From the NCBI GenBank assembly GCA_900107365.1, contig FNPS01000004.1, positions 124,001-188,000 on the forward strand: a DNA stretch of 64,000 nucleotides, given 5' to 3'. The notes beneath the pieces are model-generated. The model did no database searches. It was not told where the DNA came from and saw only the letters and a program-made list of their open reading frames with translations. Positions 1 to 64,000 of the stretch are shown one piece after another. The DNA is from Flavobacterium aquidurense. Lineage in GTDB: Bacteria > Bacteroidota > Bacteroidia > Flavobacteriales > Flavobacteriaceae. Both the position numbers and the translations under genes were made by a program. Positions within the stretch are counted from its first letter, which is position 1; the number at the start of each line of letters is the position of its first letter.

Positions 1-2211
1 CGAGCGCTCTCTGTCGAAATAAAACAAGCTGCTGAACGAATTATTACCGATTTAGATTTGCCACTGACCGCAGGAATTCGTTCCGGAGATACTTCGCAAA
101 GCGAAAGAACGAAGCAAAGCAAAAAAATGCCTGACTTGTTGATTACAACTCCTGAAAGTTTACAGTTGCTTCTTGCCTCCAAAGAATTTGCAAAAACTTT
201 CGCGAATTGCGGCGCTATTGTAGTTGATGAATGGCACGAATTATTAGGTACAAAACGAGGTGTGCAAATGGAACTGGCTTTGTCCCGATTAAAAACAGTT
301 GCGCCAAAAATGAAAATTTGGGGAATTTCAGCTACCATTGGAAATCTCGAATTGGCACAACAGGTTTTGTTAGGTGTCAATTCAGAAGCTTATGAAAATT
401 CAGTTTTAATAAAAGCACATATCAATAAAAAAATAAAGATTGAATCCATTCTTCCTGAAAAAATGGAAAGTTATCCGTGGCGCGGACATATGGGTTTGCA
501 TTTGATTGATGAGGTGGCAAAAATTATCAGAAAAAGTAAAACAACTTTAATTTTTACGAATGTTCGTTCTGCCTGCGAAATGTGGTTTCAGGCTCTCCTG
601 GAAAAATATCCGGAGTTTGCCGGAGATATGGCGATGCATCACGGAAGTATCAGCCGGGAAACGCGTTTGTGGGTGGAAAATGCTATTCGGGAGGAAGAAT
701 TAAAAGTGGTTGTTTGTACATCGAGTTTAGATTTGGGTGTTGATTTTGCACCAGTTGAAACGATTATCCAGGTTGGCGGACCAAAAGGTGTAGCGCGCTT
801 TTTGCAAAGAGCTGGAAGAAGCGGCCATCAACCCGGAAAAGAAAGTGTCATTTATTTTTTGGCCACACATGCTATGGAACTCATAGAAGCTTCGGCCTTA
901 AAAAAAGCGGTTGCCAAAACCGTTGTCGAAGATCGAATGCCGTATTTGAACAGTTGGGATGTTTTGGTGCAATATCTCAATACGCTGGCAGTTTCAGATG
1001 GATTTTTCCCCGATGAAATTTTTGAAGAAGTCAAACAAACCTTTTGCTTTCAGAATATTACAAAAGAAAACTGGAATTGGGTTTTGAATTTTATCACCAA
1101 CGGAAGCCAGAGTTTACAAGCCTATGACGAATTCAAAAAAGTAGAAATTGAAGAAGATGGACGTTTTAAAATCAATAGTAGATTGATTGCGATGCATCAC
1201 AGAATGCAAATTGGAACTATTGTTGGCGATGCTGCATTAAACGTTAAGTTTTTAAGCGGTGGTTATATTGGTTCGATTGAAGAATGGTTTGCTTCAAAAT
1301 TGCAACCGGGAGATGTTTTTACCTTTGCCGGAAAAAGACTCGAATTGTTTCGCGTAAAGAATATGCAGGTTTTGGTTCGAAAAGCAGATCCGAAAAAAGC
1401 CTCTCGTGTTGTAAGCTGGATGGGCGGACGAATGACATTATCTGCGCAAATGAGTGAATTATTAAGAGAGGAATTATATGCTGCAAATACAGAAAATTTA
1501 ACACCCGAATTAAAAGCATTAAAACCACTTTTTGAAAGACAACGAAAAGAAAGCATTGTCCCAAATGGAGATCAGTTCTTAATTGAAACTTTTAAAACGC
1601 GAGAAGGTTTTCATGCTATTTTCTATCCTTTTGAAGGGCGTTATGTTCACGAAGCATTGGCAAGTTTAATTTCGTATCGCATTAGTTTGCTTTCGCCGAT
1701 TACTTTTTCTTTGGCTTATAATGATTACGGATTCGAATTATTATCGGATCAGGAAATTGACATGCAGGAAGTTTTTGATAATGATTTATTTACTACAGAA
1801 TATGTGCATCATGATTTGCAAAAAAGCCTAAATTCGACTGAAATGGCTCGAAGAAAATTCAGGGACATTGCGGTCATCGCAGGATTAGTTTTTACCGGAA
1901 TGCCGGGAAAACCAATAAAAACCAGACATTTGCAAAGCGGATCGCAATTGCTTTTTGAAGTTTTTCGGGATCACGAACCTGACAATTTATTGCTGCAGCA
2001 GGCTTTTACAGAAACCTTCGAACATCAATTAGAAGAAGGACGTTTGATTCAGTCTTTAGAAAGAATTAGTAGACAATCAATTGTATGGAAGCAATGTAAA
2101 AAGCCAACGCCATTTAGTTTCCCTATAATTACCGATCGTTTGCGAGAAAAATTATCCAGCGAAACGTTGCAGGAAAGAATTAAAAAAATGACAGCGAGTT
2201 ATATGAAATAA
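1..2211 (+). CDS. Ligase-associated DEXH-box DNA helicase, 5' truncated by window edge
   Basis: Superfamily 2 helicase of the Lhr-like, ligase-associated type, expected to unwind or translocate on DNA during repair with an ATP-dependent ligase. The reading frame is open to base 1, so the apparent TTG start at 58 is not the real start and the Walker A region lies outside the window. Visible motifs are TTPES, the DEWH box (VVDEWHELLG, bases 216-245), SAT (motif III), a helicase C domain with TSSLDLGVDF, and motif VI QRAGRSGHQPG. A long C-terminal Lhr-type region follows. The stop is 10 bases before a PdeM-type nuclease gene, the usual partner. The ligase and exonuclease genes would be expected further left. 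Confidence 0.93.
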   Translation, partial: RALSVEIKQAAERIITDLDLPLTAGIRSGDTSQSERTKQSKKMPDLLITTPESLQLLLASKEFAKTFANCGAIVVDEWHELLGTKRGVQMELALSRLKTVAPKMKIWGISATIGNLELAQQVLLGVNSEAYENSVLIKAHINKKIKIESILPEKMESYPWRGHMGLHLIDEVAKIIRKSKTTLIFTNVRSACEMWFQALLEKYPEFAGDMAMHHGSISRETRLWVENAIREEELKVVVCTSSLDLGVDFAPVETIIQVGGPKGVARFLQRAGRSGHQPGKESVIYFLATHAMELIEASALKKAVAKTVVEDRMPYLNSWDVLVQYLNTLAVSDGFFPDEIFEEVKQTFCFQNITKENWNWVLNFITNGSQSLQAYDEFKKVEIEEDGRFKINSRLIAMHHRMQIGTIVGDAALNVKFLSGGYIGSIEEWFASKLQPGDVFTFAGKRLELFRVKNMQVLVRKADPKKASRVVSWMGGRMTLSAQMSELLREELYAANTENLTPELKALKPLFERQRKESIVPNGDQFLIETFKTREGFHAIFYPFEGRYVHEALASLISYRISLLSPITFSLAYNDYGFELLSDQEIDMQEVFDNDLFTTEYVHHDLQKSLNSTEMARRKFRDIAVIAGLVFTGMPGKPIKTRHLQSGSQLLFEVFRDHEPDNLLLQQAFTETFEHQLEEGRLIQSLERISRQSIVWKQCKKPTPFSFPIITDRLREKLSSETLQERIKKMTASYMK

Positions 2212-2221
2212 GGAATTCAAT

Positions 2222-2854
2222 ATGAAGATTACAATCAAAAATCAAAATTTCGTTTTACATCAATCCGGTGCTGCTTTTTGGGAAGAAGAAAAAATACTCT
2301 TCATTTCGGATTTGCATTTAGGAAAGATTGGCCATTTTAGAAAACACGGAATGGCTATTCCTGAAAAAGCGATATTAGAAAATTTTGCCAGATTGAATGT
2401 TGTTTTAGACTTATTCGATTCTGAAACTATTATTTTTTTAGGAGATTTATTTCACAGCAAAATTAATAAAGAATGGAATTTTTTTTCAGAATGGACAAAA
2501 ATACACTCTCAGAAAATTATTTTGATTGAAGGGAATCACGATATCATTTCGAAACAGTATTATTTAGACTTGAATATCGAAGTTAGTCAGGAATTGATTA
2601 TTCACGATTTTTTGCTGACGCACCATCCATCAGAAAGAGAAAAGTTGTTTAATTTTTGTGGACACATTCATCCCGGAATTAAATTAAAGGGAATGGGCAG
2701 GCAGTTTTTGAGTTTATCGTGTTTTTTTAGAAAACCAAATCAAATGATTTTTCCTGCATTTGGCGAATTTACAGGTAATTTTTATATCATTCCCGAAGAA
2801 AATGACCAAATATATGCCATTACAAAAGAAGAAGTAATAGAAATAAAACGCTGA
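2222..2854 (+). CDS. pdeM: Ligase-associated DNA damage response endonuclease PdeM
   Basis: Calcineurin-like metallophosphoesterase of 210 residues. The metal-binding motifs appear in order: SDLHLG near residue 30, GDLFHS near 75, GNHD near 98, then THHP and GHIHPG in the C-terminal half. This pattern and its position 10 bases after the helicase match the PdeM family of the ligase-associated repair cluster. It probably cuts DNA in a two-metal, cytoplasmic reaction. The family assignment is firm; the DNA substrate is inferred from the neighbours. The gene ends one base before the convergent apaG stop codon. Confidence 0.9.
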   Translation: MKITIKNQNFVLHQSGAAFWEEEKILFISDLHLGKIGHFRKHGMAIPEKAILENFARLNVVLDLFDSETIIFLGDLFHSKINKEWNFFSEWTKIHSQKIILIEGNHDIISKQYYLDLNIEVSQELIIHDFLLTHHPSEREKLFNFCGHIHPGIKLKGMGRQFLSLSCFFRKPNQMIFPAFGEFTGNFYIIPEENDQIYAITKEEVIEIKR

Positions 2855-2855
2855 A

Positions 2856-3242
2856 TTAATTCAAGGCAAAAGGAGCACACATTCTAAAAGTCGGAACAAT
2901 AACTTTGAATGTTTTGGTAGTAGTAAAATTGATCATATTAAAATGACCTTTCATTGCTCCGTAAGGAGATGACAATAAACAGCCTGAGCTATAAGTGTGG
3001 TTTTCTCCCGGTTTTAAAACGGGTTTTTTGCCAATAACACCTTCTCCGTCAACAACTTCTAAGTCGTTAAGAGAATCAAAAATTTCCCAGTGACGAGAAG
3101 TTAATTGTACTGAATCTTTGCTATGGTTTTCAATTGTAACTACGTAACTAAAAGCAAAATGAATCTTGTAGTTCTTGAAGTAAGTACCTTCAAAACTAGT
3201 CAAAACTGATATTTTTATGCCTCTTGTAATCTGAGAAACCAT
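2856..3242 (-). CDS. apaG: ApaG family protein
   Basis: A 128-residue single-domain protein of the ApaG fold (fibronectin-III-like beta sandwich). Typical ApaG stretches are the FAFSYVVTIENHS strand, the RHWEIFDS segment, VVDGEGVIGKKPVLKPGE and the glycine-containing SGCLLSSPYGAMKGH region. The family is linked to cobalt/magnesium resistance in enteric bacteria, but its biochemical role is not settled. It has its own promoter at 3276-3283, about 34 bases before the ATG. It converges on pdeM with one base between stop codons, leaving no room for a separate terminator. Confidence 0.92.
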   Translation of the reverse strand: MVSQITRGIKISVLTSFEGTYFKNYKIHFAFSYVVTIENHSKDSVQLTSRHWEIFDSLNDLEVVDGEGVIGKKPVLKPGENHTYSSGCLLSSPYGAMKGHFNMINFTTTKTFKVIVPTFRMCAPFALN

Positions 3243-3275
3243 ACTAACGTAGTATATATGTGAGTGTTATAGATG

Positions 3276-3283
3276 CAAACTTA
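3276..3283 (-). promoter_or_regulatory. Promoter -7 box of apaG
   Basis: On the minus strand this reads TAAGTTTG, a perfect match to the Bacteroidota -7 consensus TAnnTTTG, with a TTTG about 15 bases upstream (3299-3302) as a -33-like element. The start codon of apaG lies about 34 bases downstream. Confidence 0.7.
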
Positions 3284-3321
3284 CGAAAAAAAATCGTTCA
3301 AAGAAATCCTTTAACAATGTT

Positions 3322-4581
3322 TTAATTGGTGATATTTATTGAGTTTGCATTTCCTTTTCCGATTACTCTCTCGTAGCGATCTGAACTGTGTTTGTAATAA
3401 ACCAATATAGTGTACTCGTTTTCTGTCTGATAGAAATTTCCATCGATAGCATTTTCATAGTCAATCACGCCTTTTTTATCGGCTACACGATACTCAAAAT
3501 TAGTAAAACCCTGTTTGATCATGACTGCTTTTTCGTAAATTCCTTTCTTTTCATTATAGTCCATTTTGTATTCCGGAGATAAGCTGTAGTTGTTGAACAT
3601 TCCAACAATATAAATGTCTTTGTTTAATTGGAAAGCCGGAGCCGAAAGACTGAAATAAACCCAGGCATAATCTGCTTCGATCTCATTATTAGAGGCGTTT
3701 ATGTTTTTTACAACAAAGTTTCCGTTTACATCTTCGTATAAGGTATAAATCTGGTTGGCTCTCGCTCCATTTGTATATAAAAAAGAACTGTAAATATCAT
3801 TCGCTGAACCTACTTTTGCAACATTATTGCTGGCAGCACGAATGTCTTTATTTTCAAAATATAAAAATTCATTTCCAGCCCAAAACTGTGTCTCCTTATC
3901 GTATTTGTAAACCATTTGGTTTCCAATAGTATATTGTGGAGCAATATTTTTGATAGTGGTGTTAAAATCTCCATTTTGTATTAATAACACTTTTACGTTT
4001 TGCAAAGGGGTCTGAAAAACAATGTCATTAGAGAGTACTGTAAATTCAAGATTTTGTTTGTAATCAATATTGCTGAGGTTACGGCTTCGTTTTACTAAAG
4101 CTCCAACCGTTGAATGATCTTCGAATAAAATGAATTTTCTAGAGAAAACGACTTCTCTGTCTTCATTTAGAATTCTTAACATATAATTTCCTGAAATTCG
4201 CAATTGGGTTGTAAACTGATTTGGAAAAGAAAGACGATAGTGCGAAAAAGACTGTAACGTATTAAAAGAATTCGAGTAATCAGTTATTCTTTGATTGTCA
4301 AAACCACGAACATAATCTGTTTTCGGAATGTCAGTCGGAATCCAGTTATAATCACAATGAATTACATCAAAATAATAATTGGCTTCATTCCCAAACAAAT
4401 CATCAAATTGTAATTCAAATAAAGATCCTAATTCGAAAATCGGCACTACATTACTTCCATTCTGCACAAATGAAACGGTTTTAATGTTATAGGGAGGAGT
4501 AACTTCGGTTTGTACCTCCTGGGCTTTCGCCGAAGTAAAAATGAAAAGTAAAAGTAAACTTTGAAACAAAAATTTTGACAT
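3322..4581 (-). CDS. Type IX secretion system plug protein (DUF5103)
   Basis: Secreted protein of about 419 residues from the chosen start at 4581. That ATG gives a clean signal peptide (MSKFLFQSLLLLFIFTSAKA) ending in AQ; an in-frame ATG at 4611 would put ten extra polar residues in front. The mature part is beta-rich with the family features NYYFDVIHCDYNW, RISGNYMLRIL and VYFSLSAP. This is the DUF5103 family; its F. johnsoniae member was seen plugging the SprA translocon of the type IX system. Expected location is the periplasmic face of the outer membrane. The family is recognised from memory; the plug role is by homology. The gene stands alone, with a repeat-containing gap upstream. Confidence 0.82.
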   Translation of the reverse strand: MSKFLFQSLLLLFIFTSAKAQEVQTEVTPPYNIKTVSFVQNGSNVVPIFELGSLFELQFDDLFGNEANYYFDVIHCDYNWIPTDIPKTDYVRGFDNQRITDYSNSFNTLQSFSHYRLSFPNQFTTQLRISGNYMLRILNEDREVVFSRKFILFEDHSTVGALVKRSRNLSNIDYKQNLEFTVLSNDIVFQTPLQNVKVLLIQNGDFNTTIKNIAPQYTIGNQMVYKYDKETQFWAGNEFLYFENKDIRAASNNVAKVGSANDIYSSFLYTNGARANQIYTLYEDVNGNFVVKNINASNNEIEADYAWVYFSLSAPAFQLNKDIYIVGMFNNYSLSPEYKMDYNEKKGIYEKAVMIKQGFTNFEYRVADKKGVIDYENAIDGNFYQTENEYTILVYYKHSSDRYERVIGKGNANSINITN

Positions 4582-4623
4582 CTTATTAAATTGTATGAAC
4601 TCGTTACGCATAATTTGTTAAAC

Positions 4624-4754
4624 ACACAGAAACATAGATGCAATCTCAAAAAAGGCGTTTCACTAATTTAAAAGACACAAAGCTGGCTATGTGATAGCAA
4701 TATATTTCTCTTTTGCATTCTTTTAAACACTTAATAAAACCTATGTTTTTATGT
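4624..4754. repeat. Imperfect inverted repeat in intergenic gap
   Basis: Arm 4624-4637 (ACACAGAAACATAG) and arm 4741-4754 (CTATGTTTTTATGT) are complementary at 12 of 14 positions. A further CTATGTGAT lies between them. The element fills the gap between the SNF2 helicase and the plug gene, and resembles other degenerate palindromes in this window. Confidence 0.5.
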
Positions 4755-4847
4755 ATTTAAACTATACGCAACGTGTTTGTAAGATTGTAAATATAACAAT
4801 TTATACAACGAAAAATAAGGCATTTTATTGGTTTTAAGAACAATTTA

Positions 4848-7748
4848 TCAGGACCCCAAAATGTATTTCAAATTAACTTCGATTTCATCATTGATATAAC
4901 TTTCCTCTAAAAGTGAGTCAGATAACAGCTTTTTGTTTTCCTGTAGTTTGATTATTTTTTCTTCTACCGTATTTTTAGAAATAAACCGGATCACATTTAC
5001 TTTATTTAATTGTCCAATTCGGTGCGCTCTTCCAACTCCTTGTTTTTCTGCAAAAGGATTCCACCACGGATCTAAAAACAAAACATAAGAAGCTTTGGTT
5101 ATATTCAAACCAACACCACCGGCTTTAAGCGAAATAAAAAACAACAAAGGATCTTCTTTCTCCTGAAACTGCTTTACTTGTTGTTCTCGTTTACTGGCCG
5201 GAGTTTCGCCTGTAATTTCACAATATTTTATTTTATTTTCCTTACACCAATCGGTGTAAAAATTCAGATTGGTAACAAATGAGCTGAAAATAATAGTCTT
5301 TTGTTTTCCTTTAACTAAATTTTCCAGATAATTAGTAACTGCAATATATTTCCCGGAATCAATTTCCGACTCCTGATCGACCATTTTAGGATGGTTACTC
5401 AGTTGTCTTAACTTCATCAGCGTGTTGATAATGCTAATTTTATCAGGACTGGATCCGTCTGTTTTTAATAGAAAATTACGAGCTTTTGATTTTTCTTGTT
5501 CATATAATTTTTCCTGTTCAGGATCCATATCACAATAATAAATCTGCTCTGTCAATTCCGGTAAATCTTTTAAAACCTGTTCTTTTGTTCGTCGCAAAAT
5601 ATACGGCTGAACCAAATTTTTTAATTCAGATAAACTGTTTTCGTCCTGCTTTTTCTCAATCGGAATTTTAAAGTTTTCTGCGAAAAAAGTATAAGTTCCA
5701 AGAATATCCGGATTTATAAATTGCATTTGTGACCATAAATCGTCCAGCGAATTTTCGATAGGTGTACCGCTTAAGGCAATTTTATGCGCCGTACTTATTT
5801 TATTAATGGCTTTAAAAATCTTAGAATTTTTATTTTTAATGTATTGACTTTCGTCTAATATTAAATAACGGAAATTGTATTTTTCTAAAATTGAAATATC
5901 ACGATGTACAATGCTGTAACTCGTAAAAATTAAATCTGTTGATGCTAATCTGTTTGCTAACAGTTTTCTATCATTACCAACATACTGCATTTTTGAAAAA
6001 TGAGGCGTAAATTTTGAAGATTCGTTATACCAGTTAAAAACCAATGAAGAAGGTAAAACAATCAGGGTTTTTAAAGGTTCTCTTTCAATAGTTGTTTCGT
6101 TTGCAAACAAATCAAAATTCGTGGTTTTAGTTGTAAAACCTAATTGTTCCTGTACGGCAACCAGAACGGCAAGGGTTTGTAATGTCTTACCAAGTCCCAT
6201 ATCGTCAGCCAGACAAGCACCTAAATTGGAGTTGAAATGACCTAAAAGCCATTGTACACCTTCAACTTGATACGGTCTCAACGTTGCTTTTAGTAAATCA
6301 GAAGCGGTATATTCTGCTTTTTGAATTACATCATTTTTGATTTCAGGAATTGTATCCAAAGCCGTAAAATTACTTTTGCGCAAAAGAAGATTTTCGTTTT
6401 CTGTTTTAGCTAATTTTGCCAGCGAACTGTATTTACTGAGCCATTCTGGCGGAATCAGAAAATAGTTTCCATCAGGCAACAAAAAGAGCCTTTCCTTGCT
6501 TTTTATATTCGGAATAATTTCGCTGAAATTGATAGTGAAAACTCCAATCGTAATCATGATTTTAATGTCGAACCAATCTTCTTTTGTTTCTTCTTTTGAA
6601 GCTAAAACAGTATGACTTTCGGTAATGATTTCTTTGCTTTCCAGTTTTAAATTTTGGATAGTAAAACCTAAATTTTCAAGCTCTTCTTTATGGTCAATAA
6701 CAAATTGAATATTGGCATAAGGATCATGAAGTTCGGCGTCTGAATTTGACCCAAATAATTCGTTTTTGATTTTTGTTAAACCAAGTTCCAGCAATTTGTC
6801 TGTATATAAACTTTCCTCAGAGCTTCGTTTAAACTGAATTATTTTAGGTTCATTGACAACGCTGAAATCAACAAACGAATGTGTCTTTTTAGTTTTACTG
6901 GCATCAAATGAATGGCCATTATAATCAAAATAAAGATTGAGATAATAACAGTTTTTGAAGAAATCGTAAACAGGCTGAATCGTACAGGAAATAATTTTAT
7001 CACGAAGTTCAATTTCAAAGCCATTTGCTTCAATGTCAATTTTTTTAGCTATTTCAGGAATAAAACTTTTAAAATAATCATCAACTAATTTTGATGGTAT
7101 TTCAATTGATTTTTTCTTTAAAAAAGGAGAAAGTTTCTTGGAATTCAGGTCTTTTAGCTTTCCTAATTTTTTATCAATTATTAACCAGCCAGGTTCATCC
7201 AAAAGAATATCAACACTACTGTTCATTGGTAAAAATGTAGTTTCGTTTTCTTTTAAAGATAAAGTATAGGTAATGCCTTCGGAGTGTTTGTCAAACTGAA
7301 TTTGAGGTTCAAAATATAATGGATCAATATTGATTCTTGAACGATAAAAGTCCTTTTCGATTCCCATATCAAGGGATAACGGAAATTGTTCCTGTACAAT
7401 TAAATTATAAAAGGATTCTAAATTAAATTTTAAGTGCTGACGAATGGCAAAATCAATTTTGGAATCTTTTTGCAAGTCCGAAATTGTCTTTGCTGATTTG
7501 ATTTTGGCGCTGAATTTTTTGAAAATAAAGTCAGGCTTTAAGGATTCGCAAGCGGTCAGTATTTTTTTTGCATTGGAATCTAAATTTTCAAAAACAATTC
7601 CAAAACTTTCAAGTACATTTTTACTTGCTTTTTTGTCTAAATATTTAATATCAGTAGTATTCTCAACTATATAAGATGTTGGAATATAAGTATTCAGATT
7701 TTTATCAAAACTGACGTCAAAACAAAATTGAAATGATTTTGGTTCCAA
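4848..7748 (-). CDS. SNF2-family DEAD/DEAH-box helicase
   Basis: A 966-residue Swi2/Snf2-type ATPase, probably a cytoplasmic DNA translocase that remodels protein-DNA or repair complexes. The first 480 or so residues carry no recognised motif. The ATPase core begins with LRPYQVEGVQWLL and Walker A DDMGLGKT (near residue 516), followed by DESQYIKN (Walker B), SGTPIENSLDDLW (motif III), and a helicase C lobe ending in GGVGLNITKASYVLFLDPWW and VGRAHRIGQ (motifs V and VI). The start is a TTG at 7748; no ATG with a better context is visible close by. It is a single-gene unit. The specific cellular role cannot be told from sequence. Confidence 0.9.
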   Translation of the reverse strand: MEPKSFQFCFDVSFDKNLNTYIPTSYIVENTTDIKYLDKKASKNVLESFGIVFENLDSNAKKILTACESLKPDFIFKKFSAKIKSAKTISDLQKDSKIDFAIRQHLKFNLESFYNLIVQEQFPLSLDMGIEKDFYRSRINIDPLYFEPQIQFDKHSEGITYTLSLKENETTFLPMNSSVDILLDEPGWLIIDKKLGKLKDLNSKKLSPFLKKKSIEIPSKLVDDYFKSFIPEIAKKIDIEANGFEIELRDKIISCTIQPVYDFFKNCYYLNLYFDYNGHSFDASKTKKTHSFVDFSVVNEPKIIQFKRSSEESLYTDKLLELGLTKIKNELFGSNSDAELHDPYANIQFVIDHKEELENLGFTIQNLKLESKEIITESHTVLASKEETKEDWFDIKIMITIGVFTINFSEIIPNIKSKERLFLLPDGNYFLIPPEWLSKYSSLAKLAKTENENLLLRKSNFTALDTIPEIKNDVIQKAEYTASDLLKATLRPYQVEGVQWLLGHFNSNLGACLADDMGLGKTLQTLAVLVAVQEQLGFTTKTTNFDLFANETTIEREPLKTLIVLPSSLVFNWYNESSKFTPHFSKMQYVGNDRKLLANRLASTDLIFTSYSIVHRDISILEKYNFRYLILDESQYIKNKNSKIFKAINKISTAHKIALSGTPIENSLDDLWSQMQFINPDILGTYTFFAENFKIPIEKKQDENSLSELKNLVQPYILRRTKEQVLKDLPELTEQIYYCDMDPEQEKLYEQEKSKARNFLLKTDGSSPDKISIINTLMKLRQLSNHPKMVDQESEIDSGKYIAVTNYLENLVKGKQKTIIFSSFVTNLNFYTDWCKENKIKYCEITGETPASKREQQVKQFQEKEDPLLFFISLKAGGVGLNITKASYVLFLDPWWNPFAEKQGVGRAHRIGQLNKVNVIRFISKNTVEEKIIKLQENKKLLSDSLLEESYINDEIEVNLKYILGS

Positions 7749-7857
7749 GAGTAGGGCTGTGGTTTGGTTGTAATTTGGGATAGGCTAAAAAGTAAAAAGT
7801 TTTCAAAATAATTAATAATTTGAAAACTTTTTAAATGAACTTATAGGTTGGAAAACT

Positions 7858-8631
7858 TTAGTTTTCCTGTTTAAAGCAAAGTGGAATAATTTCTCCTTTT
7901 GCTAAACAATATTTCTCTACCAATTCTGGTGCAATTTTATTGGTGTAATCTTCTTCGATTACGATGAAACCGATACTTCTTAATTTGTCAAAATAATCAC
8001 GACCATAAATACGTACGTGATCGTATTGTCCAAATATTTTAGCACGTTCTTTTTGATCTGTAATCGTATCATCAGCAAAAGTAACTTCTCTCGATAAATC
8101 CTGTGGAATTTGCAAAACCGCCATTCCGCCTGGTTTTAAGACTCTGAATAATTCCTGCATTGCTTTTGTGTCATCCGGAATATGTTCTAAAACGTGATTA
8201 CATAAAATCACATCGTATTCGTTGTCTTTAAATGGTAAATTACAGATATCTGCTTTTACATCTGCCAAAGGCGAAAACAAATCGGTTGTGGTATAATCCA
8301 GATTTTTTTGCTTGCGGAATAATTTATAAAAAGCTTGTTCCGGTGCAAAATGAAGCACTTTTTTTGGCGCTGTAAAAAAATCAGTCTGATCGTTTAAATA
8401 CAACCAAAGTAAACGGTGTCTTTCTAACGAAAGTGTACTTGGAGAAAGCACATTATTACGTTGCTTTCCGTATCCGTAAGGTAAAAACGATCTGAAACTT
8501 TTCCCATCAATAGGATCAGTAAATTTATCTCCTTTTAAAGATAAAGCCAAAATTGGACGCGCCACATAACTCAAACGAATTAATAAGGGACGCGGTATTG
8601 TATTAAGTACTAGTTTGAATAGTTTTTTCAT
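7858..8631 (-). CDS. Class I SAM-dependent methyltransferase (type 11)
   Basis: A 257-residue protein with a Rossmann-type methyltransferase core. The SAM-binding loop, normally GxGxG, reads VLHFAPEQAFYK here, a variant FAPE motif. It is followed by the acidic DLFSPLADVKADIC strand, NEYDVILCNHVLEHIPDD and LFRVLKPGGMAVLQIP, which are standard motifs II to IV of Methyltransf_11. The N-terminus has a hydrophobic stretch (residues about 5-35) that might associate with membrane. Substrate unknown; cell-envelope glycan or lipid substrates are possible. Start is ATG, and no operon partner is obvious. Confidence 0.83.
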   Translation of the reverse strand: MKKLFKLVLNTIPRPLLIRLSYVARPILALSLKGDKFTDPIDGKSFRSFLPYGYGKQRNNVLSPSTLSLERHRLLWLYLNDQTDFFTAPKKVLHFAPEQAFYKLFRKQKNLDYTTTDLFSPLADVKADICNLPFKDNEYDVILCNHVLEHIPDDTKAMQELFRVLKPGGMAVLQIPQDLSREVTFADDTITDQKERAKIFGQYDHVRIYGRDYFDKLRSIGFIVIEEDYTNKIAPELVEKYCLAKGEIIPLCFKQEN

Positions 8632-8643
8632 TGGGGGTTATTT

Positions 8644-8681
8644 CGCAGAGTTACACAAAGGAGACACAGAGGCTCACAAAG
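8644..8681. repeat. Left copy of dispersed CAGAG...CACAAAG repeat
   Basis: This tract (CGCAGAGTTACACAAAGG onward) is matched in inverted orientation by 9105-9150. It contains the stop codon and last codons of the GxxExxY gene. The same wording (CAGAG, TCACAAAG) makes it one member of a family of intergenic repeats bracketing that gene. Confidence 0.65.
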
Positions 8682-9079
8682 TGTTTATAAATCTTTTTAT
8701 GTTGTTTTTTAAAATTTTTGAATCAAAATTAATAAGAAGGCCTAATGGATAATTGCCAAGTTTTAAATAGGTTAATATCTGAGCAAAATGTACATCCGTA
8801 AAAGCTTCGACAGTTTTCAATTCTATTACAATTGTATTCTCAATCAGCAAATCAATTCTATAACCATGATCAAGTCTTATGTCTTTGTAAACTATTTGGT
8901 AAAATTTTCTCTTTTTCAGCAATCAAACCAGAATTTACAATTTCATAATACAAACATTCCTGATAAGCTGACTCTAATAAACCTGGACCAAGCTGTTTAT
9001 GTACTTCAATAGCTAAACCTATAATTTTATATGTAATTGCATCTAATCTATTACGAGATTCATTGTTTTCCTCAAACAT
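8674..9079 (-). pseudogene. GxxExxY family protein, frameshifted
   Basis: Two overlapping reading frames together form one GxxExxY protein of about 134 residues. The N-terminal part (ATG at 9079) has AIEVHKQLGPGLLESAYQEC, carrying the name motif, and runs to AEKEKILP, then goes out of frame. The C-terminal part (frame used by 8674-8922) continues YKDIRLDHGYRIDLLIEN, VIELKTVEAF, QILTYLKLG and GLLINFDS. Removing one A from the run at 8895-8897 would join them as ILP-IVYKD. The conserved acidic/lysine residues suggest a PD-(D/E)XK-like nuclease fold; function is unknown. It could be an inactivated gene or a sequencing error. The 3' end lies inside a repeat. Confidence 0.85.
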
Positions 9080-9104
9080 TTTAAAAGGCTGGTAAATAAA
9101 AAAT

Positions 9105-9150
9105 TTTGTGAATCTTGGCGTATATCTTTGTGAATCTCTGTGGAATAACT
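9105..9150. repeat. Right copy of dispersed repeat, inverted
   Basis: Reads TTTTGTGAATCTTGGCG then CTTTGTGAATCTCTGTGG; its reverse complement aligns with 8644-8681 (CAGAG, CACAAAG blocks). It starts 25 bases upstream of the GxxExxY start codon and overlaps the map stop codon. Confidence 0.65.
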
Positions 9151-9967
9151 ATAAAATTAACGGCACTCTTCTGAATTCATCTTCTTCATTGCTTTCGATT
9201 CCTAATGCTTTGTAGATGTATTGAAAAGTTGATAATAATTCTGGTTTTCCATCAATTAATGCCACGTCGTGTTCGAAATGCGCACTTGGTTTTCCGTCCG
9301 CAGTTAAGATTGTCCAGCCATCTTTTAATTGTTTGATGTTTCTGGTTCCCATATTGATCATAGGCTCGATTGCAACCACCATTCCTTCAACAAAAAGTTT
9401 TCCACGACCACGTTTTCCGTAATTAGGCATTTCTGGTTCTTCGTGCATTTTTTGTCCTACACCATGACCTACCAATTCACGAACAACACCGTAACCGTGA
9501 GATTCCGTATATTTTTGAATCGCATTTCCAACATCTTCTACGCGATTTCCAGCTTTAAATTCCCTGATTCCAACATAAAGCGATTCTTTAGTAACCTGCA
9601 AAAGTTTTTTAACTTCCGGAGCAACTTCTCCAATCTCGAAACTATAAGCATGATCACCGTGATATCCATTTTTGAATGCACCACAATCTACTGAAATAAC
9701 GTCTCCGCTTTTCAAAGGAGTATTGTTTGGAATTCCATGTACCACCTGTGCATTCGGACTCATACAAAGAGAATTCGGGAAATCATACAATCCAAGAAAG
9801 CTTGGTACTGCACCATGATCGCGAATAAATTCCTCGGCTAATTTGTCAAGATATAATGTGGTAACTCCTTCTTTAATTTCAGAAGCAATCATTCCTAATG
9901 TTTTAGATACGATCAAAGCACTTTCGCGCATTAACTCAATCTCTTCTCTACTTTTTTGGATAATCAT
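9149..9967 (-). CDS. map: Type I methionine aminopeptidase
   Basis: Removes the initiator methionine from nascent cytoplasmic proteins. The chosen ATG at 9967 gives 272 residues starting MIIQKSREEIELM, the usual start of this family; the longer frame from 9991 adds eight residues that overlap the promoter. The pita-bread metal ligands are visible: D in ISVDCGAFKNGYHGDHAYSF (two Asp), H in GHGVGQKMHEEP, E in VAIEPMIN and E in AHFEHDVAL. Length and motifs fit a single-copy housekeeping enzyme. It has its own promoter, and its stop codon lies inside a dispersed repeat shared with the GxxExxY gene. Confidence 0.96.
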   Translation of the reverse strand: MIIQKSREEIELMRESALIVSKTLGMIASEIKEGVTTLYLDKLAEEFIRDHGAVPSFLGLYDFPNSLCMSPNAQVVHGIPNNTPLKSGDVISVDCGAFKNGYHGDHAYSFEIGEVAPEVKKLLQVTKESLYVGIREFKAGNRVEDVGNAIQKYTESHGYGVVRELVGHGVGQKMHEEPEMPNYGKRGRGKLFVEGMVVAIEPMINMGTRNIKQLKDGWTILTADGKPSAHFEHDVALIDGKPELLSTFQYIYKALGIESNEEDEFRRVPLIL

Positions 9968-9988
9968 ATTTTTCAGATTTTCAGTTCG

Positions 9989-9996
9989 CAAAAGTA
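9989..9996 (-). promoter_or_regulatory. Promoter -7 box of map
   Basis: Minus-strand TACTTTTG matches TAnnTTTG exactly and lies 21 bases upstream of the map ATG at 9967. It overlaps the longer open frame, which supports the shorter start. Confidence 0.6.
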
Positions 9997-10016
9997 CGAT
10001 ATTTATACAAATTTTT

Positions 10017-10140
10017 CGCCACGAATTTAACGAATTAGCATGAATTCAATTTTAATAAAAAAATTGAATTTTGAGAGTTCATTGTTTTTAAAGTTTTCGG
10101 AGGAAAAAATTAGTGAAAATTAGTAAAATTCGTGGCAAAC
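10017..10140. repeat. Imperfect inverted repeat, CCACGAATT family
   Basis: The left arm begins GCCACGAATTTAACGAATTA (from about 10019) and the right arm, ending in AAAATTCGTGGC near 10136, is its imperfect reverse complement. Between them sits a smaller palindrome (TTCAATTTT ... AAATTGAA). It fills the divergent gap between map and the DUF445 gene. Confidence 0.6.
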
Positions 10141-10226
10141 CTTTTTTTGCACTTCTTGATTTCAACGTTTTTCAGCTTAGTATTTGACTTAAAAAACGTA
10201 AATTAGTAGTAAAAACGATTACAATC

Positions 10227-11480
10227 ATGGAAATTTCTACAGATCAGGATATAGTCAAAGTAAAAGCTTTAAAGAAAATGAAGGCAAATGCTTTGTCGCT
10301 TTTAGGCGTTGCGGTACTACTATTTATAATTGCTATTTATTTTAAGATTCCAATGTTGCAGGCTTTTAGCGAAGCCGCAATGGTGGGAGGAATCGCCGAT
10401 TGGTTTGCAGTTGTGGCTTTATTCCGCCATCCACTCGGAATTCCGATTTGGCACACCGCAATTATCCCCACTAAGAAAAATGAAATTGGTGAAAATCTCG
10501 GAAATTTTGTTTCAGAAGAATTTCTGAATCGGGAGAAATTAGAAATTAAATTAGAAGAATTCAACTTTGCCACAAAGGCTTCAGATTGGCTTTCACAAGA
10601 AGAAAACGCTAATAAAATTGCCAATTTGGTTGCCGTAAATATTATTCCGGGTGTTTTAAAAACGATAAAAGATGAAGATATAAAACGTTTTATTCAGTTT
10701 CAATTCAAAGAGAAATTAGAAGCAATTAATTTTGGAGATTGGGTCGCGCTGGCGTTAGAACCTTTACAGAAAGGAAATGTAAAAGATCAATTACTGACAA
10801 ATCTTCTTGAAGTTATGAGTTCAGAATTGGCTAATAATAAAGATCTGATTCGGAAAAAAGTAAAAGCATCAACGCCTTTTTTGAGTTTTGGTCTGGCCGA
10901 TAAGAGCATTTCAGAAGGTGTTTTTAATGGATTGCAAGAGTTTTTGGATGAAGCTAAAAAACCGGAAAGTGAAATTAGAATTAAGATAGACGAATACATT
11001 GCTGACTTCCTCGAAAAAGTAAAAAACTCCGAAGAAATGAGAATCAAAATCAATAATCTAATTCTTGGTTTTGCAGGCAAAAAAGAAGTTCAGGATTACA
11101 TTAACGGAATTTGGGACGAAATAAAATTGTCAATTTCAAATGATTTAGAAAAAGGCGATGCATCTTCCATCAAAAATAGTATTTCAAGTTTGATTCAGGG
11201 TTTCGGAAATGGAATCAAAGAAGATCCTGTAATGATTGACAAAATCAATAATTTTATCAAAAATGATTTATTAGCAGTGCTCCTGAATAATAAAAAAGTA
11301 ATTGGAGATTTAATTTCATCAACCGTTAAAAGCTGGGACGGAAAGGAAGTTTCTGAAAAATTGGAATTAGAAATAGGAAAGGATCTTCAATATATCAGAA
11401 TAAACGGAACTTTAGTTGGAGGCTTAATTGGACTTGTGATTTATGCAGTCGAATGGACCTATCATTATTTTGTAATGTGA
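10227..11480 (+). CDS. DUF445 family membrane protein
   Basis: A 417-residue DUF445 (YjiN/YheB-like) protein. A first membrane segment lies near residues 20-40 and is followed by the family signature SEAAMVGGIADWFAVVALFR and HTAIIPTKKNEIGENLGNFV. The middle is a long, charged, helical region, and a second hydrophobic segment lies at the C-terminus (TLVGGLIGLVIYAVEW). This gives a two-anchor inner-membrane protein with a large soluble loop. The molecular function of the family is not known. The gene is monocistronic, shares a bidirectional terminator with gpmI, and follows a repeat-filled gap. Confidence 0.88.
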   Translation: MEISTDQDIVKVKALKKMKANALSLLGVAVLLFIIAIYFKIPMLQAFSEAAMVGGIADWFAVVALFRHPLGIPIWHTAIIPTKKNEIGENLGNFVSEEFLNREKLEIKLEEFNFATKASDWLSQEENANKIANLVAVNIIPGVLKTIKDEDIKRFIQFQFKEKLEAINFGDWVALALEPLQKGNVKDQLLTNLLEVMSSELANNKDLIRKKVKASTPFLSFGLADKSISEGVFNGLQEFLDEAKKPESEIRIKIDEYIADFLEKVKNSEEMRIKINNLILGFAGKKEVQDYINGIWDEIKLSISNDLEKGDASSIKNSISSLIQGFGNGIKEDPVMIDKINNFIKNDLLAVLLNNKKVIGDLISSTVKSWDGKEVSEKLELEIGKDLQYIRINGTLVGGLIGLVIYAVEWTYHYFVM

Positions 11481-11581
11481 TTAATTTAAACCATAGGGCA
11501 TATAATTAATCATAGGGGATGCTTTTAAGTGTTCTTTTTAAATGAACTTTTAAGACTTATATGAAAATCAATAAAAACAAA

Positions 11582-11611
11582 AAAGAGACAAGTCTTCAGA
11601 CTTGTCTCTTT
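11582..11611. terminator. Bidirectional intrinsic terminator
   Basis: Perfect 14-bp stem AAAGAGACAAGTCT / AGACTTGTCTCTTT with a 2-base loop, with A and T runs on both sides. It sits between the convergent DUF445 gene and gpmI and can serve both. Confidence 0.85.
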
Positions 11612-11634
11612 TTGTATTAAAAAAAGTGGTTTTT

Positions 11635-13152
11635 CTATAATAATGAATGACAAGTCATTGCATTTGGCTGAGGAACTCCCATTAATTCTAAAATTGTTGG
11701 GGCAATATCTCCTAAAACACCATTTTGAATGTTTTTCAAATTCTTGTCAACTAAAATAATCGGCACAGGATTCGTTGTGTGCGCTGTGTTAGGACTTCCA
11801 TCAGGATTGATCATAGTTTCGCAGTTTCCGTGATCGGCAATTACAATTGTAGTGTAATCATTGGCAAGAGCCGCTTCAATAACTTGTTTTACACAAGCAT
11901 CAACAGCTTCACACGCAAGAATTGCAGCACTCATGATTCCGGTATGCCCAACCATGTCTCCGTTTGCAAAATTCAAACAAACGAAATCTACTTCGCCTTT
12001 ATTTAATTCAGGAACAAGAGCAGCAGTCAACTCATAGGCGCTCATTTCTGGCTGTAAATCATAAGTAGCAACTTTTGGAGAATTTCTCAAAATTCTTGAT
12101 TCACCTTCAAAAGGAGTTTCTCTTCCACCAGAAAAGAAAAAGGTAACGTGTGGATATTTCTCTGTTTCAGCAATACGAATTTGCGTTTTACCCGCTTTTT
12201 CTAAAACTTCACCCAGCGTTTCAGTAATATTATCTTTATTGTAAACGACTTTTACGTTTTGGTATGTTTCATCGTAGTTGGTAAGCGTTACATAATACAA
12301 GTTTAATTTGTGCATGTTTTGCTCATGGAAATCATGTTGCGAAAGCGCTTCTGTAAGTTCGCGACCTCTGTCTGTTCTAAAATTAAAGAAGATAACAACA
12401 TCACCTTCAACAATTGTAGCCAAAGGTTTCTGTTCTTCATCAACCATAACAATTGGCGTAATAAATTCGTCAGTAACATCGTGTGCGTAGCTATCAAGAA
12501 TACTTGCCACTGCGTTTTTTGATGGAGTTCCGGTTCCGTTAACTACTAAATCATAAGCTAATTTCACACGTTCCCAACGTTTGTCGCGATCCATGGCGTA
12601 ATAACGACCAATGATTGAAGCAATTTTTACAGGAGTATCTTTAATATGCTCTTCTAAATCATGAATGTATTTTGCTCCTGATTTTGGGTCAACATCACGT
12701 CCGTCTGTAAAGGCATGAACGTAAACCTGATCTAAACCATATTCCTGAGAAGCATCAATTAATCCGCGTAAGTGAGAAGTATGCGAGTGAACACCTCCGT
12801 CAGAAACTAATCCTAAAAAGTGTACTTTTTTGTTGTTTTCTTTAGCGTATGTAAAAGCATCAACCAAAACTTGTTCTTTGGCTAATGTTTGATGTGCAAC
12901 GGCAAGGTTAATTTTGGCTAAATCCTGATACACAATTCTTCCGGCACCAAGATTCATATGTCCCACTTCGCTATTTCCCATCTGACCTTCAGGTAAACCT
13001 ACGTTTAATCCGTCGGTGCGAAGTTGAGCGCTTGGGTAATTTTTGTAAAGACTGTTTATAAAAGGAACATTTGCATTGTCTATTGCGGATACTTTAGGGT
13101 CAGGAGATTTTCCCCAACCGTCTAAAATCATAAGGATAACTTTCTTGTTCAT
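11635..13152 (-). CDS. gpmI: 2,3-bisphosphoglycerate-independent phosphoglycerate mutase
   Basis: Interconverts 3- and 2-phosphoglycerate in glycolysis using two manganese ions. The chosen ATG at 13152 gives 505 residues starting MNKKVILMILDGWG, with the first metal-binding Asp; the frame is open to 13197 but those extra residues are not family-like. The phosphoserine nucleophile is in GNSEVGHMN (Ser 61). Substrate-binding HTDGRDVDP-type (AFTDGRDVDPKSG), HGNCETM and NTAHTTNPVPIILV motifs are all present. Length is normal for the family. It is a monocistronic housekeeping gene in the cytoplasm. Confidence 0.97.
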   Translation of the reverse strand: MNKKVILMILDGWGKSPDPKVSAIDNANVPFINSLYKNYPSAQLRTDGLNVGLPEGQMGNSEVGHMNLGAGRIVYQDLAKINLAVAHQTLAKEQVLVDAFTYAKENNKKVHFLGLVSDGGVHSHTSHLRGLIDASQEYGLDQVYVHAFTDGRDVDPKSGAKYIHDLEEHIKDTPVKIASIIGRYYAMDRDKRWERVKLAYDLVVNGTGTPSKNAVASILDSYAHDVTDEFITPIVMVDEEQKPLATIVEGDVVIFFNFRTDRGRELTEALSQHDFHEQNMHKLNLYYVTLTNYDETYQNVKVVYNKDNITETLGEVLEKAGKTQIRIAETEKYPHVTFFFSGGRETPFEGESRILRNSPKVATYDLQPEMSAYELTAALVPELNKGEVDFVCLNFANGDMVGHTGIMSAAILACEAVDACVKQVIEAALANDYTTIVIADHGNCETMINPDGSPNTAHTTNPVPIILVDKNLKNIQNGVLGDIAPTILELMGVPQPNAMTCHSLL

Positions 13153-13292
13153 TATTTCTTGTTTTCTACAAAGATAAGCCATTTCTAAAATGTGCAAAGA
13201 AAGCTATGTTACATTTATGTTTAATAAAATGAAGCGTATGAAAAAATAATAATTTAATTACAGAAGTCTTTATTTTTTAAAATTAATTCACG

Positions 13293-15722
13293 CTAAGCTC
13301 TCTTTCTGAACTTATTTTTGACAGCATTATAGTCGATAAAATATTTTACGCTGACTGAAAAAATATGTTTTAAAGCATCGTTGTTGAGTAATGCATTTAC
13401 ATTGCCTTTAAATTCTTTATCGATAATGCGCTCAAAATTAGATGCACTATTACGATATAAAACCGAAACCTGACTTCCAGGTGCGAACCACCATGAATAC
13501 GATAAATCAGCATTCCAGGAATAAAAGCTCGAATTTTTGTTCTCTGTATATTGAGGATAAGGCGTTAAAGTTCCGTCTTGCTGCAATTCAAGTATGTCGT
13601 TATTTTCAGCATACGACCAATATTGACGAAGCGCTAAATTTAAAGTCATTGCACTGTTTAAAGCATATTTCCCGGTAATGGTATTAGAGTAGGTAATTAC
13701 ATTTCTATTAGCAAAAACAATAGTTTCCGGAGTGCTTTCATTGCCATCATCATCATAGCCGTCGATATAACCTTTATTGTTGTTTTTTCTGAAAAAACTA
13801 AAGGTATAAACCATTAAAAGTTTATCGCTAAAGCGATATCTTGGACCAATATCAAAACCATATGCCATTCTTCCAGGTTCATCAGCAATAGCGATTGAAG
13901 GATTTATATCGATAGCAAATTTATGGTTGTAATTGGTAGAAATACTTCCCCAGGCTTCTATTCTTCTCGGGATAATAACATAACGATTATCAGCTCTAGG
14001 TTCATAATAATCATGAGATACCAAAGGAAATACGGTAATGCCCCCGCCGTAATAATTATTTTTTACCGTACTCAGGTTTACATTTGCCTCAATATTATTG
14101 TCTTGTACTTTGCCGGATTCTTTATTGAATTCAGCATACATATTATAGTTGACCTTGAAACTATTAAAAAGTTTTGTTGGGTTTAGGATTCTATAATTTG
14201 CATTTCCGTAGAAATTATAATAATTGGTGTAAAAATTAATTCCGAGGTCGTTCGGGTCGTAACCTTTTGTCACAAAATCACTACCTATGCTGTAACGGTA
14301 TTTTCCACTGGTTTCAGCAAAACCAATTGTAGAGAAAACTCCGGTTTTGTTTTCATCAAGATTGATGGTACTGTATTTTATATTCCCGGATAAATTGTAG
14401 GTATTTGCTTTGGTATTTAAATCCCAAACTAAACCGGAGACATTGGCATCTCTGTAATGTCCGTTTCTTGTAACATTTGTATTGATAAAGGTTATCGAAG
14501 AATTTTTACGGAAACGCTGGTCTAAAACTAATACATTATAATTGGTTAAGGGCTCAACAACTATTTTTCTTGTATCGCCTGAAATAGTATCTTTAATAGT
14601 GGCGAAAGTTTTTTCAGTAACGGCATTCAAAATTCCAATTCCCAATCCGTTTTTGGTTCTTCCCGAAACTTTTAAGGCATTAATTAGGTTCACATTCTGA
14701 ACTGTTTCATAGACTTCTTCATGGTCGTTTAATTCAGGATCAATGGTAGGCGCGCCTCCAATTCTTCTCGAGTAAAAGATATTTCCTTTATTAAACAAAT
14801 CGGTTCCTTCAGTAAAAAAAGCCCTGTTTTCATTAAACTGTTGTTCAAACGGACTCAAATTCAAAATCTGATCGTCGTATTTGGTTTGTCCAAAGTCGGG
14901 AACCAGAATAGCGTCGAGTGTAAAGGCATCATTAATTCCGTATTTGATATCCATACCGCCTTTTATGGTGCCGTACGTTTTTTGGCCATCTGCAGCATTC
15001 AAATAATAAGAAGCGTAAGGCATAAAAAATAATCGGGTAGGAGGTTTGATATTTTCAATTCCGGTTAATTCACCATTTTGTTGGGTGAATGTTCCTATTT
15101 TGGTATTAATCAAGTTCCATGTATATTTTCGACGTTCTCTTTTTACTTCTCTGAAAAAATTAATTCCCCAGGTTTGTTTGTTTTCTGCGGAGAAACGCAA
15201 GGCGGCGTACGGAATTTTCATTTCCACTATCCAGCCTTTATCCGTTATTCTTGCTTTACTAATCCAAACTGCATCCCAGGAATAATCCTCGCCAATAGCA
15301 TCTGTCATAATACAATCTCCCTGAACATCAGCTGCAGAAACAAAAAACTCGAAATTCTGTTGGCCGTCATTAAAGCCGTTAATGAAGACGCCAAAAATAT
15401 CAGCAGTTCCAAAATTATCACGTTGCGAAATTTCTTTTAGAATCTTGTTAGGTTCATGATCATACATCATAGCGCCAATGTAAATAGCGTCATTGTTGTA
15501 TATAACCTTGATTTCTGTTTTTTGGGATTCGGGAATTGGTTTCCCGTTATCAGGTTCAAACATTATAAAGTCAGAAGCAATTGGAACGTTCTCCCAGGCT
15601 GTTTCATCTAGTTTTCCATCAATAGTAATGGACTGCGAAGTAGATTGTGCTTGCAGGGCTTTCTTTTGGCTATAGCCGAAAGATAGACAGAACAGAAAAC
15701 AAAGGAAAACTACTTTTTTCAT
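13293..15722 (-). CDS. DUF5916 outer-membrane protein with carbohydrate-binding family 9-like domain
   Basis: A secreted protein of 809 residues. Residues 1-18 are a signal peptide (MKKVVFLCFLFCLSFGYSQ). Residues 25-220 form a family 9-like beta sandwich (ITIDGKLDETAWENVP, GVFINGFNDGQQNFEFFVSA, WIVEMKIPYAALRF). The rest is a DUF5916 region of amphipathic strands that ends in a porin-like VSVKYFIDYN segment, consistent with an outer-membrane beta barrel. Such proteins are common in Bacteroidota. The ligand is unknown; the domain name does not prove carbohydrate binding here. The gene is a single transcription unit. Confidence 0.85.
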   Translation of the reverse strand: MKKVVFLCFLFCLSFGYSQKKALQAQSTSQSITIDGKLDETAWENVPIASDFIMFEPDNGKPIPESQKTEIKVIYNNDAIYIGAMMYDHEPNKILKEISQRDNFGTADIFGVFINGFNDGQQNFEFFVSAADVQGDCIMTDAIGEDYSWDAVWISKARITDKGWIVEMKIPYAALRFSAENKQTWGINFFREVKRERRKYTWNLINTKIGTFTQQNGELTGIENIKPPTRLFFMPYASYYLNAADGQKTYGTIKGGMDIKYGINDAFTLDAILVPDFGQTKYDDQILNLSPFEQQFNENRAFFTEGTDLFNKGNIFYSRRIGGAPTIDPELNDHEEVYETVQNVNLINALKVSGRTKNGLGIGILNAVTEKTFATIKDTISGDTRKIVVEPLTNYNVLVLDQRFRKNSSITFINTNVTRNGHYRDANVSGLVWDLNTKANTYNLSGNIKYSTINLDENKTGVFSTIGFAETSGKYRYSIGSDFVTKGYDPNDLGINFYTNYYNFYGNANYRILNPTKLFNSFKVNYNMYAEFNKESGKVQDNNIEANVNLSTVKNNYYGGGITVFPLVSHDYYEPRADNRYVIIPRRIEAWGSISTNYNHKFAIDINPSIAIADEPGRMAYGFDIGPRYRFSDKLLMVYTFSFFRKNNNKGYIDGYDDDGNESTPETIVFANRNVITYSNTITGKYALNSAMTLNLALRQYWSYAENNDILELQQDGTLTPYPQYTENKNSSFYSWNADLSYSWWFAPGSQVSVLYRNSASNFERIIDKEFKGNVNALLNNDALKHIFSVSVKYFIDYNAVKNKFRKRA

Positions 15723-16009
15723 TTTGTATGATGAAAGATACTTGAGATAATATAGACATTCATTTCTGTTAAATGTTACACTTTAAAAGGTGAAAATTAT
15801 ATCTTTTTAATATTGTAAGTATATGGTTACGTAATTAAAGTTAAAATAATAGGCAAAAATAGGATTTTTACGTCAAGATGCTAATTTTTTGTTTTTGATC
15901 TGTTAAAATTTAAACAAAACAGGCTTGATTTGCAGGGATTTATTTTGTGCGGCATATTTTTTTTATACTTTTGTCAAACCCAAATTTGTTATTAACCTAA
16001 AGAAATTCA
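15723..16009. other. Divergent intergenic gap with promoter for the L,D-transpeptidase
   Basis: 287 bases of very AT-rich sequence between divergent genes. The only recognisable element is the TACTTTTG box near its right end. No palindrome, small gene or repeat was seen. Confidence 0.6.
15966..15973 (+). promoter_or_regulatory. Promoter -7 box for the L,D-transpeptidase gene at 16010
   Basis: TACTTTTG, a perfect TAnnTTTG match, with TTTG at 15946-15949 (16-base spacer) as the -33 element. The ATG lies 36 bases downstream. Confidence 0.75.
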
Positions 16010-16732
16010 ATGATTTACAAAATTTATCCACTGTTCGTGTTTTTGTTATTATCTTTTGGTAAAGATTCAAAAAGCACTCCCGAAACTAAAAAAGAAGTAA
16101 CTAAAAGTATCGCCAAAGTTGAAAAACTAAGTGTCGAAGCTAAGATTGAAGGTGTCTACCATACCTTGAATCCTAACAACTATCAGTTGCCTGAATTGAA
16201 GACTTTCTCTGAAGCCTTAAAAGGATTTTATTTATTGAAAGAAAAAGGAGTTATCCAAAAAGATATCCTAACGTTGATTGATTTTAGTTTGTCATCCAAT
16301 ACCAAACGCCTTTGGGTAATTGATTTGGCTACAAACACCGTTTTGTTTCAATCTTTGGTTGCTCACGGAAGAAATACAGGCGAAGAATATGCATCTGCTT
16401 TTTCAAACAATAATTCCTCTAATAAAAGTAGTCTTGGTTTTTATGCTACAGGCGAAATTTATCAGGGAAAACACGGCGTTTCTCTTCGATTGGATGGTTT
16501 GGAAAATGGTGTAAATGACAATGCTCGTGAAAGAGGCGTTGTAATGCATGCTGCAGACTACGTTTCAGAATCTTTCATTAGAAATAATAAAAGATTAGGC
16601 AGAAGCCAGGGTTGTCCGGCAATTCCCTTTGAATTGAGAGATAAAATAATCGAGACTATAAAAAATAAATCGTGTTTGTTCATCTACCATCCGTCAAGGA
16701 GTTTTGCGATGGAAGAAAGACTAATTTCTTAG
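16010..16732 (+). CDS. Murein L,D-transpeptidase catalytic-domain protein (YkuD-like)
   Basis: A 240-residue exported protein with hydrophobic N-terminus (residues 1-16). There is no lipobox cysteine where one would be expected (LLSFGKDS). The C-terminal two thirds form the transpeptidase domain: VIDLATNTVLFQSLVAHGRN, VMHAADYVSESF and the catalytic GRSQGCPAIP, with Cys as nucleophile. It probably cross-links or edits peptidoglycan stems in the periplasm. The last 12 bases overlap the stop region of the convergent YcbB-like gene, so the two L,D-transpeptidases are tail to tail. Confidence 0.9.
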   Translation: MIYKIYPLFVFLLLSFGKDSKSTPETKKEVTKSIAKVEKLSVEAKIEGVYHTLNPNNYQLPELKTFSEALKGFYLLKEKGVIQKDILTLIDFSLSSNTKRLWVIDLATNTVLFQSLVAHGRNTGEEYASAFSNNNSSNKSSLGFYATGEIYQGKHGVSLRLDGLENGVNDNARERGVVMHAADYVSESFIRNNKRLGRSQGCPAIPFELRDKIIETIKNKSCLFIYHPSRSFAMEERLIS

Positions 16733-18322
16733 TTTAGCATACAAATCCGAATCTAAATTATAAATATCAGCTCTGAAAATGAGCTGATTTTTTTTGCTCC
16801 ATGCTGTCCAGTACCATTGGTATAAAGCGTACTTTTTTGTTATCCTGATATTAGTCGTGATTTTAGTTTCAATAATTGAATCGATTTTTTCTTTCGGCCA
16901 CTTTGTCGAAATGCTATCATTTAAAATGTGTTCTGCAAGCTCTAGCGGATTTTCAATACGAACACAGCCTGAACTTAACGAACGATTATTTCTTCCAAAA
17001 ATAGTACGATGATTGGTGTCGTGTAAGTATACGCTATGGTGGTTTGGAAAAAGAATTTTCATTAACCCTAATGAATTATTATATCCCGGACTTTGCACAT
17101 ATTTATAGTTTCCGGGTTTATTTTCATTCCACTTGCTTGGCTCGACTTCTTTACCAGTAGTGTCATATATCGTAATGTTTTTATTTTTTAAATAATTACG
17201 ATTGCGTTTCATGGCAGGAACCACGTCTTCTTTTAAAATGGTTGGCGGAACAGTCCAGGTTGGGTTAAAAACAACCGTTTTTAGTACCGAAGTAATAATT
17301 GGTGTTTTTCTTTTACTAGTACCAACAACAATATTGCGAACCAGAGTGGTATCTTGGCTTTCGACGACGTTCAGGCTATAATTTGGTATATTGATGATGA
17401 AATAGTTCTCAGCAAAATCACTGTTATACCATCGCCAGCGTTCTAAATTAGCAATGATTTGTTGTTTCCTTTTTTCTTTGGAATAATTTAAAGCACTTAT
17501 TGTTCCCTGACCAATTACGCCATCAGCTGCTAAGCCATGTCTTTCCTGAAATTTTTTTACTGATTCAAATGTCTTTTGATTGTAGTTTATACTTAAACTA
17601 TCTTTTCCGGACATATCTCCCCAAAATAAAAGCCTTTTTTTAATATTGACTAAAGCGGGATTATTGTCATTTAATGTTATTTTCTTTGTCAAAGAATCCG
17701 TAGTAATCATTTCGATGTCGTCTTCCGGAAATGTATCAATAATTTCAAGTGCTTTTAAAAGTTGCTTGTAGGTTTCTGATTTTGGTTGGATGTTTTCAAC
17801 AATGCTGTCTAATTTGTTTTTGTTAAAGGCTTTTATCAACACACTATTGACATCCAGCTTTTTCTCTTCCAAATCCCAATCTGTGTATAGTTTTTTAGGA
17901 TCCAGCTTGCCCTTGTGCAAATGATTCAGATATAATTCGAAGTTATAAGTAAGCAAAATATCAAAAGTTGCTAATTCTTTATCGCTAAGTTTGCTGATTC
18001 TCTTTTCGTAATTCTCAAGTGTTGCAGATTTGTAATCGTCCGGATCTAAACCTAATACTTTGGAATTTTTTAATTGAGTTAAAACATAAGTCCTTTTTTT
18101 GAGATTTCCCCAAACCGTTTTATTGTTTGACGAGTTGTAAAATTCCTGAAGTGTTTTGCTTTTAAAAACGCCTATCAGGGTAGTGTCAACAGAAACTGTT
18201 CTTTCATCAGTAAGTATAATTGCAGGAGGTGGTGTTGTTTTTTTTACAGGAATGACTTTCGGTTCCTGTTTTTTACAACTAATAAAAATACATACTATTA
18301 AAAGAAAGTAAAGTTTCTTCAT
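16721..18322 (-). CDS. L,D-transpeptidase of the YcbB type, lipoprotein
   Basis: A 533-residue lipoprotein: the signal MKKLYFLLIVCIFISC ends in a lipobox cysteine at residue 16. The central scaffold (residues about 60-230) is followed by a peptidoglycan-binding domain (VKKFQERHGLAADGVIGQGT) and then the YkuD domain with VYLHDTNHRTIFG and SSGCVRIENP, where Cys is the catalytic nucleophile. The order matches YcbB/LdtD enzymes, which form 3-3 cross-links in peptidoglycan. The gene follows the acetyltransferase stop by one base, so both may be co-transcribed. It converges with the other L,D-transpeptidase with a 12-base overlap. Confidence 0.93.
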   Translation of the reverse strand: MKKLYFLLIVCIFISCKKQEPKVIPVKKTTPPPAIILTDERTVSVDTTLIGVFKSKTLQEFYNSSNNKTVWGNLKKRTYVLTQLKNSKVLGLDPDDYKSATLENYEKRISKLSDKELATFDILLTYNFELYLNHLHKGKLDPKKLYTDWDLEEKKLDVNSVLIKAFNKNKLDSIVENIQPKSETYKQLLKALEIIDTFPEDDIEMITTDSLTKKITLNDNNPALVNIKKRLLFWGDMSGKDSLSINYNQKTFESVKKFQERHGLAADGVIGQGTISALNYSKEKRKQQIIANLERWRWYNSDFAENYFIINIPNYSLNVVESQDTTLVRNIVVGTSKRKTPIITSVLKTVVFNPTWTVPPTILKEDVVPAMKRNRNYLKNKNITIYDTTGKEVEPSKWNENKPGNYKYVQSPGYNNSLGLMKILFPNHHSVYLHDTNHRTIFGRNNRSLSSGCVRIENPLELAEHILNDSISTKWPKEKIDSIIETKITTNIRITKKYALYQWYWTAWSKKNQLIFRADIYNLDSDLYAKLRN

Positions 18323-18323
18323 T

Positions 18324-18761
18324 TTATAATTTTTTAAACATCAAATAGTGTTCGCCAACATCTTTAATATCAAATGGAGCACCCAGGGGTTGGTATTCCA
18401 TTTTTTTGTAAAAGCCTACAGCGGCGGTTCTGGCGTTAAACCAAATCAAATCGACTTTGTTCTCATTGCAGTAGGTTTCACAATATTTGACTAAAGTCTC
18501 TCCAAATCCTTTTTTCAGATGCGTTTCTAAAACAGCCATCCCGCGAATTTGTGCTTGATTTTGCCCGGCAAATATAGGATTGATTTTATCGAATAACGAA
18601 ATAATTCCTGTTAAATATTCATTATCAAAAAGACCAAAATGATGTGTTGTTTCTAAATCGTCTCCTTCGAAGATACAACTTTCTGGCGGTTTTCCTTTTC
18701 TGAGAACAGCTTGGCGAACGATATAAGTTTCTTTTGAAGGTATTTCTTTAATTTGAATCAT
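18324..18761 (-). CDS. GNAT family N-acetyltransferase
   Basis: A 145-residue single-domain acetyltransferase. The acetyl-CoA-binding segment reads QIRGMAVLETHLKKGFGETL (motif A, with KGFG replacing the usual Q/RxxGxG). The C-terminal strand is DLIWFNARTAAVGFYKKMEY, the standard GNAT motif B. The substrate is not predictable. The stop is one base upstream of the L,D-transpeptidase ATG, so the two genes probably form an operon. The promoter was not clearly identified. Confidence 0.85.
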   Translation of the reverse strand: MIQIKEIPSKETYIVRQAVLRKGKPPESCIFEGDDLETTHHFGLFDNEYLTGIISLFDKINPIFAGQNQAQIRGMAVLETHLKKGFGETLVKYCETYCNENKVDLIWFNARTAAVGFYKKMEYQPLGAPFDIKDVGEHYLMFKKL

Positions 18762-18877
18762 AATTTATGAAAAATAATTGAGTGTATAACTTTTTAGTTT
18801 TAAATAGGTTATAAGAAATTGTTGTTTTTAATTGATTTTTTTTGAAAAAAAGCTTGTTTTGAACTGAACTTATTTTT

Positions 18878-18885
18878 TATATTTG
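18878..18885 (+). promoter_or_regulatory. Promoter -7 box of first tRNA-Gly
   Basis: TATATTTG, perfect TAnnTTTG, 10 bases before the tRNA 5' end. TTG triplets at 18854-18856 and 18859-18861 could be the -33 element. Confidence 0.75.
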
Positions 18886-18895
18886 CACCAGTAAT

Positions 18896-18968
<73 letters not shown>

Positions 18969-18970
18969 CT

Positions 18971-19000
18971 AAAAACCGGAACTTAATTGTTTCGGTTTTT
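18971..19000 (+). terminator. Terminator of first tRNA-Gly
   Basis: Stem AAAAACCGGAAC (18971-18982) with GTTTCGGTTTTT (18989-19000), one G-T pair, followed by further T residues. Confidence 0.8.
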
Positions 19001-19053
19001 TTATCAAAGTTAAATATTTATTGATTTTTATTTTTTTAAATGATTTAATTATT

Positions 19054-19061
19054 TATATTTG
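19054..19061 (+). promoter_or_regulatory. Promoter -7 box of second tRNA-Gly
   Basis: TATATTTG, the same box and the same following GCACC as at the first tRNA gene. It lies 12 bases before the tRNA. Confidence 0.75.
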
Positions 19062-19073
19062 CACCCTGTTAAT

Positions 19074-19146
<73 letters not shown>

Positions 19147-19150
19147 CTTC

Positions 19151-19182
19151 AAAATCCTCAAACAATTTGTTTGGGGATTTTT
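19151..19182 (+). terminator. Terminator of second tRNA-Gly
   Basis: Stem AAAATCCTCAAACA (19151-19164) with TGTTTGGGGATTTT (19169-19182), one T-G pair, then TT. Confidence 0.8.
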
Positions 19183-19216
19183 GCTTTTAAGCCGTTATTG
19201 TAAATCCCAATATTTT

Positions 19217-19275
19217 GAAATTCCAAATTCCAGGTTTAAGACAAATGAATGTAAAGATTTGGAATTTGGAATTTT
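19217..19275. repeat. Inverted repeat of the AAATTCCAA family
   Basis: Left arm GAAATTCCAAATTCCA (19217-19232) pairs with TTTGGAATTTGGAATTTT around 19258-19275; a further TTGGAATTTC follows. The same word recurs at 43182-43226 and 50268-50330. It lies downstream of pepE and may also act as a terminator. Confidence 0.65.
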
Positions 19276-19289
19276 AAAACTTGGAATTT

Positions 19290-19997
19290 CTATTTTAAGT
19301 TGCTCAAATCGCTTTCTGTTTCTAATTCTGTCGGATTTTGGTTTTGTTTGAATAATCGTGCAGTCAAATTTCCTTTCAAAGTAATTTTATTGCCGCTTAC
19401 TTCAAGCCAGCTTCCTTCTCTTAAGCCTAAAACCGGGATTGCATTAAAAGCATGAAATTCTTTGATTCTTGTCTCGCGCGTTTCTCCCATATGTTTTGAT
19501 TGTAAATCCGGATCTAAGTAATGTGGATTCAAATTAAAAGGAATCAATCCTAAAGTTTGAAAACTTGGCGGATAAACAATTGGCATATCGTTGGTAGTTT
19601 GCATAGACAATCCGCAAATGTTACTGCCTGCGCTGGTGCCTAAATAAGGTGTTCCGTTTTTTACAGTTTCAGAAAGAAGCTGCATAATATTGTGTTTGTA
19701 TAATTGTGTAACCAATAAAAAAGTATTTCCGCCACCGGTAAATATTCCTTCTGCATTTTTTATTGCTTCTTCAGGATTTTCAAACTCATGAATTCCTTTT
19801 ACTGAAATGTTAATTGTTGCAAATGCCTGTGCTACTTTTTCAGTATAATCGTTATGAGAGATGCCGCCCGGACGCGCGAAAGGAATAAATAAGATGCTTT
19901 TGCAATTTTTAAAATGTTCTGTTAAAGTAGGTAATACATATTCTAAATAACTGCCTTCGTGAAGGGTTGAGGTGCTGGCAATAATAATGCTTTTCAT
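19290..19997 (-). CDS. pepE: Dipeptidase E, peptidase family S51
   Basis: A cytoplasmic serine peptidase that cleaves dipeptides with N-terminal Asp. The chosen ATG at 19997 gives 235 residues starting MKSIIIASTSTLHEGSYLEY; the open frame begins five residues earlier. Key parts are IFTGGGNTFLLVTQL, the nucleophile elbow YLGTSAGSNI (Ser in GTSAG) and the His of FNLNPHYLD. This is the class-I glutamine-amidotransferase-like fold with Ser in place of Cys. Length is normal. It is monocistronic, with an inverted repeat just past the stop. Confidence 0.9.
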   Translation of the reverse strand: MKSIIIASTSTLHEGSYLEYVLPTLTEHFKNCKSILFIPFARPGGISHNDYTEKVAQAFATINISVKGIHEFENPEEAIKNAEGIFTGGGNTFLLVTQLYKHNIMQLLSETVKNGTPYLGTSAGSNICGLSMQTTNDMPIVYPPSFQTLGLIPFNLNPHYLDPDLQSKHMGETRETRIKEFHAFNAIPVLGLREGSWLEVSGNKITLKGNLTARLFKQNQNPTELETESDLSNLK

Positions 19998-20159
19998 AAA
20001 TTTTGTACTCAAATTGTTTAGGTTAAAGGTATTAAAAACTCTTTTTTCAGACTAAAAAAACAGCGTTTAATTAACATATTTTTACCAAGCCGTTAATACT
20101 AATTTTGCAACACATTAAGATATTTTTACACTTTTAACGGTAATTATAATTTTTTCATT

Positions 20160-20927
20160 TTGATCAACAAAGTTTTATGCGTTTTGGTTGTTGTTTTAAG
20201 TCAGGCTGCATGGTCACAAGATCAGGATCGCGCTATTGTAAACGGTAAGGTCGTTTCGAATACAAACGATTTAGAAGGTGTTTATGTGGTAAATGCGCAA
20301 ACTGAAGTTATGGTAACTACAACTGCTGACGGATCTTTTTCAATCAAGGCTAAACCTGGAGATACACTCGTTTTTTCTTCTATTCAATTCAAAGAAAACA
20401 GAGTTCTTCTGACCACTGAAAATTTTACGGACCTTAATTTTACTGTGAGACTTAGTTTGGTAATGCATCAGTTGCAAGAAGTAATTATAAGGAGATACGA
20501 TAATATTAATGCTGTAGCTTTGGGGATTGTTCCTTCTAATCAAAAAACATATACAGAAAGTGAAAGAAAATTGCGTACTGCTACTGCGTTAGATGCTACT
20601 GCTACTGCAAGTGGAATGGCTGGTGGTTCAGTTTCTGCAGATCCTTTTCTGAATTTTTTATCAGGAAGAACAAAAATGCTTAAAAAGGAATTGATTGTAG
20701 AGAAAAAGGAATTTTTCATGAAGCTTCTGGAAAATATGTTCAGTCTGGATCATTTTGTAAACCGATTGAAAATTCCGAATGAATATGTGAAAGGATTTGA
20801 GTATTATGCTGTTGAAAATGATAAGTTTACGGTTATTTTAAATTCGAAAAATAAAACTTCTACGGAATTTTTGTTAGCTGAATTAGCTGTTAAATACAAA
20901 GAAATATTGGCTGGTGAGAACAAATAA
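20160..20927 (+). CDS. Secreted carboxypeptidase-like regulatory domain protein, paralog 1
   Basis: A 255-residue exported protein. The start is a TTG (20160), since no in-frame ATG with a signal peptide lies upstream; it yields MINKVLCVLVVVLSQAAWSQ, a good signal peptide. Residues about 25-110 form a CarboxypepD_reg-like beta sandwich (VNGKVVSNTNDLEGVYVVNA, GSFSIKAKPGDTLVFSSI), as in the plug-side domain of TonB receptors, but no receptor follows. The C-terminus shares FLSGRTKMLKKELIVEKKE and a KGFEYYAV segment with paralog 2. It is the first gene of a five-gene operon. Function is not known. Confidence 0.82.
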   Translation: MINKVLCVLVVVLSQAAWSQDQDRAIVNGKVVSNTNDLEGVYVVNAQTEVMVTTTADGSFSIKAKPGDTLVFSSIQFKENRVLLTTENFTDLNFTVRLSLVMHQLQEVIIRRYDNINAVALGIVPSNQKTYTESERKLRTATALDATATASGMAGGSVSADPFLNFLSGRTKMLKKELIVEKKEFFMKLLENMFSLDHFVNRLKIPNEYVKGFEYYAVENDKFTVILNSKNKTSTEFLLAELAVKYKEILAGENK

Positions 20928-21639
20928 TACATTGTTAATTCTATTTTTATTAATTGCTCAAATTTCATTTGGACAAACTTTTGGTGCTAAAGAAATTCTT
21001 GGGCAGGTATTTGAAGAATCATCCTCGGTTGAAGGTGTGAATATTATCAATAATAATACTCAAATTACCGCTGTTACAGATGAAAGCGGAATGTTTTCTA
21101 TTGTAGCAAAGGAAGGAGACGTTCTGGTGTTTTCTTCTGTTAATATGGAACCTTTAAAGCATAGAATTACAACAGAAGATTTAAATTCTGTTTCAATTCA
21201 GATAAGGATGACCGCGAAACAAATCGAGCTGAAAGAGGTTGTTGTGAATGAAAATGCGGGCATTAACGCTGAAAATCTCGGAATTGTGCCGCACGGTCAA
21301 AAAACGTATACGCCGGCTGAAAGAAAACTTTATACAGCCAAATCAACATCGGTTGATAAAATAATAAATGCAATGTCAGGGCGAACTTCTATGCTTAAAA
21401 AAGAAGTGAAAGTAGAGAAGAAAGAAATGCTTTTTAGAAAGCTCGAATATCTTTTTGATGACAATTATTATACTGAAAGATTAAGGATTTCGTTAGAAGA
21501 TATTAAAGGATTTCAATTATATTGTGTAGAGGATTCTGAATTTGCCGTATCTTTGAATAGTAAAAACAAAACAATGAGTATGTTTTTAATAACTGAATTA
21601 GCCAGAAAATATCTTAAAATCCTTGAAAATGAAAAATAG
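20914..21639 (+). CDS. Secreted carboxypeptidase-like regulatory domain protein, paralog 2
   Basis: A 241-residue paralog of the preceding gene. It begins at GTG 20914 inside the end of paralog 1 (14-base overlap), pointing to translational coupling. A signal peptide (LLILFLLIAQISFGQ) is followed by the regulatory-domain fold ILGQVFEESSSVEGVNIINN and GMFSIVAKEGDVLVFSSV, then IVPHGQKTYTPAERKLYTA and MSGRTSMLKKEVKVEKKE. These two blocks align closely with paralog 1 (IVPSNQKTYTESERKL, SGRTKMLKKE), so the genes arose by tandem duplication. Role unknown; probably periplasmic or envelope-attached. Confidence 0.82.
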   Translation: MRTNNTLLILFLLIAQISFGQTFGAKEILGQVFEESSSVEGVNIINNNTQITAVTDESGMFSIVAKEGDVLVFSSVNMEPLKHRITTEDLNSVSIQIRMTAKQIELKEVVVNENAGINAENLGIVPHGQKTYTPAERKLYTAKSTSVDKIINAMSGRTSMLKKEVKVEKKEMLFRKLEYLFDDNYYTERLRISLEDIKGFQLYCVEDSEFAVSLNSKNKTMSMFLITELARKYLKILENEK

Positions 21640-22390
21640 CCTAAGAATACTCGTTTTGTGCCTGCTTTGTCAAATCTCATTCGGACAAAATTCAACCAGA
21701 AGGTCATTACACGGGAAAGTGACCAATACATCGCTTGCTATCGAAAGCGGATATGTAATGAACATAAATGCCAATGTTAGAACTTTTATTGGTTCTGGCG
21801 GATTATTTGATATTATGGCAAGGCCAAAAGACACGTTGCTCTTTACCGGAATGGCATTTCAATCCAGAAAGATTGTTTTGACAGAAAAAGATTGTGCTCA
21901 AATTCTCTTTACTGTTCCTTTAGATTTAGTAAACAATCAGCTTAAAGAAGTTTTGGTTCATAAAGACATACAGGATAAAACACTTACAAGTGGTTCTCAG
22001 GGAATAGTAGATATGCAGTTTGAAGATGACAAACAATCTACAGCAAAGAATAATGTAATGTATTCTGACCAGACAATTAAATACGGAACAGATTTTGTTC
22101 GAATATTTAAGGATGTTAAGAAGCTTCTACGTAAAAATGACGAGGTTCAGGAAGAAGTTATAAGTGATATTGCTTTTACGGCTTATGCAAAAGATAATTT
22201 CACTCCCGATTTTTTCAATAAAACATTAAATCTAAAAGATGATGAAATAGAGTTGTTTTTAATGTATTGCTCCAATGATCCTGAATCTAAGCGATATTTA
22301 AAACCAGATGATAAATTTCAGTTAATCGATTTTATGATTAACAAGAATAAAGATTTTAAGAATATTACGGTTTCCAAAAATGAAAAATAA
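21629..22390 (+). CDS. Secreted carboxypeptidase-like regulatory domain protein, divergent paralog 3
   Basis: A third exported member, about 253 residues from ATG 21629, which overlaps the end of paralog 2. The signal peptide is NSLRILVLCLLCQISFGQ. The regulatory domain is recognisable (HGKVTNTSLAIESGYVMNIN, GLFDIMARPKDTLLFTGMAF, VPLDLVNNQLKEVLVHKD) but the C-terminal half (from residue 120) no longer carries the SGRTxMLKKE block and is more acidic and asparagine-rich. It is the most diverged of the three. The next gene overlaps its stop by 11 bases. Confidence 0.8.
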   Translation: MKNSLRILVLCLLCQISFGQNSTRRSLHGKVTNTSLAIESGYVMNINANVRTFIGSGGLFDIMARPKDTLLFTGMAFQSRKIVLTEKDCAQILFTVPLDLVNNQLKEVLVHKDIQDKTLTSGSQGIVDMQFEDDKQSTAKNNVMYSDQTIKYGTDFVRIFKDVKKLLRKNDEVQEEVISDIAFTAYAKDNFTPDFFNKTLNLKDDEIELFLMYCSNDPESKRYLKPDDKFQLIDFMINKNKDFKNITVSKNEK

Positions 22391-22886
22391 ATTAATTTAC
22401 CCCTTAATTGGGGTTTTATTTTTATCCTTGTCCTCGTTTGCTTTTCATAAATTTTATATGGGGGTTTTTCAGGTGAATTATGCAGCCGAAAAAAAAATGA
22501 TTCAAATTACATCTCGTATTTTTATCGATGATTTGAATAACGGAATGGAGAAAAAATACCATAAGAAAACCTTTGTTGGAACAGAAAAAGAAACACCCGA
22601 AGATTTAGAATTGTTTAAAAAGTACCTCTCGGAAAATTTTACAATAAAAGTAAACGGGCAACCAAAATCAATTACTTTTTTGTCTAAAGAGGTTGAAGCT
22701 GGTGATGTACTGGTCTGTTATTCCCGAATAAAAGACATCGATAAATTTAAGACACTTGAGATTTCAAACACCATTTTAGTAGATTGGAATGCTGAGCAGC
22801 AAAACATTACACATATTTCAGCATTTGGCACTAAAAAGAGTGTTCTCTTTACAGAATCTTCAAGGAAAGAAGTGTTAAAGTATTAA
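22380..22886 (+). CDS. DUF6702 family exported protein
   Basis: A 168-residue protein with an N-terminal signal or anchor (MKNKLIYPLIGVLFLSLSSF). The mature part has HKFYMGVFQVNYAAEKKMIQ, ITSRIFIDDLNNGMEKKY and the C-terminal VDWNAEQQNITHISAFGTKK, which match the small DUF6702 family that usually lies beside an M1 peptidase in Flavobacteriia. Function unknown. It overlaps paralog 3 by 11 bases and is 66 bases from the M1 peptidase start, so it belongs to the same transcription unit. Assignment is from memory of the family. Confidence 0.78.
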   Translation: MKNKLIYPLIGVLFLSLSSFAFHKFYMGVFQVNYAAEKKMIQITSRIFIDDLNNGMEKKYHKKTFVGTEKETPEDLELFKKYLSENFTIKVNGQPKSITFLSKEVEAGDVLVCYSRIKDIDKFKTLEISNTILVDWNAEQQNITHISAFGTKKSVLFTESSRKEVLKY

Positions 22887-22952
22887 TGAATGGATATAAT
22901 TATCATTTTAATTGTTATTTTCACACCCTGATAAAATTACCCATTACTTTTT

Positions 22953-25196
22953 ATGAAAAAACTTTCATTATTATTAATTTTTCCTGCCTTATTAATGGCG
23001 CAGGAAAAAAATACCACAGTTGCCCCAAAACAACAAGGTAAGTACGATACCAACAAATTCAGTCAAATGTATGATTTGCTGGCAACTCCAAATATGTTTC
23101 GTACGGCTTCAGGAGCACCAGGTCCTGCATATTACCAACAACAGGCAGATTATAAAATTGATATCGAATTAGATGATAAAAATTCAAAATTAAGCGGGTC
23201 TGAAGTTATTACGTATTCAAATAATTCTCCTGATACTTTAGAGTATTTATGGATTCAGTTGGATCAAAATCAGGCTAAAGCAAATACTCAGGCGCCATTA
23301 GCTGAAAGCGAAAAAATCAATCAGGTGCTGCCATTAGATGGTTTTTCAAGCAAATATTTGAAAAAAGATCTAGAGCGTGGTTTTAATATCGAACAAGTAA
23401 AAGATGCCAAAGGAAGCCCTATGTCCTATACGATCAACGAAACGATGATGCGTATTAATTTGGCAACTCCTTTAAAACCCGGAGAAAAAATTTCATTAGC
23501 TATAAAATGGTGGTACAACATCAATAATTATAGAAAAGAAGGCGGACGTTCTGGTTACGAATTATTCGAAAAAGACGGAAATAAATTATATGTAATTGCA
23601 CAATTCTACCCAAGAATGGCAGTTTATAACGATGTTGAAGGATGGCAAAATATGCAATTCTGGGGAAGCGGAGAGTTTGCTCTTCCTTTCGGAAACTTCG
23701 ACGTAAACATTACAGTTCCTGCAGATCACGTTATTGATGCAACAGGAGAATTAACAAACAGAAGCGAAGTTTTTACTGCAGAACAGGTAAAACGTTACGA
23801 GCAAGCTCAAAAATCATTTGATAAACCGGTTGTAATCGTTACGCAGGCGGAAGCTGAAGCGGCTGAAAAAGGTTTCTCTGAAAAGAAGAAAACATGGAAA
23901 TTTAGTGCTAAAAACGTACGTGATTTCGGTATTGCTTCTTCAAGAAAATTCATTTACGATGCAATGGCTGTAAAATTGGGTGGTAAAATTGTTATGGCAG
24001 AATCTGTTTATCCTAAAGAAGCAAATCCGCTTTGGGGAGAAACTTCTACAATGACAGTTGCTCATACTCTAAAAAGCTATTCATCACATACTTTTGACTA
24101 TCCTTATCCAAAAGCAGTTTCAGTTTCAGCTGAAGATCAGGGAATGGAATATCCGATGATTTGTTGGAATTTTGGTCGTCCTGATGAAAATGGAGTAACA
24201 AGCAAGGAAGTTAAAAACGGAATGATTGGTGTTGTAATTCACGAGGTTGGACACACTTTCTTTCCAATGATCGTAAATTCAGATGAGCGTCAATGGACGT
24301 GGATGGATGAAGGATTGAATTCATTTTTAGAATATTTGGCAGAGCAGGAATTAGATCCAAATTTTCCTTCAAGACGTGGACCTGCAAAAAATATTGTCCC
24401 TTATATGAGTGGAGATCAAAAGTTTTTAGAGCCAATTATGTCTAACTCTGAAACGATCGCACAATTTGGAAATAACGCTTACGGAAAACCGGCTACAGGT
24501 CTTAATATCTTAAGAGAAGTAGTTATGGGAAGAGAATTGTTTGATTATGCATTCAGAACGTATGCAAACAGATGGAAGTTCAAGCATCCAACTCCTGAGG
24601 ATTTCTTCAGAACGATGGAAGATGCTTCTGCAGTAGATTTAGATTGGTTTTTTAGAGGATGGTTTTATTCAACAGATTTTGTAGATATCGGAATTAAAGA
24701 CGTAAAACAATATTATGTTTCTGATACGCCAACAGCTGATCTAAAAGATGTAAAAGTTAGGAAAGGACGTTTCGGATTCGATAAAGGACCATTCGTTTAT
24801 TTAGTTGCAAGTGATAATGCGGAAGTTAATGCTTCAAAGAAAAAAGCTTTGAAAGTAGACGACGTAAAATTATTGGCTGATTATGTAAATCAAAGTTTTA
24901 CTGCTGAAGAAAAAGCAAGTTTAAAATCGCCTAAATATTTCTATGAAGTAGAGTTTAATAAACCAGGCGGAATGATTATGCCAATTTTGGTAGAGATCAC
25001 TTACGAAGATGGTTCAAAACAAAACTTCCAGTATCCGGCTCAAATCTGGAGAAAAAATAATGATACAGCTAAGAAAGTTTATGCAACTGAAAAAGCAATC
25101 AAAAGCATACAGGTAGATCCAAAATTAATGACAGCTGATATTGATGTGACCAATAATTCTTGGCCAAAAGTAGAAGAAAAGTCAAAATTTGATTAA
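22953..25196 (+). CDS. M1 family zinc metallopeptidase
   Basis: A 747-residue exported aminopeptidase-like enzyme. A signal peptide (MKKLSLLLIFPALLMAQ) precedes an N-terminal M1 beta domain (residues about 40-260). The active site is HEVGH at residues 430-434 with the third zinc ligand Glu 453 in WTWMDEGLN, the HExxH-x18-E pattern. The usual GxMEN exopeptidase motif appears as DQGMEYPMI, a recognised variant. The C-terminal half is helical. It probably degrades peptides in the periplasm. It is the last gene of the operon, closed by a terminator at 25208. Confidence 0.92.
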   Translation: MKKLSLLLIFPALLMAQEKNTTVAPKQQGKYDTNKFSQMYDLLATPNMFRTASGAPGPAYYQQQADYKIDIELDDKNSKLSGSEVITYSNNSPDTLEYLWIQLDQNQAKANTQAPLAESEKINQVLPLDGFSSKYLKKDLERGFNIEQVKDAKGSPMSYTINETMMRINLATPLKPGEKISLAIKWWYNINNYRKEGGRSGYELFEKDGNKLYVIAQFYPRMAVYNDVEGWQNMQFWGSGEFALPFGNFDVNITVPADHVIDATGELTNRSEVFTAEQVKRYEQAQKSFDKPVVIVTQAEAEAAEKGFSEKKKTWKFSAKNVRDFGIASSRKFIYDAMAVKLGGKIVMAESVYPKEANPLWGETSTMTVAHTLKSYSSHTFDYPYPKAVSVSAEDQGMEYPMICWNFGRPDENGVTSKEVKNGMIGVVIHEVGHTFFPMIVNSDERQWTWMDEGLNSFLEYLAEQELDPNFPSRRGPAKNIVPYMSGDQKFLEPIMSNSETIAQFGNNAYGKPATGLNILREVVMGRELFDYAFRTYANRWKFKHPTPEDFFRTMEDASAVDLDWFFRGWFYSTDFVDIGIKDVKQYYVSDTPTADLKDVKVRKGRFGFDKGPFVYLVASDNAEVNASKKKALKVDDVKLLADYVNQSFTAEEKASLKSPKYFYEVEFNKPGGMIMPILVEITYEDGSKQNFQYPAQIWRKNNDTAKKVYATEKAIKSIQVDPKLMTADIDVTNNSWPKVEEKSKFD

Positions 25197-25207
25197 GAAT
25201 AAAAAAG

Positions 25208-25234
25208 AAGACTCTGAAAAGAGTCTTTTTTTTT
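25208..25234 (+). terminator. Intrinsic terminator after the M1 peptidase gene
   Basis: Stem AAGACTC (25208-25214) with GAGTCTT (25221-25227), loop of six, then a long T run. It ends the operon from 20160. Confidence 0.85.
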
Positions 25235-25270
25235 TAAGTAAATTTTAAAACAGTCGGCTGCAAAATTTAA

Positions 25271-25278
25271 TATCTTTG
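25271..25278 (+). promoter_or_regulatory. Promoter -7 box of tatA
   Basis: TATCTTTG, a perfect TAnnTTTG match, 21 bases before the tatA ATG and just after the upstream terminator. Confidence 0.7.
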
Positions 25279-25299
25279 TGGCACATAAAAATATAAGAT

Positions 25300-25659
25300 A
25301 TGTTTGGTATAGGAGGAGGAGAATTAGTTTTCATACTGTTTATAGTACTTATGCTTTTTGGTTCTGACAAAGTGCCTGAAATAGCTCGTACAATGGGAAA
25401 AGCTATGGCGCAATTAAAAAACGCGACCAACGATATTAAAAGTGAAATTCAAAAAGGAGCAGAGGCTAATGGTCTTGATTCAAGAGCTCTCACAGATATC
25501 ACGGGTAATATCAATGCCCAAATTAACGAAGCAAAAACTAATTTGTTAGGCGATACCACTAACTTGACTGGTAATCTGTTAGGGGATACCGCTACAGAAA
25601 TCGACAAAGTAAAAGAAGATATCGATACCATCTCCGGACCTGTAAAACGTCAAATGTAA
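25300..25659 (+). CDS. tatA: Twin-arginine translocase subunit TatA/TatE
   Basis: A 119-residue Tat pathway protein: a short N-terminal membrane helix (MFGIGGGELVFILFIVLMLF) followed by the FG hinge, the amphipathic helix SDKVPEIARTMGKAMAQLKN and a charged, low-complexity tail. The tail contains a repeated unit NLLGDTTNLTGNLLGDTA (about residues 85-102), seen as two copies of LLGDT. TatA oligomers form the conduit for folded proteins. TatB and TatC are not nearby. It is followed by a PAP2 gene two bases later, probably co-transcribed. Confidence 0.93.
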   Translation: MFGIGGGELVFILFIVLMLFGSDKVPEIARTMGKAMAQLKNATNDIKSEIQKGAEANGLDSRALTDITGNINAQINEAKTNLLGDTTNLTGNLLGDTATEIDKVKEDIDTISGPVKRQM

Positions 25660-25661
25660 TT

Positions 25662-26225
25662 ATGCTTGAAAAAATACAAGAATTAGATATCAATCTCTTT
25701 GTGTATCTTAATGGTTTAGGTTCTGAAACATACGATAAACTTTGGCTGATTATCACCAATCAATTGTATTGGACACCCTTTTTTTTATTCCTGTTTTATC
25801 TTATTTATAAAAAGGTAGGTATAAAGCAAACCTTGTATATACTTCTTTTCATTGCAGTATTAATTGCTTTTACAGATCAGACATGTAATTTATTTAAACA
25901 TACTTTTCAACGTTTGCGTCCTTGCAATAATCCTGATCTTAAATCAATTATTCGTATAGTTCAGGTTAGAACTTCGTATAGTTTTTTCTCTGGTCATGCG
26001 GCGAATACCATGGCAGTAGCAACATTTTTATTTTTGGTGCTAAGAAGTAAATTCAAGTATTTGGGATTCTTGTTTTTATGGCCGTTAGTCTTTGCTTATA
26101 GCCGGATTTATTTAGGATTGCATTACCCTGGAGATATTCTTACAGGATATTTCTTCGGAGCTCTTTTTGGATCGTTGATCTATCTTGTGTATCGAAAATT
26201 AAAACCACAATATTTTCCGGGATAA
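25662..26225 (+). CDS. PAP2 superfamily membrane phosphatase
   Basis: A 187-residue integral membrane lipid phosphatase with about five membrane segments. The catalytic motifs are complete: C1 KHTFQRLRP, C2 SFFSGHAA (SGH) and C3 SRIYLGLHYPGD, containing the nucleophilic His. The family dephosphorylates lipid phosphates such as undecaprenyl pyrophosphate or phosphatidic acid. It starts two bases after tatA stops. The likely role is recycling of envelope lipid carriers, but the substrate is not shown by sequence. Confidence 0.9.
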   Translation: MLEKIQELDINLFVYLNGLGSETYDKLWLIITNQLYWTPFFLFLFYLIYKKVGIKQTLYILLFIAVLIAFTDQTCNLFKHTFQRLRPCNNPDLKSIIRIVQVRTSYSFFSGHAANTMAVATFLFLVLRSKFKYLGFLFLWPLVFAYSRIYLGLHYPGDILTGYFFGALFGSLIYLVYRKLKPQYFPG

Positions 26226-26231
26226 TTTTTT

Positions 26232-26302
26232 TAAGATTCTAAGGTTCTGAGTTTTCTGCTAGTATAATCTTAGTGGCTTAGCTGCTTAGTATCTCAGTAG
26301 CT
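26232..26302. repeat. CTTAG/CTAAG repeat at the 3' end of the PhyH gene
   Basis: CTAAGGTTCTGAG at 26239-26251 is matched, inverted, by CTCAGCACCTTAG at 27069-27081 (12 of 13). Further CTTAG words extend the tract into the last codons of the PhyH gene. Confidence 0.55.
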
Positions 26303-27009
26303 ATTTTCTCGCTCCATTCTAGTCCATCTGGAAGAATTTGGTTGCTAAATTCAATATGAATAACTCTTCTTCTTTCGTTATTTGTGGTTTTGTTTGAAGC
26401 ATGAAAAAGTAAAGGTTTCATAATCATAACTCCGCCTTTTTTAACTTCACAAATAGTTTCTTTTTCATTTTCAATTTCCAGGTTTTCAACTCTAAAAATT
26501 CCTTTTGAATGTGAATCGTTTATCACTTTTAAAGCGCCATTATCTTTGGTTGTGTTGTCAAGATGGATTCTGATAGTGAAATTATTTTCCAGAATTTCTT
26601 TTGGAGGCTGAACTGCAAATTGATTCTGTTTTATAGTCCAGTTTTCGAAATTTTGGATTTCAATTTTTTTATCAACAGAAATGGTTAAATCCTGATGATA
26701 AGCAACAAACCAATTTGATTTCTCCGGTTTATCAAAATAGATGGATTTTGTTATAAAGTAGCCTTCTCCAAAAGTATGGGCAATAATATCTTTTAAATTT
26801 TGATTGAAGATATAAGGCAAAGTTTCAGGGATTTCTTTATGAAATTGTCTGATGGCAAACAAATCCTGGGATTTTCTGAATGTCACATTTGTACTATCAT
26901 TTTCGGTCTGATTTTCAATTAACGAAATTAATTTTTCAATTTCATTTTCAGTATAAACAGTATTTATAATTGTAAACCCTTCAGAGTTTATTTCGTTTAA
27001 AGAATTCAT
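26278..27009 (-). CDS. Phytanoyl-CoA dioxygenase (PhyH) family protein
   Basis: A 243-residue non-heme iron, 2-oxoglutarate-dependent dioxygenase fold. The first iron ligands are in AYHQDLTISV (HxD), and the distal His is in MKPLLFHASNKT; an Arg for 2-oxoglutarate follows in NNERRRVIHIEFS. Substrate is unknown: this family acts on many small molecules and lipids. The gene stands alone between inverted copies of a CTTAG-type repeat, and its last codons fall inside the left copy. The start is the ATG at 27009. Confidence 0.83.
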   Translation of the reverse strand: MNSLNEINSEGFTIINTVYTENEIEKLISLIENQTENDSTNVTFRKSQDLFAIRQFHKEIPETLPYIFNQNLKDIIAHTFGEGYFITKSIYFDKPEKSNWFVAYHQDLTISVDKKIEIQNFENWTIKQNQFAVQPPKEILENNFTIRIHLDNTTKDNGALKVINDSHSKGIFRVENLEIENEKETICEVKKGGVMIMKPLLFHASNKTTNNERRRVIHIEFSNQILPDGLEWSEKIATEILSS

Positions 27010-27050
27010 TTTGAAAATAATTGTTATTTTAATTACAGATGTTTAAAATA

Positions 27051-27083
27051 AACTTAGAACCTTAGCGTCTCAGCACCTTAGAG
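27051..27083. repeat. CTTAG/CTAAG repeat upstream of the PhyH gene
   Basis: Reads CTTAGAACCTTAGCGTCTCAG and CACCTTAGAG, inverted relative to the copy at 26232-26302. It lies in the 84-base gap before the O-methyltransferase stop. Confidence 0.55.
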
Positions 27084-27093
27084 CCTTTTTTTT

Positions 27094-27735
27094 CTAAAGA
27101 ATACGACTAACAGTAAGTCCATCACGAATAGGCAACAAAACCGTCTCTACTCTTGGATCATTTTTCAAAAGTAAATTGTATTCTAAAAGTACTTTCGTAC
27201 TAAGATCGTTTGGATGAACCGGTTCAAGGATTTTTCCACTCCACAAAACGTTATCAGATAAAATAATGCCACCTTTATTCATCTTAGGAACAATCATTTC
27301 CCAATAATTCAGGTAATTTTCTTTGTCGGCATCAATAAAAACCAAATCAAATTTTACTTCCAAAGTCGGGATAATATTAACTGCTTCACCTAAATGCTGA
27401 AAAATTTGCTTCCCCCAAGGCGAGGCATCGAAATATTTTCGCTGAAAATCAATTAATTCTTCTTTAATATCTATAGTATGCAACTGACCATTTTCCTGCA
27501 TTCCTTCACACAAGCATAAAGCGGCATAACCTGTATAAGTTCCAATTTCCAGAATATTTACCGGACGAATTAATTTTGACAACATACTTAAAACACGTCC
27601 CTGAAAATGTCCGCTTAGCATTCTTGGTAAAAGGATTTTTTGGTATGTTTCTTTATTAAGTTTGGCTAACAACTCTGGTTCGTTTTCAGAGTGCTGTTCG
27701 ATATAATCTTCTAGGTCTTGTGAAATAAAATGCAT
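27094..27735 (-). CDS. O-methyltransferase (class I SAM-dependent)
   Basis: A 213-residue caffeoyl-CoA/catechol-type O-methyltransferase. The ATG at 27735 is chosen: it gives the usual family length and sits 25 bases after a promoter box, whereas the frame open to 27771 runs across that box. The SAM motif I is ILEIGTYTGYAALCLCEG, motif II is LHTIDI, and the metal-binding/catalytic region is FIDADKENYLNYWE with ILSDNVLWSGK. It is cytoplasmic and metal-dependent; the acceptor is unknown. It precedes the terminator of the adjacent lipoprotein gene. Confidence 0.9.
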   Translation of the reverse strand: MHFISQDLEDYIEQHSENEPELLAKLNKETYQKILLPRMLSGHFQGRVLSMLSKLIRPVNILEIGTYTGYAALCLCEGMQENGQLHTIDIKEELIDFQRKYFDASPWGKQIFQHLGEAVNIIPTLEVKFDLVFIDADKENYLNYWEMIVPKMNKGGIILSDNVLWSGKILEPVHPNDLSTKVLLEYNLLLKNDPRVETVLLPIRDGLTVSRIL

Positions 27736-27760
27736 CTTGTAGTATCTTCTAATTTGAGAG

Positions 27761-27768
27761 CAAAAATA
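27761..27768 (-). promoter_or_regulatory. Promoter -7 box of the O-methyltransferase gene
   Basis: Minus-strand TATTTTTG, perfect TAnnTTTG, 25 bases before the chosen ATG (27735). Confidence 0.7.
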
Positions 27769-27801
27769 CAAAAAATATCGGCTCGCTTTTTTGCATAAAA
27801 A

Positions 27802-27827
27802 AAACCACTCGTTGTAACGAATGGTTT
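27802..27827 (-). terminator. Terminator of the repeat-rich lipoprotein gene
   Basis: Stem AAACCACTCGTT / AACGAATGGTTT (one G-T pair, 2-base loop). On the minus strand a run of T residues follows, so it ends the gene at 27852. Confidence 0.8.
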
Positions 27828-27851
27828 CAGTTTTGTAAATTCAAAAGAAAA

Positions 27852-28217
27852 TTATTTCTTCAATGCGTCATTAACGTCTTTAGCAGTTTTTACGGTTCCG
27901 TCTTTAGCAGCTTTAGCAGCAGCTTCTGCCTTGTCTGCCGCTTTTTTAGTGGCTTCTTTTACATCTTGTGCAGCTTTGGTTGTAGCGTCTTTTACATCCT
28001 GAGCAGCATTTTCAGAAGCTTCTTTTGCATTTGTGGCAGCATTTTCAGCTTTAATTACAGCACTATCTTTTGCCTGTTCGATATCTGTAGTTAATGTGTC
28101 AACTTTGTTTCCAAGAGTTAATTCATCATCTGCGGGTTTTGGTTCTTTCTTCTCACAAGATTGAACGGCGAATGCTAATAAAGCTACAACAGCTAAGCTT
28201 AAAATTTGTTTTTTCAT
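27852..28217 (-). CDS. Alanine/lysine-rich repeat lipoprotein
   Basis: A 121-residue lipoprotein. The signal peptide and lipobox are clear (AVVALLAFAVQSC, Cys 21). The rest, from about residue 40, is a highly charged helical tract built of 11-residue units such as KDATTKAAQDV and KEATKKAADKA, similar to LEA group 3 or apolipoprotein-type repeats. This predicts a long amphipathic helix without a globular domain. It has its own terminator and no clear partner. No function can be assigned; desiccation protection or a membrane/peptidoglycan stabiliser would be a guess. Confidence 0.75.
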   Translation of the reverse strand: MKKQILSLAVVALLAFAVQSCEKKEPKPADDELTLGNKVDTLTTDIEQAKDSAVIKAENAATNAKEASENAAQDVKDATTKAAQDVKEATKKAADKAEAAAKAAKDGTVKTAKDVNDALKK

Positions 28218-28419
28218 GATTAAATTCTTTTTAAAAGTTGATAAAATATAAAGGTTATAAAGCTGAAAAAATAAAAATACAAATTTTAAAATTAAGCGCT
28301 CTTTGTAAGATTATTTTCCTGTGAAGAGCAAGACAATTCTCGTGCCAATTTTTTTGATTTTGAAAGTTTGCTGCTAAAGTTCTTATATTCTTTAATGAAG
28401 AAAGATACTCTATTTTTTT

Positions 28420-28971
28420 TTAGTTTTTGTACAAACTGAAATTGATCACAATTTCATCTTTTACTTTAATTAAGCCCGCCATTTTTGTGGGCGGTTCTAA
28501 TTCGATATCAGAAAATTTTAGACTAAGAGAGCCTTGAATTTTATTATCGTCATTATATAATATAAAGTCTTTGTATTGAAGTGTTTTATTGGTAATTAAG
28601 AAGTTAAGGTTGCATTTGTAATTTTTCCCAACTTGTCTGATATCTCTAATGCACACGATACTATTTGGAAATTGTTTTATTTTTATGGTTCCTTGTAGAT
28701 CTTTTGTCATTATTTTGTTTCCACAATCAAAATTTGACATCTTGATTTCAGTATTAAATATGTTTTTTTTGATTGAATTTAAGTATACAGTATCTTTTTT
28801 AGTGAAAAAATTAGAACAATTATACTTTCCAACAGTTGAGTTTCCTGTAATTTCAATTTTGATTTTAGTAATTACTAAAACAGAATCATCTGCTAAAAAA
28901 GTGGGTTTAGCACTTCCTAAGAAAAAGAAAATTACTAAACCCAAAATTAAATTTAAAAACAAACGTTTCAT
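28420..28971 (-). CDS. Putative divergent YceI-like exported protein
   Basis: A 183-residue exported protein (MKRLFLNLILGLVIFFFLGSA signal). Strand pattern and spacing resemble the YceI lipocalin-like fold: ITGNSTVGKYNCSNFF would match the GTSTLHDW strand of YceI, and NTEIKMSNFDCG the IESLSITL strand. The conserved YceI Trp and His are missing, so it is at best a diverged relative. Three cysteines in the mature part (C52, C77 and others) suggest a disulfide. It lies four bases after the porin gene and is the third gene of the YceI-porin operon. Function unknown. Confidence 0.55.
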   Translation of the reverse strand: MKRLFLNLILGLVIFFFLGSAKPTFLADDSVLVITKIKIEITGNSTVGKYNCSNFFTKKDTVYLNSIKKNIFNTEIKMSNFDCGNKIMTKDLQGTIKIKQFPNSIVCIRDIRQVGKNYKCNLNFLITNKTLQYKDFILYNDDNKIQGSLSLKFSDIELEPPTKMAGLIKVKDEIVINFSLYKN

Positions 28972-28975
28972 CTTA

Positions 28976-30367
28976 TTAGAATGAAATTACTGCTTCGAAC
29001 ATTATTCCTTTAAAGCTGCCTCCGAAAAGGTCATTTGGAGTTGCACCATTAAATTGAGCGAAGTTTTTATAGTTTTGATCAACATATTCTAATTTAGCCA
29101 AAACATTTTTTGTCATAAACCAACCAGCTGCGCCTTCAAATCTGTTTATTTGGATAGCTTCAGCATTTGCATTTGAAAGTTTTCCATCAACTAAATTGTA
29201 TTTTCCTCCCACATAAAATCGTTCTCCTTCACCAAAACGATACACTAAATCCCCAACGTATTGATTTACCTTACGGGTGTCATCAGTTCCTTTAAAATCT
29301 CCTCCAGAAGTAAATTCTAAAGTTCCAAAAAACTCAAGACCTTTATATTTAATAAAGGGATTAACCATATAAGATGTTGCCCAATTTCCGTATGCAGGAT
29401 TAAATCTTCCTGTATCTTTATTTGCCGTCGGATCAAAATTATTGGCAACAGCTGTAATTACATTTCCTGTAGTCGGATTTATTATATTATAATCAGCATG
29501 ACTCATTACGCCATAGAAACGACTTCCTGCTCTGTCTGATGCATATAAGTTTCCACTTGAATTTGCTGTGTGATAGTATGATCCGGTAAGCCTGATTCTC
29601 AAATCTGGATTAATTTGTTTATCCCAACCTAATTTTGCAAGAATTGATGGGCTGATAGTAGTGTTGACATCCGGTTTTGCTGCGGTAGGGGTTGCAGGTA
29701 CAATTTCGGCGACACTTTGATTTAGTTTAGAATTTGTAACACCAATCATACTAACAAAACCAGATCTGTTATAGTAAAGTTCAGCTCCCATTTCGGTAAT
29801 AAAAGCATCCATGATATTGTTACCAACAAACGGATTCATAAAAGCATTTCCATTGTCTGATCTCCTAAAATGCGCATCACCATAGTTGTTCTCCATCTGA
29901 CCAATTTTGATCGTGGTATATTGCATGAAATTGGCTAAGAAATCTTTTTTAATGAAGTCCAGTTTGTCAATTTGCAGGTAACCACCTTTTACCCAGGTTT
30001 CATTATGATGTCTTGAAGCCAGATATACATCCAGATTTACACGTACTCCATCATATAATTGAGCTCCAATAGTGAAATTGGCATTTGGTAAATTAAAATT
30101 ATTTTCGAGATTATTTAATCTGTAACCTGGAGCAATAGCTAAATTTTTCTGATCATTAAAGGAGTTTAAAGCTTGAAATTGAAGCGCAAAGGCCGCACCC
30201 ATATCAACACTAAGTCCTTTATAAGCGACAGTGTCTTTTTTAACATCGAATTGATTAATACCTTTCTGGCTCCTCGGGATTTGGTTTTGAATATGTCCAA
30301 AACTGACTTGTGCATTTACAGCAAACGTACTTGCTAGGGCTATAAATAGAATATAGATTTTTTTCAT
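28976..30367 (-). CDS. Porin-like outer-membrane beta-barrel protein
   Basis: A 463-residue protein with signal peptide (MKKIYILFIALASTFAVNAQ). The rest is a series of amphipathic strands with aromatic girdles, ending FKGIMFEAVISF, with a terminal Phe as expected for a barrel inserted by the Bam machinery. It is probably a 16-strand porin. The substrate is unknown, since loops are family-specific. Flanked by a YceI gene (five bases upstream) and the divergent YceI-like gene (four bases downstream), it suggests a small lipid-like ligand system. Confidence 0.8.
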   Translation of the reverse strand: MKKIYILFIALASTFAVNAQVSFGHIQNQIPRSQKGINQFDVKKDTVAYKGLSVDMGAAFALQFQALNSFNDQKNLAIAPGYRLNNLENNFNLPNANFTIGAQLYDGVRVNLDVYLASRHHNETWVKGGYLQIDKLDFIKKDFLANFMQYTTIKIGQMENNYGDAHFRRSDNGNAFMNPFVGNNIMDAFITEMGAELYYNRSGFVSMIGVTNSKLNQSVAEIVPATPTAAKPDVNTTISPSILAKLGWDKQINPDLRIRLTGSYYHTANSSGNLYASDRAGSRFYGVMSHADYNIINPTTGNVITAVANNFDPTANKDTGRFNPAYGNWATSYMVNPFIKYKGLEFFGTLEFTSGGDFKGTDDTRKVNQYVGDLVYRFGEGERFYVGGKYNLVDGKLSNANAEAIQINRFEGAAGWFMTKNVLAKLEYVDQNYKNFAQFNGATPNDLFGGSFKGIMFEAVISF

Positions 30368-30372
30368 GGCGA

Positions 30373-30942
30373 TTATAAATTAAAGTTTAAATTAAATTTT
30401 AAGGTCAGATCCTGACCGGTTTTAATGGTGCCGAGCAAGGCCGTAGGAGACTTCATTCCAAAATCAGCAAAAGTGATTTTGTTTGATCCCTGCATATTTA
30501 CCCCATCTTTGGTGATAATTGTTTTTACAGTAGTTTTTACAGTTTTACCGACTCCGGCGATCATGTAATTACCTGTTAATTCCCAAGTAGTTTCGTTTAC
30601 TTTTTCAGCAGATTTTAAAATGTATTTAATGTTTTTTTGCTTGTCTGTTTTTAAAGTTTCATAAGCTACTTTGTCCATACTTTTTTTCTCACTTTTAATG
30701 CTTTCTGCTAATAGTGTTATGGATAGTGATTCAATTTCAGTTAGTTTTGAATTAACGATCGTAAAATTGGCTGTTCCGGTTCCTGAGCTGGATTTCATTT
30801 CCCAATCATGTAATGTTGAAGTTCCTGAAACTGAAAATGTAGATTTGTTATCCAGAGTGTAACTTTTTTGCGCAGCGGCGAATGATGTAATTCCAAAAAT
30901 GGAAATTACAACTGCAAGTAATTTTATTTTTCCTGATTTCAT
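30373..30942 (-). CDS. YceI family protein
   Basis: A 189-residue exported protein of the YceI lipocalin-like family, which binds polyisoprenoid ligands in some bacteria. Signal peptide residues 1-25 (up to AAAQ). Signature segments are STFSVSGTSTLHDWEMKSSS, with the characteristic His-Asp-Trp, then ELTGNYMIAGVGKTV and ITFADFGMKSPTALLGTIK. It is the first gene of a three-gene operon with a porin and a divergent relative, five bases from the porin start. No clear promoter box was found upstream. Confidence 0.9.
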   Translation of the reverse strand: MKSGKIKLLAVVISIFGITSFAAAQKSYTLDNKSTFSVSGTSTLHDWEMKSSSGTGTANFTIVNSKLTEIESLSITLLAESIKSEKKSMDKVAYETLKTDKQKNIKYILKSAEKVNETTWELTGNYMIAGVGKTVKTTVKTIITKDGVNMQGSNKITFADFGMKSPTALLGTIKTGQDLTLKFNLNFNL

Positions 30943-31255
30943 TTTGATAATATTTTATTGAAATGTTTTTGACTTTTGAGCCAATTATGCCTTAGTACTA
31001 ATAGCATGCTTTGTTAACTTGAACCAAATTTATCTCTCATATCCGAAGATTTTACTGATAAAAATCATTGTTAAAATTTTATTAAAATGATATTTATAAC
31101 TACATCGATTTCACTAATTTTTTCATAGGTTTTAATTGTATTAATGCGTGTTAAAATTTATAGATTTAGCTTTTTTAGGATAGCTCTTTCATCAATTTTT
31201 AAGATTGTATAGCGGTTTATACCATTAGAAATGAACAAATCGTTAAATTTGCACT
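30943..31255. other. Divergent gap of 313 bases
   Basis: AT-rich sequence between the YceI operon and rlmN. Apart from the rlmN promoter box at its right end, no RNA gene, palindrome or small gene was recognised. Confidence 0.6.
31244..31251 (+). promoter_or_regulatory. Promoter -7 box of rlmN, very close to the ATG
   Basis: TAAATTTG, perfect TAnnTTTG, only four bases before the ATG at 31256. Transcription would start at or next to the start codon, implying a leaderless mRNA. Confidence 0.6.
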
Positions 31256-32308
31256 ATGCAAATCGAGAAAAAAGACATAAGAGCCTTATCAAAAGATCAA
31301 TTACGAGATTTTTTTGTCGCAAATAATGACAAAGCTTTTCGTGGAAATCAAGTCTATGAATGGTTGTGGAGCAAAGGAGCACATAGCTTTGAGGATATGA
31401 CAAATGTTGCCAAAACAACACGTTCTATGCTAGAAGATAATTTTGTTATCAATCATATTAAGGTTGATACCATGCAGCGCAGTAGTGACGGAACAGTTAA
31501 AAATGCAGTTCGTTTACACGACGGTTTGGTGGTAGAATCCGTTTTGATTCCGACTGATACCAGAACAACGGCTTGTGTTTCCAGCCAGGTTGGGTGTAGT
31601 TTAGATTGTAACTTCTGTGCGACATCAAGATTAAAAAGAATGCGTAATCTGGAGCCGGGAGAAATCTACGATCAGATTTTGGCAATCGATAAAGAAAGTC
31701 GTTTGTATCATAATCACCCCCTTTCGAATATTGTTTTTATGGGAATGGGGGAGCCTTTAATGAATTATAATAATGTCATTAAAGCAATTGATATGGTTAC
31801 TTCATCAGAAGGATTAGGAATGTCGCCAAAACGTATTATGGTGTCGACTTCCGGAATTCCGAAAATGATTAAGAAAATGGCTGATGATGATGTGAAATTC
31901 AAATTGGCAGTTTCATTACATTCGGCTATTGACGAAATTCGCGCGCGAATAATGCCTTTTAGCAAAAATTTCCCTTTAGCAGATTTGAGAGAATCATTAG
32001 AATATTGGTATAGAAAAACTAAAACCAAAATCTCGTATGAATATGTAGTTTGGAAAGGTATTAACGATGATAAAGCTTCGATTGATGCTTTGGTAAAATT
32101 CTGTAAATATGTGCCTTGTAAAGTCAATTTAATTGAATATAACCCAATTGATGACGGTGAGTTTCAGCAAGCCTCAGAAGAATCTATTATGGCTTACATA
32201 AAAGCTTTGGAAAACATTGGCGTAGTGGTGAAAGTGCGTCGCAGTCGTGGAAAAGATATTGATGCAGCTTGTGGACAATTGGCCAATAAAGAAGGATCAA
32301 TAGAATAA
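31256..32308 (+). CDS. rlmN: 23S rRNA (adenine-2503-C2)-methyltransferase RlmN
   Basis: A 350-residue radical SAM enzyme that methylates A2503 of 23S rRNA (and A37 of some tRNAs). The 4Fe-4S ligands are C114, C118 and C121 in CSLDCNFC. The GMGEP motif (VFMGMGEPLMNY) and the C-terminal resolving cysteine C339 (DAACGQLA) are present. The ATG at 31256 directly follows the promoter box. It is monocistronic; a large REP-like palindrome lies just downstream. Confidence 0.96.
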   Translation: MQIEKKDIRALSKDQLRDFFVANNDKAFRGNQVYEWLWSKGAHSFEDMTNVAKTTRSMLEDNFVINHIKVDTMQRSSDGTVKNAVRLHDGLVVESVLIPTDTRTTACVSSQVGCSLDCNFCATSRLKRMRNLEPGEIYDQILAIDKESRLYHNHPLSNIVFMGMGEPLMNYNNVIKAIDMVTSSEGLGMSPKRIMVSTSGIPKMIKKMADDDVKFKLAVSLHSAIDEIRARIMPFSKNFPLADLRESLEYWYRKTKTKISYEYVVWKGINDDKASIDALVKFCKYVPCKVNLIEYNPIDDGEFQQASEESIMAYIKALENIGVVVKVRRSRGKDIDAACGQLANKEGSIE

Positions 32309-32311
32309 TGT

Positions 32312-32478
32312 ATATAGTCCCTATGGGATAAATACGTTTAATGAATATTTTTCTACCAATATATAATCCCTCCGAGATATAAAAAAATATTCGTTACGAA
32401 TAAATTATTCCGTTAGGAATTAAATGTTGGTAGAAAATTAATGAAGTTAAAGTGAGAATGTCCCGTAGGGACTATATC
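32312..32478. repeat. Large compound palindrome (TCCC-GGGA family)
   Basis: The ends TATAGTCCCTATGGGA (from 32314) and TCCCGTAGGGACTATA (32461-32476) are inverted relatives. Inner palindromes are ATTCGTTACGAAT and ATTCCGTTAGGAAT, plus CTACCAA / TTGGTAG blocks. The whole 167-base element forms a nested stem structure and resembles REP/BIME-type repeats. It lies in the 3' region of rlmN. Confidence 0.75.
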
Positions 32479-32500
32479 TGAATTTGAAATATTAAAAAAC

Positions 32501-32547
32501 AAAAAAGCATTAAAAACGAGAGATCTTCCTGTTTTTAATGCTTTTTT
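32501..32547. terminator. Intrinsic terminator, bidirectional
   Basis: Perfect 17-bp stem AAAAAAGCATTAAAAAC / GTTTTTAATGCTTTTTT around a 13-base loop, between the convergent rlmN and lipoprotein genes. Confidence 0.85.
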
Positions 32548-32563
32548 TCTTGGGCAAAAAGGA

Positions 32564-33424
32564 TTATTTTTTCAAATCGATTTCTTCCGTTACTCCGTCT
32601 TTTGTGATTTTAGCAAGTGTGTCGCAGCTTCCGTCTCCATAATCAATAACTGCTGATGCACCATTTTTAGTTACAGATACAATTCCTTTTACAGCAAATG
32701 ATTTTTTACATATTGCTTTAAATTGTAAGGGTGTCGTGATTTCAGCTGAAAAAGTATCGCCATTTGGGAAAGTGGTTGTACCACTACCGGTTACCAAATA
32801 AGCATTGTCTTCCCAATTAAACCAGGTATCGTAGCCTTCTACCATTTCTTTTACTAAAGAACCTTTTCTAGTGTAAACACCTCCATCATCAAAAGTAATA
32901 GTCATATCAATTGCTGCAGTAAAAACCGGATGTGCTGTTGCCAGTAAATCTGTTGTTTTTACAGTTCGAACGATGCTTTTACTACCTTGAAGTTTTTTGC
33001 CATTGTGATAAAATCCATCAAAAGTATAACTAATAGTCTGTGTTGAAGCCGAAAAGTCATTAGAAAAAGAAATAACCATTTTTCCTTTTACTATATTTCC
33101 GTTTTCCAGTGTACAGCCTTCAACACCAAAATCGACAGTTCTGGTCCAGGTGTTATTAGTTAAAACTGTTGTTATTGTAGCACAACTCGGAAGGAAGTTT
33201 TTTACCGGACCGCTAGGTTTACTAGTTACGTTTTGTTGCGCACTAAATTGCTCTTCAGCAATATTTGTTACATCATCGATTGAGGCATCAATTTTAGAAT
33301 TTGTAACTATTTCATCTTTTGTAATTGCTGCAGATGATCCGTCATTTGTTTTTTCATCAGAATTACAACTGATAAAAAAAGATAAAGCCACTAATGTTCC
33401 AATAAATAAAATTTTTGTTTTCAT
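32564..33424 (-). CDS. Lipoprotein of unknown function
   Basis: A 286-residue lipoprotein (signal ending in FFISC, lipobox Cys 20, then acidic SDEKTNDG). The mature part is beta-rich, with alternating Thr/Val and Lys strands and two cysteine-containing segments (LPSCATITT, DYGDGSCDTLAKI), and a repeated strand pair. No enzymatic motif was recognised. It resembles a family of Flavobacterium surface lipoproteins with no assigned function. It is monocistronic. Confidence 0.7.
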   Translation of the reverse strand: MKTKILFIGTLVALSFFISCNSDEKTNDGSSAAITKDEIVTNSKIDASIDDVTNIAEEQFSAQQNVTSKPSGPVKNFLPSCATITTVLTNNTWTRTVDFGVEGCTLENGNIVKGKMVISFSNDFSASTQTISYTFDGFYHNGKKLQGSKSIVRTVKTTDLLATAHPVFTAAIDMTITFDDGGVYTRKGSLVKEMVEGYDTWFNWEDNAYLVTGSGTTTFPNGDTFSAEITTPLQFKAICKKSFAVKGIVSVTKNGASAVIDYGDGSCDTLAKITKDGVTEEIDLKK

Positions 33425-33569
33425 AATAATTCGTTTTCGTGATTAGTTTTAATTAATGAATTCAAATTAGGCTTTAATCAGATTATGTTTTTTTGGTGAT
33501 TTTTTTAAATTAGTACACAATTGTTGATATACTAACTTAAAATACACAACGTTTTTTTATTTAAAATAG

Positions 33570-33577
33570 TATATTTG
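33570..33577 (+). promoter_or_regulatory. Promoter -7 box of the polyprenyl synthetase gene
   Basis: TATATTTG, perfect TAnnTTTG, eight bases before the ATG (33586). A leader of only a few bases is implied. Confidence 0.65.
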
Positions 33578-33585
33578 GAATCGAA

Positions 33586-34563
33586 ATGAATATTACTTCT
33601 CAAATAAAACAGCCCATTTTTAACGAGATGGAACTTTTTGAAACAAAGTTCCATGAATCGATGACTTCAAAGGTGGCTTTACTGAACCGTATCACGTACT
33701 ATATTGTAAACCGAAAGGGAAAACAAATGCGTCCGATGTTTGTTTTTCTGACAGCAAAAATGGTTTCAGATGGCCTTGTAAACGAGAGAACCTATCGTGG
33801 AGCTTCTGTTATAGAATTAATTCACACGGCAACTTTGGTACATGATGATGTCGTTGATGACAGTAATCGCCGTCGCGGTTTTTTCTCGATTAATGCACTT
33901 TGGAAGAATAAGATTGCCGTTTTAGTTGGAGATTATTTATTGTCAAAAGGATTATTGCTTTCTATAGATAATGGTGATTTCGATTTACTTAGAATCATTT
34001 CCGTTGCCGTTCGTGAAATGAGCGAAGGGGAATTGCTTCAAATAGAAAAAGCCCGAAGACTTGATATTACCGAAGATGTTTATTATGAAATTATCCGAAA
34101 AAAGACCGCTACACTTATCGCGGCTTGTTGTGCGCTTGGTGCAAAATCGGTAATTGAAGATGATATTCAGGTCGAGAATATGCGAAAATTTGGCGAGCTT
34201 ATCGGAATGGCTTTTCAAATTAAAGATGACTTGTTCGATTATAGTGAAGAAGCCATAGGTAAACCAACCGGAATCGATATTAAAGAGCAAAAAATGACTT
34301 TGCCTTTAATTCACGTTTTAAATACTTGTACTCCGCAAGAAAAAAAGTGGTTAATCAACTCCATCAAAAACCACAACAAAGATAAAAAACGCGTAAAAGA
34401 AGTTATTGCTTTTGTAAAAGATAATAATGGTTTGGCTTACGCCGAAAATAAAATGGTGCAATTTCAGCACGAAGCACTTTTACTTTTAGAGAATTACCCT
34501 GATTCTGAGTTTAAAGCTGCCCTTATTTTGATGGTGAATTACGTTATTGAGAGAAAAAAATAA
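33586..34563 (+). CDS. Polyprenyl (octaprenyl-type) diphosphate synthase
   Basis: A 325-residue trans-prenyltransferase that extends farnesyl diphosphate with isopentenyl units, making the side chain of menaquinone or a related quinone. Both Asp-rich motifs are complete: FARM LVHDDVVDDSNRRRG and SARM KDDLFDYSEE, plus the KGKQMRPM substrate-binding segment near residue 44. Chain length cannot be read with confidence, although residues before FARM are small, suggesting a long product. Very short leader, monocistronic. Confidence 0.92.
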   Translation: MNITSQIKQPIFNEMELFETKFHESMTSKVALLNRITYYIVNRKGKQMRPMFVFLTAKMVSDGLVNERTYRGASVIELIHTATLVHDDVVDDSNRRRGFFSINALWKNKIAVLVGDYLLSKGLLLSIDNGDFDLLRIISVAVREMSEGELLQIEKARRLDITEDVYYEIIRKKTATLIAACCALGAKSVIEDDIQVENMRKFGELIGMAFQIKDDLFDYSEEAIGKPTGIDIKEQKMTLPLIHVLNTCTPQEKKWLINSIKNHNKDKKRVKEVIAFVKDNNGLAYAENKMVQFQHEALLLLENYPDSEFKAALILMVNYVIERKK

Positions 34564-34751
34564 TTAGATAATTAGAAAATTTGTCAATTAGATAATTGGT
34601 TTACTTAGTTGTAAATTAGTTGTTTGTATTTTTTATTTGATTTTTCAATCATTTAATTTTTAAATTTTTCAATTTCCATGCAACCATTTCTCAACCTAAC
34701 TCGTCTATGCTAATAGAAGTCTCTTAGTAAACCAAAACCAAAAGCTTATAA

Positions 34752-35312
34752 ATGAAAATTATTCATTTGCATCAAGAAGAAACCAAACTTATAAAGTTGG
34801 CTATCGAAAATAATCGGCAGGCGCAACAGCAGATATACAGTCGGTTTTCTTCAAAAATGTTAAGTGTTTGTCGGCAATATATAAAAGACATTCAATTGGC
34901 AGAAGATGTAATGATCACGGCTTTTATGAAAGTGTTTACGAACTTAAACAAATTTGAACATAAAGGAAGTTTTGAGGGCTGGATTCGCAGAATTATGGTG
35001 AACGAATGCATCTCCTATTTAAGAGTTCAGAAAAAAGTAAAATTTACTGAAGATGAAATTTATGTCGAAGAAAGTTTTAATGCCATTGACAGTCAGTTTT
35101 CAATTGATCAGATTCAGTTTTTAATAGATGCTTTACCGGACGGATATAAAATGGTTTTCAATTTATACGCCATTGAAGGATACAAACACAATGAAATTGC
35201 CAAGATGTTAGGAATCAATGAAGGAACATCTAAATCGCAATTATCGCACGCCAGAAAAATGCTGCAAACACAAATTACTATTTTAAAAAAACAAGATAAT
35301 GGAACCGAATAA
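34752..35312 (+). CDS. ECF-type RNA polymerase sigma factor
   Basis: A 186-residue sigma-70 family factor with region 2 (QIYSRFSSKMLSVCRQYIKD, AEDVMITAFMKVFTNLNKFE) and region 4 (LPDGYKMVFNLYAIEGYKHN, IAKMLGINEGTSKSQLSHAR). Such factors direct RNA polymerase to a small regulon. The next gene starts 14 bases before its stop and encodes a single-membrane-segment protein that could act as an anti-sigma factor. Starts at ATG 34752. Regulon not predictable. Confidence 0.92.
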   Translation: MKIIHLHQEETKLIKLAIENNRQAQQQIYSRFSSKMLSVCRQYIKDIQLAEDVMITAFMKVFTNLNKFEHKGSFEGWIRRIMVNECISYLRVQKKVKFTEDEIYVEESFNAIDSQFSIDQIQFLIDALPDGYKMVFNLYAIEGYKHNEIAKMLGINEGTSKSQLSHARKMLQTQITILKKQDNGTE

Positions 35313-36018
35313 TTTTGAAAAGGATTTCCGTGAAAAACTAAGCGAGCGCAAAATTGAACCAAGTGATAAAGCCTGGGATCGATTGGATGCGATGTTGAGT
35401 GTTGCTGAAGAGAAGGAACGACCTAAAAAGAAAAACAAATGGTTATACATCGCAGCAAGCTTTGTTGGGTTTGTTTTAGTGGGAACTTTCTTTTTTAATC
35501 AAAAGCAAAGCAAAGCTGAAACTCCAAAAAATACTATTGTTATTAAAGATGTTCAAAAGAAAGATTCAACTGTCGCACCAATTTTAAACATAATAGATTC
35601 TGCTAAAACAGATGTTGCAGTGTTAGAACAACCGACAACTCAAAACTCAAATAAAAAAGAAAAGAAAATTTCAAACCAAAAATCATATAAAACTATTAAA
35701 AATGAGTCAAATCAAGTAGCGGAGTCTTCAGTCATCATCAAAAACAATCAGGAAAAACAATCAATCAGTAATCAAACTTTAATTGTCGAAACATCAAAAA
35801 ACGCAACTGTAGATCAATTGCTCAATTCGGCTGAAAAAACAGTCGTTGCAGAGAATTCGGCTAAGCCAAAATTAAAAGTAAAAGTCAATGCAAACGATTT
35901 GCTAAATCAGGTCGATGGCGAACTAGAACTTTCCTTCAGGGAAAAAGTAATTACTAAAGTCAATAAAAATTATCAAACCGTAAAAGTGGCTTTGGCAAAT
36001 AGAAATCAGCAGGAGTAA
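35299..36018 (+). CDS. Single-pass membrane protein, possible anti-sigma factor
   Basis: A 239-residue protein overlapping the sigma factor gene by 14 bases. Residues 1-48 are a charged N-terminal part (FREKLSERKIEPSDKAWDRL), residues about 49-66 a membrane helix (WLYIAASFVGFVLVGTFFF), and the rest is a low-complexity Lys/Ser/Asn/Gln-rich periplasmic tail. Topology (cytoplasmic N-terminus, one helix) matches many anti-sigma factors, but no ASD or zinc-binding motif is visible. Its role is an inference from coupling with the sigma factor gene. Confidence 0.6.
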   Translation: MEPNNFEKDFREKLSERKIEPSDKAWDRLDAMLSVAEEKERPKKKNKWLYIAASFVGFVLVGTFFFNQKQSKAETPKNTIVIKDVQKKDSTVAPILNIIDSAKTDVAVLEQPTTQNSNKKEKKISNQKSYKTIKNESNQVAESSVIIKNNQEKQSISNQTLIVETSKNATVDQLLNSAEKTVVAENSAKPKLKVKVNANDLLNQVDGELELSFREKVITKVNKNYQTVKVALANRNQQE

Positions 36019-36142
36019 TCAATGGCAATATCAATTTCAAATGACAATGTCAATAATAAAACAAGCAACAATTCATAATTAACAATTTACAATTCACAAC
36101 TAAAAAAATCATCAATCAACAATCAATTTAAAACAATCAATC

Positions 36143-37174
36143 ATGAAAAATTTTACCATTTATCTCGTAATTCTGATATTCTTATTTGTAAGTAAGGTTT
36201 TAGGGCAGGAAACTTTTGAATCGAAAGCAAAAAAAATTGCCAACAAAATAGAGAAGATTACGAAGGAAGAAAAAGCAACTTTAAAAGAAGAAGTTGAAGC
36301 TGTAAATGTGCAATTGTCTGAAGGGAAAATTACGCAGGAACAAGCGGATAAACGCAAAAAAGAATTAGCCGAAGCAAGAGCCGTGATTATTGAAGAAAAA
36401 GTGACTTTGGCACAAAACGAACTGAACGATTTAGTACAGCAAAAAGTAGACGGAAAAATTAAAGAACAAGATTCGACACATACCTATACTATTCGTTGGC
36501 ACAAAAGAGATTGCGATAAAGATTCGATTCACGGTGAAAAAAGAACAACATCACAATTCGTATTTGCAATGGGGTTGAATAATATGATGGTAGACGGAAA
36601 ACTTCAGGATTCGAATTATAGTTTTATAGGTTCGCATTTTTACGAATGGGGTTTTACTTATAATTCAAGATTAATGAAAAATGACAATTTATTGCATGCT
36701 AAATACGGTCTTTCTCTGATGTATAATAATATTCGTCCAACAGACAATCGTAGTTTTGTAGTCAATGGCGAGCAGACAAACTTAGAAGTAAACACTATCA
36801 ATCTGGATGAATCTCGTTTCCGTAACGTATATATTGTATTGCCGGTTCATTTAGAATTTGATTTTACAAAGCCTAAAGTAAGTAACGGGAAAACCTATTT
36901 CAGAACACATGAAAGCTTCCGTTTCGGAATTGGAGGGTATGCAGGAATCAATGTAAAATCGAAGCAAATCCTAAAATACGATCAGGACGATTTAGATTAT
37001 AAAACAACAGTTAAAGGAGATTATAATGTGAATAATTTTATTTATGGACTTAGTTCTTACGTGGGTTACAAAGCTTTGAGTTTGTATGTAAAATACGATT
37101 TGAATCCATTATTTCAGGATAATTTAGTGGATGAAAAAAATATCTCCTTAGGATTACGTTTCGATATAAACTAA
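36143..37174 (+). CDS. Outer-membrane barrel protein with N-terminal coiled coil
   Basis: A 343-residue exported protein: signal peptide (MKNFTIYLVILIFLFVSKVL, residues 1-21), a coiled coil (residues about 25-110, rich in K, E and A), and a beta-barrel-like C-terminal region ending KNISLGLRFDIN. It is 124 bases downstream of the putative anti-sigma gene, in the same orientation, possibly in the same module as the ECF sigma factor. The barrel suggests an outer-membrane location; the coiled coil might interact with peptidoglycan or with the sensor. Function unknown. A terminator follows. Confidence 0.65.
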   Translation: MKNFTIYLVILIFLFVSKVLGQETFESKAKKIANKIEKITKEEKATLKEEVEAVNVQLSEGKITQEQADKRKKELAEARAVIIEEKVTLAQNELNDLVQQKVDGKIKEQDSTHTYTIRWHKRDCDKDSIHGEKRTTSQFVFAMGLNNMMVDGKLQDSNYSFIGSHFYEWGFTYNSRLMKNDNLLHAKYGLSLMYNNIRPTDNRSFVVNGEQTNLEVNTINLDESRFRNVYIVLPVHLEFDFTKPKVSNGKTYFRTHESFRFGIGGYAGINVKSKQILKYDQDDLDYKTTVKGDYNVNNFIYGLSSYVGYKALSLYVKYDLNPLFQDNLVDEKNISLGLRFDIN

Positions 37175-37200
37175 TATTAAAGTTTGAGTTTAGTTAGTAG

Positions 37201-37231
37201 AAAAAGCACTTTAAAAGAGGTGCTTTTTTTA
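37201..37231 (+). terminator. Terminator before dnaG
   Basis: Stem AAAAAGCACT / GGTGCTTTTT (37201-37210 with 37219-37228, one T-G pair) and a T run that extends into an in-frame ATG at 37231. That ATG is therefore an unlikely dnaG start. Confidence 0.8.
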
Positions 37232-37305
37232 TGCAAAAAATCGACAAATTTCAGGATGGATTTGTGTATTTTTACAAGCTTTCAACTTTAAAAATATTTT
37301 ACGTT

Positions 37306-39366
37306 TTGATCTCACAAAGTACAATTGATTCTGTTTTTGAAACTGCTCGTGTAGAGGAGGTTATTGGTGATTTTGTTAATTTAAAACGTGCAGGAAGTAA
37401 TTTTAAAGGTTTAAGTCCTTTCTCAGATGAGCGCTCTCCGTCGTTCATGGTGTCGCCTGCAAAGGGAATCTGGAAAGATTTTAGTACAGGAAAAGGAGGG
37501 AACTCGGTTAAATTCCTAATGGAACACTCGCAGTTTACCTATCCGGAAGCCATTCGCTATTTAGCCAAAAAATACAATATTGAGATCGAAGAAACCGAAC
37601 AGACAGATGCTGAAAAGGCAATCACAGATGTTCGTGAAAGTATGTACCTGGTTTCAGAATTTGCAAAAGATTATTTTAATAAAACACTTTTAAATTCAGA
37701 GGAAGGAAAAGCAATTGGGCTTTCTTATTTTAAGGAAAGAGGTTTTACAAATGAAACGATCAAAAAGTTTAGTTTGGGTTATTCTCCGGAAACCTGGGAT
37801 GCTTTAACCAAAGAAGCTTTGGGTAAAGGATATAAACTGGAATTTTTAGAGAGTACAGGTTTGACAATCGCGAGAGAAGATCGTCCCTTTGACCGTTTTA
37901 AAGGACGCGTAATGTTTCCGATAGAAAGTATGTCGGGACGAGTTTTAGGGTTTGGAGGACGTATTTTAACGAATGATAAAAAAGCGGCGAAGTATTTAAA
38001 CTCGCCAGAAAGTGATATTTACCATAAAAGTAAAGTGCTTTACGGGATTTATCAGGCCAAACAAGCAATTGCCAAACAAAATAATTGTTATTTAGTTGAA
38101 GGGTATACAGATGTGATTCAGTTTCATCAGGCCGGAATTGAGAATGTTGTGGCATCTTCCGGGACAGCCTTAACGCCAGACCAAATTCGTTTAGTCAATC
38201 GTCTGACGAGAAATATTACCGTGCTTTTTGATGGCGACGCTGCAGGGCTTCGTGCTGCTATTCGCGGAATTGATTTGATTCTGGAAGAAGGAATGAATGT
38301 GCGTGTTTGTGCTTTTCCTGACGGAGAAGATCCTGACAGTTTTGCCCGAAAAAATTCTCATGATGATTTAGTGGCTTATTTGGAAGAAAACAGCAAGGAT
38401 TTTATACAGTTCAAAGCTTCAATTTTGATGAAAGAAGCCAACAACGATCCTATAAAAAAGGCCGATTTGATTCGGGATATGGTAACGAGCATTTCGAAAA
38501 TCCCAGATCGTATTCAGCGTGAAGTTTATACACAGGAATGTGCCCGTATAATGGATATATCGGAGCAGGTTTTGGTTAGTACATTGGCACAGTTGCTTCA
38601 AAAGGATCTTACAGAGTCTAATAAAAAACAAAAGCAGGAACAAAAACCTTTTCAGGTTTATAGAAACCAAAACCCTAATACTGGTTTTTCAGGAGGAGAT
38701 CCGGATGATCCACGAACAGGACCTCCTGAGGGATATTTTGAAGAGCCAGGATATCCGCAACAACAACAAGCTGAAAAGGTTGATATATTATATCGTCTGG
38801 AACGAAAAGTAATTGAAATTTTGTTGCTTTATGGAGATAAAACAGAAGAATTTGAAGATGTTCTTTTGAAAAATAATGAAGAAGGTGAAATTGAAATGGT
38901 TTCTGAAAAGAGAGAATATAAAGTTTTTCAGCGCATTTATTTGAGTTTGCAGGAAGATGAGGTAGAACTTTCGAATAATTTATTTCGTGATATTTTTACC
39001 GATTTAATTGGTTTTTATCATCAAAATGAAAAATTTAATCTGGAACAATATTTAATGCGTTTAGAACCTGATTTTGCTCAGGAAGTTACCGATATTTTAA
39101 TGGAAGATGAGCGATTGGCGCTTCACAATTGGGAAGGACAGAATATTTTTTCGAAAATGAAACATGAAACGATTGCGCAATACGTTACTGAAACGATTAT
39201 GTCTATGCGTTGGTTTTTGGTAGATAAAATTATCGAAGAATTAAAAAGCTCTATACAACCTGATAATTCAGATAATACAGAGCTTTTGTCTATGGTTGTC
39301 GATTACTCAAAATTGGTTAATTCATTCTCGAAAAAACTCGGAAGAGTAATGTCGAGATACCATTAA
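37306..39366 (+). CDS. dnaG: DNA primase DnaG with zinc ligands missing
   Basis: Makes RNA primers at the replication fork. The start is taken as TTG 37306 (ISQSTIDSVFETARVEEVIG follows), because the upstream ATG at 37231 lies in a terminator. The N-terminal fold of the zinc domain is kept (GLSPFSDERSPSF, WKDFSTGKGGNSVKFLM), but the Cys/His ligands are replaced by Ser, Phe and others. The TOPRIM core is intact (YLVEGYTDVIQF, LFDGDAAGLRAA), and a helicase-binding C-terminal region follows. Length (686 residues) is normal. The stop is followed at once by the convergent response regulator gene. Confidence 0.95.
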   Translation: MISQSTIDSVFETARVEEVIGDFVNLKRAGSNFKGLSPFSDERSPSFMVSPAKGIWKDFSTGKGGNSVKFLMEHSQFTYPEAIRYLAKKYNIEIEETEQTDAEKAITDVRESMYLVSEFAKDYFNKTLLNSEEGKAIGLSYFKERGFTNETIKKFSLGYSPETWDALTKEALGKGYKLEFLESTGLTIAREDRPFDRFKGRVMFPIESMSGRVLGFGGRILTNDKKAAKYLNSPESDIYHKSKVLYGIYQAKQAIAKQNNCYLVEGYTDVIQFHQAGIENVVASSGTALTPDQIRLVNRLTRNITVLFDGDAAGLRAAIRGIDLILEEGMNVRVCAFPDGEDPDSFARKNSHDDLVAYLEENSKDFIQFKASILMKEANNDPIKKADLIRDMVTSISKIPDRIQREVYTQECARIMDISEQVLVSTLAQLLQKDLTESNKKQKQEQKPFQVYRNQNPNTGFSGGDPDDPRTGPPEGYFEEPGYPQQQQAEKVDILYRLERKVIEILLLYGDKTEEFEDVLLKNNEEGEIEMVSEKREYKVFQRIYLSLQEDEVELSNNLFRDIFTDLIGFYHQNEKFNLEQYLMRLEPDFAQEVTDILMEDERLALHNWEGQNIFSKMKHETIAQYVTETIMSMRWFLVDKIIEELKSSIQPDNSDNTELLSMVVDYSKLVNSFSKKLGRVMSRYH

Positions 39367-39992
39367 ATAATTTCTAAAGTCTTCGCTTTGTTAACTAAGT
39401 CAACTAAATTTGTAACATTTAATTTAGTCAATAATCTTAATTTGTAAGTACTGATCGTTTTTTCGTTCAGATTTAAGATTTTAGAGATTTCATTGTTTTT
39501 CTTACCATCACTTAAGTAACGTAAAACTTCAATCTCGCGATTTGACAGTTTTCTGTACAAACGTTCGCTTTTGCTTTGTTTAGCAATTAGAGCCATGTTT
39601 TTACGAACAGTCTCGTTGATGATAATTTTTCCTTCATGTACTTTAATAATAGAAAGACCTAAAGTTTCAAGTTTTTCAGTTTTGTGCACATACCCGGAAA
39701 CTCCTGCTTTAATTGCATTTGGAGCATACATTTGTTCAGCGAGGTCACTAAAAATTACAATTTTTGTTTTTGGGAAGTTTTTCAGGATCGATTTAACTTC
39801 AAAGATACTAGAAAGACCTTCTAACTCTAAATCTAGAATCAGGATGTCAATTTCCTTCGTTTGAAGAATATCTCTAACCATTGAAAAATTGCCAACATTG
39901 GCAACAATTGAAATTTGATCGTGGTCTTTAAAATAAGACTTAACGCCAAAGTGAGTCACAGGATGATTGTCTGCAAGACATACTTTAATCAT
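39363..39992 (-). CDS. LuxR/NarL family response regulator
   Basis: A 209-residue response regulator. The receiver domain (residues 1-120) starts MIKVCLADNHPVTHFGVKSYF and carries the phosphoacceptor in DILILDLELEG. The output is a LuxR-type helix-turn-helix (residues about 145-205, LSNREIEVLRYLSDGKKNNE, LNLNEKTISTYKLRLL). No histidine kinase gene lies next to it, so its partner is elsewhere. It converges with dnaG, with a four-base overlap of the two stop codons. Targets unknown. Confidence 0.93.
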   Translation of the reverse strand: MIKVCLADNHPVTHFGVKSYFKDHDQISIVANVGNFSMVRDILQTKEIDILILDLELEGLSSIFEVKSILKNFPKTKIVIFSDLAEQMYAPNAIKAGVSGYVHKTEKLETLGLSIIKVHEGKIIINETVRKNMALIAKQSKSERLYRKLSNREIEVLRYLSDGKKNNEISKILNLNEKTISTYKLRLLTKLNVTNLVDLVNKAKTLEII

Positions 39993-40088
39993 AATTTTTA
40001 CCTTTTTAGAATTGTTTTATCATGTTTTTGGAACGGTAAAATTAATAAATAAATTCTGTAATTAATCGCAGTCAAATGTTAAAAAGTT

Positions 40089-40895
40089 TTATTTTAACGT
40101 TTTTGGTATTAAACAAACAGGTATAGCATCCATTTTGTGCTTGTTGCTGGTGTTTAATCGTTTATAAATTTCAAAGACAGATTTTTCTCTCCCATTATAG
40201 TCAGCTGCCGTCTTTCCTGACTCCGCCGCTAACATAGCCCACTCAAGTTCGTCGTAACTCGCTCCTAATTGATCTTCATCGGTACGATTATCACCAAACA
40301 ATCCATCAGTTGGTGCTGCTGTTAAAATTGAATTCGGGATTGTTAAAAATTCTCCCAAAGCATAAACATCAGATTTCATTAAATCAGCAATCGGACTTAA
40401 ATCGACTCCACCATCTCCGTATTTAGTATAAAATCCTACTCCAAAATCTTCAACCTTATTTCCGGTTCCCGCTACAAGAAGTCCGTGAATGCCCGCTAAA
40501 TAATACAAAGAGGTCATTCGTATACGAGCGCGCGTATTGGCTAAAGATAAGCTTACTTTAGCTTCGTCATCTGTTTTTGGAACGGAGCCTTTAAAAGCTT
40601 CAAAAGTAGCCGTTAAATCAGTTTCTGTACTTGATACGTTTGAAAAACGTTTTTTTAATTGCTCAATATGCTCTCTTCCTCTTGAAACTTGATTTGCAGC
40701 CTGGTGAATTGGCATTTCAACACATAAAACCTGTAAACCGGTTTGGGCACATAATGTAGACGTTACAGCAGAATCAACTCCGCCAGAAATTCCAATTACA
40801 AAACCATTTACTTTTGCACTGTTAGCATAATTTTTTAACCAATCTACAATGTAGGTATTTACTTTTTCTGTCTGAATTGTACTTTTTTTAGCCAT
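40089..40895 (-). CDS. nadE: Ammonia-dependent NAD+ synthase
   Basis: Converts deamido-NAD+ to NAD+ with ATP. A 268-residue enzyme with the PP-loop SGGVDS at residues 37-42. Other hallmarks are ANTRARIRMTSLYYLAGIHG, GTGNKVEDFGVGFYTKYGDG and GDGGVDLSPIADLMKSDVY. There is no glutaminase domain, so it uses ammonia. It is divergently oriented to gldB, the arrangement seen in F. johnsoniae. Confidence 0.95.
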   Translation of the reverse strand: MAKKSTIQTEKVNTYIVDWLKNYANSAKVNGFVIGISGGVDSAVTSTLCAQTGLQVLCVEMPIHQAANQVSRGREHIEQLKKRFSNVSSTETDLTATFEAFKGSVPKTDDEAKVSLSLANTRARIRMTSLYYLAGIHGLLVAGTGNKVEDFGVGFYTKYGDGGVDLSPIADLMKSDVYALGEFLTIPNSILTAAPTDGLFGDNRTDEDQLGASYDELEWAMLAAESGKTAADYNGREKSVFEIYKRLNTSNKHKMDAIPVCLIPKTLK

Positions 40896-40924
40896 AATAG
40901 TTCAAGTTTTAAGATACAGGGATG

Positions 40925-40932
40925 TATATTTG
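40925..40932 (+). promoter_or_regulatory. Promoter -7 box of gldB
   Basis: TATATTTG, perfect TAnnTTTG, 62 bases before the gldB ATG, in the divergent gap to nadE. Confidence 0.7.
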
Positions 40933-40994
40933 CACAAATATTTTTAAGTATGTCTGTATTTAAATTTATGCAACACAAATCTAATTAAAATAAA

Positions 40995-41951
40995 ATGAAA
41001 ATATATCGCTTTATAGTGGTTCTGTCTCTGTTTTTTTTGTCTTGTGATCAAAAAAGTAAAGTTGAAAAGGAAGTTGAAGAAATTCCGGTTGATATTAAAG
41101 TAGAACGTTTTGATAAAGTATTTTTTGAAACAAAACCTGAGGACTTAGCAAAAGTAAAAAGGCAGTATCCTTTCTTTTTTCCTGCAGGCAATGACGATTC
41201 AGTTTGGTTACAGAAAATGCAGGAGCCAATTTGGAGAGAAGTATATGAAGAGGTACAGAAAAAGTATTCGAATTTTGAACCTGTACGTCAGGAGTTTAAT
41301 TCGCTTTTTCAACATGTTAAGTACTATTTTCCTAAAACTAAAATTCCAAAAGTAATAACGGTAATTGGAGAAATGGATTATAATGCGAAAGCAATTTATG
41401 CAGATAGTCTGGTAATTGTATCTTTAGAATTGTATTTAGGGAAAGACCATAAGTTTTATGAGTTTCCCAATTATTTGAAGCAGAATTTTGAAGAGAAACA
41501 AATTATGCCAGATGTGGTTTCAAGTTTTGCCTACAGAAATATTCCGGCTTTTCCTGATAGAAATTTAGTTTCTCAAATGATTTTTGAAGGAAAACAATTG
41601 TATGCAAAAGATTTATTATTGCCAGAATATACAGATGCTGATAAAATTGGTTATACACCTGAGCAGATAAAATGGTGTGAAGAAAACGAAGCGTATATGT
41701 GGCGTTATTTTCTTGAAAAAGAAATGCTCTACAGCGATGATCCTAAATTAACAACCCGATTTATGACACCGGCACCGTTTTCTAAGTTTTATCTGGAAAT
41801 CGATAATGATACACCAGGAAGAGTTGGAGCATGGATTGGATGGCAAATGGTACGTTCGTATATGAAGAATAACAATGTTACTTTGCCGGAATTATTAAAA
41901 ACAGATAGTAAAGAGATATTCGAGAAGTCAAAATATAAACCTAAGAAATAA
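40995..41951 (+). CDS. gldB: Gliding motility lipoprotein GldB
   Basis: A 318-residue lipoprotein needed for gliding motility in Flavobacterium. The signal ends at lipobox Cys 17 (SLFFLSCDQK). Recognised by the GldB pattern IDIKVERFDKVFFETKPEDL-like start (VERFDKVFF), YPFFFPAGNDD and the C-terminal NDTPGRVGAWIGWQMVRSYM. It lies in the envelope, where it acts with other Gld proteins; no enzymatic motif is known. The stop overlaps the gldC ATG by one base, so the two genes are co-translated. Upstream nadE is divergent. Confidence 0.93.
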   Translation: MKIYRFIVVLSLFFLSCDQKSKVEKEVEEIPVDIKVERFDKVFFETKPEDLAKVKRQYPFFFPAGNDDSVWLQKMQEPIWREVYEEVQKKYSNFEPVRQEFNSLFQHVKYYFPKTKIPKVITVIGEMDYNAKAIYADSLVIVSLELYLGKDHKFYEFPNYLKQNFEEKQIMPDVVSSFAYRNIPAFPDRNLVSQMIFEGKQLYAKDLLLPEYTDADKIGYTPEQIKWCEENEAYMWRYFLEKEMLYSDDPKLTTRFMTPAPFSKFYLEIDNDTPGRVGAWIGWQMVRSYMKNNNVTLPELLKTDSKEIFEKSKYKPKK

Positions 41952-42286
41952 TGTCAGATACAATAAATTCAGAAATTAAATTCAATATAGAATTAGATGA
42001 AAATCGTGTTCCGGAAAAATTAACCTGGAGTGCGCAAGATGGTGGAGTGCAGGCCGAAGAAGCAAAGGCGATTATGTTGTCTATTTGGGACAGTAAAGCT
42101 AAAGAAACAATGCGTATTGATTTATGGACAAAAGATATGCCGGTTGATGAAATGAAAATTTTCTTTCATCAGACTTTAGTAGCAATGTCGGATACTTTTA
42201 AACGTGCAACTGACGACGAAAAAATGTCGGATACAATGAAGGATTTCTGCGATTATTTTGCCGAAAAACTGGAGTTGACAAAGTAA
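41951..42286 (+). CDS. gldC: Gliding motility protein GldC
   Basis: A 111-residue soluble protein; its single family is found beside gldB in gliding Flavobacteriia. Visible hallmarks are IKFNIELDENRVPEKLTWSA, MRIDLWTKDMPVDEMKIFFH and the C-terminal MKDFCDYFAEKL. There is no signal peptide, so it is likely cytoplasmic. Mutants in the related species glide poorly but are not fully non-motile. The ATG overlaps the gldB stop by one base. An IS remnant follows 34 bases after the stop. Confidence 0.92.
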   Translation: MSDTINSEIKFNIELDENRVPEKLTWSAQDGGVQAEEAKAIMLSIWDSKAKETMRIDLWTKDMPVDEMKIFFHQTLVAMSDTFKRATDDEKMSDTMKDFCDYFAEKLELTK

Positions 42287-42320
42287 ATTTCTTTAAAAAT
42301 TCAAATAAAAAATCCCAAAT

Positions 42321-42468
42321 TGAACTGCCCCCAAAATGTTAGACACAATTTGGGGGCATTTTTATGGAAAGAAAAGTAAAATACAATGCTGAATCTAATT
42401 TTCGTTTTAGAATAAATTTAAAGGTAAATTTTATAAGGAATTTATTTTTAAAGATTATTTTAGTATAA
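42321..42468 (+). mobile_element. Decayed left end of an IS3-type insertion sequence
   Basis: TGAACTGCCCCC at 42321 begins a hairpin (GCCCCCAAAATGTT ... TTTGGGGGC, 42327-42357) like an IS terminal repeat. A short frame from ATG 42364 begins MERKVKYNAE, resembling the start of IS3-type OrfA, and runs only 34 residues to 42468. No catalytic (DDE) gene and no second end were found. It is a scar, apparently a deleted element. The assignment rests on resemblance remembered, not on a search. Confidence 0.6.
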
Positions 42469-42482
42469 TAAAATTTGCCTAT

Positions 42483-43136
42483 ATGTTATTTCCATTTCTT
42501 GTAAGTCTTGTTGGGTTGTTTTTTTTATTGGTAAACAGTATTCTTTTTTATAGGACACGAAAAAACAAAAGTATCCAGTATTTTATAATTACAATTTATC
42601 TGATTTGTTTATTTGTGGAGGAATTGTTTTGTAATATTATTGGATTCTACAATCCGGGATCTAATTTTTTTCTTTCGCATTACTATTTTATTTTTCAATT
42701 CATTGCTTTAAGTATGTTTTTTCGAAATTTATTTTCTAATGTAGTTTTAAAGAGGGGAATACTTTTTTTTCTGATACTGGTTTTAATTTTATTAGCGATG
42801 CAATATTATAGAAAACCGGATCTGTATTGGGAATTTAATTTGTTTGAAATTGGTGTTACTTCAGCGTTGTTAATTTTGTACGGATTAATTTTTTTAATAC
42901 AAAACCTTAAAAAAAATAAATCTAATTATTTGTATTTTACTAATGGATTGGTAATTTATCTCATCAGTAGTTTGAGTATTTTTTTGACTGGTAATACTGA
43001 TTCAGTAATTTTTACTGAGCCATTTCTGCTTGATTTTTGGTTTTTTAATTCCTTGTTTTATATCTTATATCAATTTTTAATATTTAAAGAATGGAAAGCT
43101 TTAACCGTAAAAGATAGATTGAGAATTCCACGTTAA
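42483..43136 (+). CDS. Multi-pass membrane protein of unknown function
   Basis: A 217-residue protein that is nearly all hydrophobic, with about seven membrane segments and short charged loops (YRTRKNKS, KKNKS). No family motif was recognised. The C-terminal tail (FKEWKALTVKDRLRIPR) is basic and probably cytoplasmic. It starts just 14 bases after the IS remnant and shares no operon with gldC. Base composition is very AT-rich. Role unknown. Confidence 0.7.
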   Translation: MLFPFLVSLVGLFFLLVNSILFYRTRKNKSIQYFIITIYLICLFVEELFCNIIGFYNPGSNFFLSHYYFIFQFIALSMFFRNLFSNVVLKRGILFFLILVLILLAMQYYRKPDLYWEFNLFEIGVTSALLILYGLIFLIQNLKKNKSNYLYFTNGLVIYLISSLSIFLTGNTDSVIFTEPFLLDFWFFNSLFYILYQFLIFKEWKALTVKDRLRIPR

Positions 43137-43181
43137 TATTTTAATATTCTAAAAGTTCAGATTGATAAAATTTCAACAATA

Positions 43182-43226
43182 AAAAAATCCCAAATTCCAA
43201 TTTATACTTGGAATTTGGGATTTTTT
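43182..43226. terminator. Bidirectional terminator, AAATTCCAA repeat family
   Basis: Perfect 19-bp stem AAAAAATCCCAAATTCCAA / TTGGAATTTGGGATTTTTT with a 7-base loop, between two convergent genes. The same AAATTCCAA word is found at 19217 and 50268. Confidence 0.85.
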
Positions 43227-43274
43227 ATTGAATAATTTCCTTTTTTTGGAATTTAAAAAATTGGAATTTATTTT

Positions 43275-43895
43275 TTAAAACTGTGAGTTGTTTTTAAATA
43301 CTTCCTGATTTACTTCATCGATATAAGATAAAAGCTCTTCTTTTCCGGTTGATTCTGTTGACGAGGTTACAAAGTATTGAGGCATTTCTTCCCAGTTGTT
43401 AGCAAACATTTGTTTTTTGTATGCTGCAATATGAGAATCAATTTTTGTTTTACTGATTTTATCTGCTTTCGTAAAAATAATACAAAACGGAATTTCGCTT
43501 TCACCCATATAAGACATAAATTCAATATCTATGTTTTGAGCTTCATGACGAATATCAATCAAAACAAAAGCGCAAACTAATTGCTCTCTTGTTTCAAAAT
43601 AGTCCGTAATAAATTGCTGGAAAACTGACTTTGTTTTTTTTGATACTTTCGCGTAACCATAACCCGGTAAATCGACCAGAAACCAATTGTTATTGATTTT
43701 AAAGTGATTTATTAATTGGGTTTTTCCAGGTCTTCCCGAAGTTTTTGCTAAATTTTTGTGATTGGTAAGCATGTTGATCAACGAAGACTTACCAACGTTT
43801 GATCTTCCGATAAAAGCATATTCCGGCAAAAATTCCGCAGGACATTTTGCAACTTCAGAATTGCTGACAATAAATTCGGCGGTTGTAATTTTCAT
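43275..43895 (-). CDS. engB: Ribosome biogenesis GTPase YihA/YsxC (EngB)
   Basis: A 206-residue essential GTPase that helps assemble the 50S subunit. The G1 P-loop is FIGRSNVGKSS near residue 29-38, G2/G3 are PGKTQLINHF and VDLPGYGYAKVS, G4 is FTKADKIS (TKAD) and G5 is VTSSTE. Length and motifs are normal. It is a minus-strand gene, 42 bases downstream of the hydrolase gene, possibly co-transcribed with it. Confidence 0.95.
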   Translation of the reverse strand: MKITTAEFIVSNSEVAKCPAEFLPEYAFIGRSNVGKSSLINMLTNHKNLAKTSGRPGKTQLINHFKINNNWFLVDLPGYGYAKVSKKTKSVFQQFITDYFETREQLVCAFVLIDIRHEAQNIDIEFMSYMGESEIPFCIIFTKADKISKTKIDSHIAAYKKQMFANNWEEMPQYFVTSSTESTGKEELLSYIDEVNQEVFKNNSQF

Positions 43896-43937
43896 GTTTT
43901 TTGTTTTTAAAACCTCCTAAAAGTTGAAAGTTAGATG

Positions 43938-44702
43938 CTATAAATTCTTTTTAACGAGCCATTCTTCAAGAAGTTTGTTGAATTCCTGAGGATGTTCCAT
44001 CATAGCAGCGTGTCCACATTTGTCTATCCAATACAAAGTTGAATTAGGCAATAATTTATCAAATTCTTCTGCAACATTTGGTGGTGTGACGGCATCATTT
44101 TTACCCCAAATAATACAGGTTTCCACTGTCATTTTTGGTAAATCTTTAGCCATATTATGACGAATTGCGCTCTTGGCAATCGTTAAGGTTTTGATTAATT
44201 TGATACGATCATTAACCGTGGCATAAACTTCATCAATAAGTTCCGGAGTGGCAATTGCAGGATCGTAAAATACATCTTCAGCCTTCTTTTTTATGTACTC
44301 ATAATCACCTCTTTTTGGGTAACTATCTCCCATAGCGCTTTCGTAAAGACCAGAACTTCCGGTAATTACAAGTCCTGCTACTTTTTCAGGATATAATTTT
44401 GTGTGATAAAGTGCAATATGTCCTCCTAGTGAATTACCTAATAAAATTACCTTATCAAAACCTTTGAAGGTAATGAAGTCTTTTACATATTTCGCAAAGC
44501 TTTTTACGTTCGTTTTTAAAATGCTTTGCGTGTATATTGGCAAATCAGGGATGACAACCTTGTATCCTTTTGTTGGGAAATATTCGGCTACAGCATCAAA
44601 GTTGCTAAGGCCTCCCATTAAGCCGTGTAAAATGACGATAGGAGTTCCTTCTCCAGCTTCATAATAGCTGTATTTGCCTTCTTTTTTGTAGTGTTTGTCC
44701 AT
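43938..44702 (-). CDS. Alpha/beta hydrolase
   Basis: A 254-residue hydrolase. The nucleophile elbow is LLGNSLGGH (Ser 91), the acid is in IWGKNDAVTP and the His in DKCGHAAMMEHP near the C-terminus, so the catalytic triad is complete. The oxyanion region is VILHGLMGG. The substrate is unknown; such enzymes are carboxyl-ester or haloalkane-type hydrolases. The gene has its own promoter box and probably precedes engB in a two-gene operon. Confidence 0.9.
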   Translation of the reverse strand: MDKHYKKEGKYSYYEAGEGTPIVILHGLMGGLSNFDAVAEYFPTKGYKVVIPDLPIYTQSILKTNVKSFAKYVKDFITFKGFDKVILLGNSLGGHIALYHTKLYPEKVAGLVITGSSGLYESAMGDSYPKRGDYEYIKKKAEDVFYDPAIATPELIDEVYATVNDRIKLIKTLTIAKSAIRHNMAKDLPKMTVETCIIWGKNDAVTPPNVAEEFDKLLPNSTLYWIDKCGHAAMMEHPQEFNKLLEEWLVKKNL

Positions 44703-44729
44703 CTAATTTAATGCCAATTTCAATTTGGA

Positions 44730-44737
44730 CAAATATA
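44730..44737 (-). promoter_or_regulatory. Promoter -7 box of the hydrolase gene
   Basis: Minus-strand TATATTTG, perfect TAnnTTTG, 27 bases before the ATG of the hydrolase. Confidence 0.7.
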
Positions 44738-44978
44738 GGGTTTAATAAATAAAAATGAATTTTTGCTACCGTTTTTTAACTAGATAATTTTTGTAGAATA
44801 TCTAAGTGGTTAAAAATCAGATTTTAGAGGTGTTTTTAGTGAAACTGTCAAATGTTAAGAAATCTGCATAATAGGCATTTTTTTAAGAAAAATGGTGCAT
44901 AATTTTTTTGATTGATTAGTGTAATTAGAAATTCAGTAATAATTAGCTAATGTATTGATTGGTTGTTAATTAGGCGTG

Positions 44979-45036
44979 GTGGTAGGAAAGTGGTTAAACT
45001 TATTAACAAAGTGGTATATTGTGGTAAAATGTGGTA
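44979..45036 (+). promoter_or_regulatory. Probable MraZ operator, GTGGT boxes
   Basis: GTGGTA or GTGGTT occurs at 44979, 44990, 45011, 45021 and 45031. The last three are exactly 10 bases apart; the first two are 11 apart and a gap of 21 separates the groups, so all fall on about one face of the helix. MraZ is known to bind helix-phased repeats of this kind upstream of its own gene. The boxes lie just upstream of the promoter. This is inference from pattern. Confidence 0.75.
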
Positions 45037-45046
45037 ATATTTTTTA

Positions 45047-45054
45047 TATTTTTG
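45047..45054 (+). promoter_or_regulatory. Promoter -7 box of the dcw cluster
   Basis: TATTTTTG, perfect TAnnTTTG, 26 bases before the mraZ TTG start. It is immediately downstream of the GTGGT boxes, which would let MraZ block RNA polymerase. Confidence 0.75.
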
Positions 45055-45080
45055 TCCTATAACATATTAATTGATTTTTC

Positions 45081-45554
45081 TTGAATACAATTGTTGGAAC
45101 ATATGAGTGTAAAGTCGATGCTAAAGGGAGGCTAATGATGCCTGCGCCTTTGAAAAAGCAATTGGCTTCTTCTCTTCAGGACGGATTCGTTTTGAAGCGC
45201 TCTGTTTTTCAACCGTGTCTAGAGTTGTATCCGATGGAAGAATGGAACCTGATGATGCAAAAAATCAACAAGCTGAATCGTTTTGTAAAAAAGAACAATG
45301 ATTTCATTCGAAGATTTACTGCCGGAGTTAAAATGGTAGAAATTGATGCATTAGGAAGATTGTTGGTACCAAAAGATTTAGTTGCTTTTTCAGGTATTGC
45401 TAAAGATGTGGTTTTTTCATCTGCGGTTAATATTGTGGAAATTTGGGATAAGGATTTATATGAAAAATCAATAAGCGGCGAAGATATGGATTTTGCAGAT
45501 CTGGCCGAAGAAGTAATGGGAAATATTAATGACGACGACAATGGAATATCATAA
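45081..45554 (+). CDS. mraZ: Transcriptional regulator MraZ
   Basis: A 157-residue DNA-binding protein that regulates the dcw cluster. Two AbrB-like swapped-hairpin repeats are visible: YECKVDAKGRLMMPAPLKKQ and VEIDALGRLLVPKDLV. The start is a TTG (45081); an in-frame TGA at 45072 rules out a longer frame. Helix-phased GTGGT boxes upstream are its probable own operator. The gene overlaps rsmH by 26 bases, so translation is coupled. Confidence 0.94.
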   Translation: MNTIVGTYECKVDAKGRLMMPAPLKKQLASSLQDGFVLKRSVFQPCLELYPMEEWNLMMQKINKLNRFVKKNNDFIRRFTAGVKMVEIDALGRLLVPKDLVAFSGIAKDVVFSSAVNIVEIWDKDLYEKSISGEDMDFADLAEEVMGNINDDDNGIS

Positions 45555-46437
45555 TCCGGTTTTACTTCATCCTACAGTTGATGGTTTAAATATTAAACCT
45601 GACGGCATTTATGTAGATGTTACGTTTGGAGGTGGTGGGCATTCAAAAGAAATTTTGAGACGATTAGGGCCAAACGGTAAATTATTTGCTTTTGATCAGG
45701 ATGAGGATGCACTTGCAAATGCATTACCGGATGAAAGGTTTACCTTAATTAATGAGAACTTTAGATTTATAAAAAGGTTTTTACGTTTTCATGGTGTTAA
45801 AGGAGTAGATGGGATCCTTGGTGATTTAGGAGTTTCATCACATCAGTTTGATGTTCCGGAAAGAGGATTTTCTACAAGATTTGATGCCGAACTGGATATG
45901 CGGATGAGTCAGAAAAATGATTTAAATGCTTATCGGGTGGTTAACGAATATGAAGAACAGGATTTACGTCGTGTTTTTTTTGATTATGGGGAGTTGAAAA
46001 ATGCACCCGTTTTGGCAAGAACAATCGTAGAAGCCAGAGAGAAATATCCAATCAAAACGACCGACGAATTAAAATTGGTTTTGGCAAAATATTTACCGGA
46101 AAGAGTTAAAAATAAAATATTGGCGCAGATTTATCAGGCGATTCGAATTGAGGTAAATCAGGAAATGGATGTTTTAAAAGAGTTTATTGAGCAGTCATTA
46201 GAGATTTTAAATCCGGGAGGAAGATTTTCAGTGATTTCGTATCATTCTTTAGAAGACAGACTGGTTAAAAGATTTATAAAAAACGGAATGTTTGAAGGAG
46301 AACCGGAACGTGATTTTTATGGAAATTTTTCTGTTCCATTTAAAACTATCGGAAAATTGATTGTTCCTGATGATGCTGAAATCAAAATCAATAACAGGGC
46401 AAGAAGTGCAAAATTAAGAATTGCTGAAAAGATATAA
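45529..46437 (+). CDS. rsmH: 16S rRNA (cytosine-1402-N4)-methyltransferase RsmH
   Basis: Methylates C1402 of 16S rRNA. A 302-residue protein with the SAM motif DVTFGGGGHSKEIL and the RsmH signatures GILGDLGVSSHQFDVPERGF, RMSQKNDLNAYRVVNE and FSVISYHSLEDRLVKRFI. Two starts are possible, ATG at 45529 and ATG at 45541 (MEYHNPVLL); the latter matches most relatives. It overlaps mraZ and is followed closely by ftsL. Confidence 0.95.
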   Translation: MTTTMEYHNPVLLHPTVDGLNIKPDGIYVDVTFGGGGHSKEILRRLGPNGKLFAFDQDEDALANALPDERFTLINENFRFIKRFLRFHGVKGVDGILGDLGVSSHQFDVPERGFSTRFDAELDMRMSQKNDLNAYRVVNEYEEQDLRRVFFDYGELKNAPVLARTIVEAREKYPIKTTDELKLVLAKYLPERVKNKILAQIYQAIRIEVNQEMDVLKEFIEQSLEILNPGGRFSVISYHSLEDRLVKRFIKNGMFEGEPERDFYGNFSVPFKTIGKLIVPDDAEIKINNRARSAKLRIAEKI

Positions 46438-46453
46438 TATAAAGGTAGAAAAA

Positions 46454-46801
46454 ATGAAAGGTGGAGTATTTGGCATATTAAAAGCAAGGTTTCTTATAAA
46501 TGATGACGCAGTCAAAAACTGGCGATTCATTGTTTTTATCATTTTGCTTGCCATAATAATGATTGCCAATACACAGCGATATGAACAAAAGGTTTTTGAA
46601 ATTGCAAAGCTGAACAATGAAGTAAAAGAATTGCGATCTGAATTTGTAGACCGACGTTCAGAACTAATGAAATTAAAAATGGAATCAACGATATCGGATA
46701 AAATGTTAGAAAAACAAATTTTTCCATCGACAGTTCCTCCAGTAAAAATAGAAGTTAAAAAAGAAGAAGAAAAAAGTTTCTTTAAAAGAATATGGCAGTA
46801 G
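46454..46801 (+). CDS. ftsL: FtsL-like cell division protein
   Basis: A 115-residue bitopic protein starting at ATG 46454; the open frame extends to 46421 but overlaps the rsmH stop. A membrane helix at residues about 26-41 (FIVFIILLAIIMIANT) is followed by a leucine-zipper-like coiled coil (EIAKLNNEVKELRSEF). This is the expected FtsL layout, which binds FtsQ and FtsB in the divisome. Identity rests on size, topology and position between rsmH and ftsI. It overlaps the ftsI start by 10 bases. Confidence 0.85.
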   Translation: MKGGVFGILKARFLINDDAVKNWRFIVFIILLAIIMIANTQRYEQKVFEIAKLNNEVKELRSEFVDRRSELMKLKMESTISDKMLEKQIFPSTVPPVKIEVKKEEEKSFFKRIWQ

Positions 46802-48798
46802 ACGATAAACATATATCCTACAGAATTTACCTCGTAGCAGTTTTCATCTTCGTGATGGCAATTGCTATTGTCGTTAAATTAACCAATATTCAATGGGTTG
46901 AAGGAGATTATTATAGAAAACTGGCAAAACAGCGTACAGTTAGAAATTTTGTGATTCCTGCAAACAAAGGAAATATTTATTCGGCTGATGGAAGTTTACT
47001 GGCAACATCAATTCCTAATTATGAAATTAGATTTGATGCAAAAGCACCAAAAACAGAAACTTTTGAGAAACACGTAAAAGCATTATCAGATTCCTTAGCT
47101 ACTGTTTTAGACAGACCGGGAGGTTATTACGAACAGGAATTAAGAAAAGCCAGAGCCAATAAAAACCGCTATTACTTGATTGCCCGCAATTTGAGCTATA
47201 CGGATTATGTGAAAATTAAAGGTTTTCCATTATTCAATTTAGGAGCTTTCAAAGGTGGAATTATCGTTGAACAGGAAACGGTTAGAAAACACCCAATTGG
47301 AAAAATAGCTGAAAGAACAATTGGATATGATCGAATTGACCCGGCAACAGGAGTTGAAGTTGGAAAAGGAATTGAATGGGCTTTTAAAAGTTATCTGAAC
47401 GGAAAAGATGGTAAAATTCTAAAACAAAAAATCGCTAAAGGACAATGGAAACCTATTCGTGATGTTAATGAAGTTGATCCTGTAGATGGTTACGATGTAA
47501 TTTCGACTATAGACGTTTTTATACAGGATATTGCACATCACGCTTTGTTGAAACAATTAGAAGATTACGAAGCAGATCACGGTTGTGTTGTGGTAATGGA
47601 GACGGAAACAGGTCATGTAAAAGCGATTTCGAATTTAGGGAGAGCAGAAGACGGATCGTATTATGAAACCACAAATTACGCAGTTGCAGAATCTCACGAG
47701 CCAGGTTCTACTTTTAAATTAGTCGATTTAATGGCAATTTTAGAAGATAAAGTAGCAGATACAAGCACGGTTTACGATAGTCACGGTGGAGAAATCAGAT
47801 ACTATGGACGTGCAGTTCGTGACTCACATAAAGGTGGTTATGGAAAAGTTTCACTAGCCCGCGGATTCGAACTTTCGTCAAATACAGTAATGGTTCAGGC
47901 GGTTTATGAAAATTACAAAAGTAATCCCTCAAAGTTTGTAAATCATATTAATAGTTACGGATTAAATAAGACATTAGGATTACATTTTAAAGGGGAAGGA
48001 AGACCTTATATTCCGCAGCCGGGAGACAAACATTGGTCAGGAACTACACTTCCGTGGATGGCTTTTGGATATAATGTTTCAGTTACACCAATGCAGACTT
48101 TAACATTATACAATGCAATTGCAAATAATGGTGTAATGGTAAAACCTCAATTTGTATCAGAAATTAAAGAATGGAATAATACGATTAAAAAGTTTGATAA
48201 AGAGGTGATTAATTCAAAGGTTTGTTCTCCTGAAACGCTTAAAAAAGTAAAAGCAGTTTTGCAAAACGTGGTTAAAAAAGGAACAGGTTCTAAATTATAT
48301 TCGAAAGATTTTCCTATGGCAGGAAAAACTGGAACAGCAATGGTAAATTATAGTAAGGCAGGAAGAGAAGGAATGTATTACGCTTCTTCTTTTGTTGGAT
48401 ATTTTCCGGCAGACCATCCAAAATATTCTTGTATTGTGGTAGTTCATAAGCCAAATACATCAAAAAATAATTATTACGGAGCAGACGTCGCAGGGCCGGT
48501 TTTTAAAAGAATAGCTCAAAAGATATTTACAGACGCGCCTTCAACTAATAAAATCAAACAACTGGATTCAAGAATTCCAAAACAGGATTCCAGCTATGAG
48601 AAATATACTGCCGAAGTTAATAAAAAATCAAATCAGGTACCGGATCTAAAAGGAATGCCAGGAATGGATGCGATTGCTTTACTAGAAAATTTAGGTTTGA
48701 AAGTAAAAGTAAACGGGGTTGGGAAAGTAAAAAAACAGTCTTTGCAAGCAGGACAAAATATTAGTAAAAACACAACTATAGTATTAGAATTATCGTGA
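46792..48798 (+). CDS. ftsI: Penicillin-binding protein FtsI (PBP3 type) with PASTA domain
   Basis: The septal transpeptidase. A 668-residue class B PBP: one N-terminal membrane helix (residues about 11-27), dimer/pedestal domain, then the transpeptidase domain with SxxK at Ser 306-Lys 309 (GSTFK), SxN at residues 362-364 (SSN) and KTGTA starting at Lys 512. A single PASTA repeat closes the protein (VPDLKGMPGMDAIALLENLG). A PASTA on FtsI is seen in Bacteroidota. The stop overlaps murE by four bases. Confidence 0.95.
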   Translation: MAVDDKHISYRIYLVAVFIFVMAIAIVVKLTNIQWVEGDYYRKLAKQRTVRNFVIPANKGNIYSADGSLLATSIPNYEIRFDAKAPKTETFEKHVKALSDSLATVLDRPGGYYEQELRKARANKNRYYLIARNLSYTDYVKIKGFPLFNLGAFKGGIIVEQETVRKHPIGKIAERTIGYDRIDPATGVEVGKGIEWAFKSYLNGKDGKILKQKIAKGQWKPIRDVNEVDPVDGYDVISTIDVFIQDIAHHALLKQLEDYEADHGCVVVMETETGHVKAISNLGRAEDGSYYETTNYAVAESHEPGSTFKLVDLMAILEDKVADTSTVYDSHGGEIRYYGRAVRDSHKGGYGKVSLARGFELSSNTVMVQAVYENYKSNPSKFVNHINSYGLNKTLGLHFKGEGRPYIPQPGDKHWSGTTLPWMAFGYNVSVTPMQTLTLYNAIANNGVMVKPQFVSEIKEWNNTIKKFDKEVINSKVCSPETLKKVKAVLQNVVKKGTGSKLYSKDFPMAGKTGTAMVNYSKAGREGMYYASSFVGYFPADHPKYSCIVVVHKPNTSKNNYYGADVAGPVFKRIAQKIFTDAPSTNKIKQLDSRIPKQDSSYEKYTAEVNKKSNQVPDLKGMPGMDAIALLENLGLKVKVNGVGKVKKQSLQAGQNISKNTTIVLELS

Positions 48799-50258
48799 AA
48801 ATACTGAAAGACATATTATATAAAGTAGCGATTGAATCTGTAACAGGTTCGACAGAAATCGACGTACACAAAATTGATTTTGATTCAAGAAAGATTGAAG
48901 CAAATGATGTTTTCGTAGCCATTCGCGGGTCACTTTCTGACGGTCATGATTATATAGAAAAAGCGATTCAGTTAGGTGCGATTGCGGTTATCTGCGATAC
49001 GTTACCAGAAAACATTGAAAAAGGAATTACCTATATAAAAGTAAAAGATACCAATACCGCACTGGCTTTTATGGCAGCTAATTTTTTCGGAAATCCTTCT
49101 GAAAAATTAAAGTTAGTGGGTGTGACAGGTACAAATGGAAAAACAACAATTGCATCTTTATTGTTTCAATTGTTTGAAAAAGCAGGTTTTAAAGTTGGTT
49201 TATTGTCAACAGTAAAAATCATGGTTGATGAAACGGAATATAAAGCGACACATACAACGCCGGATTCCATTACGATCAATTATTATTTAAATGAAATGAT
49301 CGAGGCAGGGGTGACACATTGTTTTATGGAAGTGAGTTCTCACGGAATTCATCAAAAGAGAACAGAAGCATTGCATTTTGTTGGTGGGATTTTCACGAAT
49401 CTTTCGCACGATCATTTAGATTATCATCCAACTTTTGCAGAATACAGGGATGTGAAAAAATCGTTTTTTGATTCATTGCCAAAAACAGCTTTCGCTTTAT
49501 CAAATAGTGATGATAAAAATGGAACTGTCATGCTTCAAAATACAGTTGCCAGAAAATTTACCTATGCTTTAAAATCGTATGCTGATTTTAAAGCAACAAT
49601 ATTAGAGAGCCAATTGTCTGGTTTATTATTGAAAGTAAATGAAAATGAAGTTTGGGTAAAACTGATCGGAACTTTTAATGCTTACAATGTTTTAGCGATT
49701 TATGGAACTGCTATTGAATTAGGAATGGATAGTCTTGAGGCGTTGCGTTTACTGTCTGATTTAGAGAGTGTTTCGGGTCGTTTTCAATATATTGTTTCGG
49801 AAGGAAACATTACTGCAATTGTAGATTATGCCCATACGCCAGATGCATTGGATAACGTATTAAAAACAATTAATGATATCCGTACCAAAAATGAGCAATT
49901 GATTACAGTTGTGGGTTGTGGTGGAAACAGAGATAAAACGAAAAGACCCATTATGGCTAAAATTGCCGCAGATCTTAGTGATAAAGCAATTTTAACTTCT
50001 GATAACCCAAGAAACGAAGATCCGGAAGTGATTTTGGATGAAATGGAAAAAGGAATTGAAGCTCATAATTATAAAAAAATGTTGAGAATTACAGACCGTA
50101 AGCAAGCTATAAAAACAGCTTGTCAATTGGCTCAGCCAAATGATATTATTTTAATAGCAGGAAAAGGTCACGAGACGTATCAGGAAGTAAATGGTGTTCG
50201 CCATCATTTTGATGATATGGAAACGGTAAAAGATATTTTAGATCAACTAAAGAAATAA
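48795..50258 (+). CDS. murE: UDP-MurNAc-tripeptide synthetase MurE (meso-DAP type)
   Basis: Adds the third stem residue to UDP-MurNAc-Ala-Glu. A 487-residue Mur ligase with the ATP loop GVTGTNGKTTIAS, the central HTTPDSITI region and HGIHQKRTEALHF, and the C-terminal DNPRNEDP motif, the established marker of meso-diaminopimelate use. The start is a GTG at 48795 that overlaps the ftsI stop by four bases. An inverted repeat follows the gene before mraY. Confidence 0.95.
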   Translation: MKILKDILYKVAIESVTGSTEIDVHKIDFDSRKIEANDVFVAIRGSLSDGHDYIEKAIQLGAIAVICDTLPENIEKGITYIKVKDTNTALAFMAANFFGNPSEKLKLVGVTGTNGKTTIASLLFQLFEKAGFKVGLLSTVKIMVDETEYKATHTTPDSITINYYLNEMIEAGVTHCFMEVSSHGIHQKRTEALHFVGGIFTNLSHDHLDYHPTFAEYRDVKKSFFDSLPKTAFALSNSDDKNGTVMLQNTVARKFTYALKSYADFKATILESQLSGLLLKVNENEVWVKLIGTFNAYNVLAIYGTAIELGMDSLEALRLLSDLESVSGRFQYIVSEGNITAIVDYAHTPDALDNVLKTINDIRTKNEQLITVVGCGGNRDKTKRPIMAKIAADLSDKAILTSDNPRNEDPEVILDEMEKGIEAHNYKKMLRITDRKQAIKTACQLAQPNDIILIAGKGHETYQEVNGVRHHFDDMETVKDILDQLKK

Positions 50259-50267
50259 CAAAAAAGG

Positions 50268-50330
50268 AAATTCCAAATTCCAATTTAGATGTTGGAATTT
50301 AGAATTTAATTCAAAATTGGAATTTAAAAT
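50268..50330. repeat. AAATTCCAA-family inverted repeat inside the dcw cluster
   Basis: AAATTCCAAATTCCAA (from 50268) and TTGGAATTT words to about 50325 form a stem-loop in the 81-base gap between murE and mraY. It lacks a good T run, so it is not a clear terminator. Confidence 0.6.
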
Positions 50331-50339
50331 AAAAGATAT

Positions 50340-51572
50340 ATGCTATACTATTTATTTGAATATTTAGACAAAACATTAGATGTGCCGGGAACAGGAGTTT
50401 TTCAGTATATTACTTTTAGATCAGCTTTAGCATTAATGCTTTCGTTGCTATTGTCGACGATTTACGGAAAGCGTATCATTAACTTTTTGAGAAATCAACA
50501 AGTAGGTGAGACTGTTCGTGAGCTTGGTCTTAAAGGGCAAAACGAAAAAGCAGGAACACCAACAATGGGTGGATTGATTATCATTTTTGCAACACTTGTG
50601 CCTGTTTTGTTATTTGCTCGTCTGCATAATATTTATATCGTATTGTTAATTGTTACCACACTTTGGATGGGAACAATTGGTTTTATTGATGATTATATTA
50701 AAATATTCAAAAAAGATAAAGAAGGTCTTAAAGGTATTTTTAAAGTAATTGGTCAGGTTGGACTAGGATTAATTGTAGGTACTGTTTTGTATTTCAATCC
50801 AGCTGTAACAGTTAGAACTGATACCGGAAGAACGGATGTATTTAAAGCATCAACAAATACTACAGTAGTTTTGCCAGCTCCGATGGAAGAGAAATCGACA
50901 GCAACGACAATTCCTTTTGTAAAAAACAACGAATTTGATTACGCTGAAATATTAGCCTGGACAGGTGAAGGATATGAAAAATGGGCTTGGTTGATCTTTA
51001 TTCCAGTAGTTATTTTTATTATCACAGCAGTTTCTAATGGAGCTAATTTAACAGATGGGATTGATGGTCTCGCCGCAGGAACGTCTGCAGTATCGGTCCT
51101 CGCGCTCGGAATATTCACTTTCGTTTCGGGGAATATTATTTTCTCGAATTATCTCAATATAATGTATATCCCAAATTCAGGTGAGATGACGGTTTTTATA
51201 TCCGCATTTGTGGGGGCTTTAATTGGATTTCTTTGGTATAACTCTTATCCCGCATCTGTTTTTATGGGAGACACAGGAAGTTTAACTATTGGTGGAATCA
51301 TTGCAGTTTTAGCAATTGCAGTTCGTAAGGAATTGTTGATTCCGTTATTGTGTGGAATCTTTTTAGTAGAAAATTTCTCTGTGGTTTTACAAGTGAGTTA
51401 TTTTAAATTTACTAAAAAGAGATACGGCGAAGGACGAAGGATTTTCCTGATGTCGCCACTGCATCACCATTATCAGAAAAAGGGATATCATGAAAGTAAA
51501 ATTGTTACCCGATTCTGGATTGTTGCCATCATGTTAGCCATATTATCAATCGTTACTTTAAAACTAAGATAG
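50340..51572 (+). CDS. mraY: Phospho-MurNAc-pentapeptide translocase MraY
   Basis: Transfers phospho-MurNAc-pentapeptide to undecaprenyl phosphate, making lipid I. A 410-residue integral membrane enzyme with about ten helices. The catalytic Asp-rich motifs are [31 protein letters not shown] and [12 protein letters not shown], and the MraY-specific [14 protein letters not shown] tail is present. A longer loop (residues about 150-205) follows the second motif, a Bacteroidota feature. The stop abuts the murD ATG. Confidence 0.96.
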
Positions 51573-52904
51573 ATGAGATTGGTAGTTTTAGGAGGAGGAG
51601 AAAGTGGTGTAGGTACTGCTATTCTTGGGAAGAAAAAAGGATACGATGTTTTTGTATCGGATTTTGGAAAGATAAAGGAGAGTTACAAAGAAGTCCTGAT
51701 CATTAATAAAATTGCCTGGGAAGAGGAACAACATACGGAAGAACTGATTTTAAATGCCGATGTGGTCATGAAAAGTCCGGGAATTCCTGAGAAATCTCCC
51801 ATAGTAAAAAAGCTGATTGAAGCTGGTGTTAAAGTGATTTCGGAAATCGAATTTGCAAAACCTTTTACAGAAGCACTTACAGTTGGAATTACCGGAAGTA
51901 ATGGTAAAACAACAACAACAATGCTGACGTATCATTTGTTGAAATCGGCAGGTTTGAATGTGGGTTTGGGAGGAAACATCGGAAAAAGTTTTGCATGGCA
52001 GGTTGCCGAAAATAAATACGATGCCTACGTGCTGGAATTAAGTAGTTTTCAGCTTGACGGAATTATAGAATACCGGCCGGATATTGCCATAATTACGAAT
52101 ATTAGTCCAGATCATTTAGACCGATACGAGTATAAATATCAAAAGTATATCGATTCAAAGTTCAGAATAACAATGAATCAGACCGAAAGCGATTATCTTA
52201 TTTATGATGCAGACGATGAGGCAAGCGCAGAATGGTTAAAGAACAACACAACAAAAGCAAAATTAATTCCTTTTTCACTGACAAAGAGTTTTGACGAAGG
52301 AGCTTCTATAAATAACAACAAAATGGAAATAAAGATCAACCAAGAAGAGTTTACAATGGAAACAGAATACATTGCGTTAGAAGGAAAACATAATATGAAA
52401 AACGCAATGGCAGCAAGCTCTGTAGCGAAATTGATGCAAATTCGAAATGCAACAATTCGCGAAAGTTTATCTAATTTTCAAGGTGTAGAACACCGTTTAG
52501 AAAAAGTATTAAAAATTCAGAATGTTCAATATATCAACGATTCAAAAGCAACAAATGTAAATGCTACTTTCTTTGCTTTAGACAGTATGAATGTGCCAAC
52601 TGTTTGGATTGTTGGAGGTGTTGATAAAGGAAACGATTACAATGAATTGATGTCATTGGTTCGTGAAAAGGTGAAAGCAATTATCTGCTTAGGAATCGAT
52701 AATCGTAAAATTATCGAAGCTTTTGGCAACGTAGTTGATATCATGGTTGAAGTGAACAACATGAGCGATGCTGTGAAAACAGCACAAAGATTAACAGAAA
52801 AAGGTGATGCTGTTTTATTGTCTCCAGCCTGCGCAAGTTTCGATTTATTCGAAAACTACGAAGACAGAGGAAAACAATTCAAACAAGCGGTGCACAACTT
52901 GTAG
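51573..52904 (+). CDS. murD: UDP-MurNAc-L-alanine:D-glutamate ligase MurD
   Basis: Adds D-Glu to UDP-MurNAc-Ala in the cytoplasm. A 443-residue ligase with N-terminal Rossmann VLGGGESGVGTAIL, the ATP loop GITGSNGKTTTTMLTYH, ISPDHLDRYE and the C-terminal VEHRLEKV / NDSKATNVNATFFAL motif. It abuts mraY with no gap and is followed by a repeat-containing gap before ftsW. Confidence 0.95.
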   Translation: MRLVVLGGGESGVGTAILGKKKGYDVFVSDFGKIKESYKEVLIINKIAWEEEQHTEELILNADVVMKSPGIPEKSPIVKKLIEAGVKVISEIEFAKPFTEALTVGITGSNGKTTTTMLTYHLLKSAGLNVGLGGNIGKSFAWQVAENKYDAYVLELSSFQLDGIIEYRPDIAIITNISPDHLDRYEYKYQKYIDSKFRITMNQTESDYLIYDADDEASAEWLKNNTTKAKLIPFSLTKSFDEGASINNNKMEIKINQEEFTMETEYIALEGKHNMKNAMAASSVAKLMQIRNATIRESLSNFQGVEHRLEKVLKIQNVQYINDSKATNVNATFFALDSMNVPTVWIVGGVDKGNDYNELMSLVREKVKAIICLGIDNRKIIEAFGNVVDIMVEVNNMSDAVKTAQRLTEKGDAVLLSPACASFDLFENYEDRGKQFKQAVHNL

Positions 52905-52911
52905 AGAAAAA

Positions 52912-52974
52912 GTTTCAAGTTTCAGGTTTCACGTTAGAAGGAACCTGCAACCTGAAACAAAAGAAACTTGAAAC
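52912..52974. repeat. GTTTCAAGTTTC inverted repeat inside the dcw cluster
   Basis: GTTTCAAGTTTC (52912-52923) pairs with GAAACTTGAAAC (52963-52974), with AGGTTTC ... GAAACC-like inner pairing. It fills the 82-base gap between murD and ftsW and has no T run. Confidence 0.65.
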
Positions 52975-52986
52975 AAATTAAAGATT

Positions 52987-54300
52987 ATGAAAGAGCTAGT
53001 AAACAAATTAAAAGGAGATAGAGTAATATGGTCATTCGTGGCTCTATTAGCGCTGTTTTCGTTTATGCCTGTTTTTAGTGCGAGTAGTAATTTGGCTTAC
53101 ATCGGTCATGGAACGGGGAATACATTGGGCTATTTGGTAAAACATCTGGCGCACATTTGTATCGGTTTCTTAATTATTTATTGGGTTCATAGAGTACCGT
53201 ATCATTATTTCAGGGCGATTTCAAAAATTGCTTTGCCAATAGTATGGTTCTTATTACTTTATACTTTATTGAAAGGAACTGTAATTGCCGGAGCAAATGC
53301 GAGTCGTTGGATTCAGGTGCCCTTTATTGGAATCACGTTTCAGACTTCGACACTGGCTTCTATCGTGCTGTTTATTTTTGTGGCGCGTTATTTGTCTAAA
53401 ACGAAAGAAGAAAACGAACCTTTTCAGGTTTCACTGATACAGCTTTGGTTGCCGGTTTTTATCACATTGGCCCTTATATTGCCAGCAAACTTTTCAACCA
53501 CGGCATTGATTTTTGCTATGGTTATGATGTTAACGTTCATAGGTAAATATCCATTAAAATACATTGGTTTTATTATCGGTTCAGGAGTTGCAATGTTGGC
53601 GTTTTTCCTTTTGGTAGCCAAAGCTTTTCCTGACTCGAGATTCTTTAGCAGGGTATCAACCTGGGAAAGTCGTATAGCAAACTTTACCACAGATAAACCT
53701 GATGAAGATGATTACCAGATCGAAAAAGCAAAAATCGCAATTGCATCTGGAAGATTTGGAGGTTTGGGTCCGGGGAAAAGCGTTCAGAAGAACTTTTTAC
53801 CACAATCTTCTTCCGATTTTATTTATGCTATTGTAGTGGAAGAATATGGTTTAGTGGGAGGAGTTTCGATATTGATTTTGTATTTATTGTTATTATTCCG
53901 ATTTGTAATTGCTTCACATAAAGCCACTACGCTATTCGGGAAATTAGTCGTCGTCGGACTTGGTTTTCCGATGATATTTCAGGCGATGATCAATATGGCT
54001 GTTGCAGTTGAACTATTACCGGTAACAGGACAAACACTTCCTTTGATTAGTAGTGGAGGTAGTTCGATTTGGATGACATGTTTTTCACTAGGAATTATCA
54101 TCAGTGTAACCAAGAAAGAGGAAGAAATTGCGGAGGAAAAAGAAGAGAAAGAAAGAAGGAAAGAAGCACTTCAAAGATTGATTGATAAAGAATTGTCAGA
54201 AGAAGATTTACCAGTTGATGAAATATATGAAGAAGAAGGATTGATGTACTCAATTGAGGATAATTCCAGAAATCCGATGAATGCAGTTTTAAATAAATAA
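52987..54300 (+). CDS. ftsW: Septal peptidoglycan glycosyltransferase FtsW
   Basis: A 437-residue SEDS-family polymerase of about ten membrane helices that works with FtsI. Conserved SEDS segments are NASRWIQVPFIGITFQTS, FTTDKPDEDDYQIEKAKIAI with the catalytic-Asp loop region, GLGPGKSVQKNFLPQSSSDF and GQTLPLISSGGSS. The C-terminus carries a highly charged cytoplasmic tail (residues about 380-437) not found in enteric FtsW. It follows murD after a repeat. Confidence 0.94.
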   Translation: MKELVNKLKGDRVIWSFVALLALFSFMPVFSASSNLAYIGHGTGNTLGYLVKHLAHICIGFLIIYWVHRVPYHYFRAISKIALPIVWFLLLYTLLKGTVIAGANASRWIQVPFIGITFQTSTLASIVLFIFVARYLSKTKEENEPFQVSLIQLWLPVFITLALILPANFSTTALIFAMVMMLTFIGKYPLKYIGFIIGSGVAMLAFFLLVAKAFPDSRFFSRVSTWESRIANFTTDKPDEDDYQIEKAKIAIASGRFGGLGPGKSVQKNFLPQSSSDFIYAIVVEEYGLVGGVSILILYLLLLFRFVIASHKATTLFGKLVVVGLGFPMIFQAMINMAVAVELLPVTGQTLPLISSGGSSIWMTCFSLGIIISVTKKEEEIAEEKEEKERRKEALQRLIDKELSEEDLPVDEIYEEEGLMYSIEDNSRNPMNAVLNK

Positions 54301-54343
54301 GTTAAGAACAGTATAGTTTTTAAAGCGTAAAACTTTTAAAAAT

Positions 54344-55429
54344 ATGACAAATTATAAATTCATATTAAGTGGTGGCGGTACAGGAGGACATATCTATCCT
54401 GCGATTGCTATTGCGAATGAATTAAAGTTACAATTTCCTGATGCTGAATTCCTTTTTGTAGGTGCGCAGGATAAAATGGAGATGCAAAAGGTACCTCAGG
54501 CAGGTTATGAAATAAAAGGACTGTGGATCGCTGGTTTACAAAGAAAGCTGACGTTGCAAAATTTGATGTTTCCTTTAAAATTAGCTACAAGTTTATTAGA
54601 ATCAAGAAGAATCATTAAGCAATTTAAACCCAATGTTGTAATTGGAACTGGTGGTTTTGCAAGCGGACCTTTGTTACAAGCAGCAGGTTCGGCGGGGATT
54701 CCAACAGTGATTCAGGAACAAAATTCATTTCCGGGTATTACAAACAAATTGTTGAGTAAAAAAGCCAATGCAATTTGTGTTGCCTATGATAATTTGGAAC
54801 GCTTTTTTCCAAAAGAAAAAATTGTTTTGACAGGAAATCCAGTTCGTCAGGATTTAATTGATATTGAAAGTAAAAAAGACGAAGCAATTGCTTTTTATGG
54901 TCTTGATCCAAATAAAAAAACACTGCTGGTTTTAGGTGGGAGTTTAGGAGCCAGAAGAGTAAATCAGTTGATTGAGAAGGAATTGCACAGCATGCTTACG
55001 CAAGATGTTCAAATTATTTGGCAATGTGGGAAATTATATTTTGAAGATTATAAAAAATACAATCAGCAATACGTAAGAGTAGTTGATTTCATTGAAAGAA
55101 TGGATTTCGTTTATGCTGCGGCAGATGTGATTATTTCACGTGCAGGAGCATCATCGGTATCAGAGTTGTGCATTGTTGGTAAACCAGTAATTTTTATTCC
55201 GTCACCAAATGTTGCCGAGGATCATCAGACAAAAAATGCACTGGCGATTGTAAATTCAAAAGGCGCTATTTTGTTGAAGGAATCTGAATTAGACAGTCAG
55301 TTTAGTATTGTTTTTGAAGCTTTATTAAAAGATGATGGAAAGCAGAAACAATTAAGTGCCAACATTAAAAAATTGGCGATGCCAAATGCGACAAAAGTTA
55401 TTGTTGAACAAATTAAAAGGTTGTTATAA
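54344..55429 (+). CDS. murG: N-acetylglucosaminyltransferase MurG
   Basis: Adds GlcNAc to lipid I to form lipid II at the inner membrane face. A 361-residue GT28 enzyme with the N-terminal loop [30 protein letters not shown], and the C-terminal donor-binding region [19 protein letters not shown] followed by [11 protein letters not shown]. Standard length. It has a 43-base gap to ftsW and a 154-base gap to murC. Confidence 0.96.
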
Positions 55430-55583
55430 TATAAAGTTTGGCTAAAATTATACAACGCAAAAAAGAAAACAGAATGCTATTTTAGGCATTTTGGGTTATT
55501 AAAGAAGAAAAATTACAAAGGCTTAGTTACTAGTTTTTTACAAAATCGGACTAGAAATAAATAGCTCAAAAAATAAAATTAAA

Positions 55584-56933
55584 ATGAATTTAAATCAAAT
55601 ACAGAACGTTTATTTTATTGGTATTGGAGGCATCGGAATGAGTGCTCTGGCCCGTTATTTTAAATACATCGGGAAACAGGTTTCTGGTTATGATAAAACG
55701 CCGTCAATACTAACTAATGAATTGATTGAAAGTGGAATTGATATTCATTTTGAAGATAATATTGATTTGATTCCAAATGATTATTTTGTAGAGAATACGT
55801 TGGTGATTTTTACGCCTGCTGTTCCAAAATCACATTCAGAATGGAATTATTTTATCGAAAGAAATTATGAAATTAAAAAGCGTGCAGAAGTTTTAGGCAT
55901 CATTACGAAAGACACTTTTAGTTTCGCAGTTGCCGGAACACACGGAAAAACAACAACCTCAAGTATACTAGGGCATATTTTATATGAAAGTGGAGCAGAT
56001 GTAACTGCTTTTGTGGGAGGAATTGTTGAGAATTACAATTCTAATTTAATTGGAACCGGAAAAACGGTAACGGTTGTAGAAGCAGATGAATTTGACCGTT
56101 CGTTTTTACACTTACACCCAAATATTGCCTGTATCACTTCTATGGATGCTGATCATTTAGATATTTATGGAACCAGCGATGCTATTGAGGCTTCGTTTGT
56201 AGAATTTGCTTCGAAAGTTGAAGATAAAAGCAAATTGTTTATAACCAAAGAATTACCTCTTGAAGGAGTACAATGTGCTATAAATGAAGATGCTGTATAT
56301 AAGGCGTTTAATGTTCGAATAGAAGATGGAAGTTATGTTTTTGATGTGCAGACGCCATCAGAAATAATGAAAGACTTGCATTTTGGCTTGCCTGGAAAAC
56401 ACAATTTAATGAATGGATTAATGGCTATTGCAATGGCTAAGACTTTTGGCACCCCGACCGACTTAATTGCAAAAGCCATTGCTTCATTCAACGGAATCAG
56501 AAGACGTTTTTCTTATCAGATTAAGTCTGAAAATTTAGTTTATATAGATGATTATGCACATCATCCAACGGAAATAAACGCTGTTTATCAAGCTGTTAGT
56601 GAATTGTATCCTGGACGTAAAGTTTTAGCGATTTTTCAGCCACATTTATTCAGTAGAACAAGAGATTTTGCTGATGGATTTGCAGAGAGTTTATCGCAAT
56701 TTGATGAAGTGTTTTTATTGGATATTTACCCGGCCCGCGAATTACCGATGGAAGGGATTACATCGGATTGGTTATTAGGGAAAATGACAAGTTCGAACAA
56801 GAAAATTGTTGCAAAAAATGATTTATTAGCGCAAATCAAAGCCAGTGATGCGCCAATAATTGTAACAATAGGAGCTGGAGATATTGGTGAAATGGTTCCA
56901 TCAATTAAAAAAATGCTAAATGAAAATATTTAA
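55584..56933 (+). CDS. murC: UDP-MurNAc:L-alanine ligase MurC
   Basis: First ligase of the peptide stem, joining L-Ala to UDP-MurNAc. A 449-residue protein with the nucleotide-binding IGIGGIGMSALARYF, ATP loop AGTHGKTTTSSILGHIL, VVEADEFDRSFLHL, and the C-terminal HHPTEINAV and FQPHLFSRTRDF segments. All Mur motifs are intact. The upstream gap to murG (154 bases) holds no clear feature. It overlaps ftsQ by 14 bases. Confidence 0.96.
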   Translation: MNLNQIQNVYFIGIGGIGMSALARYFKYIGKQVSGYDKTPSILTNELIESGIDIHFEDNIDLIPNDYFVENTLVIFTPAVPKSHSEWNYFIERNYEIKKRAEVLGIITKDTFSFAVAGTHGKTTTSSILGHILYESGADVTAFVGGIVENYNSNLIGTGKTVTVVEADEFDRSFLHLHPNIACITSMDADHLDIYGTSDAIEASFVEFASKVEDKSKLFITKELPLEGVQCAINEDAVYKAFNVRIEDGSYVFDVQTPSEIMKDLHFGLPGKHNLMNGLMAIAMAKTFGTPTDLIAKAIASFNGIRRRFSYQIKSENLVYIDDYAHHPTEINAVYQAVSELYPGRKVLAIFQPHLFSRTRDFADGFAESLSQFDEVFLLDIYPARELPMEGITSDWLLGKMTSSNKKIVAKNDLLAQIKASDAPIIVTIGAGDIGEMVPSIKKMLNENI

Positions 56934-57642
56934 TTGGGCAAATATTCGATTAATACTCATTTTTGGGCTTGTACTTTTTTTATATTCTTTCGCTCAACAT
57001 CGAAATGGGGATCGAAAACTGAAGAAATCTATGGTTGTTTTTGTAGGAGAAAACACGCTGTTTGTTAAGCCGGAATCGGTTAATAAATTGTTAATAGAAA
57101 ATAAAAGAGACGCTTCCAGTATCCGAAAAGATGAAGTAGATTTGAATAAGATAGAAAAAACCCTTGATACGCAAGACATGATTGAGAAGTCAGACGTTTT
57201 TGTAAGTATCGATGGAGTTCTAAAAGCGAGAGTAAAACAGAAGACACCAATAGCGAGAGTTTATGATGGTGATAACTCTTTTTATATTGACTATGAAGGA
57301 CATAAAATGCCTTTATCAGACAATTTTACAGCTCGGGTTCCTCTTGTTTCGGGGGCAATAAATGAAAAAAATAACGAAGATTTAGCTGCTTTATTTCGCA
57401 CAATTTATGACGATGCGTTTTTGAAAAAAAACATCATTGCAATACAAATTATGCCTAATGGCAGCCTAAAAATGTTTAATCGAAATTATAATTACTTCAT
57501 CGATTTTGGAAGAACGATGCATGTTGATAAGAAATTTAGAAACTATAAAGCTTTTTTTCAAAAAGCAGTTTTAGATAGTTCGTTATACAAATACAATAAA
57601 ATTGACCTTAGGTTTACGGAACAAGTAGTTTGCACAAAATAA
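56920..57642 (+). CDS. ftsQ: Cell division protein FtsQ
   Basis: A 240-residue bitopic protein: N-terminal membrane helix (RLILIFGLVLFLYSFAQ, residues about 8-24) and a periplasmic POTRA/FtsQ domain. Typical segments are IEKSDVFVSIDGVLKARVKQ (POTRA), TPIARVYDGDNSFYIDYEGH and VPLVSG. It recruits FtsL and FtsI-type partners to the septum. It overlaps murC by 14 bases and precedes ftsA by six. Confidence 0.92.
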   Translation: MKIFNWANIRLILIFGLVLFLYSFAQHRNGDRKLKKSMVVFVGENTLFVKPESVNKLLIENKRDASSIRKDEVDLNKIEKTLDTQDMIEKSDVFVSIDGVLKARVKQKTPIARVYDGDNSFYIDYEGHKMPLSDNFTARVPLVSGAINEKNNEDLAALFRTIYDDAFLKKNIIAIQIMPNGSLKMFNRNYNYFIDFGRTMHVDKKFRNYKAFFQKAVLDSSLYKYNKIDLRFTEQVVCTK

Positions 57643-57648
57643 TAGAAA

Positions 57649-59073
57649 ATGGAAAAAGATAACATTGCAGTAGGTCTAGATATTGGAACCACCAAAATCG
57701 TTGCCATGATAGGCAAGAAGAACGAGTATGGTAAGTTGGAAATTTTGGGTATTGGGAAATCCAAAAGTTTGGGTGTTGCAAGAGGTGTTGTAAACAACAT
57801 TACGCAAACGATCCAATCAATTCAACAAGCTATTTTAGAAGCAGAAAATAATTCAGGTTATAAAATTAAAGATGTGGTTGTGGGTATCGCCGGACAACAC
57901 ATCAGAAGTATTCAGCATACAGATTACATCAGCCGTAGTAATCCGGAGGAAGTAATTGGCGAAAAAGATATTCAGCTTTTGATTGACCAGGTGAATAAAC
58001 TGGCCATGTTACCAGGAGAAGAAATCATTCACGTTTTGCCACAGGAATTTAAAATCGACGGACAGTCTGAAATCAAAGAGCCAATCGGAATGTATGGTGG
58101 AAGACTGGAATCTAGTTTTCACGTAGTGGTTGGACAAGCTTCTTCTATCAGAAATGTCGGAAGATGTATTCAGAGTTCAGGAATCGAATTGTCCGGATTG
58201 ACATTAGAGCCTTTGGCTTCGGCAGATGCAGTTTTGAGTCAGGAAGAAAAAGAAGCGGGTGTTGCATTGATCGATATTGGTGGTGGAACAACAGATTTAG
58301 CCATTTTTAAAGATGGAATCATTCGTCACACTGCAGTAATTCCTTTTGGAGGAAATGTAATTACAGATGATATTAAAGAAGGCTGCTCAATTATTGAAAA
58401 ACAAGCTGAGCTTTTAAAAATAAAATTCGGATCGGCCTGGCCAGGAGAAAATAAAGACAACGAAATTGTTTCTATTCCTGGATTAAGAGGCAGAGAACCA
58501 AAAGAGATTTCGCTTAAAAACTTATCTAAAATTATCCATGCCCGTGTGGTGGAAATTATCGAGCAGGTTTTTGCAGAAATTAAAGCTTATGGACACGAAG
58601 ATCCTCGTAAAAAATTAATTGCCGGAATCGTTCTTACAGGTGGTGGAGCTCAACTAAAGCACATTAAACAATTAGTAGAGTATATTACCGGAATGGACAC
58701 CAGAATTGGATATCCAAATGAGCATTTGGCAGGAAATTCAAGCGAAGAAATTTCTAGTCCGTTGTTTGCAACTGCAGTTGGTTTGGTAATGAACAGCATC
58801 GAAAATAGTACACAAAGTGCTGTTAGAATGGAGTTGGTTAACGAACAGCCAAAAGTGGTTTACAGAAATGTGCCACCACAGCAACAACAGCCAGTTCAGC
58901 AACGATACGAAGTTGAAGAAAACTACGTTGAAAGAGTAGAAACTATTGAACAACAAAGAGAAGTTCGAAGTAACATGAAGGTTGAAGCAGAATCTACCGA
59001 AACAAAAATTAGAAGATCATTTTTTGATCGCTATGTCGATAAAATCAAAGATTTTTTAGACAACGCAGAATAA
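57649..59073 (+). CDS. ftsA: Cell division protein FtsA
   Basis: An actin-like ATPase of 474 residues that anchors FtsZ to the membrane. Nucleotide motifs: VGLDIGTTKIVAMIG (phosphate 1), VALIDIGGGTTDLAIF (phosphate 2) and IVLTGGGAQLKHIKQLVEYI (adenosine motif). The 1c domain lies at about residues 85-165. The C-terminal end (RRSFFDRYVDKIKDFLDN) is an amphipathic helix, as expected of the membrane-targeting sequence, preceded by a Gln-rich linker (PPQQQQPVQQRYE). Confidence 0.96.
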   Translation: MEKDNIAVGLDIGTTKIVAMIGKKNEYGKLEILGIGKSKSLGVARGVVNNITQTIQSIQQAILEAENNSGYKIKDVVVGIAGQHIRSIQHTDYISRSNPEEVIGEKDIQLLIDQVNKLAMLPGEEIIHVLPQEFKIDGQSEIKEPIGMYGGRLESSFHVVVGQASSIRNVGRCIQSSGIELSGLTLEPLASADAVLSQEEKEAGVALIDIGGGTTDLAIFKDGIIRHTAVIPFGGNVITDDIKEGCSIIEKQAELLKIKFGSAWPGENKDNEIVSIPGLRGREPKEISLKNLSKIIHARVVEIIEQVFAEIKAYGHEDPRKKLIAGIVLTGGGAQLKHIKQLVEYITGMDTRIGYPNEHLAGNSSEEISSPLFATAVGLVMNSIENSTQSAVRMELVNEQPKVVYRNVPPQQQQPVQQRYEVEENYVERVETIEQQREVRSNMKVEAESTETKIRRSFFDRYVDKIKDFLDNAE

Positions 59074-59157
59074 AATAATAATAGACGAAAAGGATTACTA
59101 TTGGCCCCAAGTCAAGAAGTAAAAAATGTATTTAATAAGAATTTCAAAACCAAAAAG

Positions 59158-61155
59158 ATGATGAGCAACTCAGAATTTGGAAGTATTTCATTTGATTTAC
59201 CAAAAAACCAATCAAATGTAATCAAGGTAATAGGTGTAGGTGGAGGCGGAAGTAACGCAATCAACCACATGTTTAAACAAGGTATTAAAGGGGTAGATTT
59301 TATCGTTTGTAATACAGATTCGCAAGCATTGCAGAATAGTGCAGTACCAAATAAAATTCAGTTAGGGATGAACTTAACAGAGGGTCTTGGAGCAGGAGCA
59401 AATCCTGATGTAGGACAACAATCTGCTATTGAGAGTATCGCTGATATCGAAAAAATGTTGGACCGTGGTACTAAGATGGTATTTATTACCGCTGGTATGG
59501 GTGGTGGGACAGGTACTGGAGCTGCTCCGGTAATTGCGCAATTAGCAAAAGAAAGAGAGATTTTAACGGTTGGTATTGTAACAATTCCATTTCAGTTTGA
59601 GGGTAAAGTTCGTCAGGAACAGGCTCTTTTAGGAATCGAAAAATTACGTAAACAAGTCGATTCGTTAATCGTTATCAATAATAATAAGTTAAGAGAAGTA
59701 TACGGAAATCTTGGTTTTAAAGCAGGATTCTCTAAAGCGGATGAAGTATTAGCAACAGCCTCAAGAGGTATTGCTGAAGTAATTACGCATCACTATACTC
59801 AAAATATCGATTTACGTGATGCAAAAACTGTTTTGTCAAACAGTGGAACTGCGATCATGGGATCTTCTGTTGCTACAGGTGAAAACAGAGCGAAGGAAGC
59901 TATTGTTTCGGCTTTGGATTCTCCGTTATTAAATGACAACAAAATTACAGGAGCCAAAAACGTATTGTTGCTTATCGTTTCTGGATCTAATGAAATCACG
60001 CTTGATGAAATTGGAGAAATCAACGATCATATCCAGGCAGAAGCAGGTTACAACGCTAATATTATCATGGGAGTTGGTGAAGACGAAACTCTTGGCGAAG
60101 CTATTGCGGTAACTATTATTGCGACTGGTTTTGATGTTGAACAACAAAATGAAATTGTAAATACAGAACCTAAAAAAATCATTCATACGTTAGAAGACGA
60201 GCAAAGAAGTGTTCATAATTTAACGAATAAATCGGTTACTTCTTTTGATTTAAACGCAGAAACACCTACTTCAAAATCAGAAGAAAAAGTTGTTTTTGAT
60301 TTAATGGAAGATGAGCCTTTTGCTAATACTCATAATCCTGTAGTTCCAACTCCTGTTGCTCCAGTTGCAGTTGCTCCAACTATCAATCAGGAAGAATTAG
60401 TGGTGATGTCAGAGTTTATCAAAAATCTTGATGTAACTTTTGAAATCGTTTCGCCAATTACAGATATTGATTTTACTATTACAGCTCCTGCGGCAGAATT
60501 TGTTCAGGAAGTAAAACCAGTTCAGCAAAGAATTTTTGAAAGAGAAGAACAAACGACTTTCTCTTTTGATTTACCTCTTTTCAGATCTGAGCCAGAAGTG
60601 AAAAAAGAACCGGTTGTTGAGGAGACTAAAATTTTATTCGAATTATCAAACGAAACACGTAATATCAAAGTTAACGATCCAGTACAATTTGTACCGGTAA
60701 CAGAAGTTGCTGAAAACGGAGTTATCAAATATTCTTTAGAAGAATATATGGAGGTTGAGGACAATTTAATGGCATCAAAACCAGTTGAAAAAGTGGTAGA
60801 AGATGTTGTTCCGGCTGAATTGAATATTCAATTAAAACCTAAAGTTGATTTTGCTATAGAAGCTGATTATTCTACAACTTCAAATGTTTCTCCAATGGAA
60901 TTAACAATCGAAGAAACGTTACGTTTAAGAGCAGAAGAAAGAAGAAAGAAACTAAAGGAGTTTAACTATAAATTCCATAATAATGTTTCGAGAATTGATG
61001 AACTTGAAAAAGAGCCTGCTTACAAAAGATTAGGAATCGATCTTTCAAATAATCAGTCGAATACAACCAATTCAAGAATATCTGTTGGTACTGATAGTAA
61101 TAACGATTTGCAATTGCGTTCAAACAATTCATTTTTGCACGACAACGTAGATTAA
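59158..61155 (+). CDS. ftsZ: Cell division protein FtsZ with long C-terminal linker
   Basis: The tubulin-like GTPase of the Z ring. Two ATG codons at 59158/59161 are better starts than a TTG at 59101. The core is intact: VGGGGSNAINHM, NTDSQAL, GGGTGTGAAPV (tubulin signature, residues about 116-126), NIDLRDAKT synergy loop (near residue 217). A C-terminal part of about 340 residues follows, far longer than in E. coli; most is a disordered acidic linker. The tail has EPAYKRLG, similar to the FtsA-binding peptide, and the end FLHDNVD. A terminator follows. Confidence 0.95.
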   Translation: MMSNSEFGSISFDLPKNQSNVIKVIGVGGGGSNAINHMFKQGIKGVDFIVCNTDSQALQNSAVPNKIQLGMNLTEGLGAGANPDVGQQSAIESIADIEKMLDRGTKMVFITAGMGGGTGTGAAPVIAQLAKEREILTVGIVTIPFQFEGKVRQEQALLGIEKLRKQVDSLIVINNNKLREVYGNLGFKAGFSKADEVLATASRGIAEVITHHYTQNIDLRDAKTVLSNSGTAIMGSSVATGENRAKEAIVSALDSPLLNDNKITGAKNVLLLIVSGSNEITLDEIGEINDHIQAEAGYNANIIMGVGEDETLGEAIAVTIIATGFDVEQQNEIVNTEPKKIIHTLEDEQRSVHNLTNKSVTSFDLNAETPTSKSEEKVVFDLMEDEPFANTHNPVVPTPVAPVAVAPTINQEELVVMSEFIKNLDVTFEIVSPITDIDFTITAPAAEFVQEVKPVQQRIFEREEQTTFSFDLPLFRSEPEVKKEPVVEETKILFELSNETRNIKVNDPVQFVPVTEVAENGVIKYSLEEYMEVEDNLMASKPVEKVVEDVVPAELNIQLKPKVDFAIEADYSTTSNVSPMELTIEETLRLRAEERRKKLKEFNYKFHNNVSRIDELEKEPAYKRLGIDLSNNQSNTTNSRISVGTDSNNDLQLRSNNSFLHDNVD

Positions 61156-61176
61156 TTTTACATTCATAATATTAGG

Positions 61177-61218
61177 ATAACCCGAAAATTGGATTTAATT
61201 TTCGGGTTATTTTTTTTA
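61177..61218 (+). terminator. Terminator of ftsZ and the dcw cluster
   Basis: Perfect 14-bp stem ATAACCCGAAAATT / AATTTTCGGGTTAT (61177-61190 with 61197-61210), 6-base loop, then a run of eight T. Confidence 0.9.
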
Positions 61219-61355
61219 TCTTCGCACAGAATTTTAAAATTTGACTTCTTTAATATACTTTTAAAGTGAATCTTATTGTCATTTGAAGTGAAGTCGGGAA
61301 TATTCAAATAATCATAACAATATATAAGCCTGGCTTATTTAAATAAAATAAAACG

Positions 61356-61805
61356 ATGAGTTTACAAACATTAATCATGGACGAAATTAAAACGGCCATG
61401 AGAGCAAAAGATACCGTTGCATTAGAAGCATTAAGAGCTATCAAATCTGAAATGTTATTGGCTGCAACGGCTTCAGGATCAAAAGAAGAATTAACAGAAG
61501 ACGATGAAGTTAAATTACTTCAAAGACTAGTTAAAACCCGTAAAGAAAGCGCAAGAATTTTCACAGAACAAAATCGTCCTGATTTAGCTGAACCAGAATT
61601 AGCTCAGGTTGCTGTAATCGAGAAATTTTTGCCAGCTCAATTAAGCGAAGAAGAAGTAGAAGCAGTTGTAGCAAAAATCATTGCTGAAACCGGAGCTTCT
61701 GGAATTGCTTCAATGGGTAAAGTGATGGGATTGGCTTCTGCTCAATTAGGCGGAACTGCTGAAGGAAAAACCATTTCTGCAATTGTGAAGAAACTTTTAG
61801 TATAA
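61356..61805 (+). CDS. GatB/YqeY domain-containing protein
   Basis: A 149-residue protein of the YqeY family, the alpha-helical domain also found at the C-terminus of GatB of the tRNA amidotransferase. Family features: LQTLIMDEIKTAMRAKDTVA, EALRAIKSEM, AVIEKFLPAQLSEEEVEAVV and GKVMGLASAQLGGTAEGKTI. It may help in amidation of misacylated tRNA, but the standalone role is unclear. It follows the ftsZ terminator and so is a separate unit; a palindrome follows. Confidence 0.9.
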   Translation: MSLQTLIMDEIKTAMRAKDTVALEALRAIKSEMLLAATASGSKEELTEDDEVKLLQRLVKTRKESARIFTEQNRPDLAEPELAQVAVIEKFLPAQLSEEEVEAVVAKIIAETGASGIASMGKVMGLASAQLGGTAEGKTISAIVKKLLV

Positions 61806-61816
61806 AGAATTTTAGG

Positions 61817-61856
61817 TTTTAGAGTTCAGATTTTAGATTGAATCTGAACTCTAAAA
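61817..61856. repeat. Perfect 16-bp inverted repeat
   Basis: TTTTAGAGTTCAGATT (61817-61832) with AATCTGAACTCTAAAA (61841-61856), 8-base loop. It lies between the YqeY gene and tRNA-Arg and lacks a T run, so it may not be a terminator. Confidence 0.75.
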
Positions 61857-61877
61857 TCAACAATCTACAATAAAAAC

Positions 61878-61951
61878 GACCGCGTAGTTCAACTGGATAG
61901 AATATCAGATTTCGGCTCTGAGGGTTGGGGGTTCGAACCCCTCCGCGGTCA
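61878..61951 (+). tRNA. tRNA-Arg (TCG)
   Basis: A 74-base cloverleaf: acceptor GACCGCG/CGCGGTC, anticodon stem TCAGA/TCTGA with loop TTTCGGC (anticodon TCG), T stem GGGGG/CCCTC (one G-T pair) around TTCGAAC. CCA is not encoded. A strong hairpin follows at once. Confidence 0.93.
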
Positions 61952-62007
61952 CTATAAAAAAGAAAAAGCCTGAGAATCTATGTTCTCAGGCTTTTTCTTT
62001 TTTATAG
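61952..62007. terminator. Terminator of tRNA-Arg, first of two near-identical hairpins
   Basis: A perfect 25-bp stem (AAAAAGCCTGAGAA / TTCTCAGGCTTTTT core) with a 6-base loop. The same core is found at 63107-63144, after the two-gene cassette. Confidence 0.9.
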
Positions 62008-62189
62008 TTAGAAGATCCATTTGATATTTTTTTTATTTTTACAAAACTGTGTTTACAGTTAATTTTGGTTGGAACGCCATCATGGGGCTTCAATTTCTGC
62101 ATAATAATTTATTGTTTTTAAATCAAGGGAGAGATACTATAATTCGTAAATTTCACTCTGTTTTTTGTTTACATATCATCACTATTCTT

Positions 62190-62603
62190 ATGAGAAAAGA
62201 ACATATTGTAATTATCGAAAATTTATCCAATTATTCCATTAATTACTTAGTGGTTGGTGGGTGGGCAATCTTATTTAATGGATTTAAAAGACTTCCTAAT
62301 GATTTAGATATTTGGATTGAAAACGAAAAGGAAAATATAGAAAAATTACAAAAATCAGGAATTATATCTGATACAGTTATAGAAGATAATTTTTATATTA
62401 AAATTGTGAAGAATAATTGCAAGATAGAATTGATATCACAAATGAATGGTCTGCTTTTTAAGGAGTGTTTTGAGAATAAAGGAACTATAATTGTTAATAA
62501 TAACAATGTAAATTATTTAAATATAACGGACATTATAACAAATAAAAAACTTTTAAAAAGAAAAAAAGATATGATTGATCTAAATCGAATTTTATGCCAG
62601 TAA
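62190..62603 (+). CDS. Putative MNT-type nucleotidyltransferase
   Basis: A 137-residue protein from ATG 62190; the open frame upstream to 62049 has no family-like residues. It shows the nucleotidyltransferase signature VVGGWAILFNGF followed by LPNDLDIWIE (GG ... DxD, two metal-binding Asp). The third acidic residue may be the Glu in CKIELIS. The C-terminal part (ITNKKLLKRKKDMIDLNRIL) resembles toxin- or abortive-infection-type nucleotidyltransferases. The next gene overlaps it by 10 bases. It lies between near-identical hairpins next to tRNA-Arg. Target unknown. Confidence 0.65.
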   Translation: MRKEHIVIIENLSNYSINYLVVGGWAILFNGFKRLPNDLDIWIENEKENIEKLQKSGIISDTVIEDNFYIKIVKNNCKIELISQMNGLLFKECFENKGTIIVNNNNVNYLNITDIITNKKLLKRKKDMIDLNRILCQ

Positions 62604-63076
62604 CACTTAATTTACAATTACCACAAAAAGAATTTTATGTCTTTAAAAACGATTTAGAAGATATAAAATCAATCGCAGATTTTATCATTCCCGGGGATGA
62701 ATTTCACTGGAATTATTATGATGAGTTATACAAGAATAATAATTATCTGTTTGAATTGTCTTGGGAATTTCATGACCTAATAACAAATGAGAGCGTTGAA
62801 TTAAAACAATTCTACGGAGAGGAAGATATAGAAAAATTTCCTTTTAATTTTTATTATGAAAAATCGAATCCTGAAGACCGCAGGGTATTCTTATCTTCAT
62901 GGGAGAATACAATAAATCCATATTTGTTAAATGATTTTTTGAATAAAATTGTGCTGAGCGATTTTTACAATGACCTAAATGAGGAAACTCAAAATCAGAT
63001 TACTAAAACTATAAAGCTTACTGAAATAGCAATGAAATATGCAGTTAGAATAGGAATAACTATAGATCCTGATTAA
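62594..63076 (+). CDS. Protein of unknown function paired with the nucleotidyltransferase
   Basis: A 160-residue acidic protein with no recognised motif and no signal or membrane segment. It is rich in aromatic residues and Asn/Asp/Glu (FHWNYYDELYKNNNYLFELS). The ATG at 62594 lies inside the upstream gene (10-base overlap), so translation is coupled. Its base composition is as AT-rich as its partner's. An antitoxin, partner or cofactor role is a guess from the coupling alone. The cassette ends with a hairpin at 63107. Confidence 0.6.
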   Translation: MPVTLNLQLPQKEFYVFKNDLEDIKSIADFIIPGDEFHWNYYDELYKNNNYLFELSWEFHDLITNESVELKQFYGEEDIEKFPFNFYYEKSNPEDRRVFLSSWENTINPYLLNDFLNKIVLSDFYNDLNEETQNQITKTIKLTEIAMKYAVRIGITIDPD

Positions 63077-63106
63077 AGAGGTAATAGCTTCTAAATGAAA
63101 TATCAC

Positions 63107-63144
63107 AAAAAAAGCCTGAGAATCTAAATTCTCAGGCTTTTTTT
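63107..63144. terminator. Terminator, second copy of the GCCTGAGAA hairpin
   Basis: Stem AAAAAAAGCCTGAGAA / TTCTCAGGCTTTTTTT, 6-base loop. It serves the cassette and the convergent SRPBCC gene, and repeats the core of 61952-62007. Confidence 0.88.
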
Positions 63145-63149
63145 AATTG

Positions 63150-63608
63150 CTATTTTTCACAAATTTCTTTCAACTTGTCAAGAGCTTTTGGATAGTGGTC
63201 GTTCATATAATCTAAAAATTCTTCTACTGTGTCTAAGTCGACAGTAACGGTTGTGGTGCCATTGTTTTCTTCGAAGGTATAATTTTCAAATCCGTTTGCC
63301 CATTTTTCTACTTCTGGTCCTTCTGTTATTTCTTTATCGGCTTTTAAAAGTCCATAATGTTGAATAGAAACAAATTGGTTTGGAATGTTTTCAGCTATCC
63401 TGGAAACCATGCCTCCTTTTTCTCCTTTCTCATCTACACCAATAAACAGTATTTTACTTCCCTTATCCCAACTTCCTTCATAGGTAGACGTGGGGTTAAA
63501 CAAGGCAGTCCATTGTTCATAAGTTGATTTATTGGTTGTGCCAAGCATAAAATCATATATCTTGGTTACAGGTGCCTTGATGCTTACTTTAAATTGTAAC
63601 TTTTTCAT
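63150..63608 (-). CDS. SRPBCC family protein (START/AHSA1-like)
   Basis: A 152-residue single-domain protein with the helix-grip fold: N-terminal KLQFKVSIKAPVTKIYDFML, central YEGSWDKGSKILFIGVDEKG and C-terminal helix YMNDHYPKALDKLKEICEK. Such proteins bind hydrophobic ligands or act as Hsp90 co-activators; the ligand cannot be told. It converges with the cassette at a shared terminator. Start ATG at 63608. Confidence 0.85.
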   Translation of the reverse strand: MKKLQFKVSIKAPVTKIYDFMLGTTNKSTYEQWTALFNPTSTYEGSWDKGSKILFIGVDEKGEKGGMVSRIAENIPNQFVSIQHYGLLKADKEITEGPEVEKWANGFENYTFEENNGTTTVTVDLDTVEEFLDYMNDHYPKALDKLKEICEK

Positions 63609-64000
63609 AATGTTAATATTTGGTTGGATTACTCTTTTAAATTATTGTGGGTTGTGCTTGCTGCCGTTTTAGTGTATAATGCTCTCATCTTCAATGCGAA
63701 ATTTAAAGCAGCAAATTTTCTAATAAACAAAATTATAGAAAAAATGGTAATTTCCATGATAGTATGATTTTGAAAATCATTTATAAAAATGCAGGAAAAA
63801 TTGATTGAACAAATTTTTTTATCATGATAGTTTTGTTGTAATTATTAAAGTTTTCGAATTTTATTGAATACAAAAAGCGCTTAAATCAACGGGGATGATT
63901 TGCACTTTTTTTGTATAAATGTCTTATTCTGTCTTTTATAAGTCTTATTTAGTATGTGACTTGATCTTGACTTGCCTTTCTTTATGGTTCATTTGGATGT
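63609..64000. other. 392-base end of window with no recognised feature
   Basis: AT-rich sequence upstream of the SRPBCC gene. No open frame, tRNA or palindrome was recognised. Confidence 0.55.

Follow-up and report, generated by a model that had tools for sequence, protein, structure and literature searches.

A short gene of the GxxExxY family in Flavobacterium aquidurense lies between inverted copies of a dispersed repeat, with its stop codon inside one of them, which raises the question of whether gene and repeat form one element or are neighbours by chance. The locus was analysed within a 64,000-nucleotide stretch of contig FNPS01000004.1 (positions 124,001 to 188,000 of the forward strand), referred to here as the window; coordinates without a locus or contig name are window positions.

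Architecture of the window element

The whole element, arm, gene and arm, spans positions 8637..9149 on the minus strand (∼513 bp). It is flanked downstream by a minus-strand gene at 7858..8631, presumably SAM-methyltransferase-like, and upstream by a minus-strand gene at 9149..9967, presumably the methionine aminopeptidase-like map, both named by the look of their sequences. On the gene strand the first base of the element (9149) is the last base of the map stop codon. The left arm, downstream of the gene (8637..8681), contains four 7-bp units with a start-to-start spacing of 10-11-10: CGCAGAG (8644-8650), CACAAAG (8654-8660), CACAGAG (8665-8671) and CACAAAG (8675-8681). The right arm, upstream of the gene (9104..9149), also has four 7-bp units, which read on the minus strand, inward from 9149, as CACAGAG (9142-9136), CACAAAG (9132-9126), CGCCAAG (9120-9114) and CACAAAA (9110-9104), with a spacing of 10-12-10. 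The arms share an inverted match of 24 nt (8637-8660 with 9126-9149, 83% complementary) and a second of 17 nt (8665-8681 with 9126-9142, 88%). When up to two mismatches are allowed, the unit pair CTTTGTGNNNCTTTGTG occurs four times in the window versus 0.77 expected, and three of the four occurrences are within these arms.

The GxxExxY (PDDEXK_3) gene occupies 8674..9079 on the minus strand, and a frameshift near 8896 breaks it into two overlapping frames. The N-terminal frame (69 amino acids, 8870..9079, minus strand) covers TIGR04256 positions 2-48 and the C-terminal frame (82 amino acids, 8674..8922, minus strand) positions 43-116; both exceed the TIGR04256 and PF13366 cut-offs in a profile search. 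The TGA stop of the gene (8674-8676) shares bases with the innermost unit of the left arm, and 24 bases separate the start codon (9077-9079) from the right arm (9104). The original prediction, made from the DNA letters alone, had placed related inverted repeats around the gene, its stop inside the left repeat and its start close to the right one. This layout was confirmed, but the gene is not open: the prediction missed the frameshift, and the window copy of the element is a broken one. Near the 5′ end of map, at 10015..10139, lies an element that has no gene and belongs to another word class (GCCACGAATT, of the CACGAATT class), with 32-nt arms 61 nt apart.

Inverted arms at other GxxExxY loci

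The window copy has a strict arm score of 14. On contig C14, 307 other genes have a median of 10 and 16 of them score 14 or more, so that by itself the window copy is not extreme. Its arms are convincing because the layout recurs at the genome's other GxxExxY loci. The 5.44 Mb genome carries ten PF13366 genes (11 profile matches, two of them the halves of the window gene), and all nine other loci are flanked, with strict scores of at least 14 and a median of 24.5. When left flanks were compared with reverse-complemented right flanks over the ten loci, the two flanks of one locus scored 32.1 on average, compared with 17.1 when flanks were swapped between loci. Every locus has words of its own, such as CCGCAAGG (L001), CACGCAGATT (L002), CCATTAAG (L004), CCACAGATT (L006) and CCATATAAG (L008); under strict scoring, the best match at L008 and L009 differs from the outer arm pair.

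The comparison was extended to 119 loci (the best 80 of 565 named loci, 30 from a sample of the phylum and nine from the same genome), 117 of which had enough flanking sequence. Record titles among the best 80 named loci include Bacteroidota, Ignavibacteria, Acidobacteria, Planctomycetota and Treponema metagenome-assembled genomes. The median arm score of the 117 was 23 for own pairs, compared with 14 both for swapped pairs and for 198 other ORFs of the same loci, and scores of at least 26 were reached by 42 of 117 own pairs, 105 of 2,925 swapped pairs and seven of the 198 ORFs. Addition of searches with clades II and III and of five map-site loci gave 182 loci, 171 without duplicates and 169 with flanks. 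Strict scores of at least 14 were found at 128 of these 169 loci, which, being recruited by similarity to a query, do not sample the family at random. The corresponding counts were 10 of 242 for control ORFs and 80 of 1,500 for swapped pairs. By set, the loci at or above this score were 9/9 from the same genome, 5/5 from the map site, 58/78 named, 20/30 from the phylum sample, 15/20 from clade II and 21/27 from clade III. No clear inverted match was present at the remaining 41. These numbers support the cassette idea of the original prediction, in which a repeat family carries the gene.

Inverted repeats are common between genes, and the C14 genes that equal the window copy illustrate how ordinary terminator or attenuator hairpins could flank a short gene by chance. 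We consider this very improbable as an explanation of the GxxExxY arms, given their frequency at 128 of 169 loci compared with both control sets (10/242 and 16/307), their unit structure, and the fact that arms match their own partner and not the arms of other loci. The comparison of own with swapped flanks rules out simple terminators as the main cause.

Arm words differ between clades and follow the protein

Word labels could be given to 104 of the 128 armed loci (73 AG, 24 ATT and 7 CATAAG), leaving 24 without a label. AG-class words include CGCAAAG, CACAAAG, CACAGAG and CGCAGAG, ATT-class words CACGAATT, CGCAGATT, CACGGATT, CACAGATT and CACAAATT, and CATAAG-class words CATATAAG and CATTAAG. 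The first two units are 9 bp apart in 61 of the 125 AG-class arms with at least two units, 8 bp apart in 22 and 10 bp apart in 13; the commonest four-unit patterns in this class are 9-12-9, 9-12-10 and 9-11-9. Overall, the element measures ∼450-700 bp and consists of one small gene for a PD-(D/E)XK nuclease (Cas4-like fold) between terminal inverted arms, each arm repeating a 7-8 bp unit roughly two to four times in direct orientation, with a spacing of 9-12-9/10 in the four-unit arms of the commonest class.

Arm words thus differ between GxxExxY clades and only the architecture is common to them, so that the single repeat family assumed in the original prediction holds for the architecture but not for the words. 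On a FastTree phylogeny of the 104 proteins, which is weakly resolved and built on few columns, the word class, defined after inspection of the loci, changes seven times, compared with a mean of 28.5 after shuffling, and none of 200 shuffles was as low. Arm similarity also correlates with protein identity (Mantel r=0.35, with none of 500 permutations as high; r=0.29 for pairs below 60% identity). The correlation is absent for pairs below 45% identity (r=0.03, equalled or exceeded in 153 of 500 permutations), and the trend within the F. aquidurense genome is weak (eight loci, rho 0.32, p=0.10). The arm-word class follows the protein tree. The prediction had named unrelated repeats at other copies as an argument against a cassette; taken literally such repeats are half of what was found, and words that track the protein clade turn the observation into support.

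Gene-less copies accompany the gene across genomes

Among 198 genomes sampled from the phylum, an AG-class pattern, AACCRCARAGN{1,4}CRCARAG, was found in 57, and none contained the reversed pattern used as a control. A PF13366 match is present in 54 of these 57 genomes versus 101 of 198 overall (Fisher 9e-17), and shuffling of PF13366 labels inside families gave a mean of 46.1, with one of 5,000 shuffles as high as the 54 observed. The AG pattern is unaccompanied by a PF13366 match in three genomes, G095, G175 and G213. An ATT-class pattern, GCCACRRATTN{0,3}CACRRATT, occurs in 15 of the 198 genomes, with its control found once each in three. It is present in 7 of 14 genomes with a clade III gene (called at E≤1e-30) versus 8 of 184 others (p=8e-6; 15 of 5,000 shuffles inside families as high); in G106 there are seven ATT hits, although the clade III search at 1e-20 found nothing there. 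PF13366 genes are multi-copy, with up to 12 matches in one of the 198 genomes.

The genome of F. aquidurense contains 50 AG-pattern and 121 ATT-pattern hits for ten genes, and therefore most copies are gene-less. Contig C14 has 40 unit pairs compared with three on the reversed contig, and only five of the 40 start inside ORFs of at least 120 amino acids, even though such ORFs make up 87% of the contig. Gene-less copies built of the same units are thus dispersed between genes and scattered over the genome, as the dispersed repeat of the original prediction implied. Tandem gene-less elements, with several head-to-tail copies at one junction, were seen at L245, G208:C1:2706470-2707356 and G200:C30:42683-43360. 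The strongest inverted pair of contig C14 (91126-91860, L016; CAGTCGCAGTCGCAG words, score 63) encloses 548 bp in which the longest frame has 122 amino acids.

The same junctions in related species

Three gene junctions were compared between species, with one genome per species and states assigned by eye. The names hemA, hemC, hemW and cyclase used for two of them are our assignments, made from the look of the sequences. For the map-methyltransferase junction, 30 loci were drawn from 36 genomes with a match and seven were excluded as too distant or lacking map. The remaining 23 comprise eight with GxxExxY sequence, one with a gene-less repeat (L067), 13 that are element-free (2 to 51 bp) and one with another insert (L050). 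Four of the eight (L041, L043, L044 and L053) belong to another clade; the window type is intact at one locus (L054) and broken at three (L040, which is the window, L045 and L048). The protein at L041 is 38% identical to the window protein, while its map and methyltransferase neighbours are 95 and 97% identical to those of the window.

At the hemA-hemC junction, 30 loci from 61 genomes comprise four with a GxxExxY gene, nine with gene-less hairpins of the same word class, six partial, three with other word classes and eight without an element. L242 has a single hairpin in an 80-bp junction, and the gene-less copies at L243 and L245 are tandemly amplified. For the hemW-cyclase junction (30 loci from 56 genomes with a match, 61 searched), there are six with GxxExxY genes, 12 with AG-class gene-less copies, five with a gene-less CGCTGAT/CCGCGTT type, two with GIY-YIG genes, three with other inserts and two without. 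The three other inserts are at L281, L286 and L292; L281, the one checked, is an ordinary dehydrogenase gene. The two GIY-YIG genes (PF01541; L284:2311-2595 and L291:2311-2595) have TTCAGCATCT-type inverted ends.

The same junction can therefore be empty, hairpin-only or occupied in related species; elements are gained and lost there, are reduced to hairpins and take one another's place. Empty sites and single hairpins, proposed in the original prediction as something to look for, both exist at GxxExxY junctions of relatives. A search by eye for target-site duplications at the three junctions, where filled and empty versions are very divergent between species, gave nothing consistent, and no target motif emerged.

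Another enzyme might move the arms, with the nuclease gene a captured passenger or a marker of the target site. The large excess of gene-less copies over genes in the F. aquidurense genome would suit such an arrangement, as would the GIY-YIG genes and other repeat kinds at the same junctions. Arm words that track the nuclease phylogeny are not expected from it, and neither is the co-occurrence of gene and repeat across genomes, which persists inside families. We regard a passenger gene as unlikely, with a small but appreciable chance of being correct.

A predicted nuclease under purifying selection

The L001 protein is modelled with a PD-(D/E)XK fold (pLDDT 95.3, pTM 0.88). Foldseek returned no match for this model at E≤0.001 (best 0.01), whereas the best VIA-align match was 4ic1 (SSO0001), which we take to be a Cas4, with Z 9.9, rmsd 4.3 and 101 aligned residues; the other VIA-align matches are nucleases of the same superfamily (Z≤7.3). 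Ten residues are invariant in 76 sequences (G22, G24, E27, Y30, D67, E77, K79, Y95, N108 and F109) and include the active-site pattern E27, D67 and E77-x-K79. By modelled fold and residues alike, GxxExxY proteins belong to the PD-(D/E)XK superfamily and are predicted nucleases. Sequence searches of the PDB gave nothing relevant, and PHROGs no convincing phage family (best 4.4e-4). PF13366 and TIGR04256 are the only matches in the window element, known transposase and recombinase families being absent, and there is no room for a second gene of such a size. GxxExxY-like domains also occur within open frames of 883-896 amino acids (G201:C17, G092:C1, G064:C9 and G076:C22). The open-licence PMC papers found, a set that does not extend to subscription journals and preprints, mention GxxExxY in passing and describe no role; titles and the beginnings of abstracts there do not link the family to repeats, TIGR04256 is absent from the papers and PF13366 or PDDEXK_3 almost so.

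GxxExxY genes are under purifying selection, with a median dN/dS of 0.09 for 83 usable of 244 pairs (maximum 0.16, none at or above 1) and an open frame at 166 of 171 loci. A low dN/dS is equally expected of a gene that is useful to the host in defence, repair or regulation, with the repeats as operators for autoregulation and mobility secondary. Such a function would agree with the strength of the selection and with the weak PADLOC matches, the only ones obtained (Cas4, E 1.6e-4; RTasPDDEXK, a reverse-transcriptase-associated nuclease, E 4.3e-4). It is at odds with the patchy presence of the gene, with its replacement at L041 by an unrelated clade between near-identical neighbours, with the many gene-less copies and with the broken copies in the window and at L002, L045 and L048. 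We therefore judge a host-useful gene to be quite improbable as the main explanation.

Among 117 of the 128 armed loci with neighbours within 500 bp, orientations relative to the gene are (+,+) at 91, (−,+) at 12, (+,−) at 10 and (−,−) at four, where random insertion would give equal numbers of (+,+) and (−,−). Since all three genes usually point the same way, read-through transcription of the host operon probably provides expression of the nuclease gene. The same bias (91 versus 4) would be consistent with an element that acts at the RNA level like the intervening sequences of rRNA, its arm stem being cut from the operon transcript by RNase III or the nuclease so that the insertion is tolerated, and the two arms are indeed base-paired over their length in the fold predicted for the sense RNA. 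The 23S intervening sequences (PMC4990558) resemble GxxExxY elements in having a single ∼120-residue ORF within inverted ends and a patchy occurrence, and that of Coxiella, which has heptamer repeats at an arm beside its S23p ORF, is excised by RNase III. They differ in lying within 23S rRNA and encoding an S23p (four-helix-bundle) protein, whereas the GxxExxY elements seen are between protein genes and encode a nuclease; the window element, with its PF13366 gene between two protein genes, has neither the 23S location nor an S23p ORF. Differences between arms are wobble-compatible in 201 cases and not in 246, which departs from expectation in the direction opposite to RNA pairing (p=0.037), the window element folds no more stably than shuffled sequences (z −1.04, 12 of 100 as good), and a stem alone leaves the repeated units at fixed spacing unexplained. 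An RNA-level element is in our estimate unlikely. An Rfam scan of the ten GxxExxY loci gave no match.

Relation to known systems and sister elements

Insertion sequences have a gene between terminal inverted repeats; they also have empty sites and short derivatives, the MITEs, which keep the ends but not the gene. The GxxExxY element has inverted repeats around a single gene, gene-less derivatives and empty sites in common with them, and differs in that it is without a known transposase or recombinase gene and in that its arms vary by clade. Homing enzymes include proteins of both the PD-(D/E)XK and the GIY-YIG fold, and a free-standing homing endonuclease is likewise a small nuclease gene that acts as a mobile unit and is patchy at conserved sites. 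Unlike GxxExxY elements, homing genes are not known for inverted arms of repeated units or many dispersed gene-less copies. The REP/REPIN-RAYT systems and TIRtrons (PMC3733652; PMC3116915) have dispersed palindromic intergenic repeats, an enzyme gene flanked by its cognate repeat, gene-less copies and several repeat families per genome, each with its own enzyme. GxxExxY elements share these features and have neither the HUH transposase nor the GTAG-tagged unit: the RAYT enzyme is an HUH tyrosine transposase and theirs a PD-(D/E)XK nuclease, REPs are GTAG-tagged palindromes and their arms are arrays of 7-8 bp units at fixed spacing, and copy numbers differ. Our best reading of these comparisons is that GxxExxY elements would work like REPIN/RAYT or IS/MITE systems, with an unrelated enzyme and different ends, and belong to neither.

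All 11 four-helix-bundle (TIGR02436/S23p) genes of the F. aquidurense genome (L029-L039) also have strict arm scores of at least 14 (median 20.5), and their inverted matches are built of quasi-tandem short words of their own, which suggests that four-helix-bundle and GxxExxY elements form one larger class. At window positions 26234-27070 there is an inverted pair, AGATTCTAAGGTTCTGAGTTT and AAACTTAGAACCTTAGCGTCT, 795 nt apart, with words like the arms of four-helix locus L029. GIY-YIG genes were rejected as general partners of arms in this genome, where clear arms are present at one of five loci only (L304); that gene has a perfect 28-bp GTCATTGCGAGGAACGAAGCAACCACAC pair, and a similar gene-less repeat lies on contig C14 at 297690-297797.

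Taken together, these results suggest a very small kind of mobile element, undescribed so far, that leaves gene-less copies genome-wide. We think it probable, with considerable room for doubt, that this is a minimal element whose lone PD-(D/E)XK nuclease would recognize the units of its arms. The nuclease may bind its own units as a multimer and cut or nick at the arms, which could let the element spread or be replaced by transposition or by copying coupled to repair. Gene-less derivatives would then be mobilized in trans, in the way proposed for RAYTs and their REPINs.

More tentatively, and with somewhat less than even confidence, these elements could be a superfamily of minimal autonomous elements in Bacteroidota and beyond, each with a lone nuclease and a readable DNA code (CRCARAG, CRCNRATT and CATWWAAG for three clades). 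With four-helix (S23p) and GIY-YIG sisters it might account for a large share of intergenic hairpins, and the 23S intervening sequences would be a branch that landed in rRNA; if so, rRNA intervening sequences would be placed in a larger class. If GxxExxY proteins partner these repeats, a family found in 101 of the 198 sampled genomes of the phylum would have a job and a large class of dispersed intergenic hairpins an origin, and the clade-matched series of nucleases and units may allow a DNA recognition code to be derived.
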